Below the pieces are notes generated by a model, which was given only the letters and a program-made list of their open reading frames with translations, ran no database searches and was not told where the DNA came from. A program made the translations under genes and the position numbers. Shown here piece after piece: positions 1 through 64,000 of a stretch of 64,000 nt of DNA. Source of the stretch: Agrobacterium sp. RAC06. Its GTDB lineage: Bacteria; Pseudomonadota; Alphaproteobacteria; Rhizobiales; Rhizobiaceae. The stretch lies in the NCBI RefSeq assembly GCF_001713475.1, contig NZ_CP016499.1, positions 3,845,501 through 3,909,500 on the forward strand, read 5' to 3'. Position 1 is the first letter of the stretch, and each line of letters begins with the position of its first letter.

Positions 1-750
1 CGCGCGCAAGCGCTGGAGATGCTCAAGCTGATGCAGCTCGAGCCCTATGCCGAGCGTCGTCCGGCCCAGTTGTCCGGTGGACAGCAGCAGCGCGTAGCAC
101 TTGCGCGTGCCTTGATCACGAGGCCCGAGGCTTTGCTGCTAGATGAGCCCCTCTCTGCGCTCGACCCGTTTCTTAAGATCCGCATGCGCGCCGAACTGAA
201 GAAACTGCAGACCTCGCTCGGCATCACTTTCGTGCATGTGACCCACAGCCAGGAAGAGGCGATGGCGCTCGCCGATTTGATCGTCGTGATGAACGAGGGG
301 CGCATCGAGCAGGCGGCGACGCCGCGTGCTGTCTTCGAGCGGCCGGCCACGGCCTTTGTCGCGCGCTTCATGGGCGACCACAATGTGCTCACCGGGCGCA
401 TCGTCGAGCGCACCGCCGATGGCTTGTTTATCGAGGTGATCGGTGGCGGCCGCTTCTTCGCGCTCGGTGCAGCACCTGTCGAGGATGAAGCGGCCGATAT
501 CGCAATCCGCACGGATCATGTGCGCATTGGTGCTGTGCCGGCCGATGGTCTCGGCTTCGACGGTATCGTCTCGAATGTCGAATATCTCGGCGCCAAGGTG
601 AAGCTGACCGTCACCACCGCCTTTACCGATGAATTCACCGCCGTCCTTACGGACGCGGCCTTCTTTGCCTCTCCGGTTCGCGTCGGGGAAGGCGTCACCC
701 TGTCATGGGATCAGCCGGATTCGATCGTCCTCGGACGCATCGTGAAGTGA
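1..750 (+). CDS. ABC transporter ATP-binding protein, PotA-like (5' truncated by window)
   Basis: C-terminal part of an ABC importer ATPase; the reading frame is open from base 1, so Walker A lies outside the window. The signature LSGGQ is at bases 70-84, Walker B (LLLDEP) around 133-150 and the H-loop histidine at 244-246. After about residue 125 comes a TOBE-like beta domain, as in PotA/FbpC/CysA ATPases. It is followed 32 bp later by a binding protein and two permeases, so it energises that importer. The substrate is not set by this sequence; polyamines, iron and opines are all served by this subfamily. Confidence 0.9.
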   Translation, partial: RAQALEMLKLMQLEPYAERRPAQLSGGQQQRVALARALITRPEALLLDEPLSALDPFLKIRMRAELKKLQTSLGITFVHVTHSQEEAMALADLIVVMNEGRIEQAATPRAVFERPATAFVARFMGDHNVLTGRIVERTADGLFIEVIGGGRFFALGAAPVEDEAADIAIRTDHVRIGAVPADGLGFDGIVSNVEYLGAKVKLTVTTAFTDEFTAVLTDAAFFASPVRVGEGVTLSWDQPDSIVLGRIVK

Positions 751-782
751 AGTCAAACCAATAAAACCAGGAGAACAGCGCA

Positions 783-2072
783 ATGTCAGACAGCAGCAAG
801 ACGAAGAAGGGCGTATCCCGCCGCACATTCCTGAAGACCGCATCGGCCGCCGCCGGCCTCGCCGCCGGTTCGGGTGCCATCACCGGCTTCCCGACAATCT
901 GGGCGCAGAACCCGATCACGCTTCGCCAGTTCGGCACGGGCGTGTCGAACATCAATGCCATCGCCCAGAAGTGCAAGGAAGACCTCGGCATCACGCTTGA
1001 GATGACGGCGACGGATTCGGACGCTGCAGCCCAGCGCGCCGTGACCCAGCCGATGTCCTATGACATCGCCGACATCGAATACTGGATCCTGAAGAAGGTC
1101 TATCCGACCGGCGTCATCCAGCCGATGGAAACCTCGAAGCTCAAGTTCTACGACAAGGTCGTGCCGCTCTTCAAGAACGGCAAGCTGCTGCCGGACAGCG
1201 TAATCGCGCAGGGGACTGCGCCGCACACGGTCGGCTATGTCGAAAGCAAGGATGCCAAGACTTTTGCATCCGGCGAAACCGAACTCTTCACGATGATGCC
1301 GACCATCTACAATGCCGATACGCTCGGCATCCGTCCGGACCTCGTTGGTCGTGAGATCTCGTCTTGGGCCGACATCATGGACCCGGCCTTCAAGGGCAAG
1401 ACCTCGATCCTCAACATTCCGTCGATCGGCATCATGGATGCCGCGATGATCTGCGAAGCCATGGGCATCATCAAATATGCCGACAAGGGCAACATGACGC
1501 AGGCCGAGATCGACACGACGATCGACTTCCTCATCAAGGCGAAGCAGGACGGCCAGTTCCGCGCCTTCTGGAAGTCGTTCGATGAGTCAGTCAACCTGAT
1601 GGCATCGGGCGAAGTCGTCATCCAGTCGATGTGGTCGCCGGCCGTTGCTGCCGTCCGCTCGAAGGGTATCGCCTGCAAGTATCAGCCGCTCAAGGAAGGC
1701 TATCGCTCGTGGGGTGGTGGTCTGGGTCTTGCCGCCCACCTCACCGGCGCGCAGCTCGACGCGGCCTATGAATATATCAACTGGTACACCTCCGGCTGGG
1801 TCGGCGGCTATCTCAACCGCCAGGGCTACTACTCGGCCTGCATGGAAACCGCGAAGGAATTCATGTCCGCCGACGAGTGGGGCTACTGGATCGAAGGCAA
1901 GGCTGCGACCGGCGACATCATGTCTCCGGAAGGTGCCGTGATGGAAAAGGCCGGTGCGGTTCGCGACGGCGGCTCCTTCGAAGAGCGCATGGGCAAGGTC
2001 GCCTGCTGGAACTCCGTCATGGACGAAGATCGCTACATGGTCCGCCGCTGGAACGAGTTCATCGCGGCTTGA
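783..2072 (+). CDS. ABC transporter substrate-binding protein, PotD/extracellular type 1, Tat-exported
   Basis: 429-residue periplasmic binding protein. The N-terminus has a twin-arginine motif SRRTFLK (residues 12-18) followed by an Ala/Gly-rich hydrophobic stretch, so export by Tat is predicted. The mature part resembles spermidine/putrescine-type binding proteins (SWADIMDPAFKGK, MPTIYNAD). AGGAG lies 9 bases before the ATG. It sits between its ATPase and two permeases; a palindromic repeat separates it from the permeases and may set the high binding-protein to permease ratio usual in such operons. The ligand is unknown; a neighbouring racemase suggests a chiral amino-acid derivative (inference). 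Confidence 0.9.
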   Translation: MSDSSKTKKGVSRRTFLKTASAAAGLAAGSGAITGFPTIWAQNPITLRQFGTGVSNINAIAQKCKEDLGITLEMTATDSDAAAQRAVTQPMSYDIADIEYWILKKVYPTGVIQPMETSKLKFYDKVVPLFKNGKLLPDSVIAQGTAPHTVGYVESKDAKTFASGETELFTMMPTIYNADTLGIRPDLVGREISSWADIMDPAFKGKTSILNIPSIGIMDAAMICEAMGIIKYADKGNMTQAEIDTTIDFLIKAKQDGQFRAFWKSFDESVNLMASGEVVIQSMWSPAVAAVRSKGIACKYQPLKEGYRSWGGGLGLAAHLTGAQLDAAYEYINWYTSGWVGGYLNRQGYYSACMETAKEFMSADEWGYWIEGKAATGDIMSPEGAVMEKAGAVRDGGSFEERMGKVACWNSVMDEDRYMVRRWNEFIAA

Positions 2073-2080
2073 TCTCCCAC

Positions 2081-2160
2081 CCTCCCCTTGAGGGGGAGGT
2101 TAGCCACAAATGCCTTCTCCCCGCTTGCGGGGAGAAGGTGGCGGCAGCCGGATGAGGGGC
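2081..2160. repeat. Rhizobial-type palindromic intergenic repeat (two hairpins)
   Basis: Two back-to-back dyads lie in the binding protein-permease gap. The first is CCTCCCC-TTGA-GGGGGAGG at 2081-2099. The second is a perfect 12-bp inverted repeat at 2113-2124 and 2127-2138 with a 2-base loop (CCTTCTCCCCGC / GCGGGGAGAAGG). It is followed by a GGCGGCAGCCGGATGAGGGG tail. The form matches the dispersed REP-like palindromes of rhizobial genomes. The hairpins could stabilise upstream mRNA or cause partial termination. No second copy occurs in this window. Confidence 0.75.
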
Positions 2161-2206
2161 AACCTTCCCGGTCCGCTCTTTTCGAAGCGACAGGAGACCT
2201 AACATC

Positions 2207-3112
2207 ATGGTGGAAGTGCGATTTCTGGGTGTCGGCAAGCCGAAGCCGAAACGCGTCATCCGTGTGCCGCTTGGGCTCGTCTCCTATCTGCAGGCGACGC
2301 CGCTCATGCTCATCCTCGGCTGCTTCCTGCTGCTGCCGATCCTGATGATCGGGACGGTGTCCTTCTGGGACTACGACTTTGCCCAGATGTATCCCGACTT
2401 CGTCACCTTCAATTACACGGAAACACTCGGGTCGTGGGTCACCTGGAAGATCTATTTCAACACGTTGAAATTCGCCTTCATCGTCTGGGCGATCACGCTC
2501 TTCGTCGGCTTCTGGGTCGCCTATTTCCTCGCATTTCACGTCCGCACCTCAACGATGCAGAGCGTGCTTTTCCTCGTCTGCACCGTGCCGTTCCTGACAT
2601 CCAATATCATCCGCATGATCTCCTGGATCCCGGTGCTCGGGCGAAACGGGTTGATCAATACGGCGCTGGTCAATGCCGGCATCGTGCCACAGCCGATCGA
2701 GTGGCTGCTCTATTCCGATTTCGCCGTGGTGCTTGCCATGGTGCATCTCTACACGCTGTTCATGGTGACGCCGATCTTCAACACGATGATGCGCATCGAC
2801 CGGTCGCTCTTGGAAGCCGCGCGTGACGCCGGTGCCAGCGGCTGGCAGATCCTGACCAATGTTATCATCCCCTTGTCGAAACCCGGCATGGCGATCGGCA
2901 CGATCTTCGTCGTGACGCTGGTCATGGCGGATTTCTCCACCGTGCAGGTCATGTCCGGCGGGCAGAGCGCCTCGGTTGCCCTGATGATGAAGAACCAGAT
3001 GTCGCTGCTGCAATATCCGGCCGCTGCCGCCAACGCCGTCGTGCTCTTGGCGCTGGTTCTGCTGATGGTTGCCGCCATTCTGCGTGTCGTCGATATCAGG
3101 AAGGAGCTTTGA
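2207..3112 (+). CDS. ABC transporter permease, PotB-like
   Basis: 301-residue inner-membrane permease with about six hydrophobic segments. The first is at roughly residues 30-52 (TPLMLILGCFLLLPILMIGTV). The EAA loop (EAARDAGASGWQILTNVIIPL, near residue 205) contacts the ATPase. GGAG precedes the ATG. It is followed after one base by the second permease, so the two are translated together as the usual heterodimer of a polyamine/iron-type importer. Confidence 0.9.
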   Translation: MVEVRFLGVGKPKPKRVIRVPLGLVSYLQATPLMLILGCFLLLPILMIGTVSFWDYDFAQMYPDFVTFNYTETLGSWVTWKIYFNTLKFAFIVWAITLFVGFWVAYFLAFHVRTSTMQSVLFLVCTVPFLTSNIIRMISWIPVLGRNGLINTALVNAGIVPQPIEWLLYSDFAVVLAMVHLYTLFMVTPIFNTMMRIDRSLLEAARDAGASGWQILTNVIIPLSKPGMAIGTIFVVTLVMADFSTVQVMSGGQSASVALMMKNQMSLLQYPAAAANAVVLLALVLLMVAAILRVVDIRKEL

Positions 3113-3113
3113 G

Positions 3114-3932
3114 ATGAACACCGAGAAACGATCGCGCGAATTCTACGTGCTCGCCATCTTCTTCACCCTCTTCGTACTCTTCCTCTACGGCCCCTTGTCT
3201 GCAATTGTGATCCTCTCCTTCCAGGGGCCGAATGGCGGCCTTACCTTTCCGCTGAACGGGGTCTCGCTGCGCTGGTTCGCCAACCTGTTCGAGCAGCAAG
3301 CGGTCGGTGATTTCGGCGGTTCGTTTCGCCGTTCCTTCGCGCTCGGCTTCATGGTCATGGTGGTCACGGTGGTCGTTTCGCTGCTGGCGGGCCTTGCCTT
3401 CCGCCGCAAGTTCGCCGGGGCGACGGCGCTTTTCTATCTCTCGGTTGCCAGCCTCGTTGTGCCCTCGATCATCATTTCGCTCGGCATCGGCGTGTTGTTC
3501 AGCCAGCTGGGTCTTCAGCCGGCCTGGTATACATCCGGTTTCGGCGCGCATCTTACCTGGACGCTGCCTTTCGGCGTGCTGATCATGTTCGCGATCTTCA
3601 ACCGTTTCTCACCTGCTTACGAAGAAGCCGCGCGCGATCTGGGTGCCACCTCCTGGCAGACCTTCCGCCACGTTGTCTTGCCGATGATCGCGCCGCCGCT
3701 GATCGGGGTCGGACTCTTCGGCTTCACGCTCTCTTATGATGAATTCGCCCGCACGCTGATGACATCGGGTACCTACAACACGCTGCCGCTCGAGATCTAC
3801 GGCATGACGACCAATGTCACGACGCCGGTGCTCTACGCGCTCGGCACTGTGACCACGCTCTTCTCCTTCCTGGTGATTGCGGGAACGCTTGGGCTCATCA
3901 TGGCCATGAACCGCCGTCGGGGGCGGGCGTGA
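3114..3932 (+). CDS. ABC transporter permease, PotC-like
   Basis: 272-residue permease, partner of the preceding gene. The ATG at 3114 is chosen because AGGAG lies just upstream inside the end of the preceding permease gene; an in-frame upstream start at 3069 would overlap that gene by 44 bp. TM1 is at about residues 9-30 and the EAA motif (EEAARDLGATSWQTFRHVVLP) around 178. The last TM is near the C-terminus, which ends in a basic RRRGRA tail. The racemase starts 4 bases downstream. Confidence 0.9.
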   Translation: MNTEKRSREFYVLAIFFTLFVLFLYGPLSAIVILSFQGPNGGLTFPLNGVSLRWFANLFEQQAVGDFGGSFRRSFALGFMVMVVTVVVSLLAGLAFRRKFAGATALFYLSVASLVVPSIIISLGIGVLFSQLGLQPAWYTSGFGAHLTWTLPFGVLIMFAIFNRFSPAYEEAARDLGATSWQTFRHVVLPMIAPPLIGVGLFGFTLSYDEFARTLMTSGTYNTLPLEIYGMTTNVTTPVLYALGTVTTLFSFLVIAGTLGLIMAMNRRRGRA

Positions 3933-3936
3933 TCGC

Positions 3937-4680
3937 ATGAAGATTGCTGTCATCAATCCGAATACGACGACCAGTATGACTGCGACGATCGCGGATGCGG
4001 CGCGCCGTGTGGCCCATTCCGAAACCGAAATCCTGGCGATCACCTCGTCGATGGGGCCAGTTTCGATTGAGGGCTATTATGACGAGGTCTTCGCGGCGCC
4101 CGGCCTGCTGGTGGAAATTGCCAAGGCCGAACGCGAAGGGGCCGATGCAATCGTGATTGCCTGCTTCGACGATACCGGGCTGGATGCAGCCCGGGCGCTG
4201 GCTGCTATTCCGGTCATCGGCATCTGCGAGGCAGCGGTCTCTACAGCCGCATTCATAGCCCAGCGTTTTTCGATCGTGACCACCATGGAGCGCTCGCGGC
4301 TCCCAGTCGAACATCTGGTGCATCGCTACGGCATGGGCAGCCGCTGCAAGGTGCGGGCTGCCGATGTGCCGGTGCTGTCGCTGGAAGACCCAAATTCCAA
4401 CGCTCGTGACCGGCTGCGCAGCGAGATCTCGGCAGCGCTCAAGGACGATAGAGCCGAGGCGATCGTGCTCGGCTGTGCTGGTATGGCCGATCTAACGGCA
4501 GCGTTGCGGCAGGAGTTCGGCGTGCCTGTCGTTGATGGCGTGGCGGCGGCCGTGAAACAGGCGGAAAGCCTTGTTGCGCAGGGCTTGTCAACCGCCAAGC
4601 GCGGCTCCTATGCGACGCCGGTCTCCAAGACCTATCACGGCGAGCTCGCCCGTTTCTCTCCCGCTGCCATGGGCGTATGA
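3937..4680 (+). CDS. Asp/Glu/hydantoin racemase family protein
   Basis: 247-residue cytosolic enzyme of the cofactor-independent Asp/Glu/hydantoin racemase fold. Two cysteines typical of the two-base mechanism are at C76 (IACFDDTG) and C180 (LGCAGM). The N-terminus KIAVINPNTT is the family signature for hydantoin racemase-like members. Coupled to the ABC permease genes (4-bp gap) and overlapping the next gene by 4 bp, it probably acts on the imported compound. Hydantoin, allantoin or an amino acid are all possible; racemase specificity cannot be read from the sequence. Confidence 0.85.
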   Translation: MKIAVINPNTTTSMTATIADAARRVAHSETEILAITSSMGPVSIEGYYDEVFAAPGLLVEIAKAEREGADAIVIACFDDTGLDAARALAAIPVIGICEAAVSTAAFIAQRFSIVTTMERSRLPVEHLVHRYGMGSRCKVRAADVPVLSLEDPNSNARDRLRSEISAALKDDRAEAIVLGCAGMADLTAALRQEFGVPVVDGVAAAVKQAESLVAQGLSTAKRGSYATPVSKTYHGELARFSPAAMGV

Positions 4681-5528
4681 GCGTGGCAGAGGATGTGCAG
4701 ATCAGGGTGCTGACGGCTGGCGAAGTCGAGGATCTCGTTGGCTGGGCGGCGCTCGAAGGCTGGAACCCGGGGTATGGCGATGCCGCAGCCTTCCGTTCCG
4801 CCGATCCAGAAGGTTTCATTGGCTGCTTTGTTGACGGGCGGCTCGCCGCCGGGATTTCCGCCGTGCGCTATCGGGACGGCTTCGGCTTCATTGGGCTTTA
4901 TATCTGCCATCCGGACTTTCGGGGTAGGGGCCTCGGCCGGCGGGTTTGGGAAGCTGGAATGGCGCATCTGGCGGATCGCGTGATCGGCCTCGACGGGGTT
5001 GTCGAGCAGCAGGCGAATTATGGCTGCATGGGTTTTGCGCCCGCCTATGACACCGTGCGCTGGAGCATCGAGCGCATGCCGGCCCTGCCTGCGAGCTTCG
5101 CACGGTGCGAGGCGATCACCGAGGGTGATACCGGCGAGATCCTTGCGCTCGATCGGGCTTTCTTTCCCGCGCCGAGAGAAGACTTCCTCACAGACTGGCT
5201 GAAGCCGCCGCGCCGCGCCTTCCTCTGCCGACGGCAGGGTGTGGTGGCCGGTTATGCCGTGATGCGACCTTGCCTCAACGGCTACAAGATCGGGCCGCTG
5301 TTTGCCATGGATGGGCGAACGGCGGAGGATCTGCTGAAGATCTGCCTTGCAAACCTCAAGGGCGAGGAAGTGCATCTGGATGTGCCGGAATACCAGGAAG
5401 GGTTCCGCTACCTGCTCGGCCGTCTCGGCTTCAGGCAAGGTTTCCAGACGTCGCGCATGTATCGAGGCGAGCCGCCGTCCGTGCAGAAGACGGGCGTCTA
5501 TGCGATCACCACACTGGAACTCGGCTGA
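4677..5528 (+). CDS. GNAT family N-acetyltransferase with two GNAT-like halves
   Basis: 283 residues. The N-terminal half has a clear acetyl-CoA binding motif A (HPDFRGRGLGRRVWE, about residues 79-93). The C-terminal half (about 155-283) looks like the second domain found in YitH/HolE-type acetyltransferases. The start ATG overlaps the racemase stop (ATGA), showing coupling. It probably acetylates the amine handled by the operon, but the acceptor is unknown. Its stop is 6 bp from the stop of a convergent GNAT gene; a small hairpin CTGAG-GTTT-CTCAG (5525-5538) covers both stops. Confidence 0.82.
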   Translation: MSVAEDVQIRVLTAGEVEDLVGWAALEGWNPGYGDAAAFRSADPEGFIGCFVDGRLAAGISAVRYRDGFGFIGLYICHPDFRGRGLGRRVWEAGMAHLADRVIGLDGVVEQQANYGCMGFAPAYDTVRWSIERMPALPASFARCEAITEGDTGEILALDRAFFPAPREDFLTDWLKPPRRAFLCRRQGVVAGYAVMRPCLNGYKIGPLFAMDGRTAEDLLKICLANLKGEEVHLDVPEYQEGFRYLLGRLGFRQGFQTSRMYRGEPPSVQKTGVYAITTLELG

Positions 5529-5534
5529 GGTTTC

Positions 5535-6035
5535 TCAGTCCGCCATGCCTGACGGTGCGGCAAGCGGGAGCATATCCTTGTAAATGCCGGGCGACGAGCC
5601 GGGGATGGCGATGGCACCGACACTCTTTTCATAGAAGCCCATGGGGCCGGCGCCGCCGATGATCGCATAGCCGTATCCCTGGTCGCGCATGTCGAGGAGC
5701 GTGCGGATCAAGAGGGCATGGCCGATGCCCCGGCCGCGGGCCTTCTCGTCCACGCCGGTCGGGCCAAAGAAACCCTTCATGGTGGCCTCGTGGCAGGCAA
5801 AGCCGAGCAGCGTTTCGCCTTCATGGGCAATCCAGCAGGTCACAGGCTGGCGCATGATTGCCGCCGTCGCCTCCGATGCCCAGCCGGCGCCGAAACGATG
5901 CTCGATCCAGGCCGTTATTCCGGCAAGTTCGGGTACCAGTGCGCGCCTTATGGTCACGCCCTGGGCCGTCATACGCTGTTCAAGGTCCGGATCGACGTGA
6001 AGCTCATAAAGCTTCACCAGCATGTCTGCGGCCAT
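5535..6035 (-). CDS. GNAT family N-acetyltransferase
   Basis: 166 residues with a single GNAT domain. The motif A equivalent is VDEKARGRGIGHALLIRTL (about residues 97-115), followed by a C-terminal GFYEKSVGA segment. The ATG at 6035 begins one base after the ROK-kinase stop codon (6037-6039), so it is the last gene of the amino-sugar operon. An acceptor such as glucosamine or a derivative would fit the neighbourhood, but this is inference only. Confidence 0.82.
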   Translation of the reverse strand: MAADMLVKLYELHVDPDLEQRMTAQGVTIRRALVPELAGITAWIEHRFGAGWASEATAAIMRQPVTCWIAHEGETLLGFACHEATMKGFFGPTGVDEKARGRGIGHALLIRTLLDMRDQGYGYAIIGGAGPMGFYEKSVGAIAIPGSSPGIYKDMLPLAAPSGMAD

Positions 6036-6036
6036 G

Positions 6037-6969
6037 TCAGTCTTCCCTGTGGTCTTTGGCGAAGTCGAGGCCAAGGATGGCAGCGCCGACGAGGCCCGGC
6101 TCCACACGGCAGGCTGCGGGAACGACGATCGGATTGCCGAACTTGCGCAGGATGCGTGCTCGCAAGGCCTTATCGATGCGGGTCAGCAGTTCCGGAACAT
6201 TCGAAAGGCCACCGCCAACGGGCAGGATGGTGGTTCCGGTGACATTGACCACGACCGAGAGCGGATCGGTGAGGATGTCGACATAGACATCGATGGTGCG
6301 TTCGGCCTTCGTGTCACCCGTCAGCCAGTCGGCGATGATTTCTTCGCTCGTCAGCTGTTCGGCGTGAATGTGCTTGTGCAGCTTTTCGAGGCCCCGCGCG
6401 CTGCAGATCGCATCGATACAGCCGATCTGGCCGCAGCCGCACTGGAAGCGTGGCACGTGTATCGGAGGCGTGCCGGCTTCCGTCGGCTGTATCGGCCCAT
6501 GGCCCCATTCGCCGGCGAAGCCACTCTCGTTGATCAGCTTGCCGTCTATGACGAGGCCGCCGCCGACGCCGGTGCCGAGGATGACGCCGAACACGACCCG
6601 ATGGCCGCGTGCAGCGCCAATGCCGGCTTCGGCCAGCACGAAACAGTCGGCGTCATTAGCGACGATGACCGGCAGGCCGAGGGCGGCTTCGAGATCGGCC
6701 TGCAGAGGCCGGCCATGGATGCAAGGGATATTGGCGACAACGGCGTTCGAAGTGTCGGGATCGATGACACCGGCGATCGAGATCGCAATGCAGGCCGCTC
6801 GCTCACCGGCGATGGCTTCGGCTTCCGCGATGACGGAAGCAAGTGTTGCGACGAAGGCGTCGAAATCGTGGATCGGGGTGGGCTTACGCGGGAAGGGGCG
6901 GATGTCTTCAGGGTTCGTTGCGAGCGCACCCTTGATGGCCGTACCGCCGATGTCGAAGCAGACGATCAT
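6037..6969 (-). CDS. ROK family kinase, probable N-acetylglucosamine/N-acetylmannosamine kinase
   Basis: 310 residues. It has an N-terminal ATP phosphate-binding motif (CFDIGGTAIKGAL, residues 4-16), a second glycine loop GTGVGGGLVIDGKLI, and a ROK zinc site of the form H...CGCGQIGCID near residue 175. These features are typical of N-acyl hexosamine and glucose ROK kinases. The start overlaps the nagA stop by 4 bp. With NagA and a SIS deaminase-like protein beside it, phosphorylation of cytosolic GlcNAc to GlcNAc-6-phosphate is the most economical role. Confidence 0.88.
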   Translation of the reverse strand: MIVCFDIGGTAIKGALATNPEDIRPFPRKPTPIHDFDAFVATLASVIAEAEAIAGERAACIAISIAGVIDPDTSNAVVANIPCIHGRPLQADLEAALGLPVIVANDADCFVLAEAGIGAARGHRVVFGVILGTGVGGGLVIDGKLINESGFAGEWGHGPIQPTEAGTPPIHVPRFQCGCGQIGCIDAICSARGLEKLHKHIHAEQLTSEEIIADWLTGDTKAERTIDVYVDILTDPLSVVVNVTGTTILPVGGGLSNVPELLTRIDKALRARILRKFGNPIVVPAACRVEPGLVGAAILGLDFAKDHRED

Positions 6970-8150
6970 GCGAAGGCCCTGCTCGGCGCGGTGTCGGCAG
7001 CATGGACGCAGGCGCCTGCGATCCAGGTCGAGTGGATGTCGAGATCCGGGCTCAGGACAATGAAGTCGGCATCCTGGCCTGCAGCTAGGCTTCCTTTGCT
7101 CGGCGCGCCAATGGCCTCGGCGGGATAGAGCGATGCCATGCGCAGCGCTTCTTCCAATGGTTGTCCCAGCTTTTCGTGCACGTAGCGAACGCAGGAGAGC
7201 ATGTCGATGTCGGCGCCAGCCAGCGTTCCATCGGCAAGCGTCAGTCGGCCATCGCGGCGGTAGACGGTCCGGCCGTTCAGGTCGAAGCTTGTCTCATCAG
7301 AGCCAATGGTCGACATGGCATCGGTGACGAGGAAGATGTGGGCGGGGCCGGTCTTGGAGGCGAGCGCGATCTTCATGGTGACAGGGTCGACATGGAAGCC
7401 GTCAGCGATCAGGCCGCAATGCAGGGTAGGCGAGGTGAGAGCTGCGCCGACAAGGCCTGGTTCGCGATTGCCAAGCGGGCTCATGGCGTTGAAGAGATGG
7501 GTGACGAGCGTCGCCCCGGCTTCAACATAGGCCTCGACGCTGGCGCAGCTCGTGTCGGTGTGGCCAAGGCTGACGCGGTAGCCAGCCTCAACAAGGCGCT
7601 TGACCTGATCCGGTGTGACACTTTCCGGTGCGACGGTGATCATCGGGATGCCGAAACGCGATGCCTGCTCGACGAGATAGTCGAGATCGGCTTGCGCCAT
7701 CGGGCGGATCAGGGCCGGATCATGGGTGCCCTTGCGGGCGATCGAGAGGTGCGGGCCTTCCAGATGCAGGCCGAGATAGCCCGGCTCGCCAGCGGTAGCT
7801 GCTGCCTCGCCGGCGGTGATTGCCTCGCGCTTGATCTCCGGTGCATCCGTGATCAGCGTGACCATAAGCGCTGTTGTGCCGTAGCGGGCATGGGCCTCGC
7901 AGATCGTGCGGATGCCGGTGACAGTCGGATCGTTGTTGAACAGCACACCACCGCCGCCGTTCACCTGCAGGTCGATGAAACCGGGGGCAATCAGCGCATC
8001 GCCCAAATCCTGCCTGATTATGCCGGCGGGCAAATCGGCGCTGGATAGAACAGCCTTCACCTGGCCGTTGTCGACCAGGAGGGCTGCATCTTCGTGGAAC
8101 TGATGCCCATCGAAGATGCGGCTTGCAGTGATGGCCAAGGCTTGTCTCAT
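6966..8150 (-). CDS. nagA: N-acetylglucosamine-6-phosphate deacetylase
   Basis: 394 residues, the usual NagA length. Amidohydrolase-fold signatures are present: the HLEGPHLSIARKGTHDP metal and substrate loop, LGHTDTS, THLFNAMSP, and the late catalytic Asp in LVTDAMSTIG. It removes acetate from GlcNAc-6-phosphate to give glucosamine-6-phosphate. It overlaps both the SIS gene upstream and the ROK kinase downstream by 4 bp, so all three are translationally coupled. Confidence 0.93.
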   Translation of the reverse strand: MRQALAITASRIFDGHQFHEDAALLVDNGQVKAVLSSADLPAGIIRQDLGDALIAPGFIDLQVNGGGGVLFNNDPTVTGIRTICEAHARYGTTALMVTLITDAPEIKREAITAGEAAATAGEPGYLGLHLEGPHLSIARKGTHDPALIRPMAQADLDYLVEQASRFGIPMITVAPESVTPDQVKRLVEAGYRVSLGHTDTSCASVEAYVEAGATLVTHLFNAMSPLGNREPGLVGAALTSPTLHCGLIADGFHVDPVTMKIALASKTGPAHIFLVTDAMSTIGSDETSFDLNGRTVYRRDGRLTLADGTLAGADIDMLSCVRYVHEKLGQPLEEALRMASLYPAEAIGAPSKGSLAAGQDADFIVLSPDLDIHSTWIAGACVHAADTAPSRAFA

Positions 8151-9169
8151 TGGGTCTCGGTGACTTTCTTCAGTGCGACCGGCTTGTCGGGATTGAAGCC
8201 GCGCGCACGGGAGAGGGATTCGATAAAGCCATAATAGGGAACGATGAGGGCCAGCGCATCCGTGATTGGATGTCCGGTTGCGATGAAGGGCAGCTTGTGG
8301 CCGGCCGTCGCCTGATCCGAGGTGATGAAGCAGGTGGCGTTGCTGGCCGCAAGCTTCGAGACGGTGCCGGCGATCGAGGCCTCGGCCTTGTCGCGGGCGG
8401 CAAAGGCAACGACGGGAAAATCACGACCGACAATCGAGACGGGACCATGCAGGACTTCGGCGGAGGAATAGGCCTCCGCATGCAGTTCGCAGGTTTCCTT
8501 GCATTTGAGTGCGGCCTCGGCTGCGATGGCAAGTGTGGGACCGCGACCGAGCATGTAGAGCGACTCGGCCGACTTCAGCGGTTCGAGCAAGGCGCTCCAG
8601 TCGAGGGCAAGCGCCTTTTCGAAATGCTCGGGCAGCGTGTTCACGGCGCGAGTGAGTGCGTCGTCACGGCTCCAGCTTGCAAGGATGGCAAGGCCTGCCA
8701 CGATCGAATTGACGAAGGACTTGGTGGCGGCAACCGCGATTTCGGGACCCGCCTTGATGTCGATGGCGAAAGTTGCGGCATCGGCGAGCGGCGAGGGCAG
8801 GGTGTTGACCAGGCTCACCGTGGTTGCGCCGCCGTCCCGGGCTGCTCTGGCCATGGCAACGATGTCGGGGCTTGCGCCGGACTGGGAGACGGCAAAGGCT
8901 GCGGCCTTGCCGAGCTTCATCGGCGTCTCGTAGATCGAGGCGAGCGAGGGACCGAGCGAGGCGACCGGCAGGCCCATCTGCAGCTCGATTGCATATTTCA
9001 GGAAGTGCGCCGCATGATCGGAAGAGCCGCGGGCGATCGTGACGACCACGCCTGGGTCCTTGTCGCGCAGCGCGTTCGCCGCTTCTGATATCACGGTCCT
9101 GGAGCTATCCAGCAGTCGGGCAGCGGCTGCGGGGATCTCGTCGATCTCCTCACGCATCTTGGTGGTCAT
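8147..9169 (-). CDS. SIS-domain sugar isomerase/deaminase (NagB-II or AgaS-like)
   Basis: 340 residues made of two tandem SIS domains, like the isomerase half of GlmS without the glutaminase domain. SIS motifs are visible as ARGSSDHAAHFLKYAIE (about residues 45-61), SQSGASPDIV, TKSFVNSIVAGLA and SSAEVLHGPVS. This architecture is shared by the alternative glucosamine-6-phosphate deaminases (NagB-II) and by AgaS. Next to nagA and with no classical nagB in view, conversion of GlcN-6-phosphate to fructose-6-phosphate and ammonia is the favoured role. Confidence 0.85.
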   Translation of the reverse strand: MTTKMREEIDEIPAAAARLLDSSRTVISEAANALRDKDPGVVVTIARGSSDHAAHFLKYAIELQMGLPVASLGPSLASIYETPMKLGKAAAFAVSQSGASPDIVAMARAARDGGATTVSLVNTLPSPLADAATFAIDIKAGPEIAVAATKSFVNSIVAGLAILASWSRDDALTRAVNTLPEHFEKALALDWSALLEPLKSAESLYMLGRGPTLAIAAEAALKCKETCELHAEAYSSAEVLHGPVSIVGRDFPVVAFAARDKAEASIAGTVSKLAASNATCFITSDQATAGHKLPFIATGHPITDALALIVPYYGFIESLSRARGFNPDKPVALKKVTETQ

Positions 9170-9180
9170 CGGGCAAACTT

Positions 9181-9948
9181 TCAGTCTTGAGGCTTCATGG
9201 GCGAGCCGATGCCGAGTTCGGCAACCAGGTCATAGGCATCGCTGCGATAAAGTGCGCGCGACATTTCCATCACGCGGCCGGTTTCGAGATAGGCAATGCG
9301 CTGCACCGAGAGGGCCGCAGAGCCGGGGGGCACGCCGAGCAGCTTGGTTTCCTCGTCCTTCAGGAGGACGGCAGAGATGCGCTGATTTGCCCGTACGGGC
9401 CGGATCCCGGCATCCAGCAGGCAGAGATAGAGGGAATCCTCTATTCTGTCCGGATCCGGCAGCAGGTCGTCCGGCAGGCTCGTGCGCTCCAGCGCAATCG
9501 GCATGTCGTTGGCCGTTCTCAGACGGTCGATCCGGGCGACACGGGCGCCACCGACGAGGCCGAGCATCATGGTTTCCTCTGCGGTCGGATAAAACAGGCC
9601 GCGTCCCAGCCAGCGAGAGCCTGCGACCATGCCGCGCCGTCGCATGTCTTCGGTAAAGGATGTCAGCTGGCTGAGCGGCTGTTGCATGCGTGGGACGGGT
9701 TTGACGACGAAGGTGCCGGACCCACGACGACGGATGAGCAGGCCTTCTTCCACGAGTTCGTCGATCGCCTTGCGCACTGTGACGCGGCTGATATCGGCCG
9801 CCTCGGCGATGTCGCGTTCGGCCGGGAGTGCGTCGCCATGCTTCAGGCGACCGGACGCGACGGCGTCCTCGATCATCTTGCGGAGCTTGACGTAAAGCGG
9901 TCCGCCACGGACCGATTGAAGCTGTTCCAGGGGAAGGGACGTGCTCAT
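9181..9948 (-). CDS. GntR/HutC-family transcriptional regulator (NagR/NagQ-like)
   Basis: 255 residues. The N-terminal winged helix-turn-helix spans about residues 20-85 (ISRVTVRKAIDELVEEGLLIRRRGSGTFV), and a UTRA effector domain fills the rest. The ATG at 9948 is chosen because AGAGGA lies 6 bases upstream; longer in-frame extension has no ribosome site. It is the first gene of the minus-strand amino-sugar operon and faces a 481-bp divergent region. GlcN-6-P or GlcNAc-6-P is the likely effector by analogy with YvoA/NagQ regulators. Confidence 0.88.
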   Translation of the reverse strand: MSTSLPLEQLQSVRGGPLYVKLRKMIEDAVASGRLKHGDALPAERDIAEAADISRVTVRKAIDELVEEGLLIRRRGSGTFVVKPVPRMQQPLSQLTSFTEDMRRRGMVAGSRWLGRGLFYPTAEETMMLGLVGGARVARIDRLRTANDMPIALERTSLPDDLLPDPDRIEDSLYLCLLDAGIRPVRANQRISAVLLKDEETKLLGVPPGSAALSVQRIAYLETGRVMEMSRALYRSDAYDLVAELGIGSPMKPQD

Positions 9949-10111
9949 GCGGTTCCTCTGGCTTCGTGTTGGGGGACGCGCCGTCGGAGGGTCGATGTGC
10001 AATCCGTCATCAGCATCGGCATGTTTCCGTCCCTCGGTGGTCTTTGTGAAAACAATACCAACCAGAAACCTATTTCGCAAATGGTTTTGAAAAGGGTGGG
10101 CTCGATAACAG

Positions 10112-10129
10112 TGAAATGTAGAAATTTCA
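10112..10129. promoter_or_regulatory. Inverted repeat TGAAAT-N6-ATTTCA, candidate operator
   Basis: Perfect 6-bp arms separated by GTAGAA, within the AT-rich part of the gntR side of the divergent region 9949-10429. A related dyad, TGAAAA-CTA-TTTTCA, lies at 10325-10339 on the other side, so one regulator may use both. The element is seen directly; its function is inference. Confidence 0.35.
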
Positions 10130-10184
10130 TCGTCAAAACAGCGATTTGCACGATTTACCTTCGGATTCCTGGGGTTCTGGCTTT

Positions 10185-10236
10185 ACGATTGGACTAGTTT
10201 TGGTATCTTAAATTAACGATTGGAGAGGGGCCAATC
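10185..10236. promoter_or_regulatory. Direct repeat ACGATTGGA and dyad GATTGG-N7-CCAATC, candidate GntR operator region
   Basis: ACGATTGGA occurs at 10185-10193 and again at 10216-10224, 31 bp apart (three helical turns). The second copy forms an inverted repeat with CCAATC at 10231-10236. ATTGG halves resemble the ATTGGTCTAGACCAAT-type operators of NagR/YvoA regulators, and the first copy continues as ATTGGACTAG. This is the best candidate for the binding site of the adjacent GntR protein. Confidence 0.4.
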
Positions 10237-10324
10237 CAAAGCCTTTCCTCTTTGCCGCCGAATTGGAGTGCGCGGCGCTGGGAACTGCGATGTTTCGCTC
10301 TTCATCCGATTTCGGCGACTGATG

Positions 10325-10364
10325 TGAAAACTATTTTCATGTGGCGTGGGAATTTTGCTTCCCA
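10325..10364. promoter_or_regulatory. Two tandem dyads upstream of the Gfo/Idh-ABC operon
   Basis: TGAAAA-CTA-TTTTCA (10325-10339) and TGGGAA-TTTTGC-TTCCCA (10347-10364) lie 65-105 bp before the oxidoreductase ATG, with TTGACG hexamers just downstream at 10367 and 10384. Their position suits operators flanking a promoter, but no convincing -10 box was found. The rest of 9949-10429 holds no reading frame I would support. Confidence 0.35.
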
Positions 10365-10429
10365 TGTTGACGATGTTGGATTTTTGACGCAGTCTACGAA
10401 AAATAATTACGAAACCAGGGGAATACACT

Positions 10430-11614
10430 ATGAAGGTCGCCATTATCGGACTCGGATTCCGTCTGGGGTATCTGGGTCGGGTGTTCAGGGAGATCGACCC
10501 GACTTTCGAGATTGTCGGTTATGTCGATCCGGCGCCGGCCGGCATGGCGACGCTTGATGAGCATGGTATCTCTCCCGGCAAGGTCTATGACACGCCTGAA
10601 GCCCTGATCGCCGGCGAAACATTCGATCTTCTGATGATTGGGTCGCCGAACCACCTGCATCTCGATCATATCCGGCTCGGCCTTGAGGCTGGTCTGACCG
10701 TTTTCACCGAAAAGCCGATCGTCACCAGCATCGAGGAGAGCTACGCGCTTGCCTCTCTGCTCAACACATACGGTCACGACCGCCTGCTGGTCGGTCTCGT
10801 CCTGCGTTACTCCCCGCTCTATCGCGATCTGCGCAAGGCGCAGGAAGAGGGGCGTCTCGGCAATGTCGTCTCGATCGAGGCCTCCGAGCACATTCAGCCC
10901 TATCACGGCGCTTTCTTCATGCGCGACTGGCGTCGCTACGGTCGTTATGCGGGCGGCTTCATGCTGGAAAAGTGCTGCCACGACCTCGACCTTTACAACG
11001 GCGTTGTCGGTGCGCGCCCGCGTTTCGTCGCGAGCTTTGGCGGTCGCAAGAGCTTCGTGCCGGAAAACGCGCCTGAGGCAGAAGGCGTCAACGATCTCAA
11101 CGTCTATCACCGCAAGCCGAGCGGCTGGCAGGGCTCCGACAAGGTCTTCGACAGCGACGGTGACATCATCGATTTTCAGACCGCGATCGTCGAGTACGAG
11201 AACGGCGTGTCGATGACCTTCCATACCAATCTCAATGTGCCGGACGAATTTCGCCGCTTCTGCGTGATCGGTTCGAAGGGCATGGCGGAAGGCGATTTCG
11301 TCCGCGGCTTCATGGATGTGCATGACGCCCGCACCAATGAGAAGGTGATCGCCAACACCTACAAGGCGCCGTCCGCGCTTTCGCAGCATTACGGCGCCGA
11401 CGAGCAGATGGCCGAGGATGTCATCGCCTTCGTCCAGACGGGCGCCAAGCAGCCCGTGTCCGCCATCGATGCGCTGGAAGCCGGTATTCTGGCGCTCGCC
11501 ATGGACGAAGCACGCCTCGCCCGCAAGGTCGTGGATCTGAAGCCGGTATGGGAAAAGTTCGATGCATGCCTGCATGGCGCGTCGGACGCTTCCGTCCGCG
11601 CCCGGTCGGCGTAA
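10430..11614 (+). CDS. Gfo/Idh/MocA family NAD(P)-dependent oxidoreductase
   Basis: 394 residues. An N-terminal Rossmann segment (KVAIIGLGFRLGYLGRVFREID) is followed by the family EKP motif at TEKPIVTSIEE (about residues 93-103). The C-terminal alpha/beta domain includes GGFMLEKCCHDLDLYNG, which carries the histidine usual for this fold. The start has AGGGGA 7 bases upstream. It heads an operon with a complete sugar ABC importer, so it probably oxidises or epimerises the imported sugar. The substrate is unknown, but the divergent GlcNAc operon points to an amino sugar or a derivative. Confidence 0.87.
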   Translation: MKVAIIGLGFRLGYLGRVFREIDPTFEIVGYVDPAPAGMATLDEHGISPGKVYDTPEALIAGETFDLLMIGSPNHLHLDHIRLGLEAGLTVFTEKPIVTSIEESYALASLLNTYGHDRLLVGLVLRYSPLYRDLRKAQEEGRLGNVVSIEASEHIQPYHGAFFMRDWRRYGRYAGGFMLEKCCHDLDLYNGVVGARPRFVASFGGRKSFVPENAPEAEGVNDLNVYHRKPSGWQGSDKVFDSDGDIIDFQTAIVEYENGVSMTFHTNLNVPDEFRRFCVIGSKGMAEGDFVRGFMDVHDARTNEKVIANTYKAPSALSQHYGADEQMAEDVIAFVQTGAKQPVSAIDALEAGILALAMDEARLARKVVDLKPVWEKFDACLHGASDASVRARSA

Positions 11615-11626
11615 GGGAGCGGTCGG

Positions 11627-12511
11627 ATGCAAGCTCGCCAAAGTGCCATCATCTTCGCCTGGCTGCTGATCGCGCCGGCTCTTCTCTACATTGCCGTCAT
11701 CGTCGCCTATCCGCTGGTCGATACCTTCATCCTGTCCTTCACAGATGCGTCGCTTCGAAAGACGACGAACTGGGTCGGCTGGACGAATTACGAGAAGATT
11801 TTCAACGACACCTTCGGCGAAGTCATCGTCAGGACCTTTATCTGGACCTTCTTTTCGGTGTCGATCAAGATGATCATCGGTACCTTCGGTGCGGCCATGC
11901 TGAATGCAGCCGTGCCTGGCCGGACGCTCTTTCGTGTGTTGACGATGCCGCCGTGGATCGTGCCCATGGCGATTGGCATCTTCATGTGGGGCTGGATGTA
12001 TAACGGCCAGTTCGGCATGATCTCCGGCGTGCTTCAGCGCATGGGCGTGGTCGATGGCCCCGTCGCCTTCCTCGCCTATGGTTCAACGGCCTTCTGGGCG
12101 ACGATCTTCACCGATGTGTGGATCGGCGTGCCGATGGTGACGCTCTACATGCTCGCTGCCATGCAGGCGATCCCGCAGGATCTCTACGAGGCTGCCTGGA
12201 CGGATGGCGCCGGTCGCTTCTATCGCTTCCGCCGCATCACTATGCCGCTGATCCTGCCCGCCATGATCACCATGTCGATGCTGTCTTTGATTGCGACCTT
12301 CAATTCCTTCGACATCATCTGGATCCTGACGCGCGGCGGTCCGAGCGGTGAAACCACCACGATGATCATCGACACCTATCACACGGCGATCGGCTCGAAG
12401 AAGTATGGCGAGGGCGCTGCCCGTGCGGTCCTGATCTGCATCTTCCTTTCGATCTTCTGCGTCGCCTATTTCCGCGTCACCAGCCGTCTCTCGCAGGAGC
12501 ATGCCCGATGA
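11627..12511 (+). CDS. Carbohydrate ABC transporter permease, MalF/UgpA type
   Basis: 294 residues with about six membrane segments; the first is at residues 7-29 (IIFAWLLIAPALLYIAVIVAY). The EAA loop reads EAAWTDGAGRFYRFRRITMP. It starts 12 bases after the oxidoreductase stop and its end overlaps the second permease by 4 bp. The combination MalF-type permease, MalG-type permease, binding protein and UgpC-like ATPase makes a CUT1 importer, which usually carries oligosaccharides, polyols or glycerophosphodiesters. Confidence 0.9.
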   Translation: MQARQSAIIFAWLLIAPALLYIAVIVAYPLVDTFILSFTDASLRKTTNWVGWTNYEKIFNDTFGEVIVRTFIWTFFSVSIKMIIGTFGAAMLNAAVPGRTLFRVLTMPPWIVPMAIGIFMWGWMYNGQFGMISGVLQRMGVVDGPVAFLAYGSTAFWATIFTDVWIGVPMVTLYMLAAMQAIPQDLYEAAWTDGAGRFYRFRRITMPLILPAMITMSMLSLIATFNSFDIIWILTRGGPSGETTTMIIDTYHTAIGSKKYGEGAARAVLICIFLSIFCVAYFRVTSRLSQEHAR

Positions 12512-13368
12512 GCTACGACAAGACAGCCCTGATCAACCGCTATCGCTGGTATGAACTGGTTGGCATCTATGCCGGGATCGCGGTGTTCCTGACCTTCGTT
12601 CTGGCGCCCTTTGTCGAAGGCTTCCTGGTGTCGCTGAAGCCGCTCAGCCAGCTCTTCTCCTCGCCCTACCGCTTCTTCCCGGAGAACGGCTCCTTCGATG
12701 CCTACATCACGATGTGGGACAGTGTGCCGGGCTTTGCCCGCTATATCTTCAACTCCTTCTTCATCTCGACGATAGCGACCGTCGTTGTCCTCCTACTGGT
12801 CGTGCCGGCATCCTATGCCTTCGCCCGTTTCGAGTTCCGCGGTCGTGGTCAGTTGCTCGCCGCCTTCCTTGCGGTCAACATGTTCTCGGGCGCCGTATTG
12901 CTCATTCCACTCTTCCGGCTCATGCGCTCGCTCGGCGTGCTCAACACCTATTTCGCGATGATCGTGCCGGGTGTCGCCTTCCTCATTCCGTCAGCCATCT
13001 GGTTGCTCCGCACCTATATGATGCGCATTCCGCGTGAGCTGGAAGAGGCCGCCTATGTGGATGGCGCGGGCTATTTCTACACCTTCCGCCGGGTGGTCCT
13101 GCCGCTTGCCACGCCGGGCATCGCCGTGGTCGCGATCACCACCTTCATCGGCGCCTATGCCCAGCAGTTCATCTTCGCACTGACCTTCAACTCCAAGACC
13201 GAATACATGCCGCTGCCGATCGGGTTGTTTGCCTATTTCGGTCGCCAGGAGGTCATCTGGAACGAGCTGATGGCGGCGAGTTTCGTGGGGATCGCACCCG
13301 CCATGATCGTGATCTTCTTCCTGCAGCGCTATCTCGTCAGCGGCCTGACCGCCGGCGCGGTTAAATAA
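12508..13368 (+). CDS. Carbohydrate ABC transporter permease, MalG/UgpE type
   Basis: 286 residues. TM1 is near residues 15-38, and the EAA loop reads EEAAYVDGAGYFYTFRRVVLP (around residue 180). The C-terminal TM and QRYLVSGLTAGAVK end are characteristic of MalG-family permeases. The ATG overlaps the MalF-type gene by 4 bp (ATGA). It forms the permease heterodimer. Confidence 0.9.
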   Translation: MSYDKTALINRYRWYELVGIYAGIAVFLTFVLAPFVEGFLVSLKPLSQLFSSPYRFFPENGSFDAYITMWDSVPGFARYIFNSFFISTIATVVVLLLVVPASYAFARFEFRGRGQLLAAFLAVNMFSGAVLLIPLFRLMRSLGVLNTYFAMIVPGVAFLIPSAIWLLRTYMMRIPRELEEAAYVDGAGYFYTFRRVVLPLATPGIAVVAITTFIGAYAQQFIFALTFNSKTEYMPLPIGLFAYFGRQEVIWNELMAASFVGIAPAMIVIFFLQRYLVSGLTAGAVK

Positions 13369-13432
13369 GGGCTGCCAACCAAAATTCGGGCCAACCGGAC
13401 GCTTTCAACCTGTCAACAAAGGGGAACTATCG

Positions 13433-14653
13433 ATGACAAGAAAATTGACCATGCTCGCAGGCTCATTCGCCTTGCTCGCAAGCTCGGCGCTCACCACGCT
13501 GGCCGCGGACCAGGAAATCAGCTGGATCTATTGCGGCGACAAGATCGACCCGATCCACGAGAAGTACATCGCCGAATGGGAAGGCAAGAATGCCGGCTGG
13601 AAGGTAAAGCCCGAAGTCGTCGGCTGGGAGCAGTGCCAGGATAAGGCCACCACGCTTGCCGTCGCAGGCACGCCCGTTGCCATGGCCTATGTCGGCTCGC
13701 GCACGCTGAAGGAATTCGCCCAGAACGAACTCATCGTCCCGGTTCCGATGACGGACGAGGAAAAGGCCTCCTACTATCCGAACATCGTTGACACCGTGAC
13801 CTTCGAGGACACGCAGTGGGGTGTTCCTGTCGCTTTCTCGACCAAGGCCCTCTACTGGAACAAGGATCTGTTCAAGGCTGCCGGCCTCGACCCGGAAAAC
13901 CCGCCGAAGACCTGGGCTGACACCATCGCTGCCGCCAAGCAGATCAAGGAAAAGACCGGCACTGCCGGCTATGGTCTGCCGGCGAAGACCTTCGACAACA
14001 CCATGCACCAGTTCATGCATTGGGTTTACACCAATAACGGCAAGGTCATCGACGGCGACAAGATCGTCATGGACAGCCCCGAAGTTCTCGCCGCGCTTCA
14101 GGCCTATAAGGACATCACGCCTTACTCCGTTGAAGGTGCGACTGCTTACGAGCAGAACGAAATCCGCGCGATCTTCCTCGACGGCAAGGTCGGTATGATC
14201 CAGGCGGGTTCGGGCGCTGCCTATCGCCTGAAGGACACTTCGATCAACTGGGGTGTTGCCCCGCTGCCGGTCGGTCCGGCTGCCAAGGGTGAAGGTACGC
14301 TGCTGATCACCGACAGCCTTGCGATCTTCTCCGGTTCGGGCGTCGAAGAAAAGGCGATCGAGTTTGCCAAGTACATCACCTCGACTGATATCCAGCACGA
14401 ATACGAGCTGCAGGGAGGCGCTGGCCTGACCCCGCTGCGTCCAGGTGCGGTTGTCGACCAGTTCGTCGCCAACGAACCCTTCTGGAAGCCGTTCATCGAC
14501 GGCATCGCCTATGGTGGTCCGGAGCCCCTCTTCACCGACTACAAGGGCTTCCAGAACGTCATGATCGAAATGGTCCAGTCGGTTGTCACCGGCAAGACCG
14601 AGCCGGCCGAAGCGCTGAAGAAGGCTGCAGCCGATCTCGAGCAGTACAAGTAA
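13433..14653 (+). CDS. Carbohydrate ABC transporter substrate-binding protein
   Basis: 406-residue extracellular binding protein of the family 1 (MalE) type. A Sec signal peptide covers about residues 1-25 (MTRKLTMLAGSFALLASSAL then TTLAAD), with cleavage probably after the Ala-Ala. The mature part contains VAFSTKALYWNKDLFKAAGL, typical of sugar-binding proteins. AGGGG precedes the ATG. Strong hairpins follow the stop, which would keep this message more abundant than the ATPase downstream. Confidence 0.9.
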   Translation: MTRKLTMLAGSFALLASSALTTLAADQEISWIYCGDKIDPIHEKYIAEWEGKNAGWKVKPEVVGWEQCQDKATTLAVAGTPVAMAYVGSRTLKEFAQNELIVPVPMTDEEKASYYPNIVDTVTFEDTQWGVPVAFSTKALYWNKDLFKAAGLDPENPPKTWADTIAAAKQIKEKTGTAGYGLPAKTFDNTMHQFMHWVYTNNGKVIDGDKIVMDSPEVLAALQAYKDITPYSVEGATAYEQNEIRAIFLDGKVGMIQAGSGAAYRLKDTSINWGVAPLPVGPAAKGEGTLLITDSLAIFSGSGVEEKAIEFAKYITSTDIQHEYELQGGAGLTPLRPGAVVDQFVANEPFWKPFIDGIAYGGPEPLFTDYKGFQNVMIEMVQSVVTGKTEPAEALKKAAADLEQYK

Positions 14654-14654
14654 T

Positions 14655-14696
14655 CTCGGGTAACCGAGGCTCCGCGGGCCGGGATCGGCCCGCGGA
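14655..14696 (+). terminator. Two hairpins after the binding protein, attenuator or mRNA stabiliser
   Basis: CTCGG-GTAA-CCGAG (14655-14668) is followed at once by a perfect 11-bp stem TCCGCGGGCCG-GGAT-CGGCCCGCGGA (14671-14696). Only TTTC follows, so this is a weak terminator or a 3'-end protecting structure between the binding-protein and ATPase genes of one operon. Confidence 0.6.
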
Positions 14697-14752
14697 TTTC
14701 ATCAAGCGGATTTGGCCGGTCCTTTGAGGAACGGCAATGGAGACTGAGGGTC

Positions 14753-15882
<1,130 letters not shown>

Positions 15883-15883
<1 letters not shown>

Positions 15884-16146
15884 TACCAAATCTCGACGAT
15901 AGGAACCTATAGGATCGCTTACTGCCGGTCTCTGGTTAGGCGCGGCGTGCCGGGCGATGCTTGTGCATCGGCCAAGCGGCACAACAACGCCTGAGGCCGG
16001 CAATAAGCCACCTTCGGTCGGCTTCCCGGTCCTTCTGGCGTCGTCGAGTTCCTTGACCGATGCGAAAGCATCGCTCGTCGGACCTCTCCTAGCCAGAAGG
16101 ACCGCTCGAGCCGATCCTATAGGCTCCTATCGTCGAGACTTGGTAT
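15883..16146. repeat. 264-bp nested palindromic element (MITE- or RIME-like)
   Basis: Outer 35-bp arms (15883-15917 and 16112-16146) are inverted copies with two mismatches. Inside are two separate foldable units. Unit 1 pairs 15918-15928 with 15997-16007 (one mismatch), then AGGCG with CGCCT, then GTGCCG (15947-15952) with CGGCAC (15977-15982), capped by CGATGC-TTGT-GCATCG (15955-15970). Unit 2 has perfect 13-bp arms (16027-16039 and 16092-16104) around CGATGC-GAAA-GCATCG (16058-16073). The whole forms a cruciform or three-way branch. No reading frame is supported inside. The left arm overlaps the stop of the ATPase gene. Confidence 0.8.
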
Positions 16147-16181
16147 TCGTTCCTCCCGGCCATGCCAAAGGCCAATCCCCT

Positions 16182-16207
16182 GGTCCGCCTTCGGGCGGAC
16201 CTTTTTT
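16182..16207 (+). terminator. Rho-independent terminator
   Basis: Perfect 8-bp stem GGTCCGCC-TTCG-GGCGGACC (16182-16201) with a stable UUCG tetraloop, followed by six T residues. It lies 36 bp after the palindromic element and would end the Gfo/Idh-ABC transcript. Bases 16208-16359 hold nothing further that I recognise. Confidence 0.88.
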
Positions 16208-16359
16208 CGTTTGGGCTCCATCGCATTCAGCAGATTGCGACAGGGTCCAACACTGGCAATCTTCGCGACATGAGTGTATAAATGCACCTTTAGTGCAACT
16301 AAAATTACGGGCCTCCTCTGCTGTTCAAAGGGATATGTAGATCCGTATAGTGAGATGGA

Positions 16360-17160
16360 TTGGGGCCAGGATTGAAAACGCCCACGAGGGATAAATTCGC
16401 TCGGCAAGGCTATAGCTTCCTGATCATTTGCCTGTTTCTCCTCGCGATCTTGCTCGTGAGTGGCCCGTATAAGGCGGGTACGGACTATTCCGCAGCGCAG
16501 CTGCGACAAGCCTCCGACTATGTGCAGGCGCTCGTGCCGGATACTCAGATTTTCCTCTATCCAAACGGGCAGCCAACCACCAAAATTCATGCTGATGCGA
16601 CCTTTGCACGCGCTGTCTCCGAGAGCCTTATGCGTGAAAGACCCGGTCGTTATCGGCGGGCATGGGGAACGGAGGATATCGCGATCGTCGCTGTCGAGAA
16701 CTTCTTCACGGCCGATCGGGAAGCACGTCTAAGGCAGCTTCGGGACCTTCCTCTGCCTGATTTCCTCAAGGAGGGCATGCTTGTATTGCCCGAGTCAGAC
16801 CTTGGCTGTCATGCCGCAAGTTTCCAACAGTTCGGTTGGGCTGTTGGCGGCTACGTCCTTGTTGATCTCGGTTATTACCGTGAGGATTCCAAACCCGCAA
16901 TTGACTGTGTCTTGGCTGGGTTCGATGCTGTCGATGGAATGCCGCTCAAGGGCAATTCATTTGATCAGGCGCTTCTGCCCGGTGCCGATGTCCGGCTCGT
17001 CATCGTGGATTACGTACGCCTCTGCGCCCATAAGGGCGTGTCGGATGCGCAAGACGGTCTGCGTTCGAGGCACGGCATCAGTTCTCTGCCGTCGATTGGG
17101 TGCGTCAGGCAAGAACTCTCAATGGCACTCAGCCAAATTCCGGAGCCTTCGGCCAAGTAG
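16360..17160 (+). CDS. Hypothetical membrane-anchored protein
   Basis: 266 residues, no family recognised. After a short basic N-terminus there is one hydrophobic helix (about residues 19-36, YSFLIICLFLLAILLVSG), then a polar extracytoplasmic-looking domain with three cysteines (DLGCHAAS, IDCVLAG, RLCAHKG) and a fourth in SIGCVRQ. No ATG fits: the frame offers TTG at 16360 or 16372, so the start is uncertain. Codon choice looks more relaxed than in neighbouring genes. It stands alone between a terminator and a convergent gene, which would suit a lone acquired gene. Confidence 0.6.
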   Translation: MGPGLKTPTRDKFARQGYSFLIICLFLLAILLVSGPYKAGTDYSAAQLRQASDYVQALVPDTQIFLYPNGQPTTKIHADATFARAVSESLMRERPGRYRRAWGTEDIAIVAVENFFTADREARLRQLRDLPLPDFLKEGMLVLPESDLGCHAASFQQFGWAVGGYVLVDLGYYREDSKPAIDCVLAGFDAVDGMPLKGNSFDQALLPGADVRLVIVDYVRLCAHKGVSDAQDGLRSRHGISSLPSIGCVRQELSMALSQIPEPSAK

Positions 17161-17195
17161 CAATAGAATGTGCCGGTTCGGAATTGGGCCAGACG

Positions 17196-18284
17196 CTACC
17201 AGACAAGCCCACGCGCCGCGACTTCCTCCACGCGGGTGACGATGCCGTCGCGGTGGAAGGTCATGACATCGAAGAGGTTTGAGACGACGCAGGTGTGGTT
17301 CGGGATGATCCTGACCTTCTCGCCGATCTCGGGGCGTCGCCCCTCAACCTTCGACAGATCGACCGTGCCGTGCTCCTCGGAGAGGACGGAGATCATGGCG
17401 TCCGGATACTCGACGATCATGCCGTAGTCGGAGAAGCCGAGGAGGTCCGAGGTGAGCGCCTTGGAGCCTGAATCAAGGATGGCGCGATCCTTGGTCGGGC
17501 GTGAGACAACGGTGGCCAGGATGTGCATGGCACAGTCGTCGAGGCTGCAGTGACCCGAGCGGGCCATGGCACGATCGTTGTAGACATAGGTGCCGGCGCG
17601 GTGCTCGGTCGCCGATGTCACCTTGTGGGCGGAGAAGAGGCTGGGCGTGCCGCCATTGGAGACGATGGGGCAGGCAATGCCACGGGCCGCGAGGCCGGCG
17701 ATCGTGGTCGCGAAGAATGCCTCGACGGCTTCCTCGGTGTCGGCCTTGGGGTAAGTCAGGATACCGCCAAAGGTGAGGCCGGGGGCGGCGACGATTGTCT
17801 CGGCAAGTGCTACGGCCGCTTCAGGACTCTGGACGCCACAGCGTCCGCCGCCCGTGTCGCATTCAACGAGAACCGTGAGCGGGTGCGTCTGTGAGAAAGC
17901 GCAAGAGAGACCGCGCACGGTGGTCTCGCTGTCCGCGACGACCTTCAGGCCCGAAATGCGGGCGTTCAGATCGACGAGACGCTTGTGCTTCTCGCTGCCG
18001 AGAATGTTGAAGGTGATCAGCAGGTCTTCAAATCCGTGATCGGCGAAGATCTCGGCTTCGGTGATCTTCTGGCAGTTGATGCCTTTCGCCCCCGCCTTCA
18101 CCTGTTCTGCAGCGATCTCAGGGATCTTGTGGGTCTTGATGTGCGGACGGAAGGCGAGGCCATGGCTGTCCATGTAGGTCTGGACGCGGGCGATGTTGGC
18201 GGCGAGCTTCTGTTCGTCGATCAGTGGAAGCGGGGTCGAGAGTTCTGATATCGACTGGCCGGGCTTTGGGCGCGTGAGTTCCAT
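17196..18284 (-). CDS. PLP- and metal-dependent D-serine dehydratase/D-threonine aldolase family enzyme
   Basis: 362 residues. An alanine-racemase-type N-terminal barrel carries the PLP lysine in RPHIKTHK (K50). The C-terminal domain ends with HTCVVSNLFD, providing the His-x-Cys metal ligands seen in the DSD1/D-threonine aldolase family. It acts on D-3-hydroxy amino acids, giving either pyruvate plus ammonia through an enamine or glycine plus aldehyde. Its ATG overlaps the M81 stop (18284), so the two are coupled. A RidA gene nearby favours an enamine-generating reaction (inference). Confidence 0.85.
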   Translation of the reverse strand: MELTRPKPGQSISELSTPLPLIDEQKLAANIARVQTYMDSHGLAFRPHIKTHKIPEIAAEQVKAGAKGINCQKITEAEIFADHGFEDLLITFNILGSEKHKRLVDLNARISGLKVVADSETTVRGLSCAFSQTHPLTVLVECDTGGGRCGVQSPEAAVALAETIVAAPGLTFGGILTYPKADTEEAVEAFFATTIAGLAARGIACPIVSNGGTPSLFSAHKVTSATEHRAGTYVYNDRAMARSGHCSLDDCAMHILATVVSRPTKDRAILDSGSKALTSDLLGFSDYGMIVEYPDAMISVLSEEHGTVDLSKVEGRRPEIGEKVRIIPNHTCVVSNLFDVMTFHRDGIVTRVEEVAARGLVW

Positions 18285-19765
18285 CAGGCGGCCTCGCTGC
18301 CTTCGGGCGTCTCGTGCGGATTGGCCATGATCGGCCAGATATCGCGGCGCACATGGCGATAGGCGGTCTTGGCCGGATCATTCGGATAGGGCGTACCTGC
18401 GGCGCAGTAGAGAATTTCCGCGGCGATCTGCGAGAAGGCCGCATAGAAGTGGTTGGTCGACTTGATGACGAGGAGATGTTTGCTCGTCGGGTCGATGCCG
18501 AGTGCCTTGAAAAGCGAGGGATCGTAGCTCTGGACGCGGACCGAGCTAAGAATGATGTCGATACCCTCAAGCCGGATATGGGCAGCATCGCCGAAGGGGG
18601 CGATGCTGTCGCCGAAGCGCATTTCGGCATTGGCTACGACCTTGACCACCTTCACCAGCCCGTCGATCGGATGGCCGGTGCCGGGGGCCGATTTTGCGCC
18701 GAAACGCAGCGGGATTTCAGCGCCTTCGCCGGCGGCCATGCAGATCTGCACGGCGATCGGGTCCCAGATCATGCCGACGGCTGCGTTGGTAACGCCACGC
18801 GCCAGCATTTCCTCCAGGATCACGGTCGCGTCGCCCGCCGTTCCGCCACCCGGATTGTCCCACATGTCGGCGATGACGACGGGGCCTTCAGGGTAAGCGA
18901 GCGCCTGGTCGAGGGCGGTCTTTTCGTCGATCTGCGGCATCATGAAAGTGCCGCGCTTTGCAAAAAGCTCAAGACCCAGGTCGCGAGCGAGCATCGCGCC
19001 TTTGTCGGCATTGCCGTTGGTCACCGCGATCGTCTTGGTGCCCATTTCAGGCACGTCGCCGGCCATGAAGCCATGAATGACCGAGAGCGACAGAACGTCT
19101 GCATCCACTTTTTCGATGGCCATAAGTCTGTCAACAAAGCTGCGCATAGGCTCGCGCGAGGTCGGGAAGATATCGATCATCCGGCAGTCGAAGACCGACA
19201 TGACCGGCTTGACGCGGCCTTCCAGCGTGTCGACTGCGATACGCCAGAGATCTTCGGCGCGGTCGACGAAATCCGTATGCGGGAATTCCTTGAAGACGAC
19301 GAAGAAATCGGCGGCAGCGACACGTTTTGCCGTCAGGTGGCTGTGTGGATCGAGTTCTGCGCAAAGAAGGATGTCCGGGCCGATGATCTCGCGGATGCGG
19401 GCCAGCAGATCACCTTCCGGGTCGAGATAGCCGTCAGCGACCATAGCGCCATGCAGGCCGAGAACGACAGCATCGACGGGCATGGCTGCGCGCAATTGAT
19501 CCAGGATCTCGTCGCGCAGGCTCTCAAAGGTCTGACGGTTGACGAGACCCGCCGGGTCCGCCCAGGTCGCGGTGCCCTCTATCAGCGTCCAGCCCCTGTC
19601 AGTGCAGACCTTGCGGCCGACTGTGATCGGCGCGGTGCAGAGCGTGGGGGTCGCGGGATGTTGTCCCGGAGGTGCATAGAGCGAATCCTCGAAGGCGCGC
19701 CGGTCGATGCAGATCGGGGAGAAGGTGTTCGTTTCCGTTGCAAGCGCGGCGGTGAATATGCGCAA
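18284..19765 (-). CDS. M81 family metallopeptidase (MlrC-like)
   Basis: 493 residues. The N-terminal DUF1485-type domain has ATETNTFSP and LHGAMVADGYLDPEGDLLARI. The C-terminal MlrC domain has DMWDNPGGGTAGDATVILEE. The TTG at 19765 is chosen because AGGAGGT lies 6 bases upstream; an upstream TTG in frame has no such site. MlrC opens linearised microcystin peptides, but most M81 members have unknown substrates. It is coupled to the D-amino-acid enzyme downstream, and a paralogue lies at 24454, with the hexosaminidase. An amide-hydrolase role on an amino-sugar or D-amino-acid conjugate is plausible. Confidence 0.87.
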   Translation of the reverse strand: MRIFTAALATETNTFSPICIDRRAFEDSLYAPPGQHPATPTLCTAPITVGRKVCTDRGWTLIEGTATWADPAGLVNRQTFESLRDEILDQLRAAMPVDAVVLGLHGAMVADGYLDPEGDLLARIREIIGPDILLCAELDPHSHLTAKRVAAADFFVVFKEFPHTDFVDRAEDLWRIAVDTLEGRVKPVMSVFDCRMIDIFPTSREPMRSFVDRLMAIEKVDADVLSLSVIHGFMAGDVPEMGTKTIAVTNGNADKGAMLARDLGLELFAKRGTFMMPQIDEKTALDQALAYPEGPVVIADMWDNPGGGTAGDATVILEEMLARGVTNAAVGMIWDPIAVQICMAAGEGAEIPLRFGAKSAPGTGHPIDGLVKVVKVVANAEMRFGDSIAPFGDAAHIRLEGIDIILSSVRVQSYDPSLFKALGIDPTSKHLLVIKSTNHFYAAFSQIAAEILYCAAGTPYPNDPAKTAYRHVRRDIWPIMANPHETPEGSEAA

Positions 19766-19801
19766 AGGCTGACCTCCTGGTTTCAAGGGTTTGAGGGCGG
19801 T

Positions 19802-20293
19802 TCAGCGCTTGCCCATCGGATTGGGCAGATAACCGGTAAAGCCGGAGATTTTCCAGCGGCCTTCATGCAGGCGGCAATAATAGAGCGTCTGCCAGCGCAT
19901 GACGTCGAGTGTGCCATCCGTCTTCTTGATGCCGCCGTCGAACTTCTTGCGTACGAGCGCCGTCTCGCCTGAAATCTCGATCTCTTCCAGCGTCGTCGTG
20001 GTGAAGATCGCGGTGCGCGGGTCCTCGCCATAGGTCTGGGCAGCGAAGTCCTTGGCCTGCTTCAGCCACTCGTCGCGATAGGCGGGAAGATTGGGGAAGG
20101 CCAGCGTCCACTTGTCCGGATCTTCTTCGCGATTGCCGCTGATGCCGATGAAGCCGTCTTCGACAAAGTCCTGGGCAACCATGCTCCAGTCAGCGGCGAG
20201 AAAGGCATCGATATCGCGGGGGACAAGCATCTCCCAGATCGAGTGGCGGGCTTCGTCCGTTGCCGGAAACGGATTGTGGAATGGGTCGCGCAT
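19802..20293 (-). CDS. NTF2-like/SnoaL-fold protein of unknown function
   Basis: 163 residues. The pattern of an N-terminal helix (FLAADWSMVAQDFVEDGFIGI), a curved sheet and the end LYYCRLHEGRWKISGFTGYLP is typical of the NTF2-like/DUF4440 fold, which binds small ligands or catalyses simple isomerisations. It is the first gene of the minus operon, 36 bp ahead of the M81 start, and faces the ridA-rpiR operon. No catalytic residues can be assigned. Confidence 0.75.
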   Translation of the reverse strand: MRDPFHNPFPATDEARHSIWEMLVPRDIDAFLAADWSMVAQDFVEDGFIGISGNREEDPDKWTLAFPNLPAYRDEWLKQAKDFAAQTYGEDPRTAIFTTTTLEEIEISGETALVRKKFDGGIKKTDGTLDVMRWQTLYYCRLHEGRWKISGFTGYLPNPMGKR

Positions 20294-20328
20294 TTCTTCC
20301 CCGTTTTTAAATTCTTTTCATGAATGTC

Positions 20329-20348
20329 GATTTTGTCTGGTCAAAATC
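20329..20348. promoter_or_regulatory. Dyad GATTTTG-N6-CAAAATC, candidate RpiR operator
   Basis: Perfect 7-bp inverted repeat with a TCTGGT spacer, centred in the 112-bp gap between the divergent NTF2-like and ridA operons. The rpiR gene is second in the plus operon, so autoregulation of both operons from this site is the simple reading. Function is inferred from position. Confidence 0.45.
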
Positions 20349-20405
20349 CGTTTTTTGTGGTCGCTTGTCAACGATCGAAGAAAATAATTTGCACGAGGGG
20401 TGTCC

Positions 20406-20792
20406 ATGACGATCAAGCGTTACGGGGCCGAGAAGGCAGGTGCGGGTGGCCAGCGGCTGCCGTTCGCCCGCGCCGTCGAGGCCGATGGCTGGCTCTATGT
20501 CTCCGGCCAGGTGGCTATGGAAGATGGTGAGATCATCCCGGGCGGCATCATCGAGCAGACCCACAAGACGATCGCCAATGTCATCGCCATTCTTGAAGAG
20601 GCAGGTTACGGCCTCGAGCATGTCGTGCGCTGTGGTGTGTGGCTCGATGACCCCCGCGACTTCTGGACCTTCAACAAGATCTACCAGCAGTATTTCGGCG
20701 AGCACCCGCCGGCGCGGGCCTGTGTTCAGGCCTCGATGATGGTTGATTGCAAGGTTGAGATCGACTGCGTAGCCTTCAAGCCTTCGAAGTAA
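20406..20792 (+). CDS. RidA family reactive-enamine deaminase-like protein
   Basis: 128 residues, the normal RidA/YjgF size. It retains the substrate-binding arginine in PPARACVQASM and the GWLYVSGQVAMEDG sheet. The ATG at 20406 is taken over a GTG six bases upstream because GAGGGG sits 5 bases before it. RidA proteins hydrolyse 2-aminoacrylate and similar enamines released by PLP enzymes; the divergent PLP enzyme of this locus is an obvious source. Confidence 0.88.
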   Translation: MTIKRYGAEKAGAGGQRLPFARAVEADGWLYVSGQVAMEDGEIIPGGIIEQTHKTIANVIAILEEAGYGLEHVVRCGVWLDDPRDFWTFNKIYQQYFGEHPPARACVQASMMVDCKVEIDCVAFKPSK

Positions 20793-20808
20793 CAGAGAGG
20801 GCAAGGCA

Positions 20809-21675
20809 TTGGATATCTTCGCGCGCATTCAGGAAGAGGCAGGGCAGTTTTCGGCCTCCGAGCAACGCATCGCGGATATCCTGCTCAATTCCTTCGACTT
20901 TGCGGTCAATGCCTCGATCATCGAACTTGCCGAGAAGGCAGAGGTCTCACCGCCCACGGTGACGCGCTTCTGCCGACGTCTCGGCTGCCAGAACTTCGCC
21001 GATTTCAAGGTGAGCCTGGCGCGCACGGCCTATGTCGGGGTGCGCTATCTCAACCCGGAGGCCCAGAGCACTGAGCCGGCCGACGTGGCGAGTGATGTCA
21101 TCACCAAGGCGCAGAACGCCATGTTCATGGTGCATCGGGCGCTCGATCCTGTCATCCTCGACAAGGTGGCGGACCGGCTGGCGCGGGCAGAGATGGTCTA
21201 TGCCTTCGGCTCCGGGGGCAATTCCTCGATGATCTCGGGCGAGATCCAGAACCGGCTGTTTCGTCTGGGATCGCGGGTGACGGCTTCTGCCGACCACAAC
21301 ATGCAACTGATGCTGACGGCTGCTGCACGCTCCAACGATGTGCTGATCGGCTCATCGTTTTCGGGGCGCAATGCCGAGCTGGTGAAATGCTTCAAGCTTG
21401 CCCGCGAGAACGGCATCACCACGATCGCGCTCACCCAGAGCAACAGCCTGGTGGCCGAAGCGTCCGAACTCGTCATCGGTATCGACCTGCCGGAGGGTGA
21501 AAACATCTTCCGGCCGACCTCGACGCGCTTTGCCTATCTCGCGGTCGTCGACGTGATCGCGAGCCTGGTTGCCTATCGCAATCGCAAGCAGTCGCAAGTG
21601 ACGCTGCGCCATATCAAGCAACAGCTGGTCGAACACCGCGATGGCGGGGACGACCGGCAACTTCTCGGAGACTGA
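20809..21675 (+). CDS. MurR/RpiR family transcriptional regulator
   Basis: 288 residues. An N-terminal RpiR helix-turn-helix (ELAEKAEVSPPTVTRFCRRLGCQNFADFK, about residues 38-66) is followed by a SIS sugar-phosphate-binding domain (YAFGSGGNSSMISG, IGSSFSGRNAELV). The TTG start has GAGAGGGCAAGG upstream. Members sense phosphorylated sugars such as MurNAc-6-P. It probably controls both divergent operons here. Confidence 0.9.
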   Translation: MDIFARIQEEAGQFSASEQRIADILLNSFDFAVNASIIELAEKAEVSPPTVTRFCRRLGCQNFADFKVSLARTAYVGVRYLNPEAQSTEPADVASDVITKAQNAMFMVHRALDPVILDKVADRLARAEMVYAFGSGGNSSMISGEIQNRLFRLGSRVTASADHNMQLMLTAAARSNDVLIGSSFSGRNAELVKCFKLARENGITTIALTQSNSLVAEASELVIGIDLPEGENIFRPTSTRFAYLAVVDVIASLVAYRNRKQSQVTLRHIKQQLVEHRDGGDDRQLLGD

Positions 21676-21706
21676 GCCATGTCCGCATCGATGTCGGAGA
21701 TCCGCC

Positions 21707-22483
21707 GTGACGCATAAGGTTGCCGTCGTAACGGGTGCTGCCGGAGATATTGGTCGGGCGATCGCCAAGCGTCTGGCCGACAGCCATGACGTCGTCGTGC
21801 TGCTCGATCTGGATTCTGCTGCATTGGACAAGGCAATCGTTGAGCTCGGAAGCGATCCGCGCTTCGTTCCGCTCACCTGCGATGTGACGGACGAGACGGA
21901 TCTCGCCGAGACCGCTGCTCGCGTGGCCGGCCATGGCCTCGTCCATACGCTGGTCAACAATGCCGGTGCGGCGCGGGCCGTCAGCCTCGGCGATACCGAT
22001 GGCGAGATCTGGCGCAAGGACAATGCGCTTAATCTCGAAGCGCCCTTCTTGTGCTTCCGCGCTTTTGAGGAGGCGCTGAAGGTGTCCAAAGGCGCTCTCG
22101 TCAACATTTCCTCGGTCAATGGGATGGCTGTCTTCGGTCACCCTGCCTATAGCGCGGCCAAGGCCGGGCTTATTCATCTGACCAGACTGATTGCCGTCGA
22201 ATACGGCAAATACGGTATTCGCGCGAATGCGGTGGCACCCGGCACTGTGCGCACCCAGGCCTGGGAGGCGCGCGCTGCGGCCAATCCTCAAGTCTTCGAA
22301 GAGGCCAAGCGCTGGTATGCGCTGCGCCGGATCGCGACTGCGGAAGACATTGCCAATGCGGTGTTTTTCCTCTCGAGCGATCACGCGGCGGCCATCACGG
22401 GCGTGTGCCTGCCCGTCGATTGCGGGCTGACGGCCGGTCAGGCCGAACTCGCGCGAACCTTCTCGCAATCCGACAATTATTGA
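21707..22483 (+). CDS. Short-chain dehydrogenase/reductase (SDR)
   Basis: 258 residues. Classical SDR signatures: nucleotide loop VVTGAAGDIGRAIA, NNAGAA, and the Ser-Tyr-Lys triad within NISSVNGMAVFGHPAYSAAKAG. The GTG at 21707 is chosen because it gives the conserved N-terminus seven bases after GGAG. As part of the RpiR operon with a hexosaminidase it is likely a sugar or sugar-alcohol dehydrogenase; the substrate is unknown. Confidence 0.87.
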   Translation: MTHKVAVVTGAAGDIGRAIAKRLADSHDVVVLLDLDSAALDKAIVELGSDPRFVPLTCDVTDETDLAETAARVAGHGLVHTLVNNAGAARAVSLGDTDGEIWRKDNALNLEAPFLCFRAFEEALKVSKGALVNISSVNGMAVFGHPAYSAAKAGLIHLTRLIAVEYGKYGIRANAVAPGTVRTQAWEARAAANPQVFEEAKRWYALRRIATAEDIANAVFFLSSDHAAAITGVCLPVDCGLTAGQAELARTFSQSDNY

Positions 22484-22508
22484 TATCGTAAAGCCCGGAG
22501 CATTCCCC

Positions 22509-24440
22509 ATGGCAACAGAAATCCAGTTCCGCCTCGAAAACGCGTGGCATCCGGTGGAGGGCGACGCTTGCGGCGCCTTCGTCTTCACGCTGGTCAATCT
22601 CTCCGATGTCGCGCTTGCCGATTTCAAGCTCGCCTATACGTCGCTGACCCGCGTCAAGGACACCGAAGAGCCGATCCTCGAGAATGCCGTGTTCCTGAAG
22701 CGCAATGCCAATTTCCACCAGTTCGCGCCGCCGGCCGGCTTCGTACTGCAGCCGGGTGCCTCCTGGACGTTCCGGGTCGGTGGCCTCTGGCGCCCAGCCA
22801 AGCATCGGACGGATGGGGCGAAGTCCGCCTACATCACGCTCTCGACCGGCCAGCATGCGGCCGTTGCGGTCGCGGATTTGATGCTCGGCGGAGGCAACAG
22901 TGCCCCGCCGCCGGCCTTGTTGCCTGAGGGGAAGGTTTCCCAGCCCTTTGCCATGCTGCCCTGGCCGGCATCGGCCGAGCTGGTGGCCGGCGAAGGCTTC
23001 CCCGTCGCGCTTTATCCGACGGAAGGCGCCTCGCTGGTTGAACTGCGCACTGTCGAAAACGTGCTGCGTCTCTTCTGCCGCCTCTTCGCGGTCGGCCATG
23101 CGCCGCTGTCGCTGGCATCTGTGCATCAGGGGCGGGCGATCGTCCTCAAGTCCGACGAAGCGCTTGGCGCCTCCGCCTATCGGCTGGACTTTGCCGCTGA
23201 TGGTATCACGCTCGCCTATGGCGATGTCGCTGGCCTGCAATATGCGCTGACCCTGCTCTCGCAGACGCTGCACGGTGCGCGCACGCAGCCGGAGACGTTC
23301 CGTTTCCCGATTTCCGGCACCATCACGGACAAGCCGCGCTACGACTGGCGTGGTTGCCATCTCGATGTCTCCCGCCAGTTCTTCCCCGTTGCCGACGTCA
23401 AACGTTTGATCGACATCCTCGCCTGGTTCCGGATGAATACCTTCCACTGGCATCTGTCCGACGACGAAGCCTGGCGCCTGGAAATCAAGGCCTTCCCGCA
23501 GCTCACGACCCTTGGCGTGTTGCGCGGCCCGGACGAACCGCTACTGCCGCAACTCGGCAATGGAGCCGAGCCGGTTGGCGGCTTTTACGCCCAGGACGAG
23601 GTGCGCGACATCGTTGCCCATGCCGCCGCCCTTCAGGTCGAGGTGGTTCCTGAGATCGATGTGCCCGGCCACAGCACGGCGATGCTGGTGGCCCTGCCTG
23701 AACTCGTCGACGGCCAGGAAGCGCCTGACAGCTATCGCTCGGTCCAGGGCTATCCGAACAATGCGCTGAACCCGGCGATCGAATACACCTACGAGGTGCT
23801 GGGCAAGGTCTTCGACGAAATGGTCGAGCTCTTCCCGTCGAAGCTTATCCATATCGGTGGTGATGAAGTGGCGGCCAATACCTGGATGGCTTCGCCACTT
23901 GCCCGCAAGCTGATGCAGCAGGAGGGCATCGAAGGCACCTTTGGGCTGCAGAGCTATTTCATGAAGCGGATCCAGAAGATGCTGGCCGAGCGCGGCCGCA
24001 AGCTCGCTGGCTGGGACGAGGTCAGCCATGGCGGCGGCGTCGATCCGGAGGGAACGCTGCTGATGGCCTGGCAGAAGCCGGAGGTCGGGCTGGAACTCGC
24101 CAAGGCAGGCTACGATGTCGTCATGACGCCGGGCCAGGCCTATTACCTTGATATGGTGCAGGACGAGGCCTTTCAGGAGCCGGGTGCAAGCTGGGCCGGC
24201 ACCGTGCCGCCGCACCACACTTATACCTATGAGGCGGTCGCCGAGTTTCCAGCCGAACTTGCGGCCCGTATGCGCGGCGTGCAGGCCTGCATCTGGTGCG
24301 AACACTTCCTGACCCGTGACTACTTCAACCACCTCGTCTTCCCGCGCCTTCCGGCCATCGCCGAGGCCGCCTGGACGCCGAAGGACAGCAAGGACTGGCT
24401 GCGCTTTGCGGCCATCGTCCGTCTGAGCCCCCGCTACTGA
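22509..24440 (+). CDS. Beta-N-acetylhexosaminidase, GH20
   Basis: 643 residues. The N-terminal third is a beta-rich domain, then comes a GH20b domain. The catalytic barrel starts near DWRGCHLDVSRQFFP, with the Asp-Glu pair in HIGGDEV (D452, E453), and MNTFHWHLSDDEAWRLEI is also conserved. It releases terminal GlcNAc/GalNAc by substrate-assisted catalysis. There is no signal peptide or lipobox, so it appears cytoplasmic and would act on imported disaccharides or conjugates. The liberated GlcNAc could feed the kinase and NagA encoded at 6-8 kb. Confidence 0.92.
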   Translation: MATEIQFRLENAWHPVEGDACGAFVFTLVNLSDVALADFKLAYTSLTRVKDTEEPILENAVFLKRNANFHQFAPPAGFVLQPGASWTFRVGGLWRPAKHRTDGAKSAYITLSTGQHAAVAVADLMLGGGNSAPPPALLPEGKVSQPFAMLPWPASAELVAGEGFPVALYPTEGASLVELRTVENVLRLFCRLFAVGHAPLSLASVHQGRAIVLKSDEALGASAYRLDFAADGITLAYGDVAGLQYALTLLSQTLHGARTQPETFRFPISGTITDKPRYDWRGCHLDVSRQFFPVADVKRLIDILAWFRMNTFHWHLSDDEAWRLEIKAFPQLTTLGVLRGPDEPLLPQLGNGAEPVGGFYAQDEVRDIVAHAAALQVEVVPEIDVPGHSTAMLVALPELVDGQEAPDSYRSVQGYPNNALNPAIEYTYEVLGKVFDEMVELFPSKLIHIGGDEVAANTWMASPLARKLMQQEGIEGTFGLQSYFMKRIQKMLAERGRKLAGWDEVSHGGGVDPEGTLLMAWQKPEVGLELAKAGYDVVMTPGQAYYLDMVQDEAFQEPGASWAGTVPPHHTYTYEAVAEFPAELAARMRGVQACIWCEHFLTRDYFNHLVFPRLPAIAEAAWTPKDSKDWLRFAAIVRLSPRY

Positions 24441-24453
24441 GGATTTGAGCCCT

Positions 24454-25893
24454 ATGACCTTCCGCATCGCCGTTGGCGGTATCCACACCGAGTGCTCGAC
24501 CTCATCTCCCGTTCTGATGCAGCCCGAGGATTTTCGCGCGCTGCGCGGGGCGGAGCTGCTGGCGCATGAGTATTTCGACTTCCTCGATGCCGAGGGCGTT
24601 GAACACCTCCCGCTGCTGCATGCGCGTGCCGTTCCCGGTGGGCCCCTGGCGCATGGCACCTATGAGGGGTTCAAGGCGGAGTTCCTTGAGCGGCTGAAGG
24701 CTGCACTGCCCATCGACGGGCTCTATCTCGCCATGCATGGCGCGATGAATGTCGAAGGCATTGATGATGCCGAGGGTGACTGGATTTCGGCAGCCCGTGC
24801 TGTTGTCGGATCGGATGTGCCGGTGGCGGCGAGCTACGACCTGCATGGCAATGTCACTCAGAAGATCGTCGATCAGCTCGATATCTTTGCCGGTTATCGG
24901 ACGGCGCCGCATATCGATGTGCGGGAGACCATGGTTCGTGCCTGGTCGATGCTGGTTCGGGCGCTGAAGACCGGCGAGAAGCCGGGCGTTGCCTGGGCGC
25001 CGGTGCCGGTTCTTCTGCCCGGTGAACGGACGTCAACCGAAGACGAGCCGGCAAAGAGCCTTTATCTGAAGCTTCCGGAACACGACGCCGTTCCCGGTGT
25101 CTGGGATGCCAACCTGATGGTGGGCTATGTCTGGGCTGACGAGCCGCGCGGCACGGCCTGCGCCGTCGTCACGGCCGTCGACAAGGCTGCGGCGGAAAAG
25201 GTTACGGCTGCCATTGCCCAATCCTACTGGGATGCACGCGAAGACTTCCGCTTCGGCCCGGTCACGGGACCGCTTGAGGACATGCTCGACATTGTCGAAC
25301 GCACCGAGACACGGCCGATCATCCTCGCCGATTCCGGTGATAACCCGACCGGGGGTGGTGTCGGCGACCGGGCGGATGTGCTCAAGGCGCTTCTGGCGCG
25401 GTCGATCGATGACGTGCTGATCGCCGGAATTACCGACCGTCCCGCCGTCGAACGCTGCTTTGCAGCCGGCGCCGGTGCACGGGTTTCGTTGAAGGTTGGC
25501 GGCTCTCTCGATCCTGCAAGCCCTTCCGTCGAGGTGGAGGCGGATGTCGTCTTTCTCGACGATCCCGGCTCGGCGGGCGAGAGGCAGGCCGTCGTCAAGA
25601 TCGGCGCTATCACGCTGGTGCTCGCAGCGCGGCGTCGGCCCTATCACAACATCGCGGATTTTACCCGGCTTGGGCTCGATCCGACCACAGTGCGGCTGCT
25701 TGTCGTCAAGTCCGGCTATCTCTCGCCCGAGCTTGCGCCGATCGCCAATCCCAACCTGATGGCGCTGACGGATGGTGTGATCAACCAGGACATCGAGAAC
25801 CTGCGGAGCCATCGTCGCCACCAGCCAAGCTATCCCTTTGTCAAGGATTTCAGCTATACGGCAAAGGTGTTCTTCTCGACGCGATTCCCTTGA
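24454..25893 (+). CDS. M81 family metallopeptidase (MlrC-like), second copy
   Basis: 479 residues. It has the same two-domain plan as the M81 protein encoded at 18284-19765: GGIHTECSTSSP near the N-terminus, MHGAMNVEGIDDAEGDWISA, and the MlrC-domain loop DSGDNPTGGGVGDRADVLK. The two copies are clearly diverged, so different substrates are likely. The ATG at 24454 is preferred to a TTG 9 bases upstream that abuts the GAGGA ribosome site. It lies 13 bp after the hexosaminidase. Confidence 0.87.
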   Translation: MTFRIAVGGIHTECSTSSPVLMQPEDFRALRGAELLAHEYFDFLDAEGVEHLPLLHARAVPGGPLAHGTYEGFKAEFLERLKAALPIDGLYLAMHGAMNVEGIDDAEGDWISAARAVVGSDVPVAASYDLHGNVTQKIVDQLDIFAGYRTAPHIDVRETMVRAWSMLVRALKTGEKPGVAWAPVPVLLPGERTSTEDEPAKSLYLKLPEHDAVPGVWDANLMVGYVWADEPRGTACAVVTAVDKAAAEKVTAAIAQSYWDAREDFRFGPVTGPLEDMLDIVERTETRPIILADSGDNPTGGGVGDRADVLKALLARSIDDVLIAGITDRPAVERCFAAGAGARVSLKVGGSLDPASPSVEVEADVVFLDDPGSAGERQAVVKIGAITLVLAARRRPYHNIADFTRLGLDPTTVRLLVVKSGYLSPELAPIANPNLMALTDGVINQDIENLRSHRRHQPSYPFVKDFSYTAKVFFSTRFP

Positions 25894-25952
25894 GACATTG
25901 ATGTCGGTGCCGCCCTTCCGGCGGCACGATCCCCAACTCGATTGTACCCTTG

Positions 25953-27164
25953 ATGTTGTCCTCCTTTTCGGTGGTCTATCGCCACAAGCCGATCCGGGTC
26001 AGTGCGGCCGCGATCTTCTTCTTCGGCTTTTCTGGCGCCGCGACGTCCCCCTACATGTCGCTGATCGGCATCCGCGAACTCGGACTGTCGGACGCCGTCT
26101 ATTCGGTGCTGATCTTCCTGGCTGCTGTGGTGAATGTCAGCGCCAGCGTGACCGCCGGGATCATTGCGGACAGGCTAGGCCATTTTCGCTCGCCGATGAT
26201 CCTGGCCGCCATCTTCGGCATTATCGGCTTCGGGCTGGTCTATGTGGTGCCGACGCCAGTGATGTTTGCGATTGCGACGCTGGTGTTGATCCCGGTCTTC
26301 GGCACGATCAATTCGCTGATCTTCGCCAATATCCGCGCGGTTTCCTCCGGCATGGCGGTGCGCGAGTTGATGGCGGTGAACTCTGCTGTTCGTGCCATCC
26401 TATCCGCCTCCTGGGTGCTGGTGCCCGGGATCGTCGGTGCTCTTTTGATCGGGCAGCCGAGCATGCTGCCGGCCTTTCTTCTGGCGAGCCTCGCCTGTGT
26501 CGTCTGCCTCCTGCTCTTCGTCTTCGGGCTTGAGCAACTGCCGCCGGTGCAGGAGGGGGAGCGGCAGCACTACTCCTTCTTCCGCTCCATCCGGCAGATC
26601 GGTTCGGCAAGCGTGTTGCCACGGCTTCTGGCGATTTCGCTGATCTCGGCGATGCTGCATGCCAATGGCACAGTCCTCCCCTTGATCGTCACCGGCAAGG
26701 CCGGCGGAACACCGGCGGATGTCGGCGTGATCGTCGGCATCGTCGCCTTTCTCGAGATCATCTTCATCCTCTTCTGGGGATGGGTCGAAGCCAGAACCTC
26801 GATCCTCTTCGCCATGGTCACGGCAGCGCTGATCTATTGCAGCTATCTCGTCTTCCTCGGCCTCGCCGACCGTCCCATGGACGTCTATTTGCTCACGATC
26901 GTTGCAGGCCTTGGGGCGGCCGGCATCATCGCGATCCCGATCACCTATCTGCAGAACCTGATCGCTGACCGGGCCGGTCTCGGCAGCTCGCTGATTGCGG
27001 TCAACATTTTCCTCAGCGGTGGAATGGCCTCGCTGATGTTTGCGCTGGGCACCAGCATAAGCGACTATGCGGGTACGGCGATCATCGCGTCGATTGCGGG
27101 CTTTGTCGGCGTCGGTCTCTTGTGGGTGCTCGACAGGACGCCTCGCGTAAAGATGGAAGGTTGA
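25953..27164 (+). CDS. MFS transporter, sugar-efflux (SetA)-like
   Basis: 403 residues with about 12 hydrophobic segments. Features include the A-loop-like GIIADRLGHFRSP between TM2 and TM3 and an early FFFGFSGAATSPYMSL segment typical of the SET sugar-efflux group. A long cytoplasmic loop (PPVQEGERQHYSFFR) separates the halves. It is inside the RpiR operon and so may carry a breakdown product in or out; direction cannot be deduced. Confidence 0.85.
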   Translation: MLSSFSVVYRHKPIRVSAAAIFFFGFSGAATSPYMSLIGIRELGLSDAVYSVLIFLAAVVNVSASVTAGIIADRLGHFRSPMILAAIFGIIGFGLVYVVPTPVMFAIATLVLIPVFGTINSLIFANIRAVSSGMAVRELMAVNSAVRAILSASWVLVPGIVGALLIGQPSMLPAFLLASLACVVCLLLFVFGLEQLPPVQEGERQHYSFFRSIRQIGSASVLPRLLAISLISAMLHANGTVLPLIVTGKAGGTPADVGVIVGIVAFLEIIFILFWGWVEARTSILFAMVTAALIYCSYLVFLGLADRPMDVYLLTIVAGLGAAGIIAIPITYLQNLIADRAGLGSSLIAVNIFLSGGMASLMFALGTSISDYAGTAIIASIAGFVGVGLLWVLDRTPRVKMEG

Positions 27165-27173
27165 GGGAGGAGC

Positions 27174-27920
27174 ATGGTGATATCTCGGCAGGAAGCCCCC
27201 GGACCGCTGCTCGAAATCTGCGTCGATGACGTTGCGGGTCTCGAGGCTGCCATTGTCGGTGGGGCAGACCGTATTGAGCTTTGCTCTGCGCTCGGCTCGG
27301 GCGGCCTGACACCGTCTCGTGGGTTCATGGCCATCGCTGCAAATGCACCGATCCCCGTCCATGCGCTGATCCGTCCGCGTGCCGGGCATTTCACCTATTC
27401 GAAGGATGAGATCGCCGTGATGGAGGCGGATATCCTGGCTGCGCGGGAGGCGGGGCTTGCCGGTGTGGTGATCGGGGCGACCACGATGGATGCCGCGCTG
27501 GATATCGATGCGATCCGTCGGTTGATCAGGGTCGCTGAAGGCCTTGATCTGACCCTGCATCGGGCGATCGATGTGGTCGCCGACATGGAGGCCGCACTCG
27601 ATCTTGCCATCGAACTCGGTTTTTCCCGCGTTCTCACCTCAGGCGGCGCGCGTCATGCGGAGGAGGGGCTGGCGGTGATCAAGCGCCTCGCCCGCCACGG
27701 CGCAGGTTGCATCTCGATCATGCCCGGTGGTGGCGTTCGGCCGGAAAATGCCGCCATTTTTCTCGCTGTCCCTGAAATCCGCGAACTGCATGCTTCGTGC
27801 AGCCAGGCTGACATGGGGCAGGATCGACTGGTCGAACTCGGTTTTGAGGATCAATCCGTCCGTCGCACGGATGCCGACACGGTTCGGAGGCTCAAGGTGT
27901 CGATGGTTATGCGCTCTTAG
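27174..27920 (+). CDS. cutC: CutC family protein
   Basis: 248-residue TIM-barrel protein of the CutC family: LEICVDDVAGLEAAIVGGADRIELCSAL at the start, VHALIRPRAGHF, LTLHRAIDV and ISIMPGGGVRPENA. It was named for copper tolerance in E. coli, but that role is disputed and the chemistry is unknown. As last gene of an operon with a hexosaminidase, SDR and M81 protein, a role in sugar breakdown is more likely here. The next gene is convergent with only 8 bp between stops. Confidence 0.88.
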   Translation: MVISRQEAPGPLLEICVDDVAGLEAAIVGGADRIELCSALGSGGLTPSRGFMAIAANAPIPVHALIRPRAGHFTYSKDEIAVMEADILAAREAGLAGVVIGATTMDAALDIDAIRRLIRVAEGLDLTLHRAIDVVADMEAALDLAIELGFSRVLTSGGARHAEEGLAVIKRLARHGAGCISIMPGGGVRPENAAIFLAVPEIRELHASCSQADMGQDRLVELGFEDQSVRRTDADTVRRLKVSMVMRS

Positions 27921-27928
27921 TGACGTCT

Positions 27929-29941
27929 TCAGGATGCGAGGGCCTGAGTGTCCTGCAGGGCGAGCCGCTTCAACGTCTCCTCCGCTGTCATAGGTTTCCC
28001 AAAATAATACCCCTGGACTGCCCGGACACCGAGATTTTCGAGGATGCGCAGTTCCTCTTCGGTTTCGACGCCCTCTACGATCGCTTCCAGCTCCATCTCG
28101 TAGCACAGCGCCAGCACCGACTTGACGATGTTGAAGCTTGTGCGGCGGGTGTGAATGTTGCGCACGAAGCTGCCGTCGATCTTGATCTTGGTGAGCGGCA
28201 GCTTGTGCACGTGGTTCAAGCTCGAATAACCGGTGCCGAAGTCATCCAGCGAGATGCCGGCGCCGAGCTCACGCAGCATCTGGATCGACGCGCTTGCCTG
28301 CTCGAAGTCATGCATGACGGCGGTTTCAGTGATTTCGAAATTGATGCGGCGTGGGTCGAAGCCGCTCTTCAGGACAATCGAGACGATCTTCAACGTGTTC
28401 TCCGGTGACGTCAGATCGTGCGGAGAAAGGTTGAAGGAGAGATAGACGTTGTCGGGCCAGAGCGCGGCGGTCTTCAGCGCCCGCTTCAGCAGCATGCGTG
28501 TCATCAGCGTGATGCGGCCGTTGTGCTCCGCAACGGGAATGAATTCCGCAGGTGATACCTGACCGATCCGCGGGCTTTCCCAGCGGGCAAGAGCTTCGAA
28601 GCCTATGCAGACGCGCCGATCGACGCAGGTGATCGGCTGGTATACGAGCGATAGTTCCTTGTCGAGATCAGCAGAAACCAGCGCTTCCTCGACGATCTTC
28701 TGTCGGTTCAGTTCATTTGCCTGGATGGCATTGAAGATGACCGTGCCGGCACGATGACGTCGTTTGGCTGTATAGAGGGCGTAGTCGGCGAGTTCGTAGA
28801 TTTCCTGGCCGGTTGCGCCGACGTCAGGATAGAGCGCAAAGCCGACCGAGCCGGTCACCTGGACCATGCCGCTGCCAATATTGATGCGTTCGGCAATCAG
28901 TTCGCAGACCTTTTCTCCGAGCGCGACTGCATCGCTTTCGGCCACGCCGCCCTGCAGAAGCAGACCGAATTCGTCGCCGCCGAGACGGTAGACCGATAGC
29001 CGCTCGTCCGTGATCGTCGACAGGCGGTTGCTGATCTCGATCAGCACCTTGTCACCGGCCGAGTGACCGTAGAGATCGTTGACGGGCTTGAAACCGTCGA
29101 GATCGATAACACCCACAGCCAGCCTGCCATTGCTGCTGCTGGCGCGGCTGAAGGCCGTTTCGAGCATATGGAAGAAGCTGCGGCGGTTGGCGAGCAGGGT
29201 CAGGCTGTCGAGATTGGCAAGGCGCAGGTTCTCGTCCGAAAGCGCCTGCATCGCCTTGTTCTGCTCCTGGAGGGCGTGCTGCTGCAGCATCAGGACATTG
29301 CGGGATTCATGCAGTTGGCGAAAGTCGCGGTAATGCGAGACGAGGATCATGATCATCGCCATCGTCACCAGAATGACATTCACGCCGGTCGCAATGAGGG
29401 TCGGCTCGCCCGACAGGAGCATGACCACGAAAAAGGGCAGGTTGACCGTGACCGTGACTATCAGGGCTGCCGACCTCAGATGCATCAGGCAGAAGATGCA
29501 GCCGATGACGGTGATTGCCATGAAGAAGGCGACATGGGCCTTCTGGTATGGGTCGCCATAGGGCAGAAGCGAGACCGACCAAGCGGTGCAGAACACCGCG
29601 ATCGGAAAGGACAGGATGTTCGTGGCCTTCAGCTGTCGATAGGCCTGTTCTGGCGTGCGCTCACGTGTGCGCCCGCGCAGCCAGATCAGCGAGCGCAGTG
29701 CAAAGAGGCTCGCCATCACCACCGGCAGATAGACGACGAGATAGTCGGGCGCCGCACCCTGATGCGTCCAGGCCAGCGAGACCATGTTGGTCGCGAGAAT
29801 GAAATACAGAAGCGGGACCTGCTTCGAAAAGGCTTCGAACTGAGCAGCGGTCAGCGCTGGATTGCCGTTCGGAACCTTGAGTAGGTCGAGCCAGCGTCCT
29901 GCATGTTTCCGGATGCCCTGTGTTGTCCCCTTGTCGTTCAC
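27929..29941 (-). CDS. Membrane GGDEF-EAL cyclic-di-GMP protein
   Basis: About 670 residues. The N-terminal half has six hydrophobic segments with no periplasmic sensor domain. Then follow a coiled linker, a GGDEF domain with intact RLGGDEFG (GGDEF at 321-325) and an EAL domain with intact FEALARW (EAL at 449-451) and later DDFGTGYSSL. Both diguanylate cyclase and phosphodiesterase activities are therefore possible. The GTG at 29941 sits behind GGGGAGAAG; a TTG at 30022 would add 27 residues but has no ribosome site. Confidence 0.85.
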   Translation of the reverse strand: MNDKGTTQGIRKHAGRWLDLLKVPNGNPALTAAQFEAFSKQVPLLYFILATNMVSLAWTHQGAAPDYLVVYLPVVMASLFALRSLIWLRGRTRERTPEQAYRQLKATNILSFPIAVFCTAWSVSLLPYGDPYQKAHVAFFMAITVIGCIFCLMHLRSAALIVTVTVNLPFFVVMLLSGEPTLIATGVNVILVTMAMIMILVSHYRDFRQLHESRNVLMLQQHALQEQNKAMQALSDENLRLANLDSLTLLANRRSFFHMLETAFSRASSSNGRLAVGVIDLDGFKPVNDLYGHSAGDKVLIEISNRLSTITDERLSVYRLGGDEFGLLLQGGVAESDAVALGEKVCELIAERINIGSGMVQVTGSVGFALYPDVGATGQEIYELADYALYTAKRRHRAGTVIFNAIQANELNRQKIVEEALVSADLDKELSLVYQPITCVDRRVCIGFEALARWESPRIGQVSPAEFIPVAEHNGRITLMTRMLLKRALKTAALWPDNVYLSFNLSPHDLTSPENTLKIVSIVLKSGFDPRRINFEITETAVMHDFEQASASIQMLRELGAGISLDDFGTGYSSLNHVHKLPLTKIKIDGSFVRNIHTRRTSFNIVKSVLALCYEMELEAIVEGVETEEELRILENLGVRAVQGYYFGKPMTAEETLKRLALQDTQALAS

Positions 29942-30111
29942 GCTTGCAGCTTCTCCCCGTCGCTTCAAGTCGAATAACCTATATGAGATTCCGTTAAAAT
30001 TACGGAAATTGCTGATTATCAAATTCCGGCGATGCGGCGCGCTTCAGGCCAGATGCTCGTTGCAGTTCCCATGTGCCGCAGATATCAGGATTGCTGATCC
30101 AGGGAGCTTTT

Positions 30112-30714
30112 TTGATCGTGACAGCAAGACTTCATGCGTTTGTTGGCCTTTTCGTGGTTCTCAGTGCAGCGATGCCGGCCGCCGCTCAGGAGTGGCAGGC
30201 GACGGAAAAGGTCGATCACTATAACGTCAATGGTGCATCGCCGATGGCGCTCTACCAGTCGATCGGCGAGCGCGGCCCGAAACTGAGCCTTGGTCGCGTA
30301 ATCGCCCATACGACCTTCAAGCTCACCTGGCAGCGGGATTATCAGCAGCAGGGGCAGGCTTGCGTTCTGGCGTCTGCCAAGCCGAGGCTTGTTATCACCT
30401 ACACGCTGCCGAAGCCCGCTCAGAAGCTTTCTCCCGACGTGGCGGCAAAGTGGCAGGCCTTTTACGACGGCATCGTCGAGCACGAGAAACTGCATGGGCA
30501 GTTCATGAAGGACCTCACGCAAGCGATCCAGGATGTGTCCATCGGCTTGCGCGATGAAAACGATCCGGGCTGCAAGAAGGTCCGCGCGGCGCTGCAGGCC
30601 CAGCTGAAGCCGATATCGGATGCGCATGTGGCGCGCCATAGCGAATACGACCAGGTCGAGATGTCACCGGGAGGTGCTGTGCATCAGCTGATCCTGGCCT
30701 TCCTCAACCCTTGA
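30112..30714 (+). CDS. DUF922-type putative secreted Zn-dependent protease
   Basis: 200 residues. A signal peptide (VTARLHAFVGLFVVLSAAMP then AAAQ) is followed by a small domain with a zinc-protease-like HEKLH motif (H124, E125, H128) in IVEHEKLHGQFMKDL. This corresponds to the DUF922 family; proteolysis has not been shown for most members. The TTG at 30112 is chosen for AGGGAG five bases upstream and because it gives a clean signal peptide. It stands alone, diverging from the GGDEF-EAL gene. Confidence 0.78.
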   Translation: MIVTARLHAFVGLFVVLSAAMPAAAQEWQATEKVDHYNVNGASPMALYQSIGERGPKLSLGRVIAHTTFKLTWQRDYQQQGQACVLASAKPRLVITYTLPKPAQKLSPDVAAKWQAFYDGIVEHEKLHGQFMKDLTQAIQDVSIGLRDENDPGCKKVRAALQAQLKPISDAHVARHSEYDQVEMSPGGAVHQLILAFLNP

Positions 30715-30720
30715 AATGAA

Positions 30721-30743
30721 AAGGCGCCCACATGGGGCGCCTT
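30721..30743. terminator. Bidirectional hairpin between the DUF922 gene and pcaF
   Basis: Perfect 9-bp stem AAGGCGCCC-ACATG-GGGCGCCTT in the 39-bp convergent gap. On the minus strand it is followed by TTTTCATTTC, so it mainly serves as the terminator of pcaIJF. Confidence 0.75.
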
Positions 30744-30753
30744 CAATTCTCTA

Positions 30754-31959
30754 TCAGACCCGTTCCAGGGCGATCGCGATGCCCTGGCCGACGCCGATGC
30801 ACATGGTGGAGAGCGCATAGCGCCCGCCTGATACCTTCAGTTCCAGGGCTGCCGTTCCGGCGATGCGTGCGCCCGACATGCCAAGCGGATGGCCAAGCGC
30901 AATCGCGCCGCCATTGCGGTTGACGCGCGGGTCGTCGTCGGCAATGCCGAGATCGCGGAGCGTGGCGATGCCTTGGCTTGCAAAGGCTTCGTTCAGCTCG
31001 ATGACATCAATCTGCTGCTGCGTCAGACCGAGGCGGGCGAGCAGCTTCTTCGAGGCTGGGGCCGGGCCGAAGCCCATGATGCGCGGCGGGACGCCTGCCG
31101 TCGCTCCACCCAGGATGCGGGCGATGGGGTTGAGGTTATATTTCTTCACGGCGGCTTCCGAGGCGATGATCAGGGCGGCGGCCCCGTCATTGACGCCCGA
31201 CGCATTGCCGGCGGTGACGGTGGCACCTTCCATCTTGTTGACCGGCTTCAGCTTGGCGAGCGCCTCGACCGAGGTCGCGCGCGGATGTTCGTCACGGTCG
31301 ACGATCACGGGATCGCCCTTGCGCTGCGGCACGGTGACGGCCACGATTTCCTTCGCCAGTCGGCCATTGGCTTGCGCTTCCGCCGCCTTGGCCTGGCTGC
31401 GCACGGCAAAGGCATCCTGGTCTTCGCGCGAGACCTTGAAGTCGATCGCCACGTTGTCGCCGGTCTCTGGCATGGAATCGACGCCGTATTGCTTCTTCAT
31501 CAGTGGATTGACGAAGCGCCAGCCGATGGTGGTGTCGTAAATCTCGGCATTGCGGGAGAAGGCGGTTTCCGCCTTGGGCATGACGAAGGGCGCGCGGCTC
31601 ATGCTTTCGACGCCGCCTGCAATCATCAGCTCGGCTTCCCCAGCCTTGATTGCACGCGCGGCGGTGATCACGGCATCCATGCCAGAGCCGCAGAGGCGGT
31701 TGATCGTGGTGCCGGTGACGGAGACGGGGAGACCCGCCAGCAGGGCCGACATGCGGGCAACATTGCGGTTGTCTTCGCCGGCCTGGTTGGCGCAGCCGTA
31801 GATCACGTCCTCGACGGCTTGCCAGTCGATGCCTGAATGGCGCTCCATCATCGCCTTCAGTGGTACGGCGCCGAGATCATCAGCGCGGACGGAGGAGAGC
31901 GAACCGCCGAAACGGCCGATGGGCGTGCGGATATAGTCGCAGATAAAGGCTTCGGTCAT
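30754..31959 (-). CDS. pcaF: 3-oxoadipyl-CoA thiolase
   Basis: 401 residues. It has the thiolase active sites: nucleophilic Cys in TINRLCGSGMDAV, the His in LGHPLGMSGAR and the C-terminal Cys in STMCIGVGQG. The N-terminus AFICDYIRTPIGRFGGSLS is typical of beta-ketoadipyl-CoA thiolases. It cleaves 3-oxoadipyl-CoA to succinyl-CoA and acetyl-CoA, the last step of the pathway. It follows pcaJ by 12 bp in the order pcaI-pcaJ-pcaF. Confidence 0.93.
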   Translation of the reverse strand: MTEAFICDYIRTPIGRFGGSLSSVRADDLGAVPLKAMMERHSGIDWQAVEDVIYGCANQAGEDNRNVARMSALLAGLPVSVTGTTINRLCGSGMDAVITAARAIKAGEAELMIAGGVESMSRAPFVMPKAETAFSRNAEIYDTTIGWRFVNPLMKKQYGVDSMPETGDNVAIDFKVSREDQDAFAVRSQAKAAEAQANGRLAKEIVAVTVPQRKGDPVIVDRDEHPRATSVEALAKLKPVNKMEGATVTAGNASGVNDGAAALIIASEAAVKKYNLNPIARILGGATAGVPPRIMGFGPAPASKKLLARLGLTQQQIDVIELNEAFASQGIATLRDLGIADDDPRVNRNGGAIALGHPLGMSGARIAGTAALELKVSGGRYALSTMCIGVGQGIAIALERV

Positions 31960-31971
31960 GGCTTGTACTCC

Positions 31972-32673
31972 TTACAGCGCGGGCACGACGAGGTCGGCAA
32001 CCGGACCGTCGGTATGCAGCTTGGCGCCGGTCATGGCCTGAAGCTCGTCCATGGTCATGGGGCCAAGCTTTTCGCGCACGACGAAGCGGCCGTCGACGAT
32101 GTCGATCACGGCATGGCTCGTATAGACGCGGGTGATGCAGCCGACGCCGGTCAGCGGAAAGGTGCAGCGCTCGACGAGCTTCGGCTTGCCGTCCTTGGTG
32201 ACGTGTTCCGTGATGACGACGACCTGCTTTGCGCCATGCACAAGATCCATGGCGCCGCCAACGGCGGGGACGCCCTTGGAGCCGACGCGCCAGTTGGCGA
32301 GGTCGCCATTTTCGGCAACCTGATAGGCCCCGAGAATTGCGACGTCGAGATGGCCGCCGCGGACCATGGCAAAGCTGTCGGCATGGTGGAAGAAGGCGGA
32401 ACCCGGCTTCAGCGTGACCGCCTTTTTGCCGGCATTGATCAGGTCCCAGTCTTCTTCGCCAGCGGGCGGGGCCTCGCCGAAGTTCAAGACGCCGTTCTCG
32501 GTGTGGAAGATCGCTTCGCGGCCTTCCGGCTGGAACTTGGCGACCATTTCCGGAAAGCCGATGCCCAGGTTCACATAGGCGCCGTCAGCGATGTCCTGGG
32601 CCGCGCGCCAGGCGATCTGGGCGTTGGAGAGCTTGATGTCTTCGCGGGTGTCGATTGCAGCTGCGTCGCTCAT
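31972..32673 (-). CDS. pcaJ: 3-oxoadipate CoA-transferase subunit B
   Basis: 233 residues of the CoA-transferase family I beta subunit. The glutamate that forms the CoA thioester lies in IFHTENGVLNFG. YVNLGIGFPEMVAKF and GAMDLVHGAKQVVV are also family-typical. It pairs with PcaI to move CoA from succinyl-CoA to 3-oxoadipate. Its start overlaps the pcaI stop by 4 bp. Confidence 0.93.
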   Translation of the reverse strand: MSDAAAIDTREDIKLSNAQIAWRAAQDIADGAYVNLGIGFPEMVAKFQPEGREAIFHTENGVLNFGEAPPAGEEDWDLINAGKKAVTLKPGSAFFHHADSFAMVRGGHLDVAILGAYQVAENGDLANWRVGSKGVPAVGGAMDLVHGAKQVVVITEHVTKDGKPKLVERCTFPLTGVGCITRVYTSHAVIDIVDGRFVVREKLGPMTMDELQAMTGAKLHTDGPVADLVVPAL

Positions 32674-33377
32674 GCGTAAACCACTCCGGCGCGGATCAGC
32701 GCTTCTTCCTGTTGCGGGTTGGCGACTTCAACGACGCCATCGACAAAGATGCCGGGGGTGATCACCTGTTCCGGATCGATCTCGCCGGGCTTCACGATCT
32801 TCGAGACCTGGGCGATGGTCTTGGCGGCGGCCATGCACATGAGGGGATTGAAGTTGCGGCCGGCCATCCGGTAGGTCAGGTTGCCATGCGTGTCGCCGAG
32901 ATGCGCCTTGACGATGGCGAAGTCGGCCTTCAGCCAGCGCTCCTGCACGTATTTGCGGCCATCGAACTCAGCGATCACCTTGCCGTTTGCCAGTTCCGTA
33001 CCGAAGCCGGTCGGGGTGTAGAAGGCTGGGATGCCTGCGCCGCCGGCGCGGATGCGCTCGGCAAGCGTGCCCTGCGGAACGAGTTCCAGCTCGATCTCAC
33101 CGGCGAGGTAGCGGTCTGTGAAGGCGCGCGGGTCGGAGGAGCGCGGGAAGGAGCAGATCATTTTCTTGACCATGCCGGCATCGATCATCGCGGCAATGCC
33201 GATGCGACCATTGCCGGCATTGTTGTTGATGACCGTCAGGTTCTTCGGCCCCTTGTCGATCAGCGCGTGAATGAGCTCGATCGGTGCGCCGGAGCCGCCG
33301 AAGCCTCCGATCATGACGGTTGCGCCATCGCCGATCTCGGCCACGGCATCCGCCAGGCTAGCAATTCTCTTGTCCAT
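32670..33377 (-). CDS. pcaI: 3-oxoadipate CoA-transferase subunit A
   Basis: 235 residues. The alpha-subunit motif GATVMIGGFGGSGAPIELI lies near the start, and MCMAAAKTIAQVSKI near the end. The ATG at 33377 is used since GGGAG stands just upstream and the family begins MDKRI; the frame extends further upstream only through the pcaR control region. It is the first gene of the minus operon driven from the pcaR-pcaI intergenic region. Confidence 0.93.
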   Translation of the reverse strand: MDKRIASLADAVAEIGDGATVMIGGFGGSGAPIELIHALIDKGPKNLTVINNNAGNGRIGIAAMIDAGMVKKMICSFPRSSDPRAFTDRYLAGEIELELVPQGTLAERIRAGGAGIPAFYTPTGFGTELANGKVIAEFDGRKYVQERWLKADFAIVKAHLGDTHGNLTYRMAGRNFNPLMCMAAAKTIAQVSKIVKPGEIDPEQVITPGIFVDGVVEVANPQQEEALIRAGVVYA

Positions 33378-33462
33378 GGGAACTCCCGTTTCCTCGAGCG
33401 CGGTCTGGCCGCTTTCTCCTGTCACCAAATATGATCGTGAAAACCTCGACAGCAAGCATTTT

Positions 33463-33495
33463 GTGCGATATTTGATATTTGTTCGATAATCGCAC
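33463..33495. promoter_or_regulatory. PcaR operator in the pcaR-pcaI divergent region
   Basis: GTTCGATAATCGCAC at 33481-33495 equals, as I recall it, the 15-bp PcaR site described for Pseudomonas putida pca promoters. Its right end ATCGCAC is mirrored by GTGCGAT at 33463-33469, giving a perfect 7-bp inverted repeat 19 bp apart. The site is 18 bp before the pcaR ATG and about 85 bp before pcaI, so it can serve both autoregulation and pcaIJF control. Confidence 0.75.
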
Positions 33496-33513
33496 GAATA
33501 TGGGTGGTGGGCT

Positions 33514-34275
33514 ATGACGATCGGTGAGCGTGATCTGATGGGTGGTTTTGCCAAAGGCTTGAAGGTGCTGGAAGCTTTCGGGCCGGAGCGCCAGCGGCTC
33601 AGCATCACCGAGGCAGCCGAAACCAGCGGCCTCGACAGGGCGACGGCACGGCGTTGCCTGCTGACGCTCTCGGAGCTCGGCTATGCTGACTATGACGGCA
33701 AGTTCTTCTCGCTGACGCCGAAGATTCTCCGGGTCGGTCATGCCTGGCTTTCGGCGACGCCGCTGCCGGTTCTGCTGCAGCCGCATCTCGATCAACTGTC
33801 CGAGCGTGTGGGGCACAGCGCCTCGGCCTCCATTCTCGACAATACCGAGATCGTCTACATCGCCCGCGCTGCACAGAAGCGGGTCATGTCGATCAACCTG
33901 ATGCCGGGATCGCGGCTGCCGGCCTATAGCGCTTCGATGGGGCGGGTGCTGCTGGCCGCGCTTTCGGATGCCGAGGTCGATGCCATCCTCGCCGCTTCGC
34001 AGATGAAGGCGCATACGCCCCGGACGTTGACCGATCCTCGTTTGCTGAAAGAGGAAATCGCCAAGGTGCGGCAGCAGGGATATGCAGTGATCGACCAGGA
34101 ATTGGAGATCGGTCTCTGTTCGATTGCCGTTCCTGTCAGCAACGACCGGGGCCGTGTGGTGGCTGCCATCAATGTCGGCGCGCCGGCTGCAATTCTGCCC
34201 GCCGCCGATCTGGCCGCCCATTGCCTGCAGGCGATGCTGGAGATGCAGGCAAGGCTCAAGCCGCTGCTGCCCTGA
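33514..34275 (+). CDS. pcaR: IclR family regulator of pcaIJF
   Basis: 253 residues. An N-terminal winged helix (LSITEAAETSGLDRATARRCLLTLSELGY) is followed by an IclR effector domain with SINLMPGSRLPAYSASMGRVLLAAL and GLCSIAVPV. These match the PcaR/PcaU/PobR subgroup, which responds to 3-oxoadipate or protocatechuate. It is transcribed divergently from pcaIJF and converges on pcaQ with only 3 bp between stop codons. Confidence 0.9.
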   Translation: MTIGERDLMGGFAKGLKVLEAFGPERQRLSITEAAETSGLDRATARRCLLTLSELGYADYDGKFFSLTPKILRVGHAWLSATPLPVLLQPHLDQLSERVGHSASASILDNTEIVYIARAAQKRVMSINLMPGSRLPAYSASMGRVLLAALSDAEVDAILAASQMKAHTPRTLTDPRLLKEEIAKVRQQGYAVIDQELEIGLCSIAVPVSNDRGRVVAAINVGAPAAILPAADLAAHCLQAMLEMQARLKPLLP

Positions 34276-34278
34276 GCG

Positions 34279-35202
34279 TCAGGCTTTTGCCGCTTCCGTT
34301 GCTGCCTCGCGGATCGTGCGCATCAGAAGCGCCAGCGGCATGGAGGGCACGGCATCTGCCCGAACCGTCAGACCGACCGGCCCCTTCGTTTCGCTGGTGT
34401 CGATCGGCAGGGCCGCCAGTGTGCCGTCGGCGAGGTCCGTTGCCACGACGCCGGCGGAGATGATCCATATAGCATCGGTCTGGCGCACGAAGGCGCGACC
34501 GAAGCTGTCGGAAACCGTTTCGATCTGGGTTGGAATGCCGGAAATGCCGTTCGCGATCAGGAAGCGCTCGACGAAGGGGCGAATGATTGAAGCCCGTGTG
34601 GGCATCAGCACCGGATAACGCTCAAGCTCGCCGAACAGGTCGGAGCCGGCCAAGAGGAGCGGATGACCAGCGCGGACGCAGAAGATCACCTGCTCGGAAT
34701 AAAGATGCTCGAAGGAGAAGCCGGTCATCTGCTCCGGTGCCGCGAGACGGCCGACGACGAGGTCGAGATCGCCGACCCGCAACTGTTCGAGCAAAACGGC
34801 GTTTTCGCCGGTGACGATCTTGATGCGGGCGGGCACGTCCTCCTTGAGGAACAAGGTCATGGCCTGCGGCATGATGCGGGTGGAGACCGTCGGCAGGGCT
34901 CCGATCCGGATCGGCGGGGCGTCGGCATGCAGGGCATGGGAGACGGAATCGAAACCCTGGCGGAGCGCGGTGAGTGCTGCACCTGCGTGCTTGAGGAAGG
35001 CTTCGCCATAGCGGGTGATGCGGATGCCGCGTCCGTCCTTTTCGAACACCGCGACGCCCAGCACTTCCTCAAGTTCCCGGATGGTCTTGGTCACCGCAGG
35101 CTGGCTGACATGCAGGAGTTCCGCCGCCTTCATCACGCTCTTCTGGCGCGAAACCTCCACGAAGGTCTGCAGATGGCGAAACTTGATCCGGTTATCGATC
35201 AT
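34279..35202 (-). CDS. pcaQ: LysR family activator of pcaDCHGB
   Basis: 307 residues. The LysR helix-turn-helix is at about residues 8-67 (MKAAELLHVSQPAVTKTIRELEEVLG). The co-inducer domain resembles PcaQ of agrobacteria and sinorhizobia, which senses carboxymuconolactone-type metabolites. The ATG at 35202 is preferred; an upstream in-frame ATG would place the coding sequence over the PcaQ operator. It is divergent from pcaD, the standard rhizobial arrangement. Confidence 0.92.
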   Translation of the reverse strand: MIDNRIKFRHLQTFVEVSRQKSVMKAAELLHVSQPAVTKTIRELEEVLGVAVFEKDGRGIRITRYGEAFLKHAGAALTALRQGFDSVSHALHADAPPIRIGALPTVSTRIMPQAMTLFLKEDVPARIKIVTGENAVLLEQLRVGDLDLVVGRLAAPEQMTGFSFEHLYSEQVIFCVRAGHPLLLAGSDLFGELERYPVLMPTRASIIRPFVERFLIANGISGIPTQIETVSDSFGRAFVRQTDAIWIISAGVVATDLADGTLAALPIDTSETKGPVGLTVRADAVPSMPLALLMRTIREAATEAAKA

Positions 35203-35210
35203 GGCAAAAC

Positions 35211-35225
35211 ATAACCCTATGGTTA
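35211..35225. promoter_or_regulatory. PcaQ binding site
   Basis: ATAACC-CTAT-GGTTA is an exact fit to the ATAACC-N4-GGTTA motif known for PcaQ in rhizobia. It lies between pcaQ (start 35202) and pcaD (start 35299). Part of it also forms a second perfect dyad, GGTTAGGT (35221-35228) with ACCTAACC (35251-35258), which could hold an additional PcaQ subunit. Confidence 0.85.
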
Positions 35226-35298
35226 GGTGTTTCGTGGAAAACATCATTTTACCTAACCAAATCGCGTGAGCAATATGGTGTCAACGGAGGAGGAACCC

Positions 35299-36100
35299 GT
35301 GCAGTTCGTTCAGGTCAACGGCGTCAGCCTGCATCACCAGATCATTGGTGGGCCGGGCAACAAGCCGGTCATCGTCTTCATCAATTCGCTCGGAACCGAT
35401 TTCCGCATCTGGCGCGACGTAATCGTCGGGCTTGCCGGTAGCTATCCGCTGCTGACCTATGACAAGCGCGGGCATGGGCTTTCGGATGTCGGGCAGGCCC
35501 CGTACTCGATCGAAGACCATGTCGATGACCTGATCGGTTTGCTGGAGCATTTGAAGGTCTGCAATGCCGTCATCTGCGGGCTTTCCGTGGGCGGTCTGAT
35601 TGCGCAAGGCCTCTATGCCCGCCGGCCTGATCTGGTGAGGGCGCTTATCCTCTGCGACACGGCCCACAAGATAGGGACGGCGGAGATGTGGGCTGCCCGC
35701 ATCGCAGCCATCGAGGAGGATGGTCTTGAGGGCATCGTGGATGGTGTGATGGAGCGCTGGTTTACGCCGGCCTTCCGCAGCAGTGACCCGGCCTTCCCTG
35801 GCTATCGCAACATGATGCTCCGCCAGCCGGTCGACGGCTACATGGGCACATGTGCTGCGATCCGCGATGCCGATTATACCGAAGTTGTCGGTCAGATCGC
35901 TGTCCCGACGCTCTGCGTCGTCGGCGACCAGGATGGGGCGACACCACCCGATCTCGTGCTGTCGCTTGCCAAGCTCGTCCCCGGCGCGCGCTATGAAATC
36001 ATCAAGGACGCCGGACACATCCCCTGTGTCGAGCAACCGGAAATGCTCACCACCATCATCGAGGCCTTTCTCGCGCCCGTTATTTCAGGAGAGGCAGCCC

Positions 36101-36108
<8 letters not shown>
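35299..36108 (+). CDS. pcaD: 3-oxoadipate enol-lactonase
   Basis: 269 residues, alpha/beta-hydrolase fold. The nucleophile elbow is CGLSVGGLIAQG, the acid lies in VVGDQDGATPP and the catalytic His in IKDAGHIPCVEQP. It opens 3-oxoadipate enol-lactone to 3-oxoadipate. The GTG at 35299 is selected because GGAGGAGG lies 4 bases upstream and it gives the family start MQFVQVNG. First gene of pcaDCHGB. Confidence 0.92.
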
Positions 36109-37261
<1,153 letters not shown>

Positions 37262-37262
<1 letters not shown>

Positions 37263-37876
37263 TGGTCCAGGATCTCGGTTACCTCAAGGAAAGCGCCTCG
37301 CAGACAGCAGGCCCTTACGTCCATATCGGCCTCACGCCGAACTTCGCCGACATCAAGGGCGTCTATGCTGTCGACCTCGGCACTACCATGGTCAATGACA
37401 AGACGCGCGGCGAGCGCATCACCTTGACCGGTCGTGTCATCGATGGCTCCGGTACGCCGCTCAGGGATGCGCTCATCGAAATCTGGCAGGCGGATGCCGA
37501 CGGTCTTTACAACAGCCCGTCCGAGACGCGTGGCAGCGCCGATCCGAACTTCACCGGTTGGGGACGCTGCCCTTGCGATCTCACGACGGGTGAATACCGG
37601 TTCGAGACGATCAAGCCGGGCCGCGTGCCATTCCGGGATGGTCGCCTGATGGCGCCGCATATCTCCTTCTGGATCGTCGCGCGCGGCATCAATCTCGGCC
37701 TCAACACGCGCCTTTATTTCGGCGACGAAGAGGCGGCCAATGCCGAGGATCCGATCCTCGCGCGCATCGAGCACCGCGTGCGCGTGCCGACGCTGATTGC
37801 GCAGCGTGACGGTTCGACCTATCACTTCGACATCCACCTGCAGGGTGAGAAGGAGACGGTCTTCTTCGACATCTGA
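37262..37876 (+). CDS. pcaG: Protocatechuate 3,4-dioxygenase alpha subunit
   Basis: 204 residues. It shares the beta-sandwich with PcaH (LIEIWQADADGLYN, FTGWGRCPCD) but lacks the iron-ligand His-x-His, having MAPHISFWIVARG instead, as expected for the non-catalytic alpha subunit. Start and pcaH stop share one base (TGATG), enforcing equal synthesis of the two subunits. Confidence 0.94.
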
Positions 37877-37895
37877 GAAGGGCCTTGAGATCAGC

Positions 37896-38945
37896 ATGAC
37901 CGTATCCGTCTTCGACCATCCGATACTATCAGGCCTGTTGGGCGATGAGGAGATCGGCGCCCAGTTTACGGCTTCAGCCGAGCTTTCAGCCATGCTCGGT
38001 TTCGAGGTGGCACTTGCCGAGGCGGAGGCTGCAGAGGGTCTGATCCCTGCCGAGGCTTCACACGCAATTGCGGCTCTGCCGGAGGCGTTCCTCGCTGATC
38101 TTGATGCCCTGAAACAGTCGATCGGTCGCGATGGGGTGATCATTCCCGATCTCGTGCGGCAATGGCGTGCCGCTCTCGGCGAACACGGCAAATATCTGCA
38201 TTTCGGTGCCACCAGCCAGGATGCAATCGATACCGGCCTGATGCTGCGACTGACGACGGTGCTTTCGATCCTTGATCAACGACTGGCAGCCGTTGCCACA
38301 GCACTCGAGGGTCTGGATACGCGTTTCGGTGCGAAGCCGTTGATGGGCCGCACGCGCATGCAGGCGGCGATCCCGATCACTGTTTCGGACCGCCTGACGA
38401 GCTGGAAAGCGCCGGTGGTCGCTCAGAAAGCGGCCGTTCAGGACATGCTGAAATCGAGTTTGCCACTACAATTCGGCGGGGCTGCCGGCACGCTCGAAAA
38501 GCTCGGCGACAAGACGCTTGCCGTGCGCGCCCGGCTTGCCGATCGGCTCTCGCTCGCTGACCGCCCGCAATGGCACAGCCAGCGCGGCATCATCGCTGAA
38601 CTCGGCGGTCTATTGGCTCAAACCACCGGCAGTCTCGGCAAGATCGGACAGGATCTGGCGCTGATGGCGGATAACGGCACGGCTGTGATCGGCGGCGGCG
38701 GAGCTTCTTCCGCCATGCCGCACAAGCGCAATCCGGTCAAAGCCGAAGTCCTCGTCACGCTTGCCCGGTTCAACGCCGCGCAGATCTCCGGACTGCATCA
38801 GGCGATGGTGCATGAGCAGGAGCGGTCGGGAGCTGCCTGGACACTTGAATGGATGATACTGCCACAGATGGCGATCACGACGGGCGCTGCGACACGACTC
38901 GCAACGGATGTCCTTCAGTCGATCGAAGACCTTGGCGATCGCTGA
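37896..38945 (+). CDS. pcaB: 3-carboxy-cis,cis-muconate cycloisomerase
   Basis: 349 residues of the fumarase/aspartase superfamily. The signature loop is SSAMPHKRNPVKAE (around residues 270-283), and HFGATSQDAIDTG holds substrate-binding residues. It lactonises 3-carboxymuconate to 4-carboxymuconolactone. The protein is shorter than some PcaB proteins of about 450 residues but matches the rhizobial form. Its stop abuts the stop of the convergent anti-sigma gene within the palindrome CGCTGATCAGCG (38940-38951). Confidence 0.92.
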   Translation: MTVSVFDHPILSGLLGDEEIGAQFTASAELSAMLGFEVALAEAEAAEGLIPAEASHAIAALPEAFLADLDALKQSIGRDGVIIPDLVRQWRAALGEHGKYLHFGATSQDAIDTGLMLRLTTVLSILDQRLAAVATALEGLDTRFGAKPLMGRTRMQAAIPITVSDRLTSWKAPVVAQKAAVQDMLKSSLPLQFGGAAGTLEKLGDKTLAVRARLADRLSLADRPQWHSQRGIIAELGGLLAQTTGSLGKIGQDLALMADNGTAVIGGGGASSAMPHKRNPVKAEVLVTLARFNAAQISGLHQAMVHEQERSGAAWTLEWMILPQMAITTGAATRLATDVLQSIEDLGDR

Positions 38946-39140
38946 TCAGCGTTCATCCGGATCAGAGGCGTCGGTCGCGACATAGCGGCGGGTCGCCTTG
39001 CGCATCATCCCGATCTGCCGGACAAAGCCCGAGCAGGCGTCACAGCCGAAGAGATGCAGCCGCAGCCGCAAGGTCTCGCCAATCGACAGGCGTCGATCGA
39101 GTTCATCCGAGGCGAGTTTCGTGGCATTTTCGCACATCAT
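38946..39140 (-). CDS. Short zinc-finger (zf-HC2-like) putative anti-sigma factor
   Basis: 64 residues. The segment MCENATKLASDELDRRLSIGETLRLRLHLFGCDAC resembles an anti-sigma zinc-binding domain, with C3 and the CDAC pair as likely ligands; a histidine (H29) precedes them. There is no membrane segment. The ATG overlaps the sigma-factor stop (ATGA), the typical sigma/anti-sigma arrangement. It is much smaller than common RseA/ChrR proteins. Confidence 0.78.
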   Translation of the reverse strand: MMCENATKLASDELDRRLSIGETLRLRLHLFGCDACSGFVRQIGMMRKATRRYVATDASDPDER

Positions 39141-39772
39141 GACAGGCTCTCCTCCGGTGCAAACCAGTGCCCTTCGAGGCAATTGCGCAGACGCAGCCTG
39201 GCGCGATGCATCAGGACATGCATGTTGGTGGTGGTGATGCCGATCTCGGCACAGATTTCTGGTGTCTCCATCTCGACGAACTCGCGCATCATGAAGACGC
39301 GGCCCTGGTCGGGGGGCAAATGATCGAGGCAGGCCTCGAAGACTCGCCAGAAATCCTTGCCCAGCAATTCTACCTCCGGATTGCCCCAATCGCTCGGCCT
39401 GTTTTCCGGCACCCAGTGGCCCTTGACGTCGAAATAGCGGGGTTCGTCTTCATCGGGGAAATGCCCGAGCGGCATCGCGATCATCTGCGATTGCTTGCGC
39501 TTGAAGCGGATCTGGTCGGCGATCTTGTTGCGCAGGATGGCAAAGACCCAGGTGCGGAAGGCGGAGCGTCCGGCAAAGGCCTTGGCGTTGCGCAGCGCAC
39601 CCGCCAGCGCCTCCTGTACCGCATCTTCGGCGAGGCCGGGATCGGCAAGCTGAAGGCTCGCAAATTTCAGCATGCGCTGGCGCAGTTCCGCCATGTAAAC
39701 AGCGTCGGCGAGAAAGGGCGCCGCAGCACCGTATCCGCCGATCACTTCCTCATTACCCATATTCCCCATCAT
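39137..39772 (-). CDS. ECF-type RNA polymerase sigma factor
   Basis: 211 residues. Region 2 (DAVQEALAGALRNAKAFAGRSAFRTWVFAILRNKIADQI) and region 4 (CLDHLPPDQGRVFMMREFVEMETPEICAEIGITTTNMHVLMHRARLRLRNCLE) are clear. Between them is a long linker including YFDVKGHWVPENRPSDW, which I associate with the TIGR02943 subgroup. The ATG at 39772 lies behind GGGGG; an ATG at 39760 is also possible. Paired with the small zinc-finger protein, it likely responds to a redox or envelope signal. Confidence 0.88.
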   Translation of the reverse strand: MMGNMGNEEVIGGYGAAAPFLADAVYMAELRQRMLKFASLQLADPGLAEDAVQEALAGALRNAKAFAGRSAFRTWVFAILRNKIADQIRFKRKQSQMIAMPLGHFPDEDEPRYFDVKGHWVPENRPSDWGNPEVELLGKDFWRVFEACLDHLPPDQGRVFMMREFVEMETPEICAEIGITTTNMHVLMHRARLRLRNCLEGHWFAPEESLS

Positions 39773-39877
39773 GATCCCCCGGACTTCGTCCGCGCTGCCA
39801 AGATCTCGCGCGCCACACCGCACGCCGCCGTTTGTCGCGGCTTCTCGAGAGATCTTACAGCATGATACAAAAAAATC

Positions 39878-40309
39878 TCATGTCAGGATCATCACCACAG
39901 CATAGGCGGCAATCACCAGAAGCGTGACATTGCGCCGAAGCGCCAGATACCAATCGGGTTGGTCGCCTTTGCGGTGTATGGAAAGATCACAGGCAAGGAG
40001 CGCGAGAAACACGGCCATATGCAGCGCCATCGTCAGAGCCGGGACATAGCCGTGGAGCAGTAGCGCGCCGATGGCTGCAAGGGCCGCGACATTGCTGACG
40101 ACGAGCATCAACTGTGGTTTCTCTGCCTTTATCTGTGCCTGGCTCCAGAGCGTTCCGGCCATAAAGCAGGCGATACCCGTGCCGTAGGCGACAAAGGCCT
40201 GAGCCGCGAGGGCCGGTTGGAAGCCCAGCACCTGGGCCAGCCCGAGCGCCCAGAAGGGGAGGGCGCCGGCATAGGTCAGAAGTTTGGTGAGCGCGGTGTC
40301 GCGGTACAT
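39878..40309 (-). CDS. DUF3429-type small membrane protein
   Basis: 143 residues with about five hydrophobic helices, starting LTYAGALPFWALGLAQVLG and ending VTLLVIAAYAVVMILT. This is the layout of the DUF3429/TMEM69 family, whose function is unknown. It lies 3 bp after the FAD oxidoreductase stop in the same orientation, so the two are probably co-transcribed. Confidence 0.8.
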   Translation of the reverse strand: MYRDTALTKLLTYAGALPFWALGLAQVLGFQPALAAQAFVAYGTGIACFMAGTLWSQAQIKAEKPQLMLVVSNVAALAAIGALLLHGYVPALTMALHMAVFLALLACDLSIHRKGDQPDWYLALRRNVTLLVIAAYAVVMILT

Positions 40310-40312
40310 CGG

Positions 40313-41302
40313 TCAGGCTCCTTGCAGACGGGCGATCAGCATTTCTGACAGGGCTCTTGCACTTTCGGCCGCCGCCTCGACGCGGTTGCCGAGGCACCAG
40401 TCGCCGCAGGCGCCGAGGCCAAGGTCATCATCGAAGAGGAAGGGTTCGCCGACTGCTTGTTCGACATTGGCGTAGCGCCAGCGGTGCAGGTCGATCCACG
40501 CCTCTGTCGACAGGTCTCGGCCGAGAAGCCGCTTGAGGGACTGGAGCATCTCGGCCTGTACCTCGCCGCGGTCGCGCTCGAGGTTGGCCTCGGCCCAATC
40601 GTTTCGGCTGTGGATGGTGAGCGCGGTCTTCTCGGATCGGCCCGGCTTGCTTGCCTCGACGGCAATCCAGCTGAGTACGGAATCTTCGATGCGCGCGGCG
40701 TCGAAGCCGAGGTCCAGCGGCACGTCGAGGCCGATCATCAGGGTGAAGCAGCCGCTCATCTCCACGGTCTTCAGGGCGGCATGGGCGGAAAAAGCCTCCG
40801 GCATGAGCCGGATGGTCTGGGGAGCGGGGGCGGTTGAGATGACAAGATCGAAACGGCCAAGATCTTTGTCTTCGTTGTCGGTCAGGACCCAGCCATCCCC
40901 GGAGGCAGCAAGGCGCGCAACGGTCGCTTCCTTGTGGATCTCAAGCTCCGCGGCCAATCCGTTGGCAAAACCGCTCATGGCGGGGAGGCCGATATAGCGC
41001 GGCTCGATCGGGCGGCTGTCTGTCACAAGTCCGTCTGCTTTCAGCGTATGAACTGCCTGTGGCCAGATGCCGGCATGACCCTGTGATACCGCCTGTTCCG
41101 CAGCCGCCTTGAAAGACGGCGAGCGGGCGGTAAAATACTGGGCGCCATGGTCGAAGGAAAACCCCTCGCGGCGGCGGTTTGCCATCCGGCCGCCAAGGCC
41201 CCGGCTCTTTTCAAACACGGTGATGTCGGCGTGAGCGGCGAGATTGCGGCCGAGCGTGATGCCGGCAATTCCGGCTCCGATTATGGCGATGGATGTCTTC
41301 AC
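40313..41302 (-). CDS. FAD-dependent amine-oxidase-like (renalase-type) oxidoreductase
   Basis: 329 residues. The dinucleotide-binding motif AIIGAGIAGITLGRNLAAH is at residues 6-24, followed by VFEKSRGLGGRMANRR and HGAQYF, both characteristic of the NAD(P)/FAD protein group containing renalase. The C-terminal GACGDWCLGNRVEAAAESA closes the FAD site. The substrate is unknown. It is co-oriented with the ECF sigma operon but is upstream of it, after the LysR gene. Confidence 0.85.
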   Translation of the reverse strand: MKTSIAIIGAGIAGITLGRNLAAHADITVFEKSRGLGGRMANRRREGFSFDHGAQYFTARSPSFKAAAEQAVSQGHAGIWPQAVHTLKADGLVTDSRPIEPRYIGLPAMSGFANGLAAELEIHKEATVARLAASGDGWVLTDNEDKDLGRFDLVISTAPAPQTIRLMPEAFSAHAALKTVEMSGCFTLMIGLDVPLDLGFDAARIEDSVLSWIAVEASKPGRSEKTALTIHSRNDWAEANLERDRGEVQAEMLQSLKRLLGRDLSTEAWIDLHRWRYANVEQAVGEPFLFDDDLGLGACGDWCLGNRVEAAAESARALSEMLIARLQGA

Positions 41303-41347
41303 GCGGTCCCCTTCTCAAATGCTTGATGCGCTTGAGCTTTACGTTGT

Positions 41348-42244
41348 TCAGGCGCCAGCGGTTTTGCCGTCCTCGCTCGCTTCGAGCAGCGGCCGGATGA
41401 GCGGGTTCGGAAAACGCCGCTTCACGGTGACGGCAAAGAAGGATTCGATCATGCCGGGCAGGGCGTCGAACTCCACCAGCGTTCCGGCTTCGAGCTCGCC
41501 CTTCACGACAATCGGCGGGAGAACGGCAAGGCCCGCCCCTTCTCGCGCCAGAAGACGCATCATCGCCATGTCATCCACCTCAGCCGCAATCTGCGGCGTG
41601 ATGCCGAGGCGTGCGACGAGGGCTTCGAATTGCGAGCGCACGCCGCTTTCGAGCGTCGGCAGGATGACGGGGTGCTCGGCCAGCAGGTCGGCGAGCTTCG
41701 CGCCCGGTTTGCCATAGGACGGTTTGCCGATCAGGCTGACCCGCTGCTGATAGACATGTTGGGCGATGAAGGGAGTTACGGAATCGGCCATCGGCGCCTG
41801 GTTGAGCAGGACGATGTCGAGGTTCAACGTTTCGAGCGCGCCGAGAAGCTCGCTGGTGCTGCCCGAGCGCAAGATCATGTCGACGTCGGAGCGTCCGAGG
41901 ATCGGGCGCAGGAACTCCATCTGGAAGTTGCGCGACAGGGTGGCGAGCGCGCCGATGCGGATGGCGCGGCGTGTCCTTCCTGTCTCCTTCAAGGTTTCCA
42001 CAAGTTCTTCGCCGGCTGAAAAGATCGTGTCGGCATGATCGAGCGCGATGCGTCCCGCTTCCGTGAGATAGAGCTGTCGACCACGACGCTCGAAGAGGGA
42101 ATGGCCCAACCGCTCCTCCAGCTGCTTGATCTGGGTCGAGAGCGCGGATTGCGACAGGTTCAGCCGCTCGGCCGTGCGGGTCAGGTTGCCGTCATGGGCG
42201 ACGGCGCGGAAATAGCGGAGGTGATGATAGTTCAGTTCGGACAT
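41348..42244 (-). CDS. LysR family transcriptional regulator, divergent from dabBA
   Basis: 298 residues. The N-terminal LysR helix-turn-helix (LTRTAERLNLSQSALSTQIKQLEERLGHSLFER) is followed by a substrate-binding regulatory domain. It starts 125 bp from dabB on the other strand, with a perfect dyad immediately upstream of its ATG, so it is the probable regulator of the inorganic-carbon system. A CbbR-like role is suggested by position only. Confidence 0.88.
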   Translation of the reverse strand: MSELNYHHLRYFRAVAHDGNLTRTAERLNLSQSALSTQIKQLEERLGHSLFERRGRQLYLTEAGRIALDHADTIFSAGEELVETLKETGRTRRAIRIGALATLSRNFQMEFLRPILGRSDVDMILRSGSTSELLGALETLNLDIVLLNQAPMADSVTPFIAQHVYQQRVSLIGKPSYGKPGAKLADLLAEHPVILPTLESGVRSQFEALVARLGITPQIAAEVDDMAMMRLLAREGAGLAVLPPIVVKGELEAGTLVEFDALPGMIESFFAVTVKRRFPNPLIRPLLEASEDGKTAGA

Positions 42245-42246
42245 TA

Positions 42247-42261
42247 TTCTATTTTATAGAA
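42247..42261. promoter_or_regulatory. LysR-type box TTCTAT-TTT-ATAGAA
   Basis: A perfect 6-bp inverted repeat in a 15-bp frame, fitting the LysR T-N11-A rule. It begins 2 bp upstream of the LysR ATG and 108 bp before dabB. That position suits autorepression and activation of the divergent operon. Confidence 0.55.
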
Positions 42262-42368
42262 CGAATTTACAGAAACAATGAATTTTTCTTGCGATCACGC
42301 CGCTGATAACAGGTCCGTGAGATCGCCGCTGCCTCCTCCCAAGCAGCGGCCTAGACCGGAGACATCAC

Positions 42369-43952
42369 GTGATCCACATGTTGCCGCTTCTTGCACCGCT
42401 GCTACTTGCCGGTGCCTCGCTCTATGCCTTTCAGGCGCCCGGCCTTCGCCCGCGTCAGGCGATCCGCATTGCCGAACTCGCGGCTCTCGGTTCGATCCTC
42501 GTCGCCGTGCTTTCCGCTGTCGTGCTGGTGCTGCAGGGGCCGGGCACGAGCCCGGCGATTGGATTTAGCTACTTTGCGCTTGCGTCACGGCTTGACCTTG
42601 TCAGCTTGGTGATGCTGCTGCTTGTATCCTTCATCGGCTGGGTGGTGCTGCGTTATGCCGGCACCTTCCTCGACGGGGAAGGGCGGCAGGGCCCGTTCAC
42701 CGGCTGGATGACGGCAACACTTGGCGCCGTCCTTCTGCTCGTCCAGTCGGGCACGCTGCTGCAGCTCGTCGTCGGCTGGGTCGCCACCAGCCTGCTCCTG
42801 CATCAGCTGTTGCTCTTCTATCCTGAGCGGATCGTCGCCCAGCGCGCGGCGCGTAAGAAGTTCATCGTCTCGCGCATCGGTGATGCCGCCCTGATCGGTG
42901 CCGTCATTCTTCTCGCCATTTCCTTCGGAACCGGTGACATCGCGACCATTCTCGCCGCGGCCCGCGAGGGCGAGGGGTTGCCGCTGACAATCGCATCCGC
43001 CGCCCTGTTCGCCCTTGCTGCGCTTCTGAAGTCTGCGCAGTTCCCGACCCATGGCTGGCTAACCGAAGTGATGGAAACGCCGACCCCGGTTTCGGCTCTG
43101 CTGCATGCCGGCGTCGTCAATGCCGGCGGCTTCCTCTTGATCCGCTTTGCCGATGTCATGCTGCAGGCGCCGGTGGTGCTTGCGGTGCTGGTCATGGTCG
43201 GCGGCTTCACGGCGCTGTTCGGAAGTCTCGTGATGCTCACCCAGTCGGCGGTTAAGACCTCGCTCGCCTGGTCCACTGTCGCGCAGATGGGCTTCATGAT
43301 CCTGCAATGTGGCCTGGCACTGTTCCCGATTGCGCTTCTGCACATCGTCGCCCATTCGCTCTACAAGGCACATGCCTTCCTCGCCTCCGGCTCGGCCATC
43401 GAAACGGTTGCCTCGATCAAGCGCCCCGGTCCGGTCGCGATCCCCAATGCCAAGGCCGTTGGCCGCGCCTTCCTGCTGGCATTGACGATCTATGCGGTGA
43501 TCGGTCTGCTTTTCGGCTTTGCCGACAAGCCGCCGCAGGCGCTCGCGCTTGGGGCGATCCTGATCTTCGGCGTCGCTTACTTGATCGCTCAAGGGTTGGC
43601 GGATGCGGCTCCCCGGGCTCTGACCTGGCGAACCTCGCTCTACTCGATCTCGGCGGCGACGGCCTACTTCGCCCTGCAGCGCATTTCCGATAGTCTGATG
43701 CTTGGCACCTTGCCGGCGACCCCACAGCCCGGGCCGCTTGAGTGGACGCTGATGCTGCTCGCCGTCGTCACCTTCGGCGTGGTGGCGGTCGCCCAGTCGC
43801 TCTTCCCGCTCTGGGCCTATCATCCGGCGGCGGCAGGCCTCAGGGTCCATCTGGCCAACGGCCTCTATGTCAATGCCCTCTTCGATCGCCTGCTCGGTGG
43901 CTGGACGCTTCCGCGCACCACCTCCGCAACGCCTGCTTCAGTGAAGGAGTGA
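42369..43952 (+). CDS. dabB: DabB, NuoL/MrpA-like proton-channel subunit of the DAB inorganic-carbon pump
   Basis: 527 residues, nearly all membrane helices, of the proton-translocating NuoL/MrpA family. Core motifs are [33 protein letters not shown] and [18 protein letters not shown]. No other NADH-dehydrogenase or Mrp gene is present; the partner is DUF2309, which defines DabB. It probably supplies ion flux to drive CO2 hydration by DabA. The GTG start follows GGAGA at seven bases. Confidence 0.88.
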
Positions 43953-43957
43953 ACCCG

Positions 43958-46372
43958 ATGACCGAGATGACCACAGTGGACACCCTGCATGGTGAAGCAC
44001 TCGTGCTGGCGGCGGATCAGGCCGTGCGGGCCATCCCGCCGGCCTGGCCGCTGACAGCGACCGTTGCCGTCAACCCCTTCCTAGGCCAGATCACCGAGAC
44101 GCTCGACCAGACGGCGGCCCGGCTCGCCCGGATCGGCGGCGTCAGGCTGGCATTGCCGCGCAAGCATTATGCCGACCAGATCGCCAAGGGCGAGATCACG
44201 GATGAGGATCTGGTTGCAGCGCTCCAGTCGAGCGCGCTTTTCAACCGCATCGACCTGCCGGCGCTCAAGGCTGCCGTTGGTGAGGAGCTGCAGCCGGTTG
44301 TGGCACTCCCGACGATCGCGGAGCTTGCCGCGCGGGCCACGGGCAAGGATTGGCCGGGCCTCGTCTCCGAGCGCATCGGCACCTTTGCGGCCGGTTTCTT
44401 CGATCAGGGGCAGGCCCTTTGGGCCGCTTCCCGGCGTAACGGGCTCTATGCCGCCTGGCGCGCCTTTGCGACCCACGACCTGACGCCGGAAATCTTGGGC
44501 CTGAAAGGCTTCAGCATCCATGTCGACGAAACGCCGGAGACACCATATGCGGCGATCGAACGGGCGGCTGTCTCCCTCGGCCTTGGTGCCGAGCCCGGCA
44601 CCTATTTCCATCAGCTCCTGTTGACCGTCGGGGGCTGGGCGCAATTCGCGCGCCACATCCAGTTCAAGGCCGAGGTCGAGGGCCGCACGGATACAACGGC
44701 GCTTGAACTGCTGGCGATCCGGCTCGTGTTCGAAGAGGCGCTCTATGCGCGTCACAAGACGGATATCGAGAGCGAGTGGCAGCAGGTGCGGCGCGCCCAT
44801 GTCGAGCCGGTCAGCCCGGATTTCGATACCGTCATCGACGGGTTGCTGCAGGTCGCTGCCGAGCGCGCAGCACAGCGGAAGCTCGCGGCCACGCTTGCTG
44901 CACCCTCATCGATCAAGGTTGCCGAGTTGCGGCCAGTCCTGCAGGCGGCCTTCTGCATCGACGTGCGCTCGGAAGTCTTCCGCCGCGCGCTCGAAAGCGT
45001 TGATCCTGCTGTTCGCACACTCGGCTTTGCCGGCTTCTTTGGTCTGGGTGCAAGCCACAAGGGCTTTGCCTCCGACGTATCAGAGCATCGCTTGCCGGTT
45101 CTCCTGAAGCCTTCCGTCTTCAGCTGCAGCGCCGTCGATCACGATGAGGATGCCGATCAGCAGGCGCGGTTCAGCGCCCGTGCCACTCGCGCCTGGGGCC
45201 GTTTCAAGCTGGCCGCCGTTTCCTCTTTCGCCTTCGTCGAGGCGATGGGCCCCGTCTATGCCGGCAAGCTGATGCGCGACGGTCTCGGTTTCGGCAAGGG
45301 CAAGGGTCCGGATGCGGCCAAGCCGCGCTTTGCCCCGAGCCTTGATCTCGACACGCGGGCGGTGGTTGCTGAAACCGTGCTCAAGGCCATGTCGCTCACC
45401 GAAGGTTTCGGCCGCTTCGTGCTGATCTCCGGTCATGGCGCGAATGTGGTCAACAACCCCTATGCCAGCGCCCTTCACTGCGGCGCCTGTGGCGGCTATG
45501 CGGGCGACGTCAACGCGCGTCTTCTGGCCGATCTGCTGAACGACCGGGCCGTGCGCGAGAAGCTGGCGTTGAACGGGATCACCATCCCGACCGATACCGT
45601 CTTCCTCGGCGGCCTGCATGATACGACGACTGATACGGTGACGCTGTTCGAAGGCGACCTGGAGAACGACCTCGCAGCGGAGGATATCGTTCGCATCCGG
45701 CAGTGGCTTGCCCAGGCCGGCCGCCTGACGCGCGCCGAGCGGGCGCGGCGTCTGCCTCGGGCTTCAGCGGAGAGCGTCATCGAGCGCAGTCGGGATTGGT
45801 CTGAAGTCCGGCCCGAGCTCGGGCTCGCGGGCTGCCGCGCCTTCATCGCGGCACCGCGCACAAGGACGGCAGGCCGGTCGCTGGAAGGTCAGGCCTTCCT
45901 GCATGACTATGTCTGGAAGAAGGACGAGGGCTTCAAGATCCTCGAACTGATCCTGACGGCCCCCGTCGTCGTTGCGAGCTGGATCAGCCTGCAGTATTTC
46001 GGCTCGTCGGTTGCGCCGTCGCTCTTTGGTGCTGGCAACAAGCTGTTGCACAATGTCGTCGGTGGCATCGGCGTCGTCGAGGGCAATGGTGGCAATATGC
46101 GGGCTGGGCTCCCCTGGCAGTCGGTCCACGACGGGGAGAATTTCGTCCACGAGCCACTGCGTCTGACGGTTGCCGTCGAGGCGCCCAAGGAGGCGATCGC
46201 CGACATCCTTAAGCGGCATGCCCAGGTGCGCGCCCTGTTCGACAATGGCTGGCTGCATCTCTTCACGCTCGACGAGCAGGGTCAGATGGCCTGGCGCTAT
46301 GCCGGCAATCTCGGTTGGACGGATGTCCGTCCGGGTGCGGCATCGGATGTCGAGCAGAAGGCTGCGAGTTGA
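43958..46372 (+). CDS. dabA: DabA, DUF2309 zinc-dependent inorganic-carbon uptake subunit
   Basis: 804 residues. The four residues of the beta-carbonic-anhydrase-like zinc site known in Halothiobacillus DabA are present with identical spacing: C333 and D335 (FCIDVRSE), H493 (ISGHGAN) and C508 (LHCGACGG). It is thought to hydrate CO2 to bicarbonate unidirectionally, coupled to the ion gradient through DabB. The ATG at 43958 comes five bases after the dabB stop, behind AAGGAG. Confidence 0.93.
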
Positions 46373-46383
46373 GCTTCAAGACA

Positions 46384-46411
46384 GGACCGTCGGCTCCCCC
46401 GCCGGCGGTCC
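46384..46411. terminator. Hairpin between convergent dabA and GH105 genes
   Basis: GGACCGTCGGC-TCCCCC-GCCGGCGGTCC forms an 11-bp stem with one mismatch in a 51-bp convergent gap. There is no T-tract on either side, so termination strength is doubtful. Confidence 0.5.
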
Positions 46412-46423
46412 ATATGCTCCGCG

Positions 46424-47557
46424 TCAGACGGCGTTCACCGCCGGCGGTCGCCATCCCTCGCCTTTTTGGGCAAGGGCGGTGCCTTTTGCGAGTAGACGCT
46501 CGGCCTCAGCCATCATCAGCGGAGCAACACCCTTGATGTCGTCGGGGCGGATGGCTTCGGTGAGGTAATAGGCAACGCTGCCATCGCGATAGATACCGTG
46601 GAAGGGGCCGAGGCCCGCGACACAGCAGACATTCTGCAACTGCCGCCGCCCGCCCTCGACAGGTCTGACTTCGAGATCTGCAAGTGCTTGAAGCGCTGAC
46701 CGCCCAAGGGCCGCATGTCGGTCGATGCCGAGGCGCTCGGACTTCTGCAGGGCGTAGGCGAACATGGCCGTTGCCGAACTTTCGGGGTAGTTGTCCCTCG
46801 TATCTGGCGCATCGATCACCTGCAGCCAGCGATGATCCTTTGTCACCAGGGCGGCGAGCCGATCGTTAAGCGCTGCCAACCGCGCCGACAGGTCGCGGCG
46901 TATATCGCCCTCCGGCAGATGCTCGATCACGTCGACAAAGGCCATGGCCAGCCAGCCGATGGAACGGGCCCAATGCGCCGGCGACAGGCCGGTATTGGGA
47001 TCGGCCCAGTCCTGCAGTCGCGACTCGTCGTAGCCGTGGCGATAGAGGCCGGAGGCTGTGTCGAAAGTCAGGTCGAGCGCCGTGTTGAACTGGGCGATAG
47101 CGTCGTCCATGAGGCTTTGATCACCCAATGCCAAGCCAAGCTCGACTTTGAACGGCATGGCCATATAGAGGCCATCCAGCCAGACCTGATGCGGGTAGCG
47201 CAGCTTGTGCCAATAGGGGCCGCTTGCGATGCGGGGATGATGAGTCAACTGGCGACCGAGCTGTCGTGCTGCATCCAGATAGCTGGCCTGGCCGGTCAGC
47301 CGGTGGAGGTAAAGCAGTGCATGTCCGGGTTGAATGTTGTCGATGTTGAATTCGGTGATCCTGTAGTCAGCAAGACCGCCGTCGGCATCCACCTGGGCGT
47401 CGACCAGACGGGTCAGGTGGTCGAGCCAGCGCCGGTCCCCCGTCGCTTCGTGCAGCGTGATGAGGCCACGATAGAGGCAGCCGTCCTCATAACACCAGGC
47501 ACCTGCCTTGTAGGGTTCGTAGTCGCGGGCGTAGTCGTCGAAATAGGAAATTAGCAT
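46424..47557 (-). CDS. GH105/GH88-family unsaturated rhamnogalacturonyl hydrolase
   Basis: 377 residues of the (alpha/alpha)6-barrel YteR/YesR family: KLRYPHQVWLDGLYMAMPF, HWARSIGWLAMAFVDVIEHLP, and YPESSATAMFAYAL are signature stretches. No signal peptide, so cytoplasmic. It releases the unsaturated galacturonyl residue from pectic oligosaccharides by hydration; the spontaneous product 5-keto-4-deoxyuronate is the substrate of KduI, encoded at 55.9 kb. It is the last gene of the pectin operon, 6 bp after the GH28 gene. Confidence 0.87.
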   Translation of the reverse strand: MLISYFDDYARDYEPYKAGAWCYEDGCLYRGLITLHEATGDRRWLDHLTRLVDAQVDADGGLADYRITEFNIDNIQPGHALLYLHRLTGQASYLDAARQLGRQLTHHPRIASGPYWHKLRYPHQVWLDGLYMAMPFKVELGLALGDQSLMDDAIAQFNTALDLTFDTASGLYRHGYDESRLQDWADPNTGLSPAHWARSIGWLAMAFVDVIEHLPEGDIRRDLSARLAALNDRLAALVTKDHRWLQVIDAPDTRDNYPESSATAMFAYALQKSERLGIDRHAALGRSALQALADLEVRPVEGGRRQLQNVCCVAGLGPFHGIYRDGSVAYYLTEAIRPDDIKGVAPLMMAEAERLLAKGTALAQKGEGWRPPAVNAV

Positions 47558-47563
47558 CGGTCT

Positions 47564-49075
47564 TCATGGGTCCGGGTGAATGGAAGCGGGTGAGAGGCGC
47601 GTCAGACGACTGAACCTCGTGTTTTCGGCAATGATGCCGGCATGGCGCAGCTCCGGCAGATGACAGGCCATCTCCGGCACGGCGGGTTTTGCATCGGCGC
47701 TATAGGCGATGCGCATACCGTCGATCGACACTGCGTCGATCGTCGATTCCGGAAGCCCGTAGAAGACGGCTGCCGCCGTTTCGGCGCCTGAAACCTCGAG
47801 ATTGCGGATGTCGATCCCCTCGATCTTCGGCGTGGCGGCCGAGACGGGCAGGGCGGCGCGGGATTGGACGTAGTCGGAGCGGCCATCGGCATCGCAGAAG
47901 TAGAAGGCGTTGACGGCGATCGGGGTCGCGACATCCTCCATGCGGCAGTCATGGACGCTGATCTTGGAGACGCTACCGCCACGGCCACGCCGGGTCTTGA
48001 TGCGCAGGCCCCGGTCCGTGCCGATGAAATGGCAGCGACTGATCGTGACGTTGCTGATCCCCTGGCTCATCTCGCTGCCCATGACCACGGCGCCATGGCC
48101 GCGCTGCATAAGGCAATTGCGGATCTCGACATTGCGGGTCGGCCGATCCGGGCCACCGCGCGGATCGCGCTTGCCGGCCTTGATTGCCACGCAGTCGTCG
48201 CCGACCGAAATGTCGAGGCCGATCAGGCGGATGTTCTGGCTGGATTCAGGGTTCAGCCCGTCGGTATTGGGGGAGTGCGGATGGTTGCGGATCGTCAGTC
48301 CCGCCGCGAGAACGTCCTCGCAAAGCACGGGATGGACAGTCCAGGAGGGGGAATTCTGGACGGTGATGCCGGCCATGGTCAGATCACGGCAGCCGGACAG
48401 GAAGATCGTGCGCGGGCGCCGGGCTCCGTCGCGGGTTTCCTTCGGCCAGGTCCACCAGTCGCCGCGATCGCCGCCGCCGTCTACGATACCCTTGCCGCAG
48501 ATCGTCAGGTTGTCGCAATCGATGGCGTTGAGGAGGCTGGCGAAGCAAGCTTCCGCGACCCCTTCCCAGGTGCCGAGCACGCGTCCGTCCGGATGCCGGG
48601 CGGATAGAACCGGGCGTCCCTCGCGTGTGCCGATGTCCTGCAGAACCGCGCCGTCCTCGATCAGCAGCGTCATGTCACTCTTCAGGAAAAGCGGGCCTGA
48701 AGTCCAGGAGCCGGCGGGCAGCCGGAGTGTTCCACCCGCCGGCACCGCAGCGATCGCGGACTGGATCGCCGAGGTATTGTCGAGGCTGTCAGGGCTTGCG
48801 CCGTGGTCGCGGATATCGACCAGGGCCGGCTCGTCGGCTGTTCGGAAGGTCGTCCCACCGATCGCCGTCGAGAAGCGGTACTCGCTCTCCGATTCGAGAC
48901 CGTCGAGGGACAGCACGACCGAGGTCGCGCTGCCGGTCTTGACCGTCGTGCCGTCTCCCAGCTGCAGCACCCAGGGCAACACCCGGTCGAGAGCGAACAG
49001 ATGCGCGTCCGCCTCGATCGTGAGGGTTGCTGTCCTAGAAGTCCGGTGCAGCAGCTGGATAGGGCCGTCGGTCAA
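47564..49075 (-). CDS. GH28 family polygalacturonase
   Basis: 503 residues. An N-terminal fibronectin-like segment (about 1-80) is followed by a right-handed beta-helix with all GH28 motifs: NTD (270-272), DD (293-294), GHG (326-328) and RIK (358-360). It hydrolyses alpha-1,4-galacturonosyl or related rhamnogalacturonan linkages. There is no signal peptide, unlike typical secreted polygalacturonases, so it should trim oligogalacturonides after import. It lies 11 bp after the binding-protein gene. Confidence 0.9.
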   Translation of the reverse strand: MTDGPIQLLHRTSRTATLTIEADAHLFALDRVLPWVLQLGDGTTVKTGSATSVVLSLDGLESESEYRFSTAIGGTTFRTADEPALVDIRDHGASPDSLDNTSAIQSAIAAVPAGGTLRLPAGSWTSGPLFLKSDMTLLIEDGAVLQDIGTREGRPVLSARHPDGRVLGTWEGVAEACFASLLNAIDCDNLTICGKGIVDGGGDRGDWWTWPKETRDGARRPRTIFLSGCRDLTMAGITVQNSPSWTVHPVLCEDVLAAGLTIRNHPHSPNTDGLNPESSQNIRLIGLDISVGDDCVAIKAGKRDPRGGPDRPTRNVEIRNCLMQRGHGAVVMGSEMSQGISNVTISRCHFIGTDRGLRIKTRRGRGGSVSKISVHDCRMEDVATPIAVNAFYFCDADGRSDYVQSRAALPVSAATPKIEGIDIRNLEVSGAETAAAVFYGLPESTIDAVSIDGMRIAYSADAKPAVPEMACHLPELRHAGIIAENTRFSRLTRLSPASIHPDP

Positions 49076-49086
49076 GATCGTCCTCC

Positions 49087-50343
49087 TCAGATGCCGGTCA
49101 GCGCGCTGTTGATGCCGTCGATGATCTCGGCGGCGGCGTCTTCGGCCGAAGCCTGGCCATAGGCGAAGGCTTCGAAGGTGCTGTCGAAGACATCTGTCAC
49201 GCGCGGATGCTCGTTGAGCGGCGAGACGCCGACGCCAGCGCCTTCCAGCACGATCTTGTTGGCTTCGACCTGAACCGGCTTGATCGAGCCTGCCTTGGTC
49301 AGTTCGTCGAGCGCGATCTTGCTCGAGGGTACGCCACGGGTTGCTCCGAGGATCTTGATGGCTTCCGGATCGTTCAGCAGGCAGTTGACGATTTCGGCTG
49401 CCGCCTTCGGCTCCTTGCTGTTCTTCGAGATGGCGAAGAGCATGGAGGGCTTGCGGTAAACACCTTCGGTTGTTGCGCCTTCAACCTGAAGGAGCTTGAC
49501 CGGCACGAGTTGCTGGCCGTCTTCCATCGGACCGGCGATCTTCCCGTAGGTGCTGTCCCACTGATAGGTGCCGGCGATCTTGCCGCTGGCCCAGGCCGGG
49601 TTTTCATGCAGTGGCGCATTGCCTCCGGCGGCGACGTCCTTCCAGGACTTGATGACACCCTGGTCGACCATGGTCTGGTAGAATTTCAGGCCATCGGCCA
49701 GCTCTTCTACCGTCCAGGCGACCTGGTTGGTGGCGGGATCGATCAGGTCCTTGCCGGTCTTCTGGGTGGTGCGCAGGATCACGACCAGACGGGCATCGAG
49801 GGCTGTGCCTTCGAAGGGATAGTAATCCTGGCCGAGCTTTTCCTTCATGGCCGGGGCTGCGGCGAGCAGTTCGTCCCAGGTGGTGGGGATGGCAAGGCCC
49901 GCCTTGTCATAGGTGGTCTTGTTGAACATGAAGACGCGACCGGTGGTCGAGACCGGCAGGCCGTTCAGCTTGCCGTCAACGCTGCCGCTCTTCAGATCCG
50001 CCTCTGCCCATTGGCTGAGGTCTATGACGTCCTTGAACTGGTTGAGATCGACGAAACCGTCGCCGTTCTTCGAGAAGATCGGCAGCCAGGGCCAGTTGAT
50101 CTGCATGATGTCGGCTTCGGTGCGACCGGCGAGCTGGGTGGTGATCTTCTCCTGGTGGCCGGTCCAACCGGTGAATTCCGGCGAGATGGTATGGCCGAAC
50201 TTGCCGCCGCAGAGCTTCAAGGCTTCCTGCGTTGCGATATGACGATCGTCGCTGCCCCACCAGGACATGCGAAGATCGGCAGCATAGGCAGTGCTCAGGC
50301 TGGTTGCCGCAAGAAGTGCGGCGGTCATGATCAAGGTTCTCAT
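49087..50343 (-). CDS. Carbohydrate ABC transporter substrate-binding protein (pectic oligosaccharides)
   Basis: 418 residues. A Sec signal peptide covers about residues 1-22 (MRTLIMTAALLAATSLSTAYAA), followed by a MalE-type fold (LRMSWWGSDDRHIATQEALKL). The ATG at 50343 lies behind GGGAGGAG; five further upstream codons in frame are part of that ribosome site. Placed between the ATPase and the GH28 gene, it probably binds oligogalacturonides or rhamnogalacturonan fragments. Confidence 0.9.
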   Translation of the reverse strand: MRTLIMTAALLAATSLSTAYAADLRMSWWGSDDRHIATQEALKLCGGKFGHTISPEFTGWTGHQEKITTQLAGRTEADIMQINWPWLPIFSKNGDGFVDLNQFKDVIDLSQWAEADLKSGSVDGKLNGLPVSTTGRVFMFNKTTYDKAGLAIPTTWDELLAAAPAMKEKLGQDYYPFEGTALDARLVVILRTTQKTGKDLIDPATNQVAWTVEELADGLKFYQTMVDQGVIKSWKDVAAGGNAPLHENPAWASGKIAGTYQWDSTYGKIAGPMEDGQQLVPVKLLQVEGATTEGVYRKPSMLFAISKNSKEPKAAAEIVNCLLNDPEAIKILGATRGVPSSKIALDELTKAGSIKPVQVEANKIVLEGAGVGVSPLNEHPRVTDVFDSTFEAFAYGQASAEDAAAEIIDGINSALTGI

Positions 50344-50376
50344 TCTGGCTCCTCCCAAGTTAGAACGATGACGGCT

Positions 50377-51489
50377 TCAGTCGGCGAGCGAGATGTTCTC
50401 GCCCGTCATTCGGTTGAAGATGTGCGTGGACCGGATATCCGGGCTCAGCCAGACGCGGTCGTCGCGGATGGCGGACCGGTCATATTGGCTGGAGGGCACG
50501 ACGGCGATGAGACGTTCGCCGCCGATATCCACGTAGAGATAGACTTCGTGGCCCATGAACTCGACATGGCTGATGCGCCCCGACAGCGTGCCTGCCGTCT
50601 CGGGCGGCGCGATCCTCAGATGCTGCGGGCGGATACCGATGGTGACCTCGCGCGGTGCGTCCTGATGCAGCCGTTGCGCAAGGCCATCGATGATCGACAG
50701 CGTCTGGCCGGCGGTCACCAGTTCGCCGTTGCCGGAGAGTTCGGCCGCGATCAGGTTCATCTCCGGGCTGCCGATGAAGCCGGCGACGAAGGCGTTGGCC
50801 GGGCGGTTATAGAGTGTCACGGGATCGGCCACCTGCATGATGTGCCCGTCCTTCATGACGCAGATCCGGTCGCCCATGGTCATGGCCTCGGTCTGGTCGT
50901 GGGTGACGTAGATGACGGTGGCTGCCATGCCGTCGGCCTTCAGCTGCTTGTGCAGATCGGTGATGCGCACGCGCATGGAGGCGCGCAGCTTGGCGTCAAG
51001 GTTGGAGAGTGGCTCGTCGAAGAGGAAGACCTGCGGCTTCTTGATCAGCGCACGCCCGACGGCGACGCGCTGGGCCTGGCCGCCGGAGAGCTGCTTCGGC
51101 AGGCGGTCGAGCAGGGCGCCGATCTCCAGCGTGCCCGCCACCTTGTCAGTCGCCTCGTCGATTTCCGCCTGCGGGCGGCGCTTGAGGCGCATGGAGAAGG
51201 AGAGGTTTTTCTTCACCTTCATATGCGGATAGAGCGCGTAGTTCTGGAAGACCATGGAGATACCCCGATCGCCGGGGGCTCTGTCGTTGACAAGCTCTCC
51301 GCCGATGCGGATTTCGCCACCTGTGATCCGTTCGAGGCCGGCGATCATGCGCAGCGTTGTCGACTTGGCGCAGCCGGAGGGGCCGACCAGGACCATGAAC
51401 TCGCCGTCTTCGACTTCGAGGTTGATGCCATGCACAGCACGGAAGGCGCCATAGTCTTTTTCGAGGTTTTTCAGTTGCAACCGGGCCAT
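50377..51489 (-). CDS. Carbohydrate ABC transporter ATP-binding protein
   Basis: 370 residues, UgpC/MsmK type. Walker A reads GPSGCAKST: Ala41 replaces the glycine before the catalytic lysine of the usual GPSGCGKST. The remaining motifs are normal: LSGGQAQRVAVGRA, VFLFDEPLSNLDA and YVTHDQTEAMTMGDR, followed by a TOBE region. It follows the permease by 4 bp. The ATPase encoded at 14.8 kb keeps the canonical glycine. Confidence 0.92.
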   Translation of the reverse strand: MARLQLKNLEKDYGAFRAVHGINLEVEDGEFMVLVGPSGCAKSTTLRMIAGLERITGGEIRIGGELVNDRAPGDRGISMVFQNYALYPHMKVKKNLSFSMRLKRRPQAEIDEATDKVAGTLEIGALLDRLPKQLSGGQAQRVAVGRALIKKPQVFLFDEPLSNLDAKLRASMRVRITDLHKQLKADGMAATVIYVTHDQTEAMTMGDRICVMKDGHIMQVADPVTLYNRPANAFVAGFIGSPEMNLIAAELSGNGELVTAGQTLSIIDGLAQRLHQDAPREVTIGIRPQHLRIAPPETAGTLSGRISHVEFMGHEVYLYVDIGGERLIAVVPSSQYDRSAIRDDRVWLSPDIRSTHIFNRMTGENISLAD

Positions 51490-51493
51490 GAGC

Positions 51494-52402
51494 TTATCCC
51501 TTGATGCCGCCGGCGGAGATGCCGTCGATGAAGTATTTCTGGGCGAGGAAGAAGACGGTGAGAGCGGGCAGAAGCGTCAGCACCGACATCGCCAGCACCC
51601 GGTTCCATTCGAAGGCCTCTGTCGTGTCGATCGAGAGCTTCAGCGCCAGGGAAACGGGGAACTTGTCTACCGAGGATATGTAGATCAGCGGTCCCAGAAA
51701 ATCGTTCATCGTCCACATGAACTGGAAGAGGCAGACCGAAATCAGGGCCGGCATCAGCAGCGGAATGACGATGAAGACCAGCACCTGCCAGGTATTGGCG
51801 CCGTCGACGCGCGCTGCTTCCTCCATGTCACGCGGAATGGCGCGCAGGAACTGCACCAGCATGAAGACGAAGAAGGCGTCGCCGGCGAAGGCGGAGGGGA
51901 CCCAGAGCGGCAGATAGGTATCCAGCCAGCCTAGATCGCGGAACAGCAGGTACTGCGGAATGCGGGTGACGACATTCGGCAGGAGCAGCGTCGCGATCAG
52001 GGTTGCGAAGAGCAGCTTCTTGAACGGAAAATCGAAGCGGGCGAAGCCATAGGCGACAGCGGTGCAGGATATCGCCGTGCCGATGATCTTCGGCAGCACG
52101 ATCCAGAGCGTGTTCAGGAAGAAGGTACCGAAGGTGTAGGGCGTCGAGGTCTGCCAGCCCCTGATATAGCCATCCGCCGTCGGGTTGTCCGGCCAGAAAC
52201 CCGGGTTGGCGAAAATCTCCGAATTGGTCTTGAACGAAGCGCCGATCAGCCAGACCAGCGGATAGAGCATGATGAGGCCGACCAGTGTCAAAAGGGCATA
52301 ACGGAACACGGTAGTCAGCTTCTGTCGGCGCAGATCGCGGCGATTGATTTTGTCGACTTCGTCGATGTCTGCGGTCACGTGGGGGAGGGCGTGGTCTGTC
52401 AT
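51494..52402 (-). CDS. Carbohydrate ABC transporter permease, MalG type
   Basis: 302 residues. A polar N-terminal extension of about 30 residues precedes TM1 (VFRYALLTLVGLIMLYPLVWLIG). The EAA loop reads EEAARVDGANTWQVLVFIVIPL, and the end AQKYFIDGISAGGIKG is the MalG-type C-terminus. It starts 2 bp after the MalF-type permease stop and pairs with it. Confidence 0.9.
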   Translation of the reverse strand: MTDHALPHVTADIDEVDKINRRDLRRQKLTTVFRYALLTLVGLIMLYPLVWLIGASFKTNSEIFANPGFWPDNPTADGYIRGWQTSTPYTFGTFFLNTLWIVLPKIIGTAISCTAVAYGFARFDFPFKKLLFATLIATLLLPNVVTRIPQYLLFRDLGWLDTYLPLWVPSAFAGDAFFVFMLVQFLRAIPRDMEEAARVDGANTWQVLVFIVIPLLMPALISVCLFQFMWTMNDFLGPLIYISSVDKFPVSLALKLSIDTTEAFEWNRVLAMSVLTLLPALTVFFLAQKYFIDGISAGGIKG

Positions 52403-52404
52403 GA

Positions 52405-53289
52405 TCAGCTCCGCTTGTCGCCGGCGTAGTAGACCCAGTGGCGCGAGGACCAGAAGGCAATAAGGGTGAGCGCCATGATGATGAGGAAGAGCACCCAGGC
52501 GATGGCCGAGGCATAGCCCATGTCGAAGCGCAGGAAGGCCTCGTCATAAATGTAGATCGGCAGGAAATAGGTGGCTTTCAGCGGGCCGCCCTGTGTGATG
52601 ATGTAGGGGCCGTTGAACTCCTGGAAGGCCTGGACCATCTGCATGATCAGGTTGAAGAATATGACAGGCGTGATCAGCGGCAGGGTGATGTAGACGAAGC
52701 TCTTCCACTTGCCGGCACCGTCGATCGCGGCGGCCTCGTAAAGGCTCTTGTCGATGCTTTGGAGTGCGGCGAGGAAGATCACCATGGCCGAGCCGAACTG
52801 CCATACGCGCAGCAGGGTGATCGTGAACATGGCATTGGTCGGGTCGCCGAACCAGTTGATCGGTTCGATGCCGATTGTTGCGAGGCCCATGTTGATCAGG
52901 CCGACATCGGCGAACATGTAGCGCCATAGAACGGCAATGGCGATCGAGCCACCAAGGATCGAGGGCACGTAGAAGGCCGTGCGGTAGAGATTGATGAACT
53001 TCAGCTTGTAGTTCAGGATCACCGCAATGAAGAGTGCAAAACACAGCTCCAGCGGCACCGTGACAAAGACATAGAACAGGGTGACGCTGAGCGACTTGAT
53101 GAAGGTACGATCGCTCGTGAAGAGCCTGATGTAGTTGTCCAGGCCGGTAAAGATCGGCGCGCTCATCAGATTGTAGTCGGTGAAGCTCAGGTAGAGCGAG
53201 ATGACGAAGGGCAGCGCTGTGAAGATGAGCAACCCGATGATGTAGGGCGCCAGATAGAAGAGCCCGAGATAACGGCTGTCTCCGCTCAT
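52405..53289 (-). CDS. Carbohydrate ABC transporter permease, MalF type
   Basis: 294 residues. TM1 is LFYLAPYIIGLLIFTALPFVISLYLSF (about 10-36), and the EAA loop reads YEAAAIDGAGKWKSFVYITLPLITP. The ATG overlaps the GH4 stop by 4 bp, so synthesis is coupled to the glycosidase. This is the first transporter gene of the operon; the binding protein comes last, which is unusual for CUT1 operons. Confidence 0.9.
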   Translation of the reverse strand: MSGDSRYLGLFYLAPYIIGLLIFTALPFVISLYLSFTDYNLMSAPIFTGLDNYIRLFTSDRTFIKSLSVTLFYVFVTVPLELCFALFIAVILNYKLKFINLYRTAFYVPSILGGSIAIAVLWRYMFADVGLINMGLATIGIEPINWFGDPTNAMFTITLLRVWQFGSAMVIFLAALQSIDKSLYEAAAIDGAGKWKSFVYITLPLITPVIFFNLIMQMVQAFQEFNGPYIITQGGPLKATYFLPIYIYDEAFLRFDMGYASAIAWVLFLIIMALTLIAFWSSRHWVYYAGDKRS

Positions 53290-54692
53290 GCTGCATCTCC
53301 TGCTTTGGCCAAGGTTTCAGGCAGACGATGCTGGGTGGCGGCGACCATTTCGCGGAAGAGGCGGGTTGCCTTTCCCTGTGAAAGAGCGGCGACGAGCGGA
53401 TCCGAGACAAAGAGCGGCAAGAGCGCGTCGACATCGTCAGCCAGTACCGCCTCGACAAGCGCGGTTTGCCTGTCGGCATGGGGGCGGGCGAGCAGCTCGA
53501 GTGCCTGCGGCAATCGTCCGGCAACGATGGGCTGGATGCCAAGTGCACTGAAGCGGGCGTTTGTTTCGACGATCGTGCCCTCTGCAAAGCCGGCGAGTTG
53601 CCCGCGGTTCGGCAGGTTGACGTTGCTCACATGCTCGGGGCCGCCCATCAGAGCCTTGATCTGCTCGACGATGGCTTCATCCGAGGCGCGGGCTGGCGGC
53701 AGGTCGGCGCCCTTGTCCAGAGCATCGGCATAATCGACCTTTTCCTTTCGCTCGCGCATGCGGAACTCCACCGGGGTCAGGCCGAATTTCCATGCGGCGT
53801 GATCATCGAGATACCACGACTGGGGCAGGAACTCGACGAGATGGCGGTCGCCGGCAGCTGCCGCTATGCCGAAGCGAAGCGAGAGATCGAACTTCATGAG
53901 GAAGCTGTCGGTGAAGTAGCGATCGTGTTCGTTTGCAGGATCTAGCGGCGACTCCCGCCAGCCGGTCGCATGATGCTCTCTCGCGAAATCGAGATAGGCC
54001 GGCATCGTGTCGATACCGCCAACAGCGGCCCGATCAACGAAGGTGAAGTGGTTGATGCCGAGCACGTTCACCTTGGCATCGCGGTAGCCGTAGAGCACTT
54101 CGCCTGCCTGGCGGTTGGCGAGGTAGGCCATGATCTTGCGGGTCTTGATGACCTCGTGGCAGGACCCCCAGGCGCGGATCTCCGGAAAGACCGCGTAGAG
54201 CGTACCCGTTAACGCGGACATCGGGTTGGTCAGGTTGCAGACATAGGCTTCAGGGCAATGGCGGGCGATGGCGCGGCCGATTTCGGCGATCATCGGGATC
54301 GCTCGCATGGCGCGGATGAAGCCGCCGGGGCCGACGGTGTCGCCGACCGACTGGCGGATGCCATAGCGCTCGGGGATCGCAATGTCGTTCGCCATGTCCT
54401 CGAAGGAGCCCGGCAGGATCGAGATGATGACGATGTCTGCACCGGTGAGGGCGGCTTCAAGCGTGCGTTCTGCCGTATAGGTGACGGGCGCCCCGGCCTC
54501 GCTGCGGGCGGCATAGCGGGTGCCGATACGGGCGTTGCGCTCGGCGGCCGCATGGTCGAGGTCATAGAGCCGGACTGTCGCCGGCACCGTTCCATCCTGG
54601 GCGAGGTCGCCCATCAGCTTCGTGGCCCAATTGAGTGAGCCGCCGCCGATATAGGCGATGGTGACGGGGCGCGTGTATTCCGTTTTCTGCAT
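53286..54692 (-). CDS. GH4 family glycosidase, putative alpha-galacturonidase
   Basis: 468 residues. The NAD-binding N-terminus is IAYIGGGSLNWATKLMGDL (12-30). The metal-binding Cys-His is C178-H179 in GSCHEV, and NVLGINHF contributes a further His (H215). GH4 enzymes use NAD+ and Mn2+ in a redox-elimination mechanism. A CHE motif instead of CHS, plus the pectin context, points to the LplD/alpha-galacturonidase subgroup; alpha-glucuronidase is an alternative. First gene of the minus operon, opposite the AraC regulator. Confidence 0.85.
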   Translation of the reverse strand: MQKTEYTRPVTIAYIGGGSLNWATKLMGDLAQDGTVPATVRLYDLDHAAAERNARIGTRYAARSEAGAPVTYTAERTLEAALTGADIVIISILPGSFEDMANDIAIPERYGIRQSVGDTVGPGGFIRAMRAIPMIAEIGRAIARHCPEAYVCNLTNPMSALTGTLYAVFPEIRAWGSCHEVIKTRKIMAYLANRQAGEVLYGYRDAKVNVLGINHFTFVDRAAVGGIDTMPAYLDFAREHHATGWRESPLDPANEHDRYFTDSFLMKFDLSLRFGIAAAAGDRHLVEFLPQSWYLDDHAAWKFGLTPVEFRMRERKEKVDYADALDKGADLPPARASDEAIVEQIKALMGGPEHVSNVNLPNRGQLAGFAEGTIVETNARFSALGIQPIVAGRLPQALELLARPHADRQTALVEAVLADDVDALLPLFVSDPLVAALSQGKATRLFREMVAATQHRLPETLAKAGDAA

Positions 54693-54804
54693 CGCAATAT
54701 GCAGGGTGGACGATGCGTCGACCGGCTACCTCCGTGGCCCGTCTCGCCGTCTACCCTCCTCCTCCTGATATCCTCCCCGGTCTTCCCAAGTCGACCGGTC
54801 CTGT

Positions 54805-54823
54805 GTCTAATATCTCTTTAGAC
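54805..54823. promoter_or_regulatory. Dyad GTCTAA-N7-TTAGAC, candidate AraC operator
   Basis: A perfect 6-bp inverted repeat with spacer TATCTCT, 33 bp before the AraC ATG and about 112 bp before GH4 on the other strand. It lies in a pyrimidine-rich gap that otherwise shows nothing recognisable. Confidence 0.4.
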
Positions 54824-54855
54824 GTCTCGTGCGGAAATCGACAAATAGGGGAAAA

Positions 54856-55770
54856 ATGATGGACGAAACTGAAGGTAGTGTTCTCAGCGGCATTCCGATG
54901 CAGGCGCTGGCGCTCAACCTGACACGTTCGACCATACGCATGCAGCATTCGCAGACCTGGTCGATCGACAAATCGAACCGGGTGCATGATCTCGTGATCT
55001 GTCTGAGCGGTCGCGGGATCTATGAAGTCGAGGGGAAGACGGTGGAGATGGAGCCGGGTTCGGCGATGCTTTTGCCGGCCGATACGCGGTTCGTCGGGCG
55101 GTCGGCTTCGGTTGAGCCCTATACCGGGGTTGCGCAGCATTTCACGCTGGATCTCTTCGGTCGCCTCGACCTCATCGCCCAGATGGATCTCGCCTTGTCG
55201 GTGAAGCTCGCGCGTTGGGACATGCTGGAAAAAGTGGTCCGGCACTTTCGCGAGACGGCGCCGCCCTATTCGACGAGCCTGCAGCAGCAGCATGTCTTCA
55301 TGTTCCTGCTGATCGAATATATCGAACAGGCCTTCATCGGTTGGCGTGAGCAGTCGGTCGGGACGGTCGCCAATCCCGACCAGCTGTCGCTGGCGATCAT
55401 GGTCGCCGCCAGCCAGATTGCCGCCGATCCGCTGAACGAGGCGATCACCGTCCAGGTTCTTGCGGCAGCACCCTACAATCCGGATTATTTCAAGCGCGAA
55501 TTCCGCAAGCGCGTCGGCTGGACCATGGACAAGTTCCAGGAGTTCAAGCGCATGGAGCGCGCCATGGGGTTGCTAGCCGGTGGATGTACGGTGAAGCGGG
55601 CGGCCGCTCTCTCCGGCTATGCGGACGCCTATTACTTCTCCCGCATGTTCAAGCGCTATATCGGGATCAGTCCGCAGGGATACAGGGACGCCGAACGGCG
55701 CAACCGGGAGGGCGCCTTTCCCAGGGGCGAAGAGGATGGCCAGGTGGCCTATCCGTTGCCGCGTGGCTGA
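54856..55770 (+). CDS. AraC family transcriptional regulator
   Basis: 304 residues. An N-terminal cupin-type sugar-sensing domain (DLVICLSGRGIYEVEGKTVEMEPGSAMLLPADTRFVG) and two C-terminal helix-turn-helix motifs (VQVLAAAPYNPDYFKREFRKRVG and VKRAAALSGYADAYYFSRMFKRYIGISPQGYRD) are present. The ATG follows AGGGG at five bases. It is divergent from the pectin-oligosaccharide operon and upstream of kduI, so it is the likely activator of both. Confidence 0.9.
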   Translation: MMDETEGSVLSGIPMQALALNLTRSTIRMQHSQTWSIDKSNRVHDLVICLSGRGIYEVEGKTVEMEPGSAMLLPADTRFVGRSASVEPYTGVAQHFTLDLFGRLDLIAQMDLALSVKLARWDMLEKVVRHFRETAPPYSTSLQQQHVFMFLLIEYIEQAFIGWREQSVGTVANPDQLSLAIMVAASQIAADPLNEAITVQVLAAAPYNPDYFKREFRKRVGWTMDKFQEFKRMERAMGLLAGGCTVKRAAALSGYADAYYFSRMFKRYIGISPQGYRDAERRNREGAFPRGEEDGQVAYPLPRG

Positions 55771-55859
55771 CAACCTGTCTTATGACTTTCTCATGGTGCA
55801 CACACAGTCCGCTGTCGCGTGTCGCCTGATGAACGATTTTCTCCCTTGCCGCGCGATGC

Positions 55860-55893
55860 ACAACATGTATGATAACTTCACATAACATGCATG
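55860..55893. promoter_or_regulatory. Repeated motif upstream of kduI
   Basis: ACAACATGTATG (55860-55871) recurs as ATAACATGCATG (55882-55893) 22 bp away with 10 of 12 matches. The block also reads as an imperfect palindrome around TAACTTCAC. Direct repeats two helical turns apart are typical of AraC or GntR binding; the site ends at the kduI ribosome site. Confidence 0.4.
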
Positions 55894-55902
55894 GGAGGAA
55901 TG

Positions 55903-56745
55903 ATGTCGCACACCGATTTTACCAATCGCTTCGCCATCGATCCGTTGACCGCTGCCGGTTTCGGCACGGATGAATTGCGTTCGAATTTTTTGCTGCCGCC
56001 GCTCTTCGTGCCGGGCCGCATCCAGCTTCACTATACGAACTACGATCGCATGATCGTCGGTGGGGCCGTGCCGCTCGCCTTGGAACTGCCGCTCGAAACG
56101 ATCAAGCCGGCTGGTACGCCGGAGCTTCTCGCGCGTCGTGAGATGATCGCCGTCAATATCGGCGGGGCAGGCGTCGTGACGGTTGACGGAGAACGGTTCG
56201 AAGCCGGCACCCGGGACATGGTGTATGCCGGTATGGGGTCGTCGGTCAGTTTCGCCTCCATCTCGGCTGATGAGCCAGCAAAGTTCTACCTGCTCAGTGC
56301 TCCGGCACATACCCGCCATCCGGCCCGCCACATCGGTATCGGTGACGCCAAGCGGCTCGATCTCGGCGCGCAGGAAACCAGCAACGAGCGCTCGATCTTC
56401 CAGTTCGTTCATCCCGAAGGCGTGAAGACCTGCCAGTTGGTGGTCGGCATGACGAGTCTGGCCAAGGGATCGGTCTGGAACACCATGCCCTGCCACATCC
56501 ATGACCGCCGTATGGAGGTCTATCTCTATTTCGACATGGCGGAGAAGACCCGTGTCTTCCATCTGTTCGGCGAACCGGACGAGACGCGGCATATCATCAT
56601 GAAGTACGAAGAGGCTGTCCTTTCCCCCGGCTGGTCGATCCATTCCGGGGCCGGCACGGCGAATTATTCGTTCATCTGGGCCATGGCCGGCGACAATGTC
56701 GACTATACCGATGTCGATGCGGTCGCCATCGAGGATATGCGCTGA
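55903..56745 (+). CDS. kduI: 5-dehydro-4-deoxy-D-glucuronate isomerase
   Basis: 280 residues, cupin fold. The zinc ligands H198, H200, E205 (CHIHDRRMEVYLYFDM) and H247 (WSIHSGAGTANY) match those of E. coli KduI with a constant offset of two. It converts 5-keto-4-deoxyuronate to 3-deoxy-D-glycero-2,5-hexodiulosonate. The ATG at 55903 is chosen because GGGAGG ends four bases before; an ATG three bases earlier is too close. KduD, KdgK and KdgA are not in the window. Confidence 0.94.
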   Translation: MSHTDFTNRFAIDPLTAAGFGTDELRSNFLLPPLFVPGRIQLHYTNYDRMIVGGAVPLALELPLETIKPAGTPELLARREMIAVNIGGAGVVTVDGERFEAGTRDMVYAGMGSSVSFASISADEPAKFYLLSAPAHTRHPARHIGIGDAKRLDLGAQETSNERSIFQFVHPEGVKTCQLVVGMTSLAKGSVWNTMPCHIHDRRMEVYLYFDMAEKTRVFHLFGEPDETRHIIMKYEEAVLSPGWSIHSGAGTANYSFIWAMAGDNVDYTDVDAVAIEDMR

Positions 56746-57012
56746 CATCCTCCTCTTATGGTCGGGAGACAGGCTTAAGTTGGGGCATGCGGGATCGTCC
56801 ATCTCGTGTGCCCCTCATCGTGTGCGCAATCTCTATTTTTGGTTGTGGTCTGGCGGGTCGTTCGGATCGGTCTCCAGCACTGCCCATGCGCCAATCTGAG
56901 CGGTCTTATTAAACTCATATTAGTCTTCCTTGCCCATGCTTCGTCCGATTCAGACATGGACTTCGACGACAGCAAACTTTGCTCGTCGCCGATGTCGGAG
57001 GAGACCAAGACC

Positions 57013-59556
57013 GTGTTCATTGACCGTATATTGTCGCGCTTTAACATCCAGACGAAGGTGCTGATTTTCATTCTGCCTTTCGTCATCAGCATTTCCGCCG
57101 TCGGCTTTACCGGGCTCTATGCATCGGGACTGCTGCAGGGCCGCATCGAAATCTCGAACAGCGTACTCCAGTCCTTAAGCGGTTTCCGCGACGTCTCCGC
57201 CTCCATGAGCAGCTTTCTCGCCAATACGACCGAAGAGGCCAAGGCTGATCTGACTGGTCGCCTCGAGCAGCAGCGACGTGATCTGGACAGCACGCTTGCG
57301 CAGCTTGCTCCCGACGCCGATGGTCGTGGTGAACTCGAAGAGGCCGGCAAGCTGATCGATCAGGTCTTTGTCCATATCGACGATCTCTGGAGGCTCCATG
57401 CGTCCGAGACCGCCCTTGTCGAGACCCTGCAGAAGGGTGGCAAACAGGTCGTTGTCGCTCAGGGACGCGTCACGGCCGCCATGGCCACCATGGAGCGCGC
57501 TGTGCAGGCGGATGATGCATCGGCCAAGACTATGCTGCGAGACGCCGAAAGCATCCGCAGCACCGGTACCTTTCTGACGGAAACCAATTCCGCATTCACC
57601 AAGGCCAAGACGCCGGATGAGAAATTCGCCGTTATCGGGGAGCGTATCGACGAAATTATTGCCCGCCAGCAGGTGCTGGTGGAGGTGCTGCCGAAGGCGA
57701 ACCTGTCGGCCGCCAAGACGCTGGAAAAGATCGGCGGTGACCTGAAGGCAGCGCTTGCCACCAATGACAAGTCCGAGGATGCTCTCAAGAGAATGGCCGG
57801 ACAGCTGCGCAATTTCACGCAGCTCAACGCCTATCTCGGCCTCGCAGCACAGCAGAAGATGAAGGAAGCGACGATCAAGTTCGGCGAACTCGATGCGCCG
57901 CTTGCCAAGGCCCAGGCCGTCATCGAAGACGGGCGACAGGTCATGGCCGCCGGCTACGCCGTGCAGATCATGATGGCCCGTTTCCTGCTGGAGCCGACCG
58001 AGCAGAACCGGATGCTGCTAGAGCAGCAGTTCAACGCGGTGAAGAAGTTCCTTGGCGCACTGGACAAGACCGCTGCGGATCAGCCGATCCTGATGCAGGT
58101 GAAGAAGGATCTCGGCCCCGCTGTCGATACGATGATTGGCGCGAGTGCTGAACTCGTAAAGGTGAGCCAGGAACGGAAGGCAAGCTTCGAAGAGGCGGCC
58201 GCTGACCTCAACATCATCTGGCAGCAACTCACGACCTTCGCCGAAATGCAGAAGGTTTCGGCTGGGCAGGAACGTCAGGAAGCCAACTCGATTTCCATCA
58301 GCGCAACGGCACTCGGCATCCTGATCTCCATCTTCGCCGGCATCGGCCTTGTGATGACCTTCAAGGGGCCGATAGGCCAGATCACTGGCGCCATGCGTCG
58401 CCTGGCCGAAGGTGTTCTCGATACGAAGATCAACGGCGAAGCCCGTGTTGACGAGATCGGCGAGATGGCCCGTGCGCTCGGCGTCTTCAAGCAGAACGCA
58501 CTCTCGAAGATCGAAATCGAGAGCCGCAGCGAAGCCGAGCGCGCTCAGGCGGAGGACGAGCGTCGTCGCAACGATCTCGAAAAGCAGGAGATCGATCGCC
58601 AGATCGACTTCGCCGTCAATGCGCTGGCCACCGGTCTCGGCCGTCTCGCCAAGGGCGACATCTCCGAAACCATCGACACGCCGTTCCACGGCCGTCTCGA
58701 GCAGTTGCGCAACGATTTCAACCAGTCGCTCGAGCACCTGCAGGATACGATGACGCAGATCCGCTCGAACACCTACATGATCCAGCGCAACGCCGCCGAG
58801 ATGAGCAGTGCAGCCGACCAACTCGCCAAGCGCACCGAGCAGCAGGCGGCCTCGCTCGAGGAAACGGCCGCTGCCGTCGACGAGATCACGGTGACCGTCA
58901 AGTCGTCTGCGGAGCGGGCCGAGGAAGTGAACAACATCGTCGCTGATACCAAGGGCCGCGCGGACACTTCGTCGACGGTTGTCGGAAACGCCATCGACGC
59001 CATGGGCCGGATTGAAGATGCCTCGGGCCAGATCGTCCAGATCATCGACGTGATCGACGAGATCGCCTTCCAGACCAACCTGCTGGCGCTCAATGCGGGC
59101 ATCGAAGCAGCGCGTGCGGGCGAAGCCGGCAAGGGCTTTGCTGTCGTTGCCCAGGAAGTGCGCGAGCTCGCACAGCGATCGGCGGGGGCTGCCCAGCAGA
59201 TCAAGGACCTGATCCACAAGTCGAGCACGGAAGTCTCTTCCGGCGCCAAGCTGGTCCAGCAGACGGGTTCTGTGCTCGCCGAGATCTCGGCCAACATCAT
59301 CACCGTCGCCGACCGCGTCTCGGTAATCGCCATGGCCAGCCGCGACCAGTCGAATGCGCTGGCCGAGGTCAACTCTTCCGTCAACGAGATGGACCAGATG
59401 ACCCAGCGCAATGCCGCGATGGTGGAGGAAACCAATGCCGCGACCCGTCAACTAGCCGACGAGGCGGATGCGCTGATGCAGCTTGTCAACCAGTTCAAGC
59501 TGGCTCCCGAAGGCCGCCGTCAGCAGGCCACGCACACGCAGCATCGCGCCGCCTGA
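57013..59556 (+). CDS. Methyl-accepting chemotaxis protein, large sensor domain
   Basis: About 847 residues. TM1 is near residues 17-37 ([20 protein letters not shown]). A helical periplasmic domain of roughly 390 residues, HBM-like in length and composition, leads to TM2 ([20 protein letters not shown]). Two HAMP-like segments follow, then the signalling domain whose hairpin tip reads [26 protein letters not shown]. No C-terminal CheR pentapeptide is visible. The GTG start lies behind GGAGGAG; ATG 56992 is an alternative. The preceding 267 bp show nothing certain. Confidence 0.88.
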
Positions 59557-59582
59557 TTGCCGTCGATCGCTGCAAGATCATG

Positions 59583-59615
59583 AGCCGCCGTTCCCTGTGG
59601 GTCGGCGGCTTTTTT
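59583..59615 (+). terminator. Rho-independent terminator after the chemoreceptor
   Basis: Stem AGCCGCCG (59583-59590) with CGGCGGCT (59603-59610), 12-base loop, followed by a run of T residues to 59615. It separates the chemoreceptor from the two-component genes. Confidence 0.85.
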
Positions 59616-59696
59616 GCGAGCAGACAGTCGCGCGTGCAAGCCGGCTTGGAAAGCTGCAGCCGGGCAGTTATCCTCGGGACGATGAGGAGCGCGCAT

Positions 59697-61520
59697 TTGA
59701 CGATCGGAATGGTACCACCCGCACGGCGATTGGCTGTGGCCCGGCGCATGATCATTGCGCTTGTCCTCGTACTGCTTGCCGCGAGCCTGGCGCTGATGAC
59801 TGTCGGCAATCGGTTGATGACGCGCAAGGTCATGGACGAAGCGTCGCTGCAGGCCAACAGTGCGCTGCGCCTGGCGACTTCGGCGCTATCGGGCCATCTC
59901 AGCCGCTATGAGACCCTACCAGCGTTGATCGCCGACCATGACGACATGAAGGAGCTTGTGCTGGACCCGGGCAATCCGGCCCTTCGCGATGCGACCAATC
60001 GCTATCTCAAGGAGATCAACACGCTACTCGAATCCTCCGATATCTATGTGATGACGATGGATGGAAACACGATCGCGGCCAGCAATTTTGACGGTGAGGC
60101 GAGCTTCGTCGGCGAGAATTTCAGTTATCGCCCCTATTTTTTCGAAGCGGCTGCGGGCAAGCAGGCGCGTTTCTACGCGCTTGGCACGACATCGGCCAAA
60201 CGCGGCTACTATTTCTCCTCGCCGATCGAAGTGAATGGCGTGGTTCGCGGCGTCATCGCCTTCAAGGTCGACATCGAAGATATCGAAACGTCCTGGCGCG
60301 GCGGTGAATACAAGATCCTGGTGCATGATCCCGAGGGGATCATCTTCATGACCGGCAATCCAGAATGGCTTTATGCCTCGGTGCTGCCGCTGACACCTGA
60401 ACGTCTCGAACGCACCTCGGCCTCGCGACGGTATTCGGACGCCGTCCTGCGGGACCTGCCGATCAAGCGTGGCGCACTCGACGATCATGTGTTGATGACC
60501 ATCAACCAGAGCGATGGAAATCGCGAATATCTCGTCCTGCAACACTATATGCCGGATGCCGACTGGACCGTGAAAGTGCTTTTCGACACCGGCACGATCC
60601 ACGCCCAGGCGCGAACCATGCTGGTCGCCATCCTGCTGTTTCTCTGCCTCTTCGTTCTGGGGCTCGCCGTTGTCATCCAGCGTCGCGCCCGGCTGCAGGA
60701 GCGGATGCACATGCAGATCGAGGCGCAGGCCGAGCTGGAGCGGCGGGTCGAGGAGCGCACGGCCGACCTCGCGCGCGTTAACCTGCAACTGCGTCAGACC
60801 CAGGCCGATCTCATCCAGGCTGGCAAGCTCGCCGGTCTCGGCCAGATGTCGGCGGCTCTGTCGCATGAGTTCAACCAGCCGCTCGCGGCCGCCAAGACTT
60901 ATGCCGACAGCGCAACGATGCTGATCGATCGCGACAGGATATCAGAGGCACGCGACAATCTCGGGCGCATTTCCAGCCTGATCGACCGCATGGCCTCGAT
61001 CTCGCGTCACCTGCGCAACTTTGCCCGCAAGCCGAACGAGAAGCTTGGCCCGATCTCTATCGAAGAGGTGGTCCGCGAGACGCTTGAGATCGTCTCGGCC
61101 CGCCTCGGAACCGCCGATGCCAGCCTGTCTCTCAGTTTCGAGCCCGATCTGCCGGCCGTGCAGGGCGGCCCCGTGCGTCTGCAGCAGGTTCTGGTCAACA
61201 TCCTCACCAATGCCTGCGATGCCGTGGAGGGGTTGGAGGACCGCAAGATCGAGCTTTCGGCGCGGAGCACACAGGGACGCGTGGTGATCGAGATCGCAGA
61301 CCGCGGCCCGGGCGTCCCGCCGGCGATCGTCGAGCGCATCTTTGATCCCTTCTTCACCACCAAGGGCGTGGGCAAGGGGCTTGGTCTCGGTCTTTCCATT
61401 TCCTACAATATCATCAAGGATTTCGGCGGTAGCCTGACAGTCGGCAAACGGGAAGGCGGCGGCGCGTTGTTTCGGATCGAACTCCTCCAAGCGGAAGCAT
61501 TGAACGAGGCAGCGGAGTGA
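59697..61520 (+). CDS. DctB-like sensor histidine kinase
   Basis: About 607 residues. TM1 (MIIALVLVLLAASLALMTVG), a periplasmic dCache-type sensor including SDIYVMTMDGNTIAASNF and ENFSYRPYFFEAAAGKQARFYALGTTS, then TM2 (MLVAILLFLCLFVLGLAVVI). A coiled coil leads to the H-box ALSHEFNQPLAAAK (H390), N-box and the GLGLGLSI glycine box. The TTG at 59697 is favoured by GAGGAG seven bases upstream; longer starts would overlap the chemoreceptor terminator. The sensor is DctB-like, but the ligand may differ given the TAXI neighbour. Confidence 0.85.
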   Translation: MTIGMVPPARRLAVARRMIIALVLVLLAASLALMTVGNRLMTRKVMDEASLQANSALRLATSALSGHLSRYETLPALIADHDDMKELVLDPGNPALRDATNRYLKEINTLLESSDIYVMTMDGNTIAASNFDGEASFVGENFSYRPYFFEAAAGKQARFYALGTTSAKRGYYFSSPIEVNGVVRGVIAFKVDIEDIETSWRGGEYKILVHDPEGIIFMTGNPEWLYASVLPLTPERLERTSASRRYSDAVLRDLPIKRGALDDHVLMTINQSDGNREYLVLQHYMPDADWTVKVLFDTGTIHAQARTMLVAILLFLCLFVLGLAVVIQRRARLQERMHMQIEAQAELERRVEERTADLARVNLQLRQTQADLIQAGKLAGLGQMSAALSHEFNQPLAAAKTYADSATMLIDRDRISEARDNLGRISSLIDRMASISRHLRNFARKPNEKLGPISIEEVVRETLEIVSARLGTADASLSLSFEPDLPAVQGGPVRLQQVLVNILTNACDAVEGLEDRKIELSARSTQGRVVIEIADRGPGVPPAIVERIFDPFFTTKGVGKGLGLGLSISYNIIKDFGGSLTVGKREGGGALFRIELLQAEALNEAAE

Positions 61521-62860
61521 ATTCAGGACAGGTCTTGCTCGTCGATGACGAGGAGGAGCTGCGCTTCTCCACCAGTCAGGCGCTCGAACTGCACGGCCTG
61601 CAGGTCAAGGCCTTCGCCTCCGGAGAGGAAATCCTCTCGCGGGTCGGCTTCGGTTTCGATGGCGTGGTCGTGAGTGACATCCGCATGCCGGGCATGGACG
61701 GGATGACGCTTCTCCACCGCATCCGCGAACTCGATCACGAGATCCCCGTCATTCTCGTGACCGGACATGGCGAGGTGCAGCTTGCCGTCAAGGCGATGCG
61801 TGAAGGCGCCTATGACTTCATCGAGAAGCCGTTTGCCAGCCAGGCGCTCGCCGGTGTCGTGCGACATGCACTCGACCGCCGGTCGCTGGTGCTTGAGAAC
61901 CGGCGTCTGAGGGCGGTCGCGGGCAAGCGCGACGATATCGAGACGCGGCTTCCGGGGCGCACGCCCGTCATGGTCGACCTGCGCTACCGTGTCCGCGCCA
62001 TCGGCGCCACCGAGGCGGATGCACTGATCATTGGCGAGACGGGTGCTGGCAAGGAGGTTGTGGCACGCAGCCTGCACGATGTCAGTGCGCGGTCAAAAGG
62101 ACCCTTCATTGCGATCAACTGCGCCTCGCTACCAGAGACGCTGATCGAGAGCGAGCTCTTCGGCCATGAGGCGGGAGCCTTTCCAGGCGCGATCCGTGCG
62201 CGCTACGGCAAGTTCGAGCATGGTCGCGGCGGGACGATCCTGCTCGACGAAATCGGCTCCATGCCCTTCGACCTGCAGGCGAAGTTCCTGCGTGTCCTGC
62301 AGGAGCGGACCATCACGCGGCTCGGGTCCAACGAGACCGTGCCGCTCGACGTCCGCTTCCTGGCCACCAGCAAGGTCGACCTCGAAAGCGAGGTGGCTGC
62401 CGGGCGATTTCGCGCCGATCTCTTCTACCGGCTGAACGTCGCGACGCTCAGGGTGCCGTCGCTTTCGCAGCGACGGGCAGATATTCCGCTCCTTTTCCTG
62501 CATCTGGTGCGCGAAGCATCCGCGCGGTACGGTCGCGATGACATGGAGGTTGAGCCGGAGATCCTGTCCGAAATCGCCGAGCGCCACTGGCCGGGCAACG
62601 TGCGCGAGCTGAGGAATGCTGCCGATCGTCTCGTGCTCGGCATTGAAACCGGGCTCGACGTCGCGACCGATCCTGATGCCGCGGCCACACGTCTTGCCGA
62701 GAAGGTGGCAGCCTATGAAAAGCAATTGATCGCCAGCGCGATTGCAGCCCATGGGGGTGCGTTGAAGCCTGTCTATGAACAGCTCGGCATCTCGCGAAAG
62801 ACGCTCTACGAGAAGATGCAGAAACACGGGTTGGACAAGAATCTGGCTATCGACGGCTGA
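61517..62860 (+). CDS. DctD-like sigma-54 response regulator with GAFPGA loop
   Basis: 447 residues. Receiver domain with phospho-acceptor D54 (VSDIRMPGMDG), an AAA+ domain with Walker A GETGAGKE and Walker B GGTILLDEIGSMP, and a Fis-type C-terminal helix-turn-helix (LGISRKTLYEKMQKHGL). The sigma-54 contact loop is GAFPGA (220-225), with proline at position 223 instead of the usual threonine. The GTG overlaps the kinase stop by 4 bp. Activation of the downstream TAXI transporter is the likely task, if the altered loop still engages sigma-54. Confidence 0.88.
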   Translation: MNSGQVLLVDDEEELRFSTSQALELHGLQVKAFASGEEILSRVGFGFDGVVVSDIRMPGMDGMTLLHRIRELDHEIPVILVTGHGEVQLAVKAMREGAYDFIEKPFASQALAGVVRHALDRRSLVLENRRLRAVAGKRDDIETRLPGRTPVMVDLRYRVRAIGATEADALIIGETGAGKEVVARSLHDVSARSKGPFIAINCASLPETLIESELFGHEAGAFPGAIRARYGKFEHGRGGTILLDEIGSMPFDLQAKFLRVLQERTITRLGSNETVPLDVRFLATSKVDLESEVAAGRFRADLFYRLNVATLRVPSLSQRRADIPLLFLHLVREASARYGRDDMEVEPEILSEIAERHWPGNVRELRNAADRLVLGIETGLDVATDPDAAATRLAEKVAAYEKQLIASAIAAHGGALKPVYEQLGISRKTLYEKMQKHGLDKNLAIDG

Positions 62861-62905
62861 GGCTGAGGCCAAGATCGGTTCGGTTCCCGTCTGTGGGGAC
62901 AATCA

Positions 62906-62925
62906 ATGGGTGGCTTTCCACCCAT
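62906..62925. promoter_or_regulatory. Dyad ATGGGTGG-CTTT-CCACCCAT, candidate activator site
   Basis: A perfect 8-bp inverted repeat with a 4-base loop, about 175 bp upstream of the TAXI gene. A partial copy, CCCCCCATGGG, follows at 62950-62960. Enhancer-like placement suits a DctD-type activator; a hairpin after the regulator gene is the alternative. The rest of 62861-63099 contains only a second small dyad, CCGGCTTAAGCCGG (63012-63025). Confidence 0.45.
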
Positions 62926-63099
62926 GGACTCTTCGAAATGTTACGATTTCCCCCCATGGGCGGCGTGAAAAGCGTCGGGCGCGGGTGAGGGGCGACCACG
63001 CCACGTTGCCTCCGGCTTAAGCCGGCGCTTAGCTCGCGGAAGGTCCGGCCCAGAGGAGGCGTCGGACTCTGTCACGTCATAACATGTAGGGAGGACTTC

Positions 63100-64000
63100 A
63101 TGAAAAAGTTCATGATCGCTATGGCTGGGGCCATGGCACTGACGTTTGCTGCATCCGCGTCGGCTCAGGACAAGGCCGATTGGCCAGGTAGCATGACTAT
63201 TGGCACCGCCAGCCAGGGCGGCACCTACTTCATTTACGGCACGGGTCTTGCCGGCCTGATCACGGAAAAGCTGGGTGTGAACGCATCCGCTGAAGTCACC
63301 GGCGGTCCTGTGCAGAATGCAACGCTTATCGAGACCGGCGACCACCTGATGGGTCTCGTGACCATGGGCCCGGCTTATGAAGCCTGGACCGGCAACAGCG
63401 AGCTCGCACCGGGCGTCGAACACAAGAACCTGCGCGCCCTGTTCCCGATGTACCAGACCCCGTTCCAGGTCGTTGCACTGAAGTCGTCGGGCATCACCTC
63501 CGTGGCTGACCTCGATGGCAAGCGCGTGTCGGTCGGCCCTGCCGGCGGCACTGCCGCGACCTACTGGCCGCGTTACTTCGAAAGCGTTGGCGTGAAGCCG
63601 GTCATCTCGTTCTCGGGTGCAAACGATGCGACGAGCCAGGTCAAGGATGGTTTGATCGACGCCTTCGCCTTTGCCGCTGGCGTTCCGATTTCGGCCTTCG
63701 CGCAGATCGCGGCTGAAAACGATGTCAACATCTTCGGCTTCAATGCAGACGAGCAGAAGAAGATCCTCGACGCCATGCCGGAACTGGCAGCCTTCGAGGT
63801 GCCCGGCGGTCTCTACCAGGGCTTCCCCGATCCGCAGAGCACCGTCAGCCTCTGGAACTTCGCGGTCGCCAATGCCGAAATGCCTGAGACTCTCGCTTAC
63901 GAGATCACCAAGCTGGTGATGGAAAACAACGAACGCATGGTGCAGATCCATGCCACGGCCTCCGAGACCATTTCCGCGAACATCGAGAAGAACACCTTCT
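63100..64000 (+). CDS. TAXI family TRAP transporter solute-binding protein (3' truncated by window)
   Basis: The frame is open from ATG 63100, behind GGGAGGA, to the window end (300 codons seen). A signal peptide (FMIAMAGAMALTFAASASAQ) precedes MTIGTASQGGTYFIYGTGLAGLI, the TAXI-family start. LDGKRVSVGPAGGTAATYW and DAFAFAAGVP are also characteristic. It delivers a solute, often glutamate or another carboxylate, to a fused DctQM-type membrane component, which should follow beyond the window. The upstream DctB/DctD-like pair probably regulates it. Confidence 0.9.
   Translation, partial: MKKFMIAMAGAMALTFAASASAQDKADWPGSMTIGTASQGGTYFIYGTGLAGLITEKLGVNASAEVTGGPVQNATLIETGDHLMGLVTMGPAYEAWTGNSELAPGVEHKNLRALFPMYQTPFQVVALKSSGITSVADLDGKRVSVGPAGGTAATYWPRYFESVGVKPVISFSGANDATSQVKDGLIDAFAFAAGVPISAFAQIAAENDVNIFGFNADEQKKILDAMPELAAFEVPGGLYQGFPDPQSTVSLWNFAVANAEMPETLAYEITKLVMENNERMVQIHATASETISANIEKNTF

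Follow-up and report, generated by a model that had tools for sequence, protein, structure and literature searches.

MITEs are usually thought to need only their ends, and insertion sequences (IS) of the IS1031 group, within the IS5 family, are marked by a 3-bp TNA duplication. The bacterial MITEs Correia/NEMIS, RUP and QMITE are short and gene-less, carry terminal inverted repeats (TIRs), duplicate their target, occur in many copies and can fold (PMC10969869, PMC2229807). The CIR elements of Caulobacter and Brucella (Chen and Shapiro 2003, as described in PMC2229807) measure ~110 bp, contain a conserved GANTC and consist of two arms and a linker, by implication without an end-to-end stem. RIME appear in PMC2573895 as repeated palindromic intergenic elements of Rhizobium and Sinorhizobium. 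The locus described here lies in a window of 64,000 nucleotides (the whole stretch of DNA that was analysed) from Agrobacterium sp. RAC06. No description in the open-licence literature was recognised as this element, on a partial coverage that does not imply its absence from print.

A palindromic element at the stop codon of an ABC transporter gene

The features of the locus, in window coordinates, are as follows.

14753–15883, + strand: ABC transporter ATPase gene (MalK-type), from its ORF and Pfam ABC_tran and OB_MalK
15881–15883, + strand: stop codon TGA, which is the left target-site copy (TNA) and the insertion target, read from the sequence
15884–16145, no strand assigned: mobile palindromic element, 262 bp, from own-genome and genus copies, empty sites and target-duplication statistics
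15884–15917, + strand: left terminal arm TACCAA...GGATCG, from the sequence and genus copies
15932–15993, + strand: first copy of hairpin module H (65.3 bits with covariance model R1, E = 1.5e-16)
16005–16024, + strand: central mini-hairpin AAGCC-ACCTTCGGTC-GGCTT, close to where the quasi-palindrome turns, read from the sequence
16035–16096, − strand: the other copy of H, in inverted orientation, its start 103 bp from that of the first (83.2 bits with model R1, E = 8.3e-22)
16112–16145, − strand: right terminal arm, from the sequence and genus copies
16146–16148, + strand: position of the right target copy, decayed to TTC, from the sequence and the empty-site comparison
16182–16207, + strand: intrinsic terminator of the ATPase operon, kept in most aligned relatives that lack the element

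The initial annotation had placed the end of the ATPase reading frame at 15883 and a classical terminator behind the element, and both are where it put them. The arms and caps that it described can likewise be read directly in the sequence: 15883–15917 and 16112–16146 are 35 bp each and differ at two positions, and both inner stem-loops carry the cap CGATGC/GCATCG, with loops TTGT and GAAA. The element itself stands, while the length of 264 bp given for it does not, since empty sites and target duplications assign 15883 and 16146 to the flanks. ORFs of at least 80 aa that overlap the element all extend beyond it into the flanks. On the + strand, 15870–16220 folds at −202 kcal/mol, compared with −129.4 (sd 6.3) for 100 dinucleotide shuffles, none of which is as stable (z = −11.5). 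Downstream, an ORF of 266 aa (16360–17160) has no Pfam match.

Four full-length copies are present in the genome of origin (G000, two contigs), at 100, 87, 85 and 84% identity, together with one isolated arm. Matches occur in 25 of 63 genomes of the genus, this one included, where copy numbers are lower bounds, mostly with at most 12 candidates scored per genome. When the flanks of the window site were joined, 34 of the 63 genomes matched and gave 29 foreign loci. All of these except L075 and L083, 27 in total, entered the alignment. None of these 27 relatives carries the element at this site. Both flanks match in 24 of them and the gene side only in three (L078, L079 and L082), and TAA, TGA or TAG occupies the stop-codon position in the empty relatives. 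At a second site of the same genome, five genomes (G000, G002, G025, G036 and G040) carry the element and all 24 aligned loci are empty, its joined flanks matching something in 63 of 63 genomes. Here the empty sequence CCGCC-TAA-AAGG compares with CCGCC-TAA-[element]-TAA-AAGG in three of the five filled genomes (G002, G025 and G036); the other two, G000 and G040, each have a single base changed in one TAA copy. This comparison fixes the ends of the element at TACC...GGTA.

G036 has no insertion at the window site and carries another copy ~90 bp downstream, past the terminator of the same gene (L014:1380–1764). That copy and the window copy are two separate insertions at one gene end. Six copies in G035 cluster in a FastTree phylogeny and are 95.1–99.2% identical over their 15 pairs, which points to a recent burst in one relative. 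The window copy sits on a long single branch of a FastTree phylogeny (branch support left aside). By blastn against a plasmid collection, the full element is found on one Agrobacterium plasmid, the sole record so matched; three Ensifer plasmid records show 30-bp arm matches (E = 0.08). Phages gave no element match and viral contigs none to the exact end pattern, and two matches to the module pattern in viral contigs do not resemble the element. In L201 (1951–2339), a run of N lies inside an element. Assemblers may fail in such palindromes, and draft genomes may therefore undercount copies.

Target duplications were scored at inward-facing pairs of ends 38–420 bp apart. Of 180 such pairs, 134 had distinct full flanks, and merging of shared flanks left 120 independent sites, 50 from genus or plasmid loci and 70 from a scan of contigs (at least 120 stretches). 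An exact 3-bp duplication is present at 72 of the 120, and 71 of these are TNA (56 TAA/TTA and 15 TCA/TGA); the remaining one is CTA/TAG. Shifting the offset by 1–7 left 0–4 sites of 120, and duplication lengths of 1, 2, 4, 5, 6 or 8 bp left 0–1. The wider target is C-TNA-G. No exact duplication is seen at the other 48 sites, among them the window copy, which has TGA on its left and a decayed TTC on its right and is thus taken as an older insertion.

A mobile non-autonomous element had been the first reading of the initial annotation, and the results bear it out: the element has four copies in its own genome, its arms covary and its empty locus is found in relatives. With terminal inverted repeats, no transposase gene, a 3-bp duplication across the family and many copies alongside empty sites, we firmly conclude that it is a MITE-like transposon.

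A conserved hairpin module in the interior

The inner stem-loops, formerly called independent, represent a single 62-nt hairpin module, H, in two copies inverted to each other, and what had been seen as a three-branched design is better described as terminal arms around an inverted pair of one conserved hairpin. The two copies in the window lie 48–49 bp from the nearest element end. A search with a strict inner-hairpin pattern produced 108 matches, 89 of them distinct, in main-type elements as well as in elements with otherwise different interiors. These matches keep a constant orientation to the nearest end at a distance of 47–49 bp, apart from one shifted extra at 54 bp (L283). Among 68 elements of 260–269 bp, the pattern occurs in both halves of 27, in one half of 33, in neither half of seven and three times in one; the strict pattern misses the first module of the window, which the covariance model finds. 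With model R1, two modules rise above noise in the window (83 and 65 bits; the next match has 14.4), and no score above 14.9 bits occurs over 162 kb of sequence surrounding empty sites (51 loci). In some copies (L231, L235, L239 and L321), an additional hairpin around CGGGTTTAA..CCCG lengthens the module cap.

Folded one at a time, six modules have in common, in outline, the structure (((((..(..(((.(((...((.((((((....)))))).))..))).)))..)...))))), with small differences that are largest in L176. Their individual z-scores range from −0.5 to −4.2, so the case for the module rests on covariation. An alignment of 31 modules has a covariation score of 0.342, compared with 0.122 for shuffled alignments and 0.023–0.075 for slid structures; for one of five covariation measures, that of further pair types, 41 of 500 shuffles equalled the observed value. 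A wider set of 71 modules scores 0.529 against 0.150 when shuffled, on an alignment fitted to the model and biased in its favour. In this set A7, G8, G9 and A53, C54, G55 are nearly invariant, while most stem pairs vary. With G-A beside A-G in one of its forms, the conserved loop is reminiscent of the tandem G-A motifs in RNA. At the gathering score, Rfam has no match in the window or in 18 element loci; the best match in the element at E ≤ 10 is mir-572 (16.5 bits, E = 7.2).

When modules are read in their own orientation, G-U pairs outnumber A-C pairs by 41 to 7 (96 of 97 distinct modules; the sequences are related, so these counts do not represent independent events). Modules of other families show 46 G-U to 10 A-C. 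The bias is present separately in the first module (18:3) and in the second (21:6). As these occupy opposite physical strands, strand-biased mutation fails to account for it. Read on one strand, the whole element has 33 G-U and 29 A-C pairs among those that both folds share (287:179 over the union of the folds), a near-balance that we take as cancellation of the opposite-strand modules when pooled. Because the two pair types are nearly equal in this count, the arms look like a DNA-level feature, and a reading of the whole element as one-strand RNA was rejected for them. Template-switch repair of palindromes could produce part of the covariation, but not the strand bias. The strong covariation of H, its kept internal loops and its preference for G-U suggest selection on a folded single strand, either RNA or ssDNA, with RNA our preferred reading. 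The structured RNA offered in the initial annotation is thus retained in part, for the inner module only, from its strand-specific covariation, and given up for the arms.

The exact module pattern was found in 10 of 394 genomes (8 of 109 genera) sampled from the GTDB-style family. With covariance model R1 at E ≤ 1e-4, modules were detected in 44 of 385 genomes of the class Alphaproteobacteria and in 37 of 277 genera, with 31 family labels among the matches listed. Eight of these 44 genomes have at least 14 matches, and 12 have a single match and may include chance matches. Under the strict filters, 341 of the 385 genomes are without an H match, as are all four listed genomes from other families of the same order. 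At 29 foreign loci an inverted pair is present in 22, spaced 99–107 bp start to start in 21 (two of these 21 inverted partners are weak, with E = 0.0017 and 0.0045) and 147 bp in one, and the other seven have no second module above threshold.

These foreign pairs are bounded by different ends, such as TAGAGC.., TAGCCCGCATT.., AGTACTTAC.., TAGCCCGCATTTCTC.., TAGCACCCACTATC.., TAGGGTCCGAACCC.. and AGTACTTACTTTCATAGG.., with the tip 49–53 bp from the module in the five loci measured. Several end types sometimes occur in one genome. Elements of the TAGAGC type are predicted to duplicate 2 bp (TA). TACC ends themselves appear in two other families: G529 has a TACC-type element with a TAA duplication as well as TAGAGC-type elements, and in G634 a TACC-type element with no intact duplication stands beside TAGAGC-type elements. 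The elements that contain the module in genus g66 have CTAGAG- or CTAGGG-like ends, and a single genome yields as many as 56 match pieces. Dozens of CTAGAG-end palindromic repeat pieces with the hairpin module are visible in g66 loci L315, L316 and L325–L364. In G756, one paired-module element (ends AGTACTTACTTTCATAGGAGGG) is nested in another (ends TAGAGCGG; L405:120–760). Against plasmids, the g66 module obtained a good E-value only on the same Agrobacterium plasmid, with 34 other records at E = 0.3, and the other end types gave nothing useful.

Elements with the same TACC ends come in sizes of 42–57 bp (arms only), 138–176 bp, 261–268 bp and up to 389 bp. Arms-only mini-palindromes with their own TNA duplications were seen at L035:5753–5806, L158:2962–3003, L166, L174 and L180, several of the 42–57 bp minis belonging to Agrobacterium sp. 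a22-2 (G029), and module H is absent from all five minis tested. The existence of such minis means that the arms alone may suffice for movement. They also fit an account in which only the ends matter and the interior is inert, H being kept by template switching in register and by a few active master copies. We consider this account somewhat unlikely, since it does not predict module loops that stay nearly invariant while the stems vary, an excess of G-U over A-C in modules on opposite physical strands, or the same module under other ends in other families.

Transposase searches and stop-codon targets

Partial searches of genomes, loci and families yielded no transposase with the ends of the element and no full-length autonomous copy. 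With the end pattern at up to three mismatches in 12 genomes, no transposase-bearing inverted pair at an IS-like distance was present among the matches listed, which reach into G039 and include none from G049, and the contig scan of at least 120 stretches (80 + 40 examined) contained few end pairs more than 420 bp apart. A 1334-bp end pair in L211 was rejected as an autonomous copy, as it spans ordinary ORFs; for the pairs in L139, L163, L188, L191 and L211 (3309 bp), the coordinates point to ends that belong to separate short elements or that match only weakly. Twenty solo or short end sites proved to be minis, other copies or isolated arms. Searches for the IS5-type domains PF13340, PF01609, PF13359 and PF13586 in 9–10 genomes detected no transposase bounded by element ends.

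The TNA target and the 3-bp duplication would suit an internal-deletion relic of an IS5/IS1031-type IS, and an IS5/IS1031-like IS with a TTA duplication does reside in G035 (C18; L263, ~1444–2376). However, this IS, the sole one of its kind examined that has a TNA duplication and clear ends, has GAG.. ends and shares 7 of 18 positions with the TACC tip, and copies of the element occur in two genomes, G049 and G028, in which PF01609, PF13340, PF13359 and PF13586 have no match at E ≤ 0.001. Such an origin is therefore improbable.

On 49 of 232 flank sides the duplication coincides with the stop codon that closes an open run of at least 80 codons, compared with 322 of 4580 random TNA sites drawn from the same flanks. 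When elements were spliced out and genes called, stops were hit at 23 of 62 noncoding-or-stop sites against 9.8% expected; the crude gene caller labelled 51 of 113 sites as coding and overcalls in GC-rich DNA, so this excess is only indicative. Relative to the stop-codon gene, 19 of 68 main-type elements are in sense, 11 in antisense and 38 have no such gene, which gives the element no clear orientation. A host regulatory or 3'-end RNA element, acting in mRNA stability or termination and repeated by happenstance, could account for both stop-codon excesses, but is very unlikely in view of these orientations, the crude gene calls and the absence of the element from relatives at both sites examined.

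Proposed mechanism and comparison with described elements

The explanation that best accommodates the computed multicopy state, empty sites, boundaries, target duplication, module homology, strand-biased covariation and spread in the class under other ends is, in our judgement probably, that of a MITE-like transposon moved by a helper in trans, whose interior pair of H is selected as a folded strand. A transposase, presumably of the DDE type, would recognise the TACCAAG.. ends and join this non-autonomous DNA transposon into a C-TNA-G target, leaving the 3-bp TNA duplication. In the window the target would have been the stop codon of the sugar-type ABC ATPase gene, with the stop kept and the reading frame intact. 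Selection would act on the module strand folded as a single strand and so maintain the pairing and internal loops of H; this strand would most likely be RNA, carried in read-through transcripts, though it may be ssDNA. Owing to the inversion of the pair, the first half always holds one module in the correct orientation, whichever strand is taken and whichever way transcription runs. A conserved factor may recognise H.

More tentatively, we propose that the inverted hairpin pair could be a class-wide functional core, recognised as folded RNA or ssDNA by such a factor and persisting while the ends (TACC/TNA, TAGAGC, TAGCCCGCATT, AGTACTTAC) are exchanged or replaced. If so, the elements would be carriers of this core and not merely deletion relics of an IS. 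The conserved, strand-biased hairpin pair and its spread in the class are the surprising part of these results: in many families, the loops and compensatory pairs of an interior hairpin are preserved while the ends change. What the interior of a MITE does can thereby be tested directly, as a 62-nt module, its covariance model and naturally occurring variants of loops and stems are at hand. The repeat family has no Rfam match in the loci tested and often sits exactly on stop codons in Rhizobiaceae.

Compared with the systems introduced above, as they are described, the element resembles bacterial MITEs in being short, gene-less, TIR-ended, target-duplicating, multicopy and foldable. Unlike those MITEs, it measures 262 bp, is GC-rich and is built on an inverted pair of one conserved 62-nt hairpin, its module occurs class-wide under different ends, and its target is TNA rather than TA. 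It shares the TNA 3-bp duplication with the IS1031 group, whereas its ends differ from those of the one such IS examined. With CIR it has in common that it is an alphaproteobacterial intergenic repeat of two arms joined by a linker; in contrast to CIR as described, it is 262 bp long, has paired 34-bp end arms and contains no GANTC in 15883–16146. Like RIME, by the description of the latter, it is a repeated palindromic intergenic element of Rhizobiaceae.
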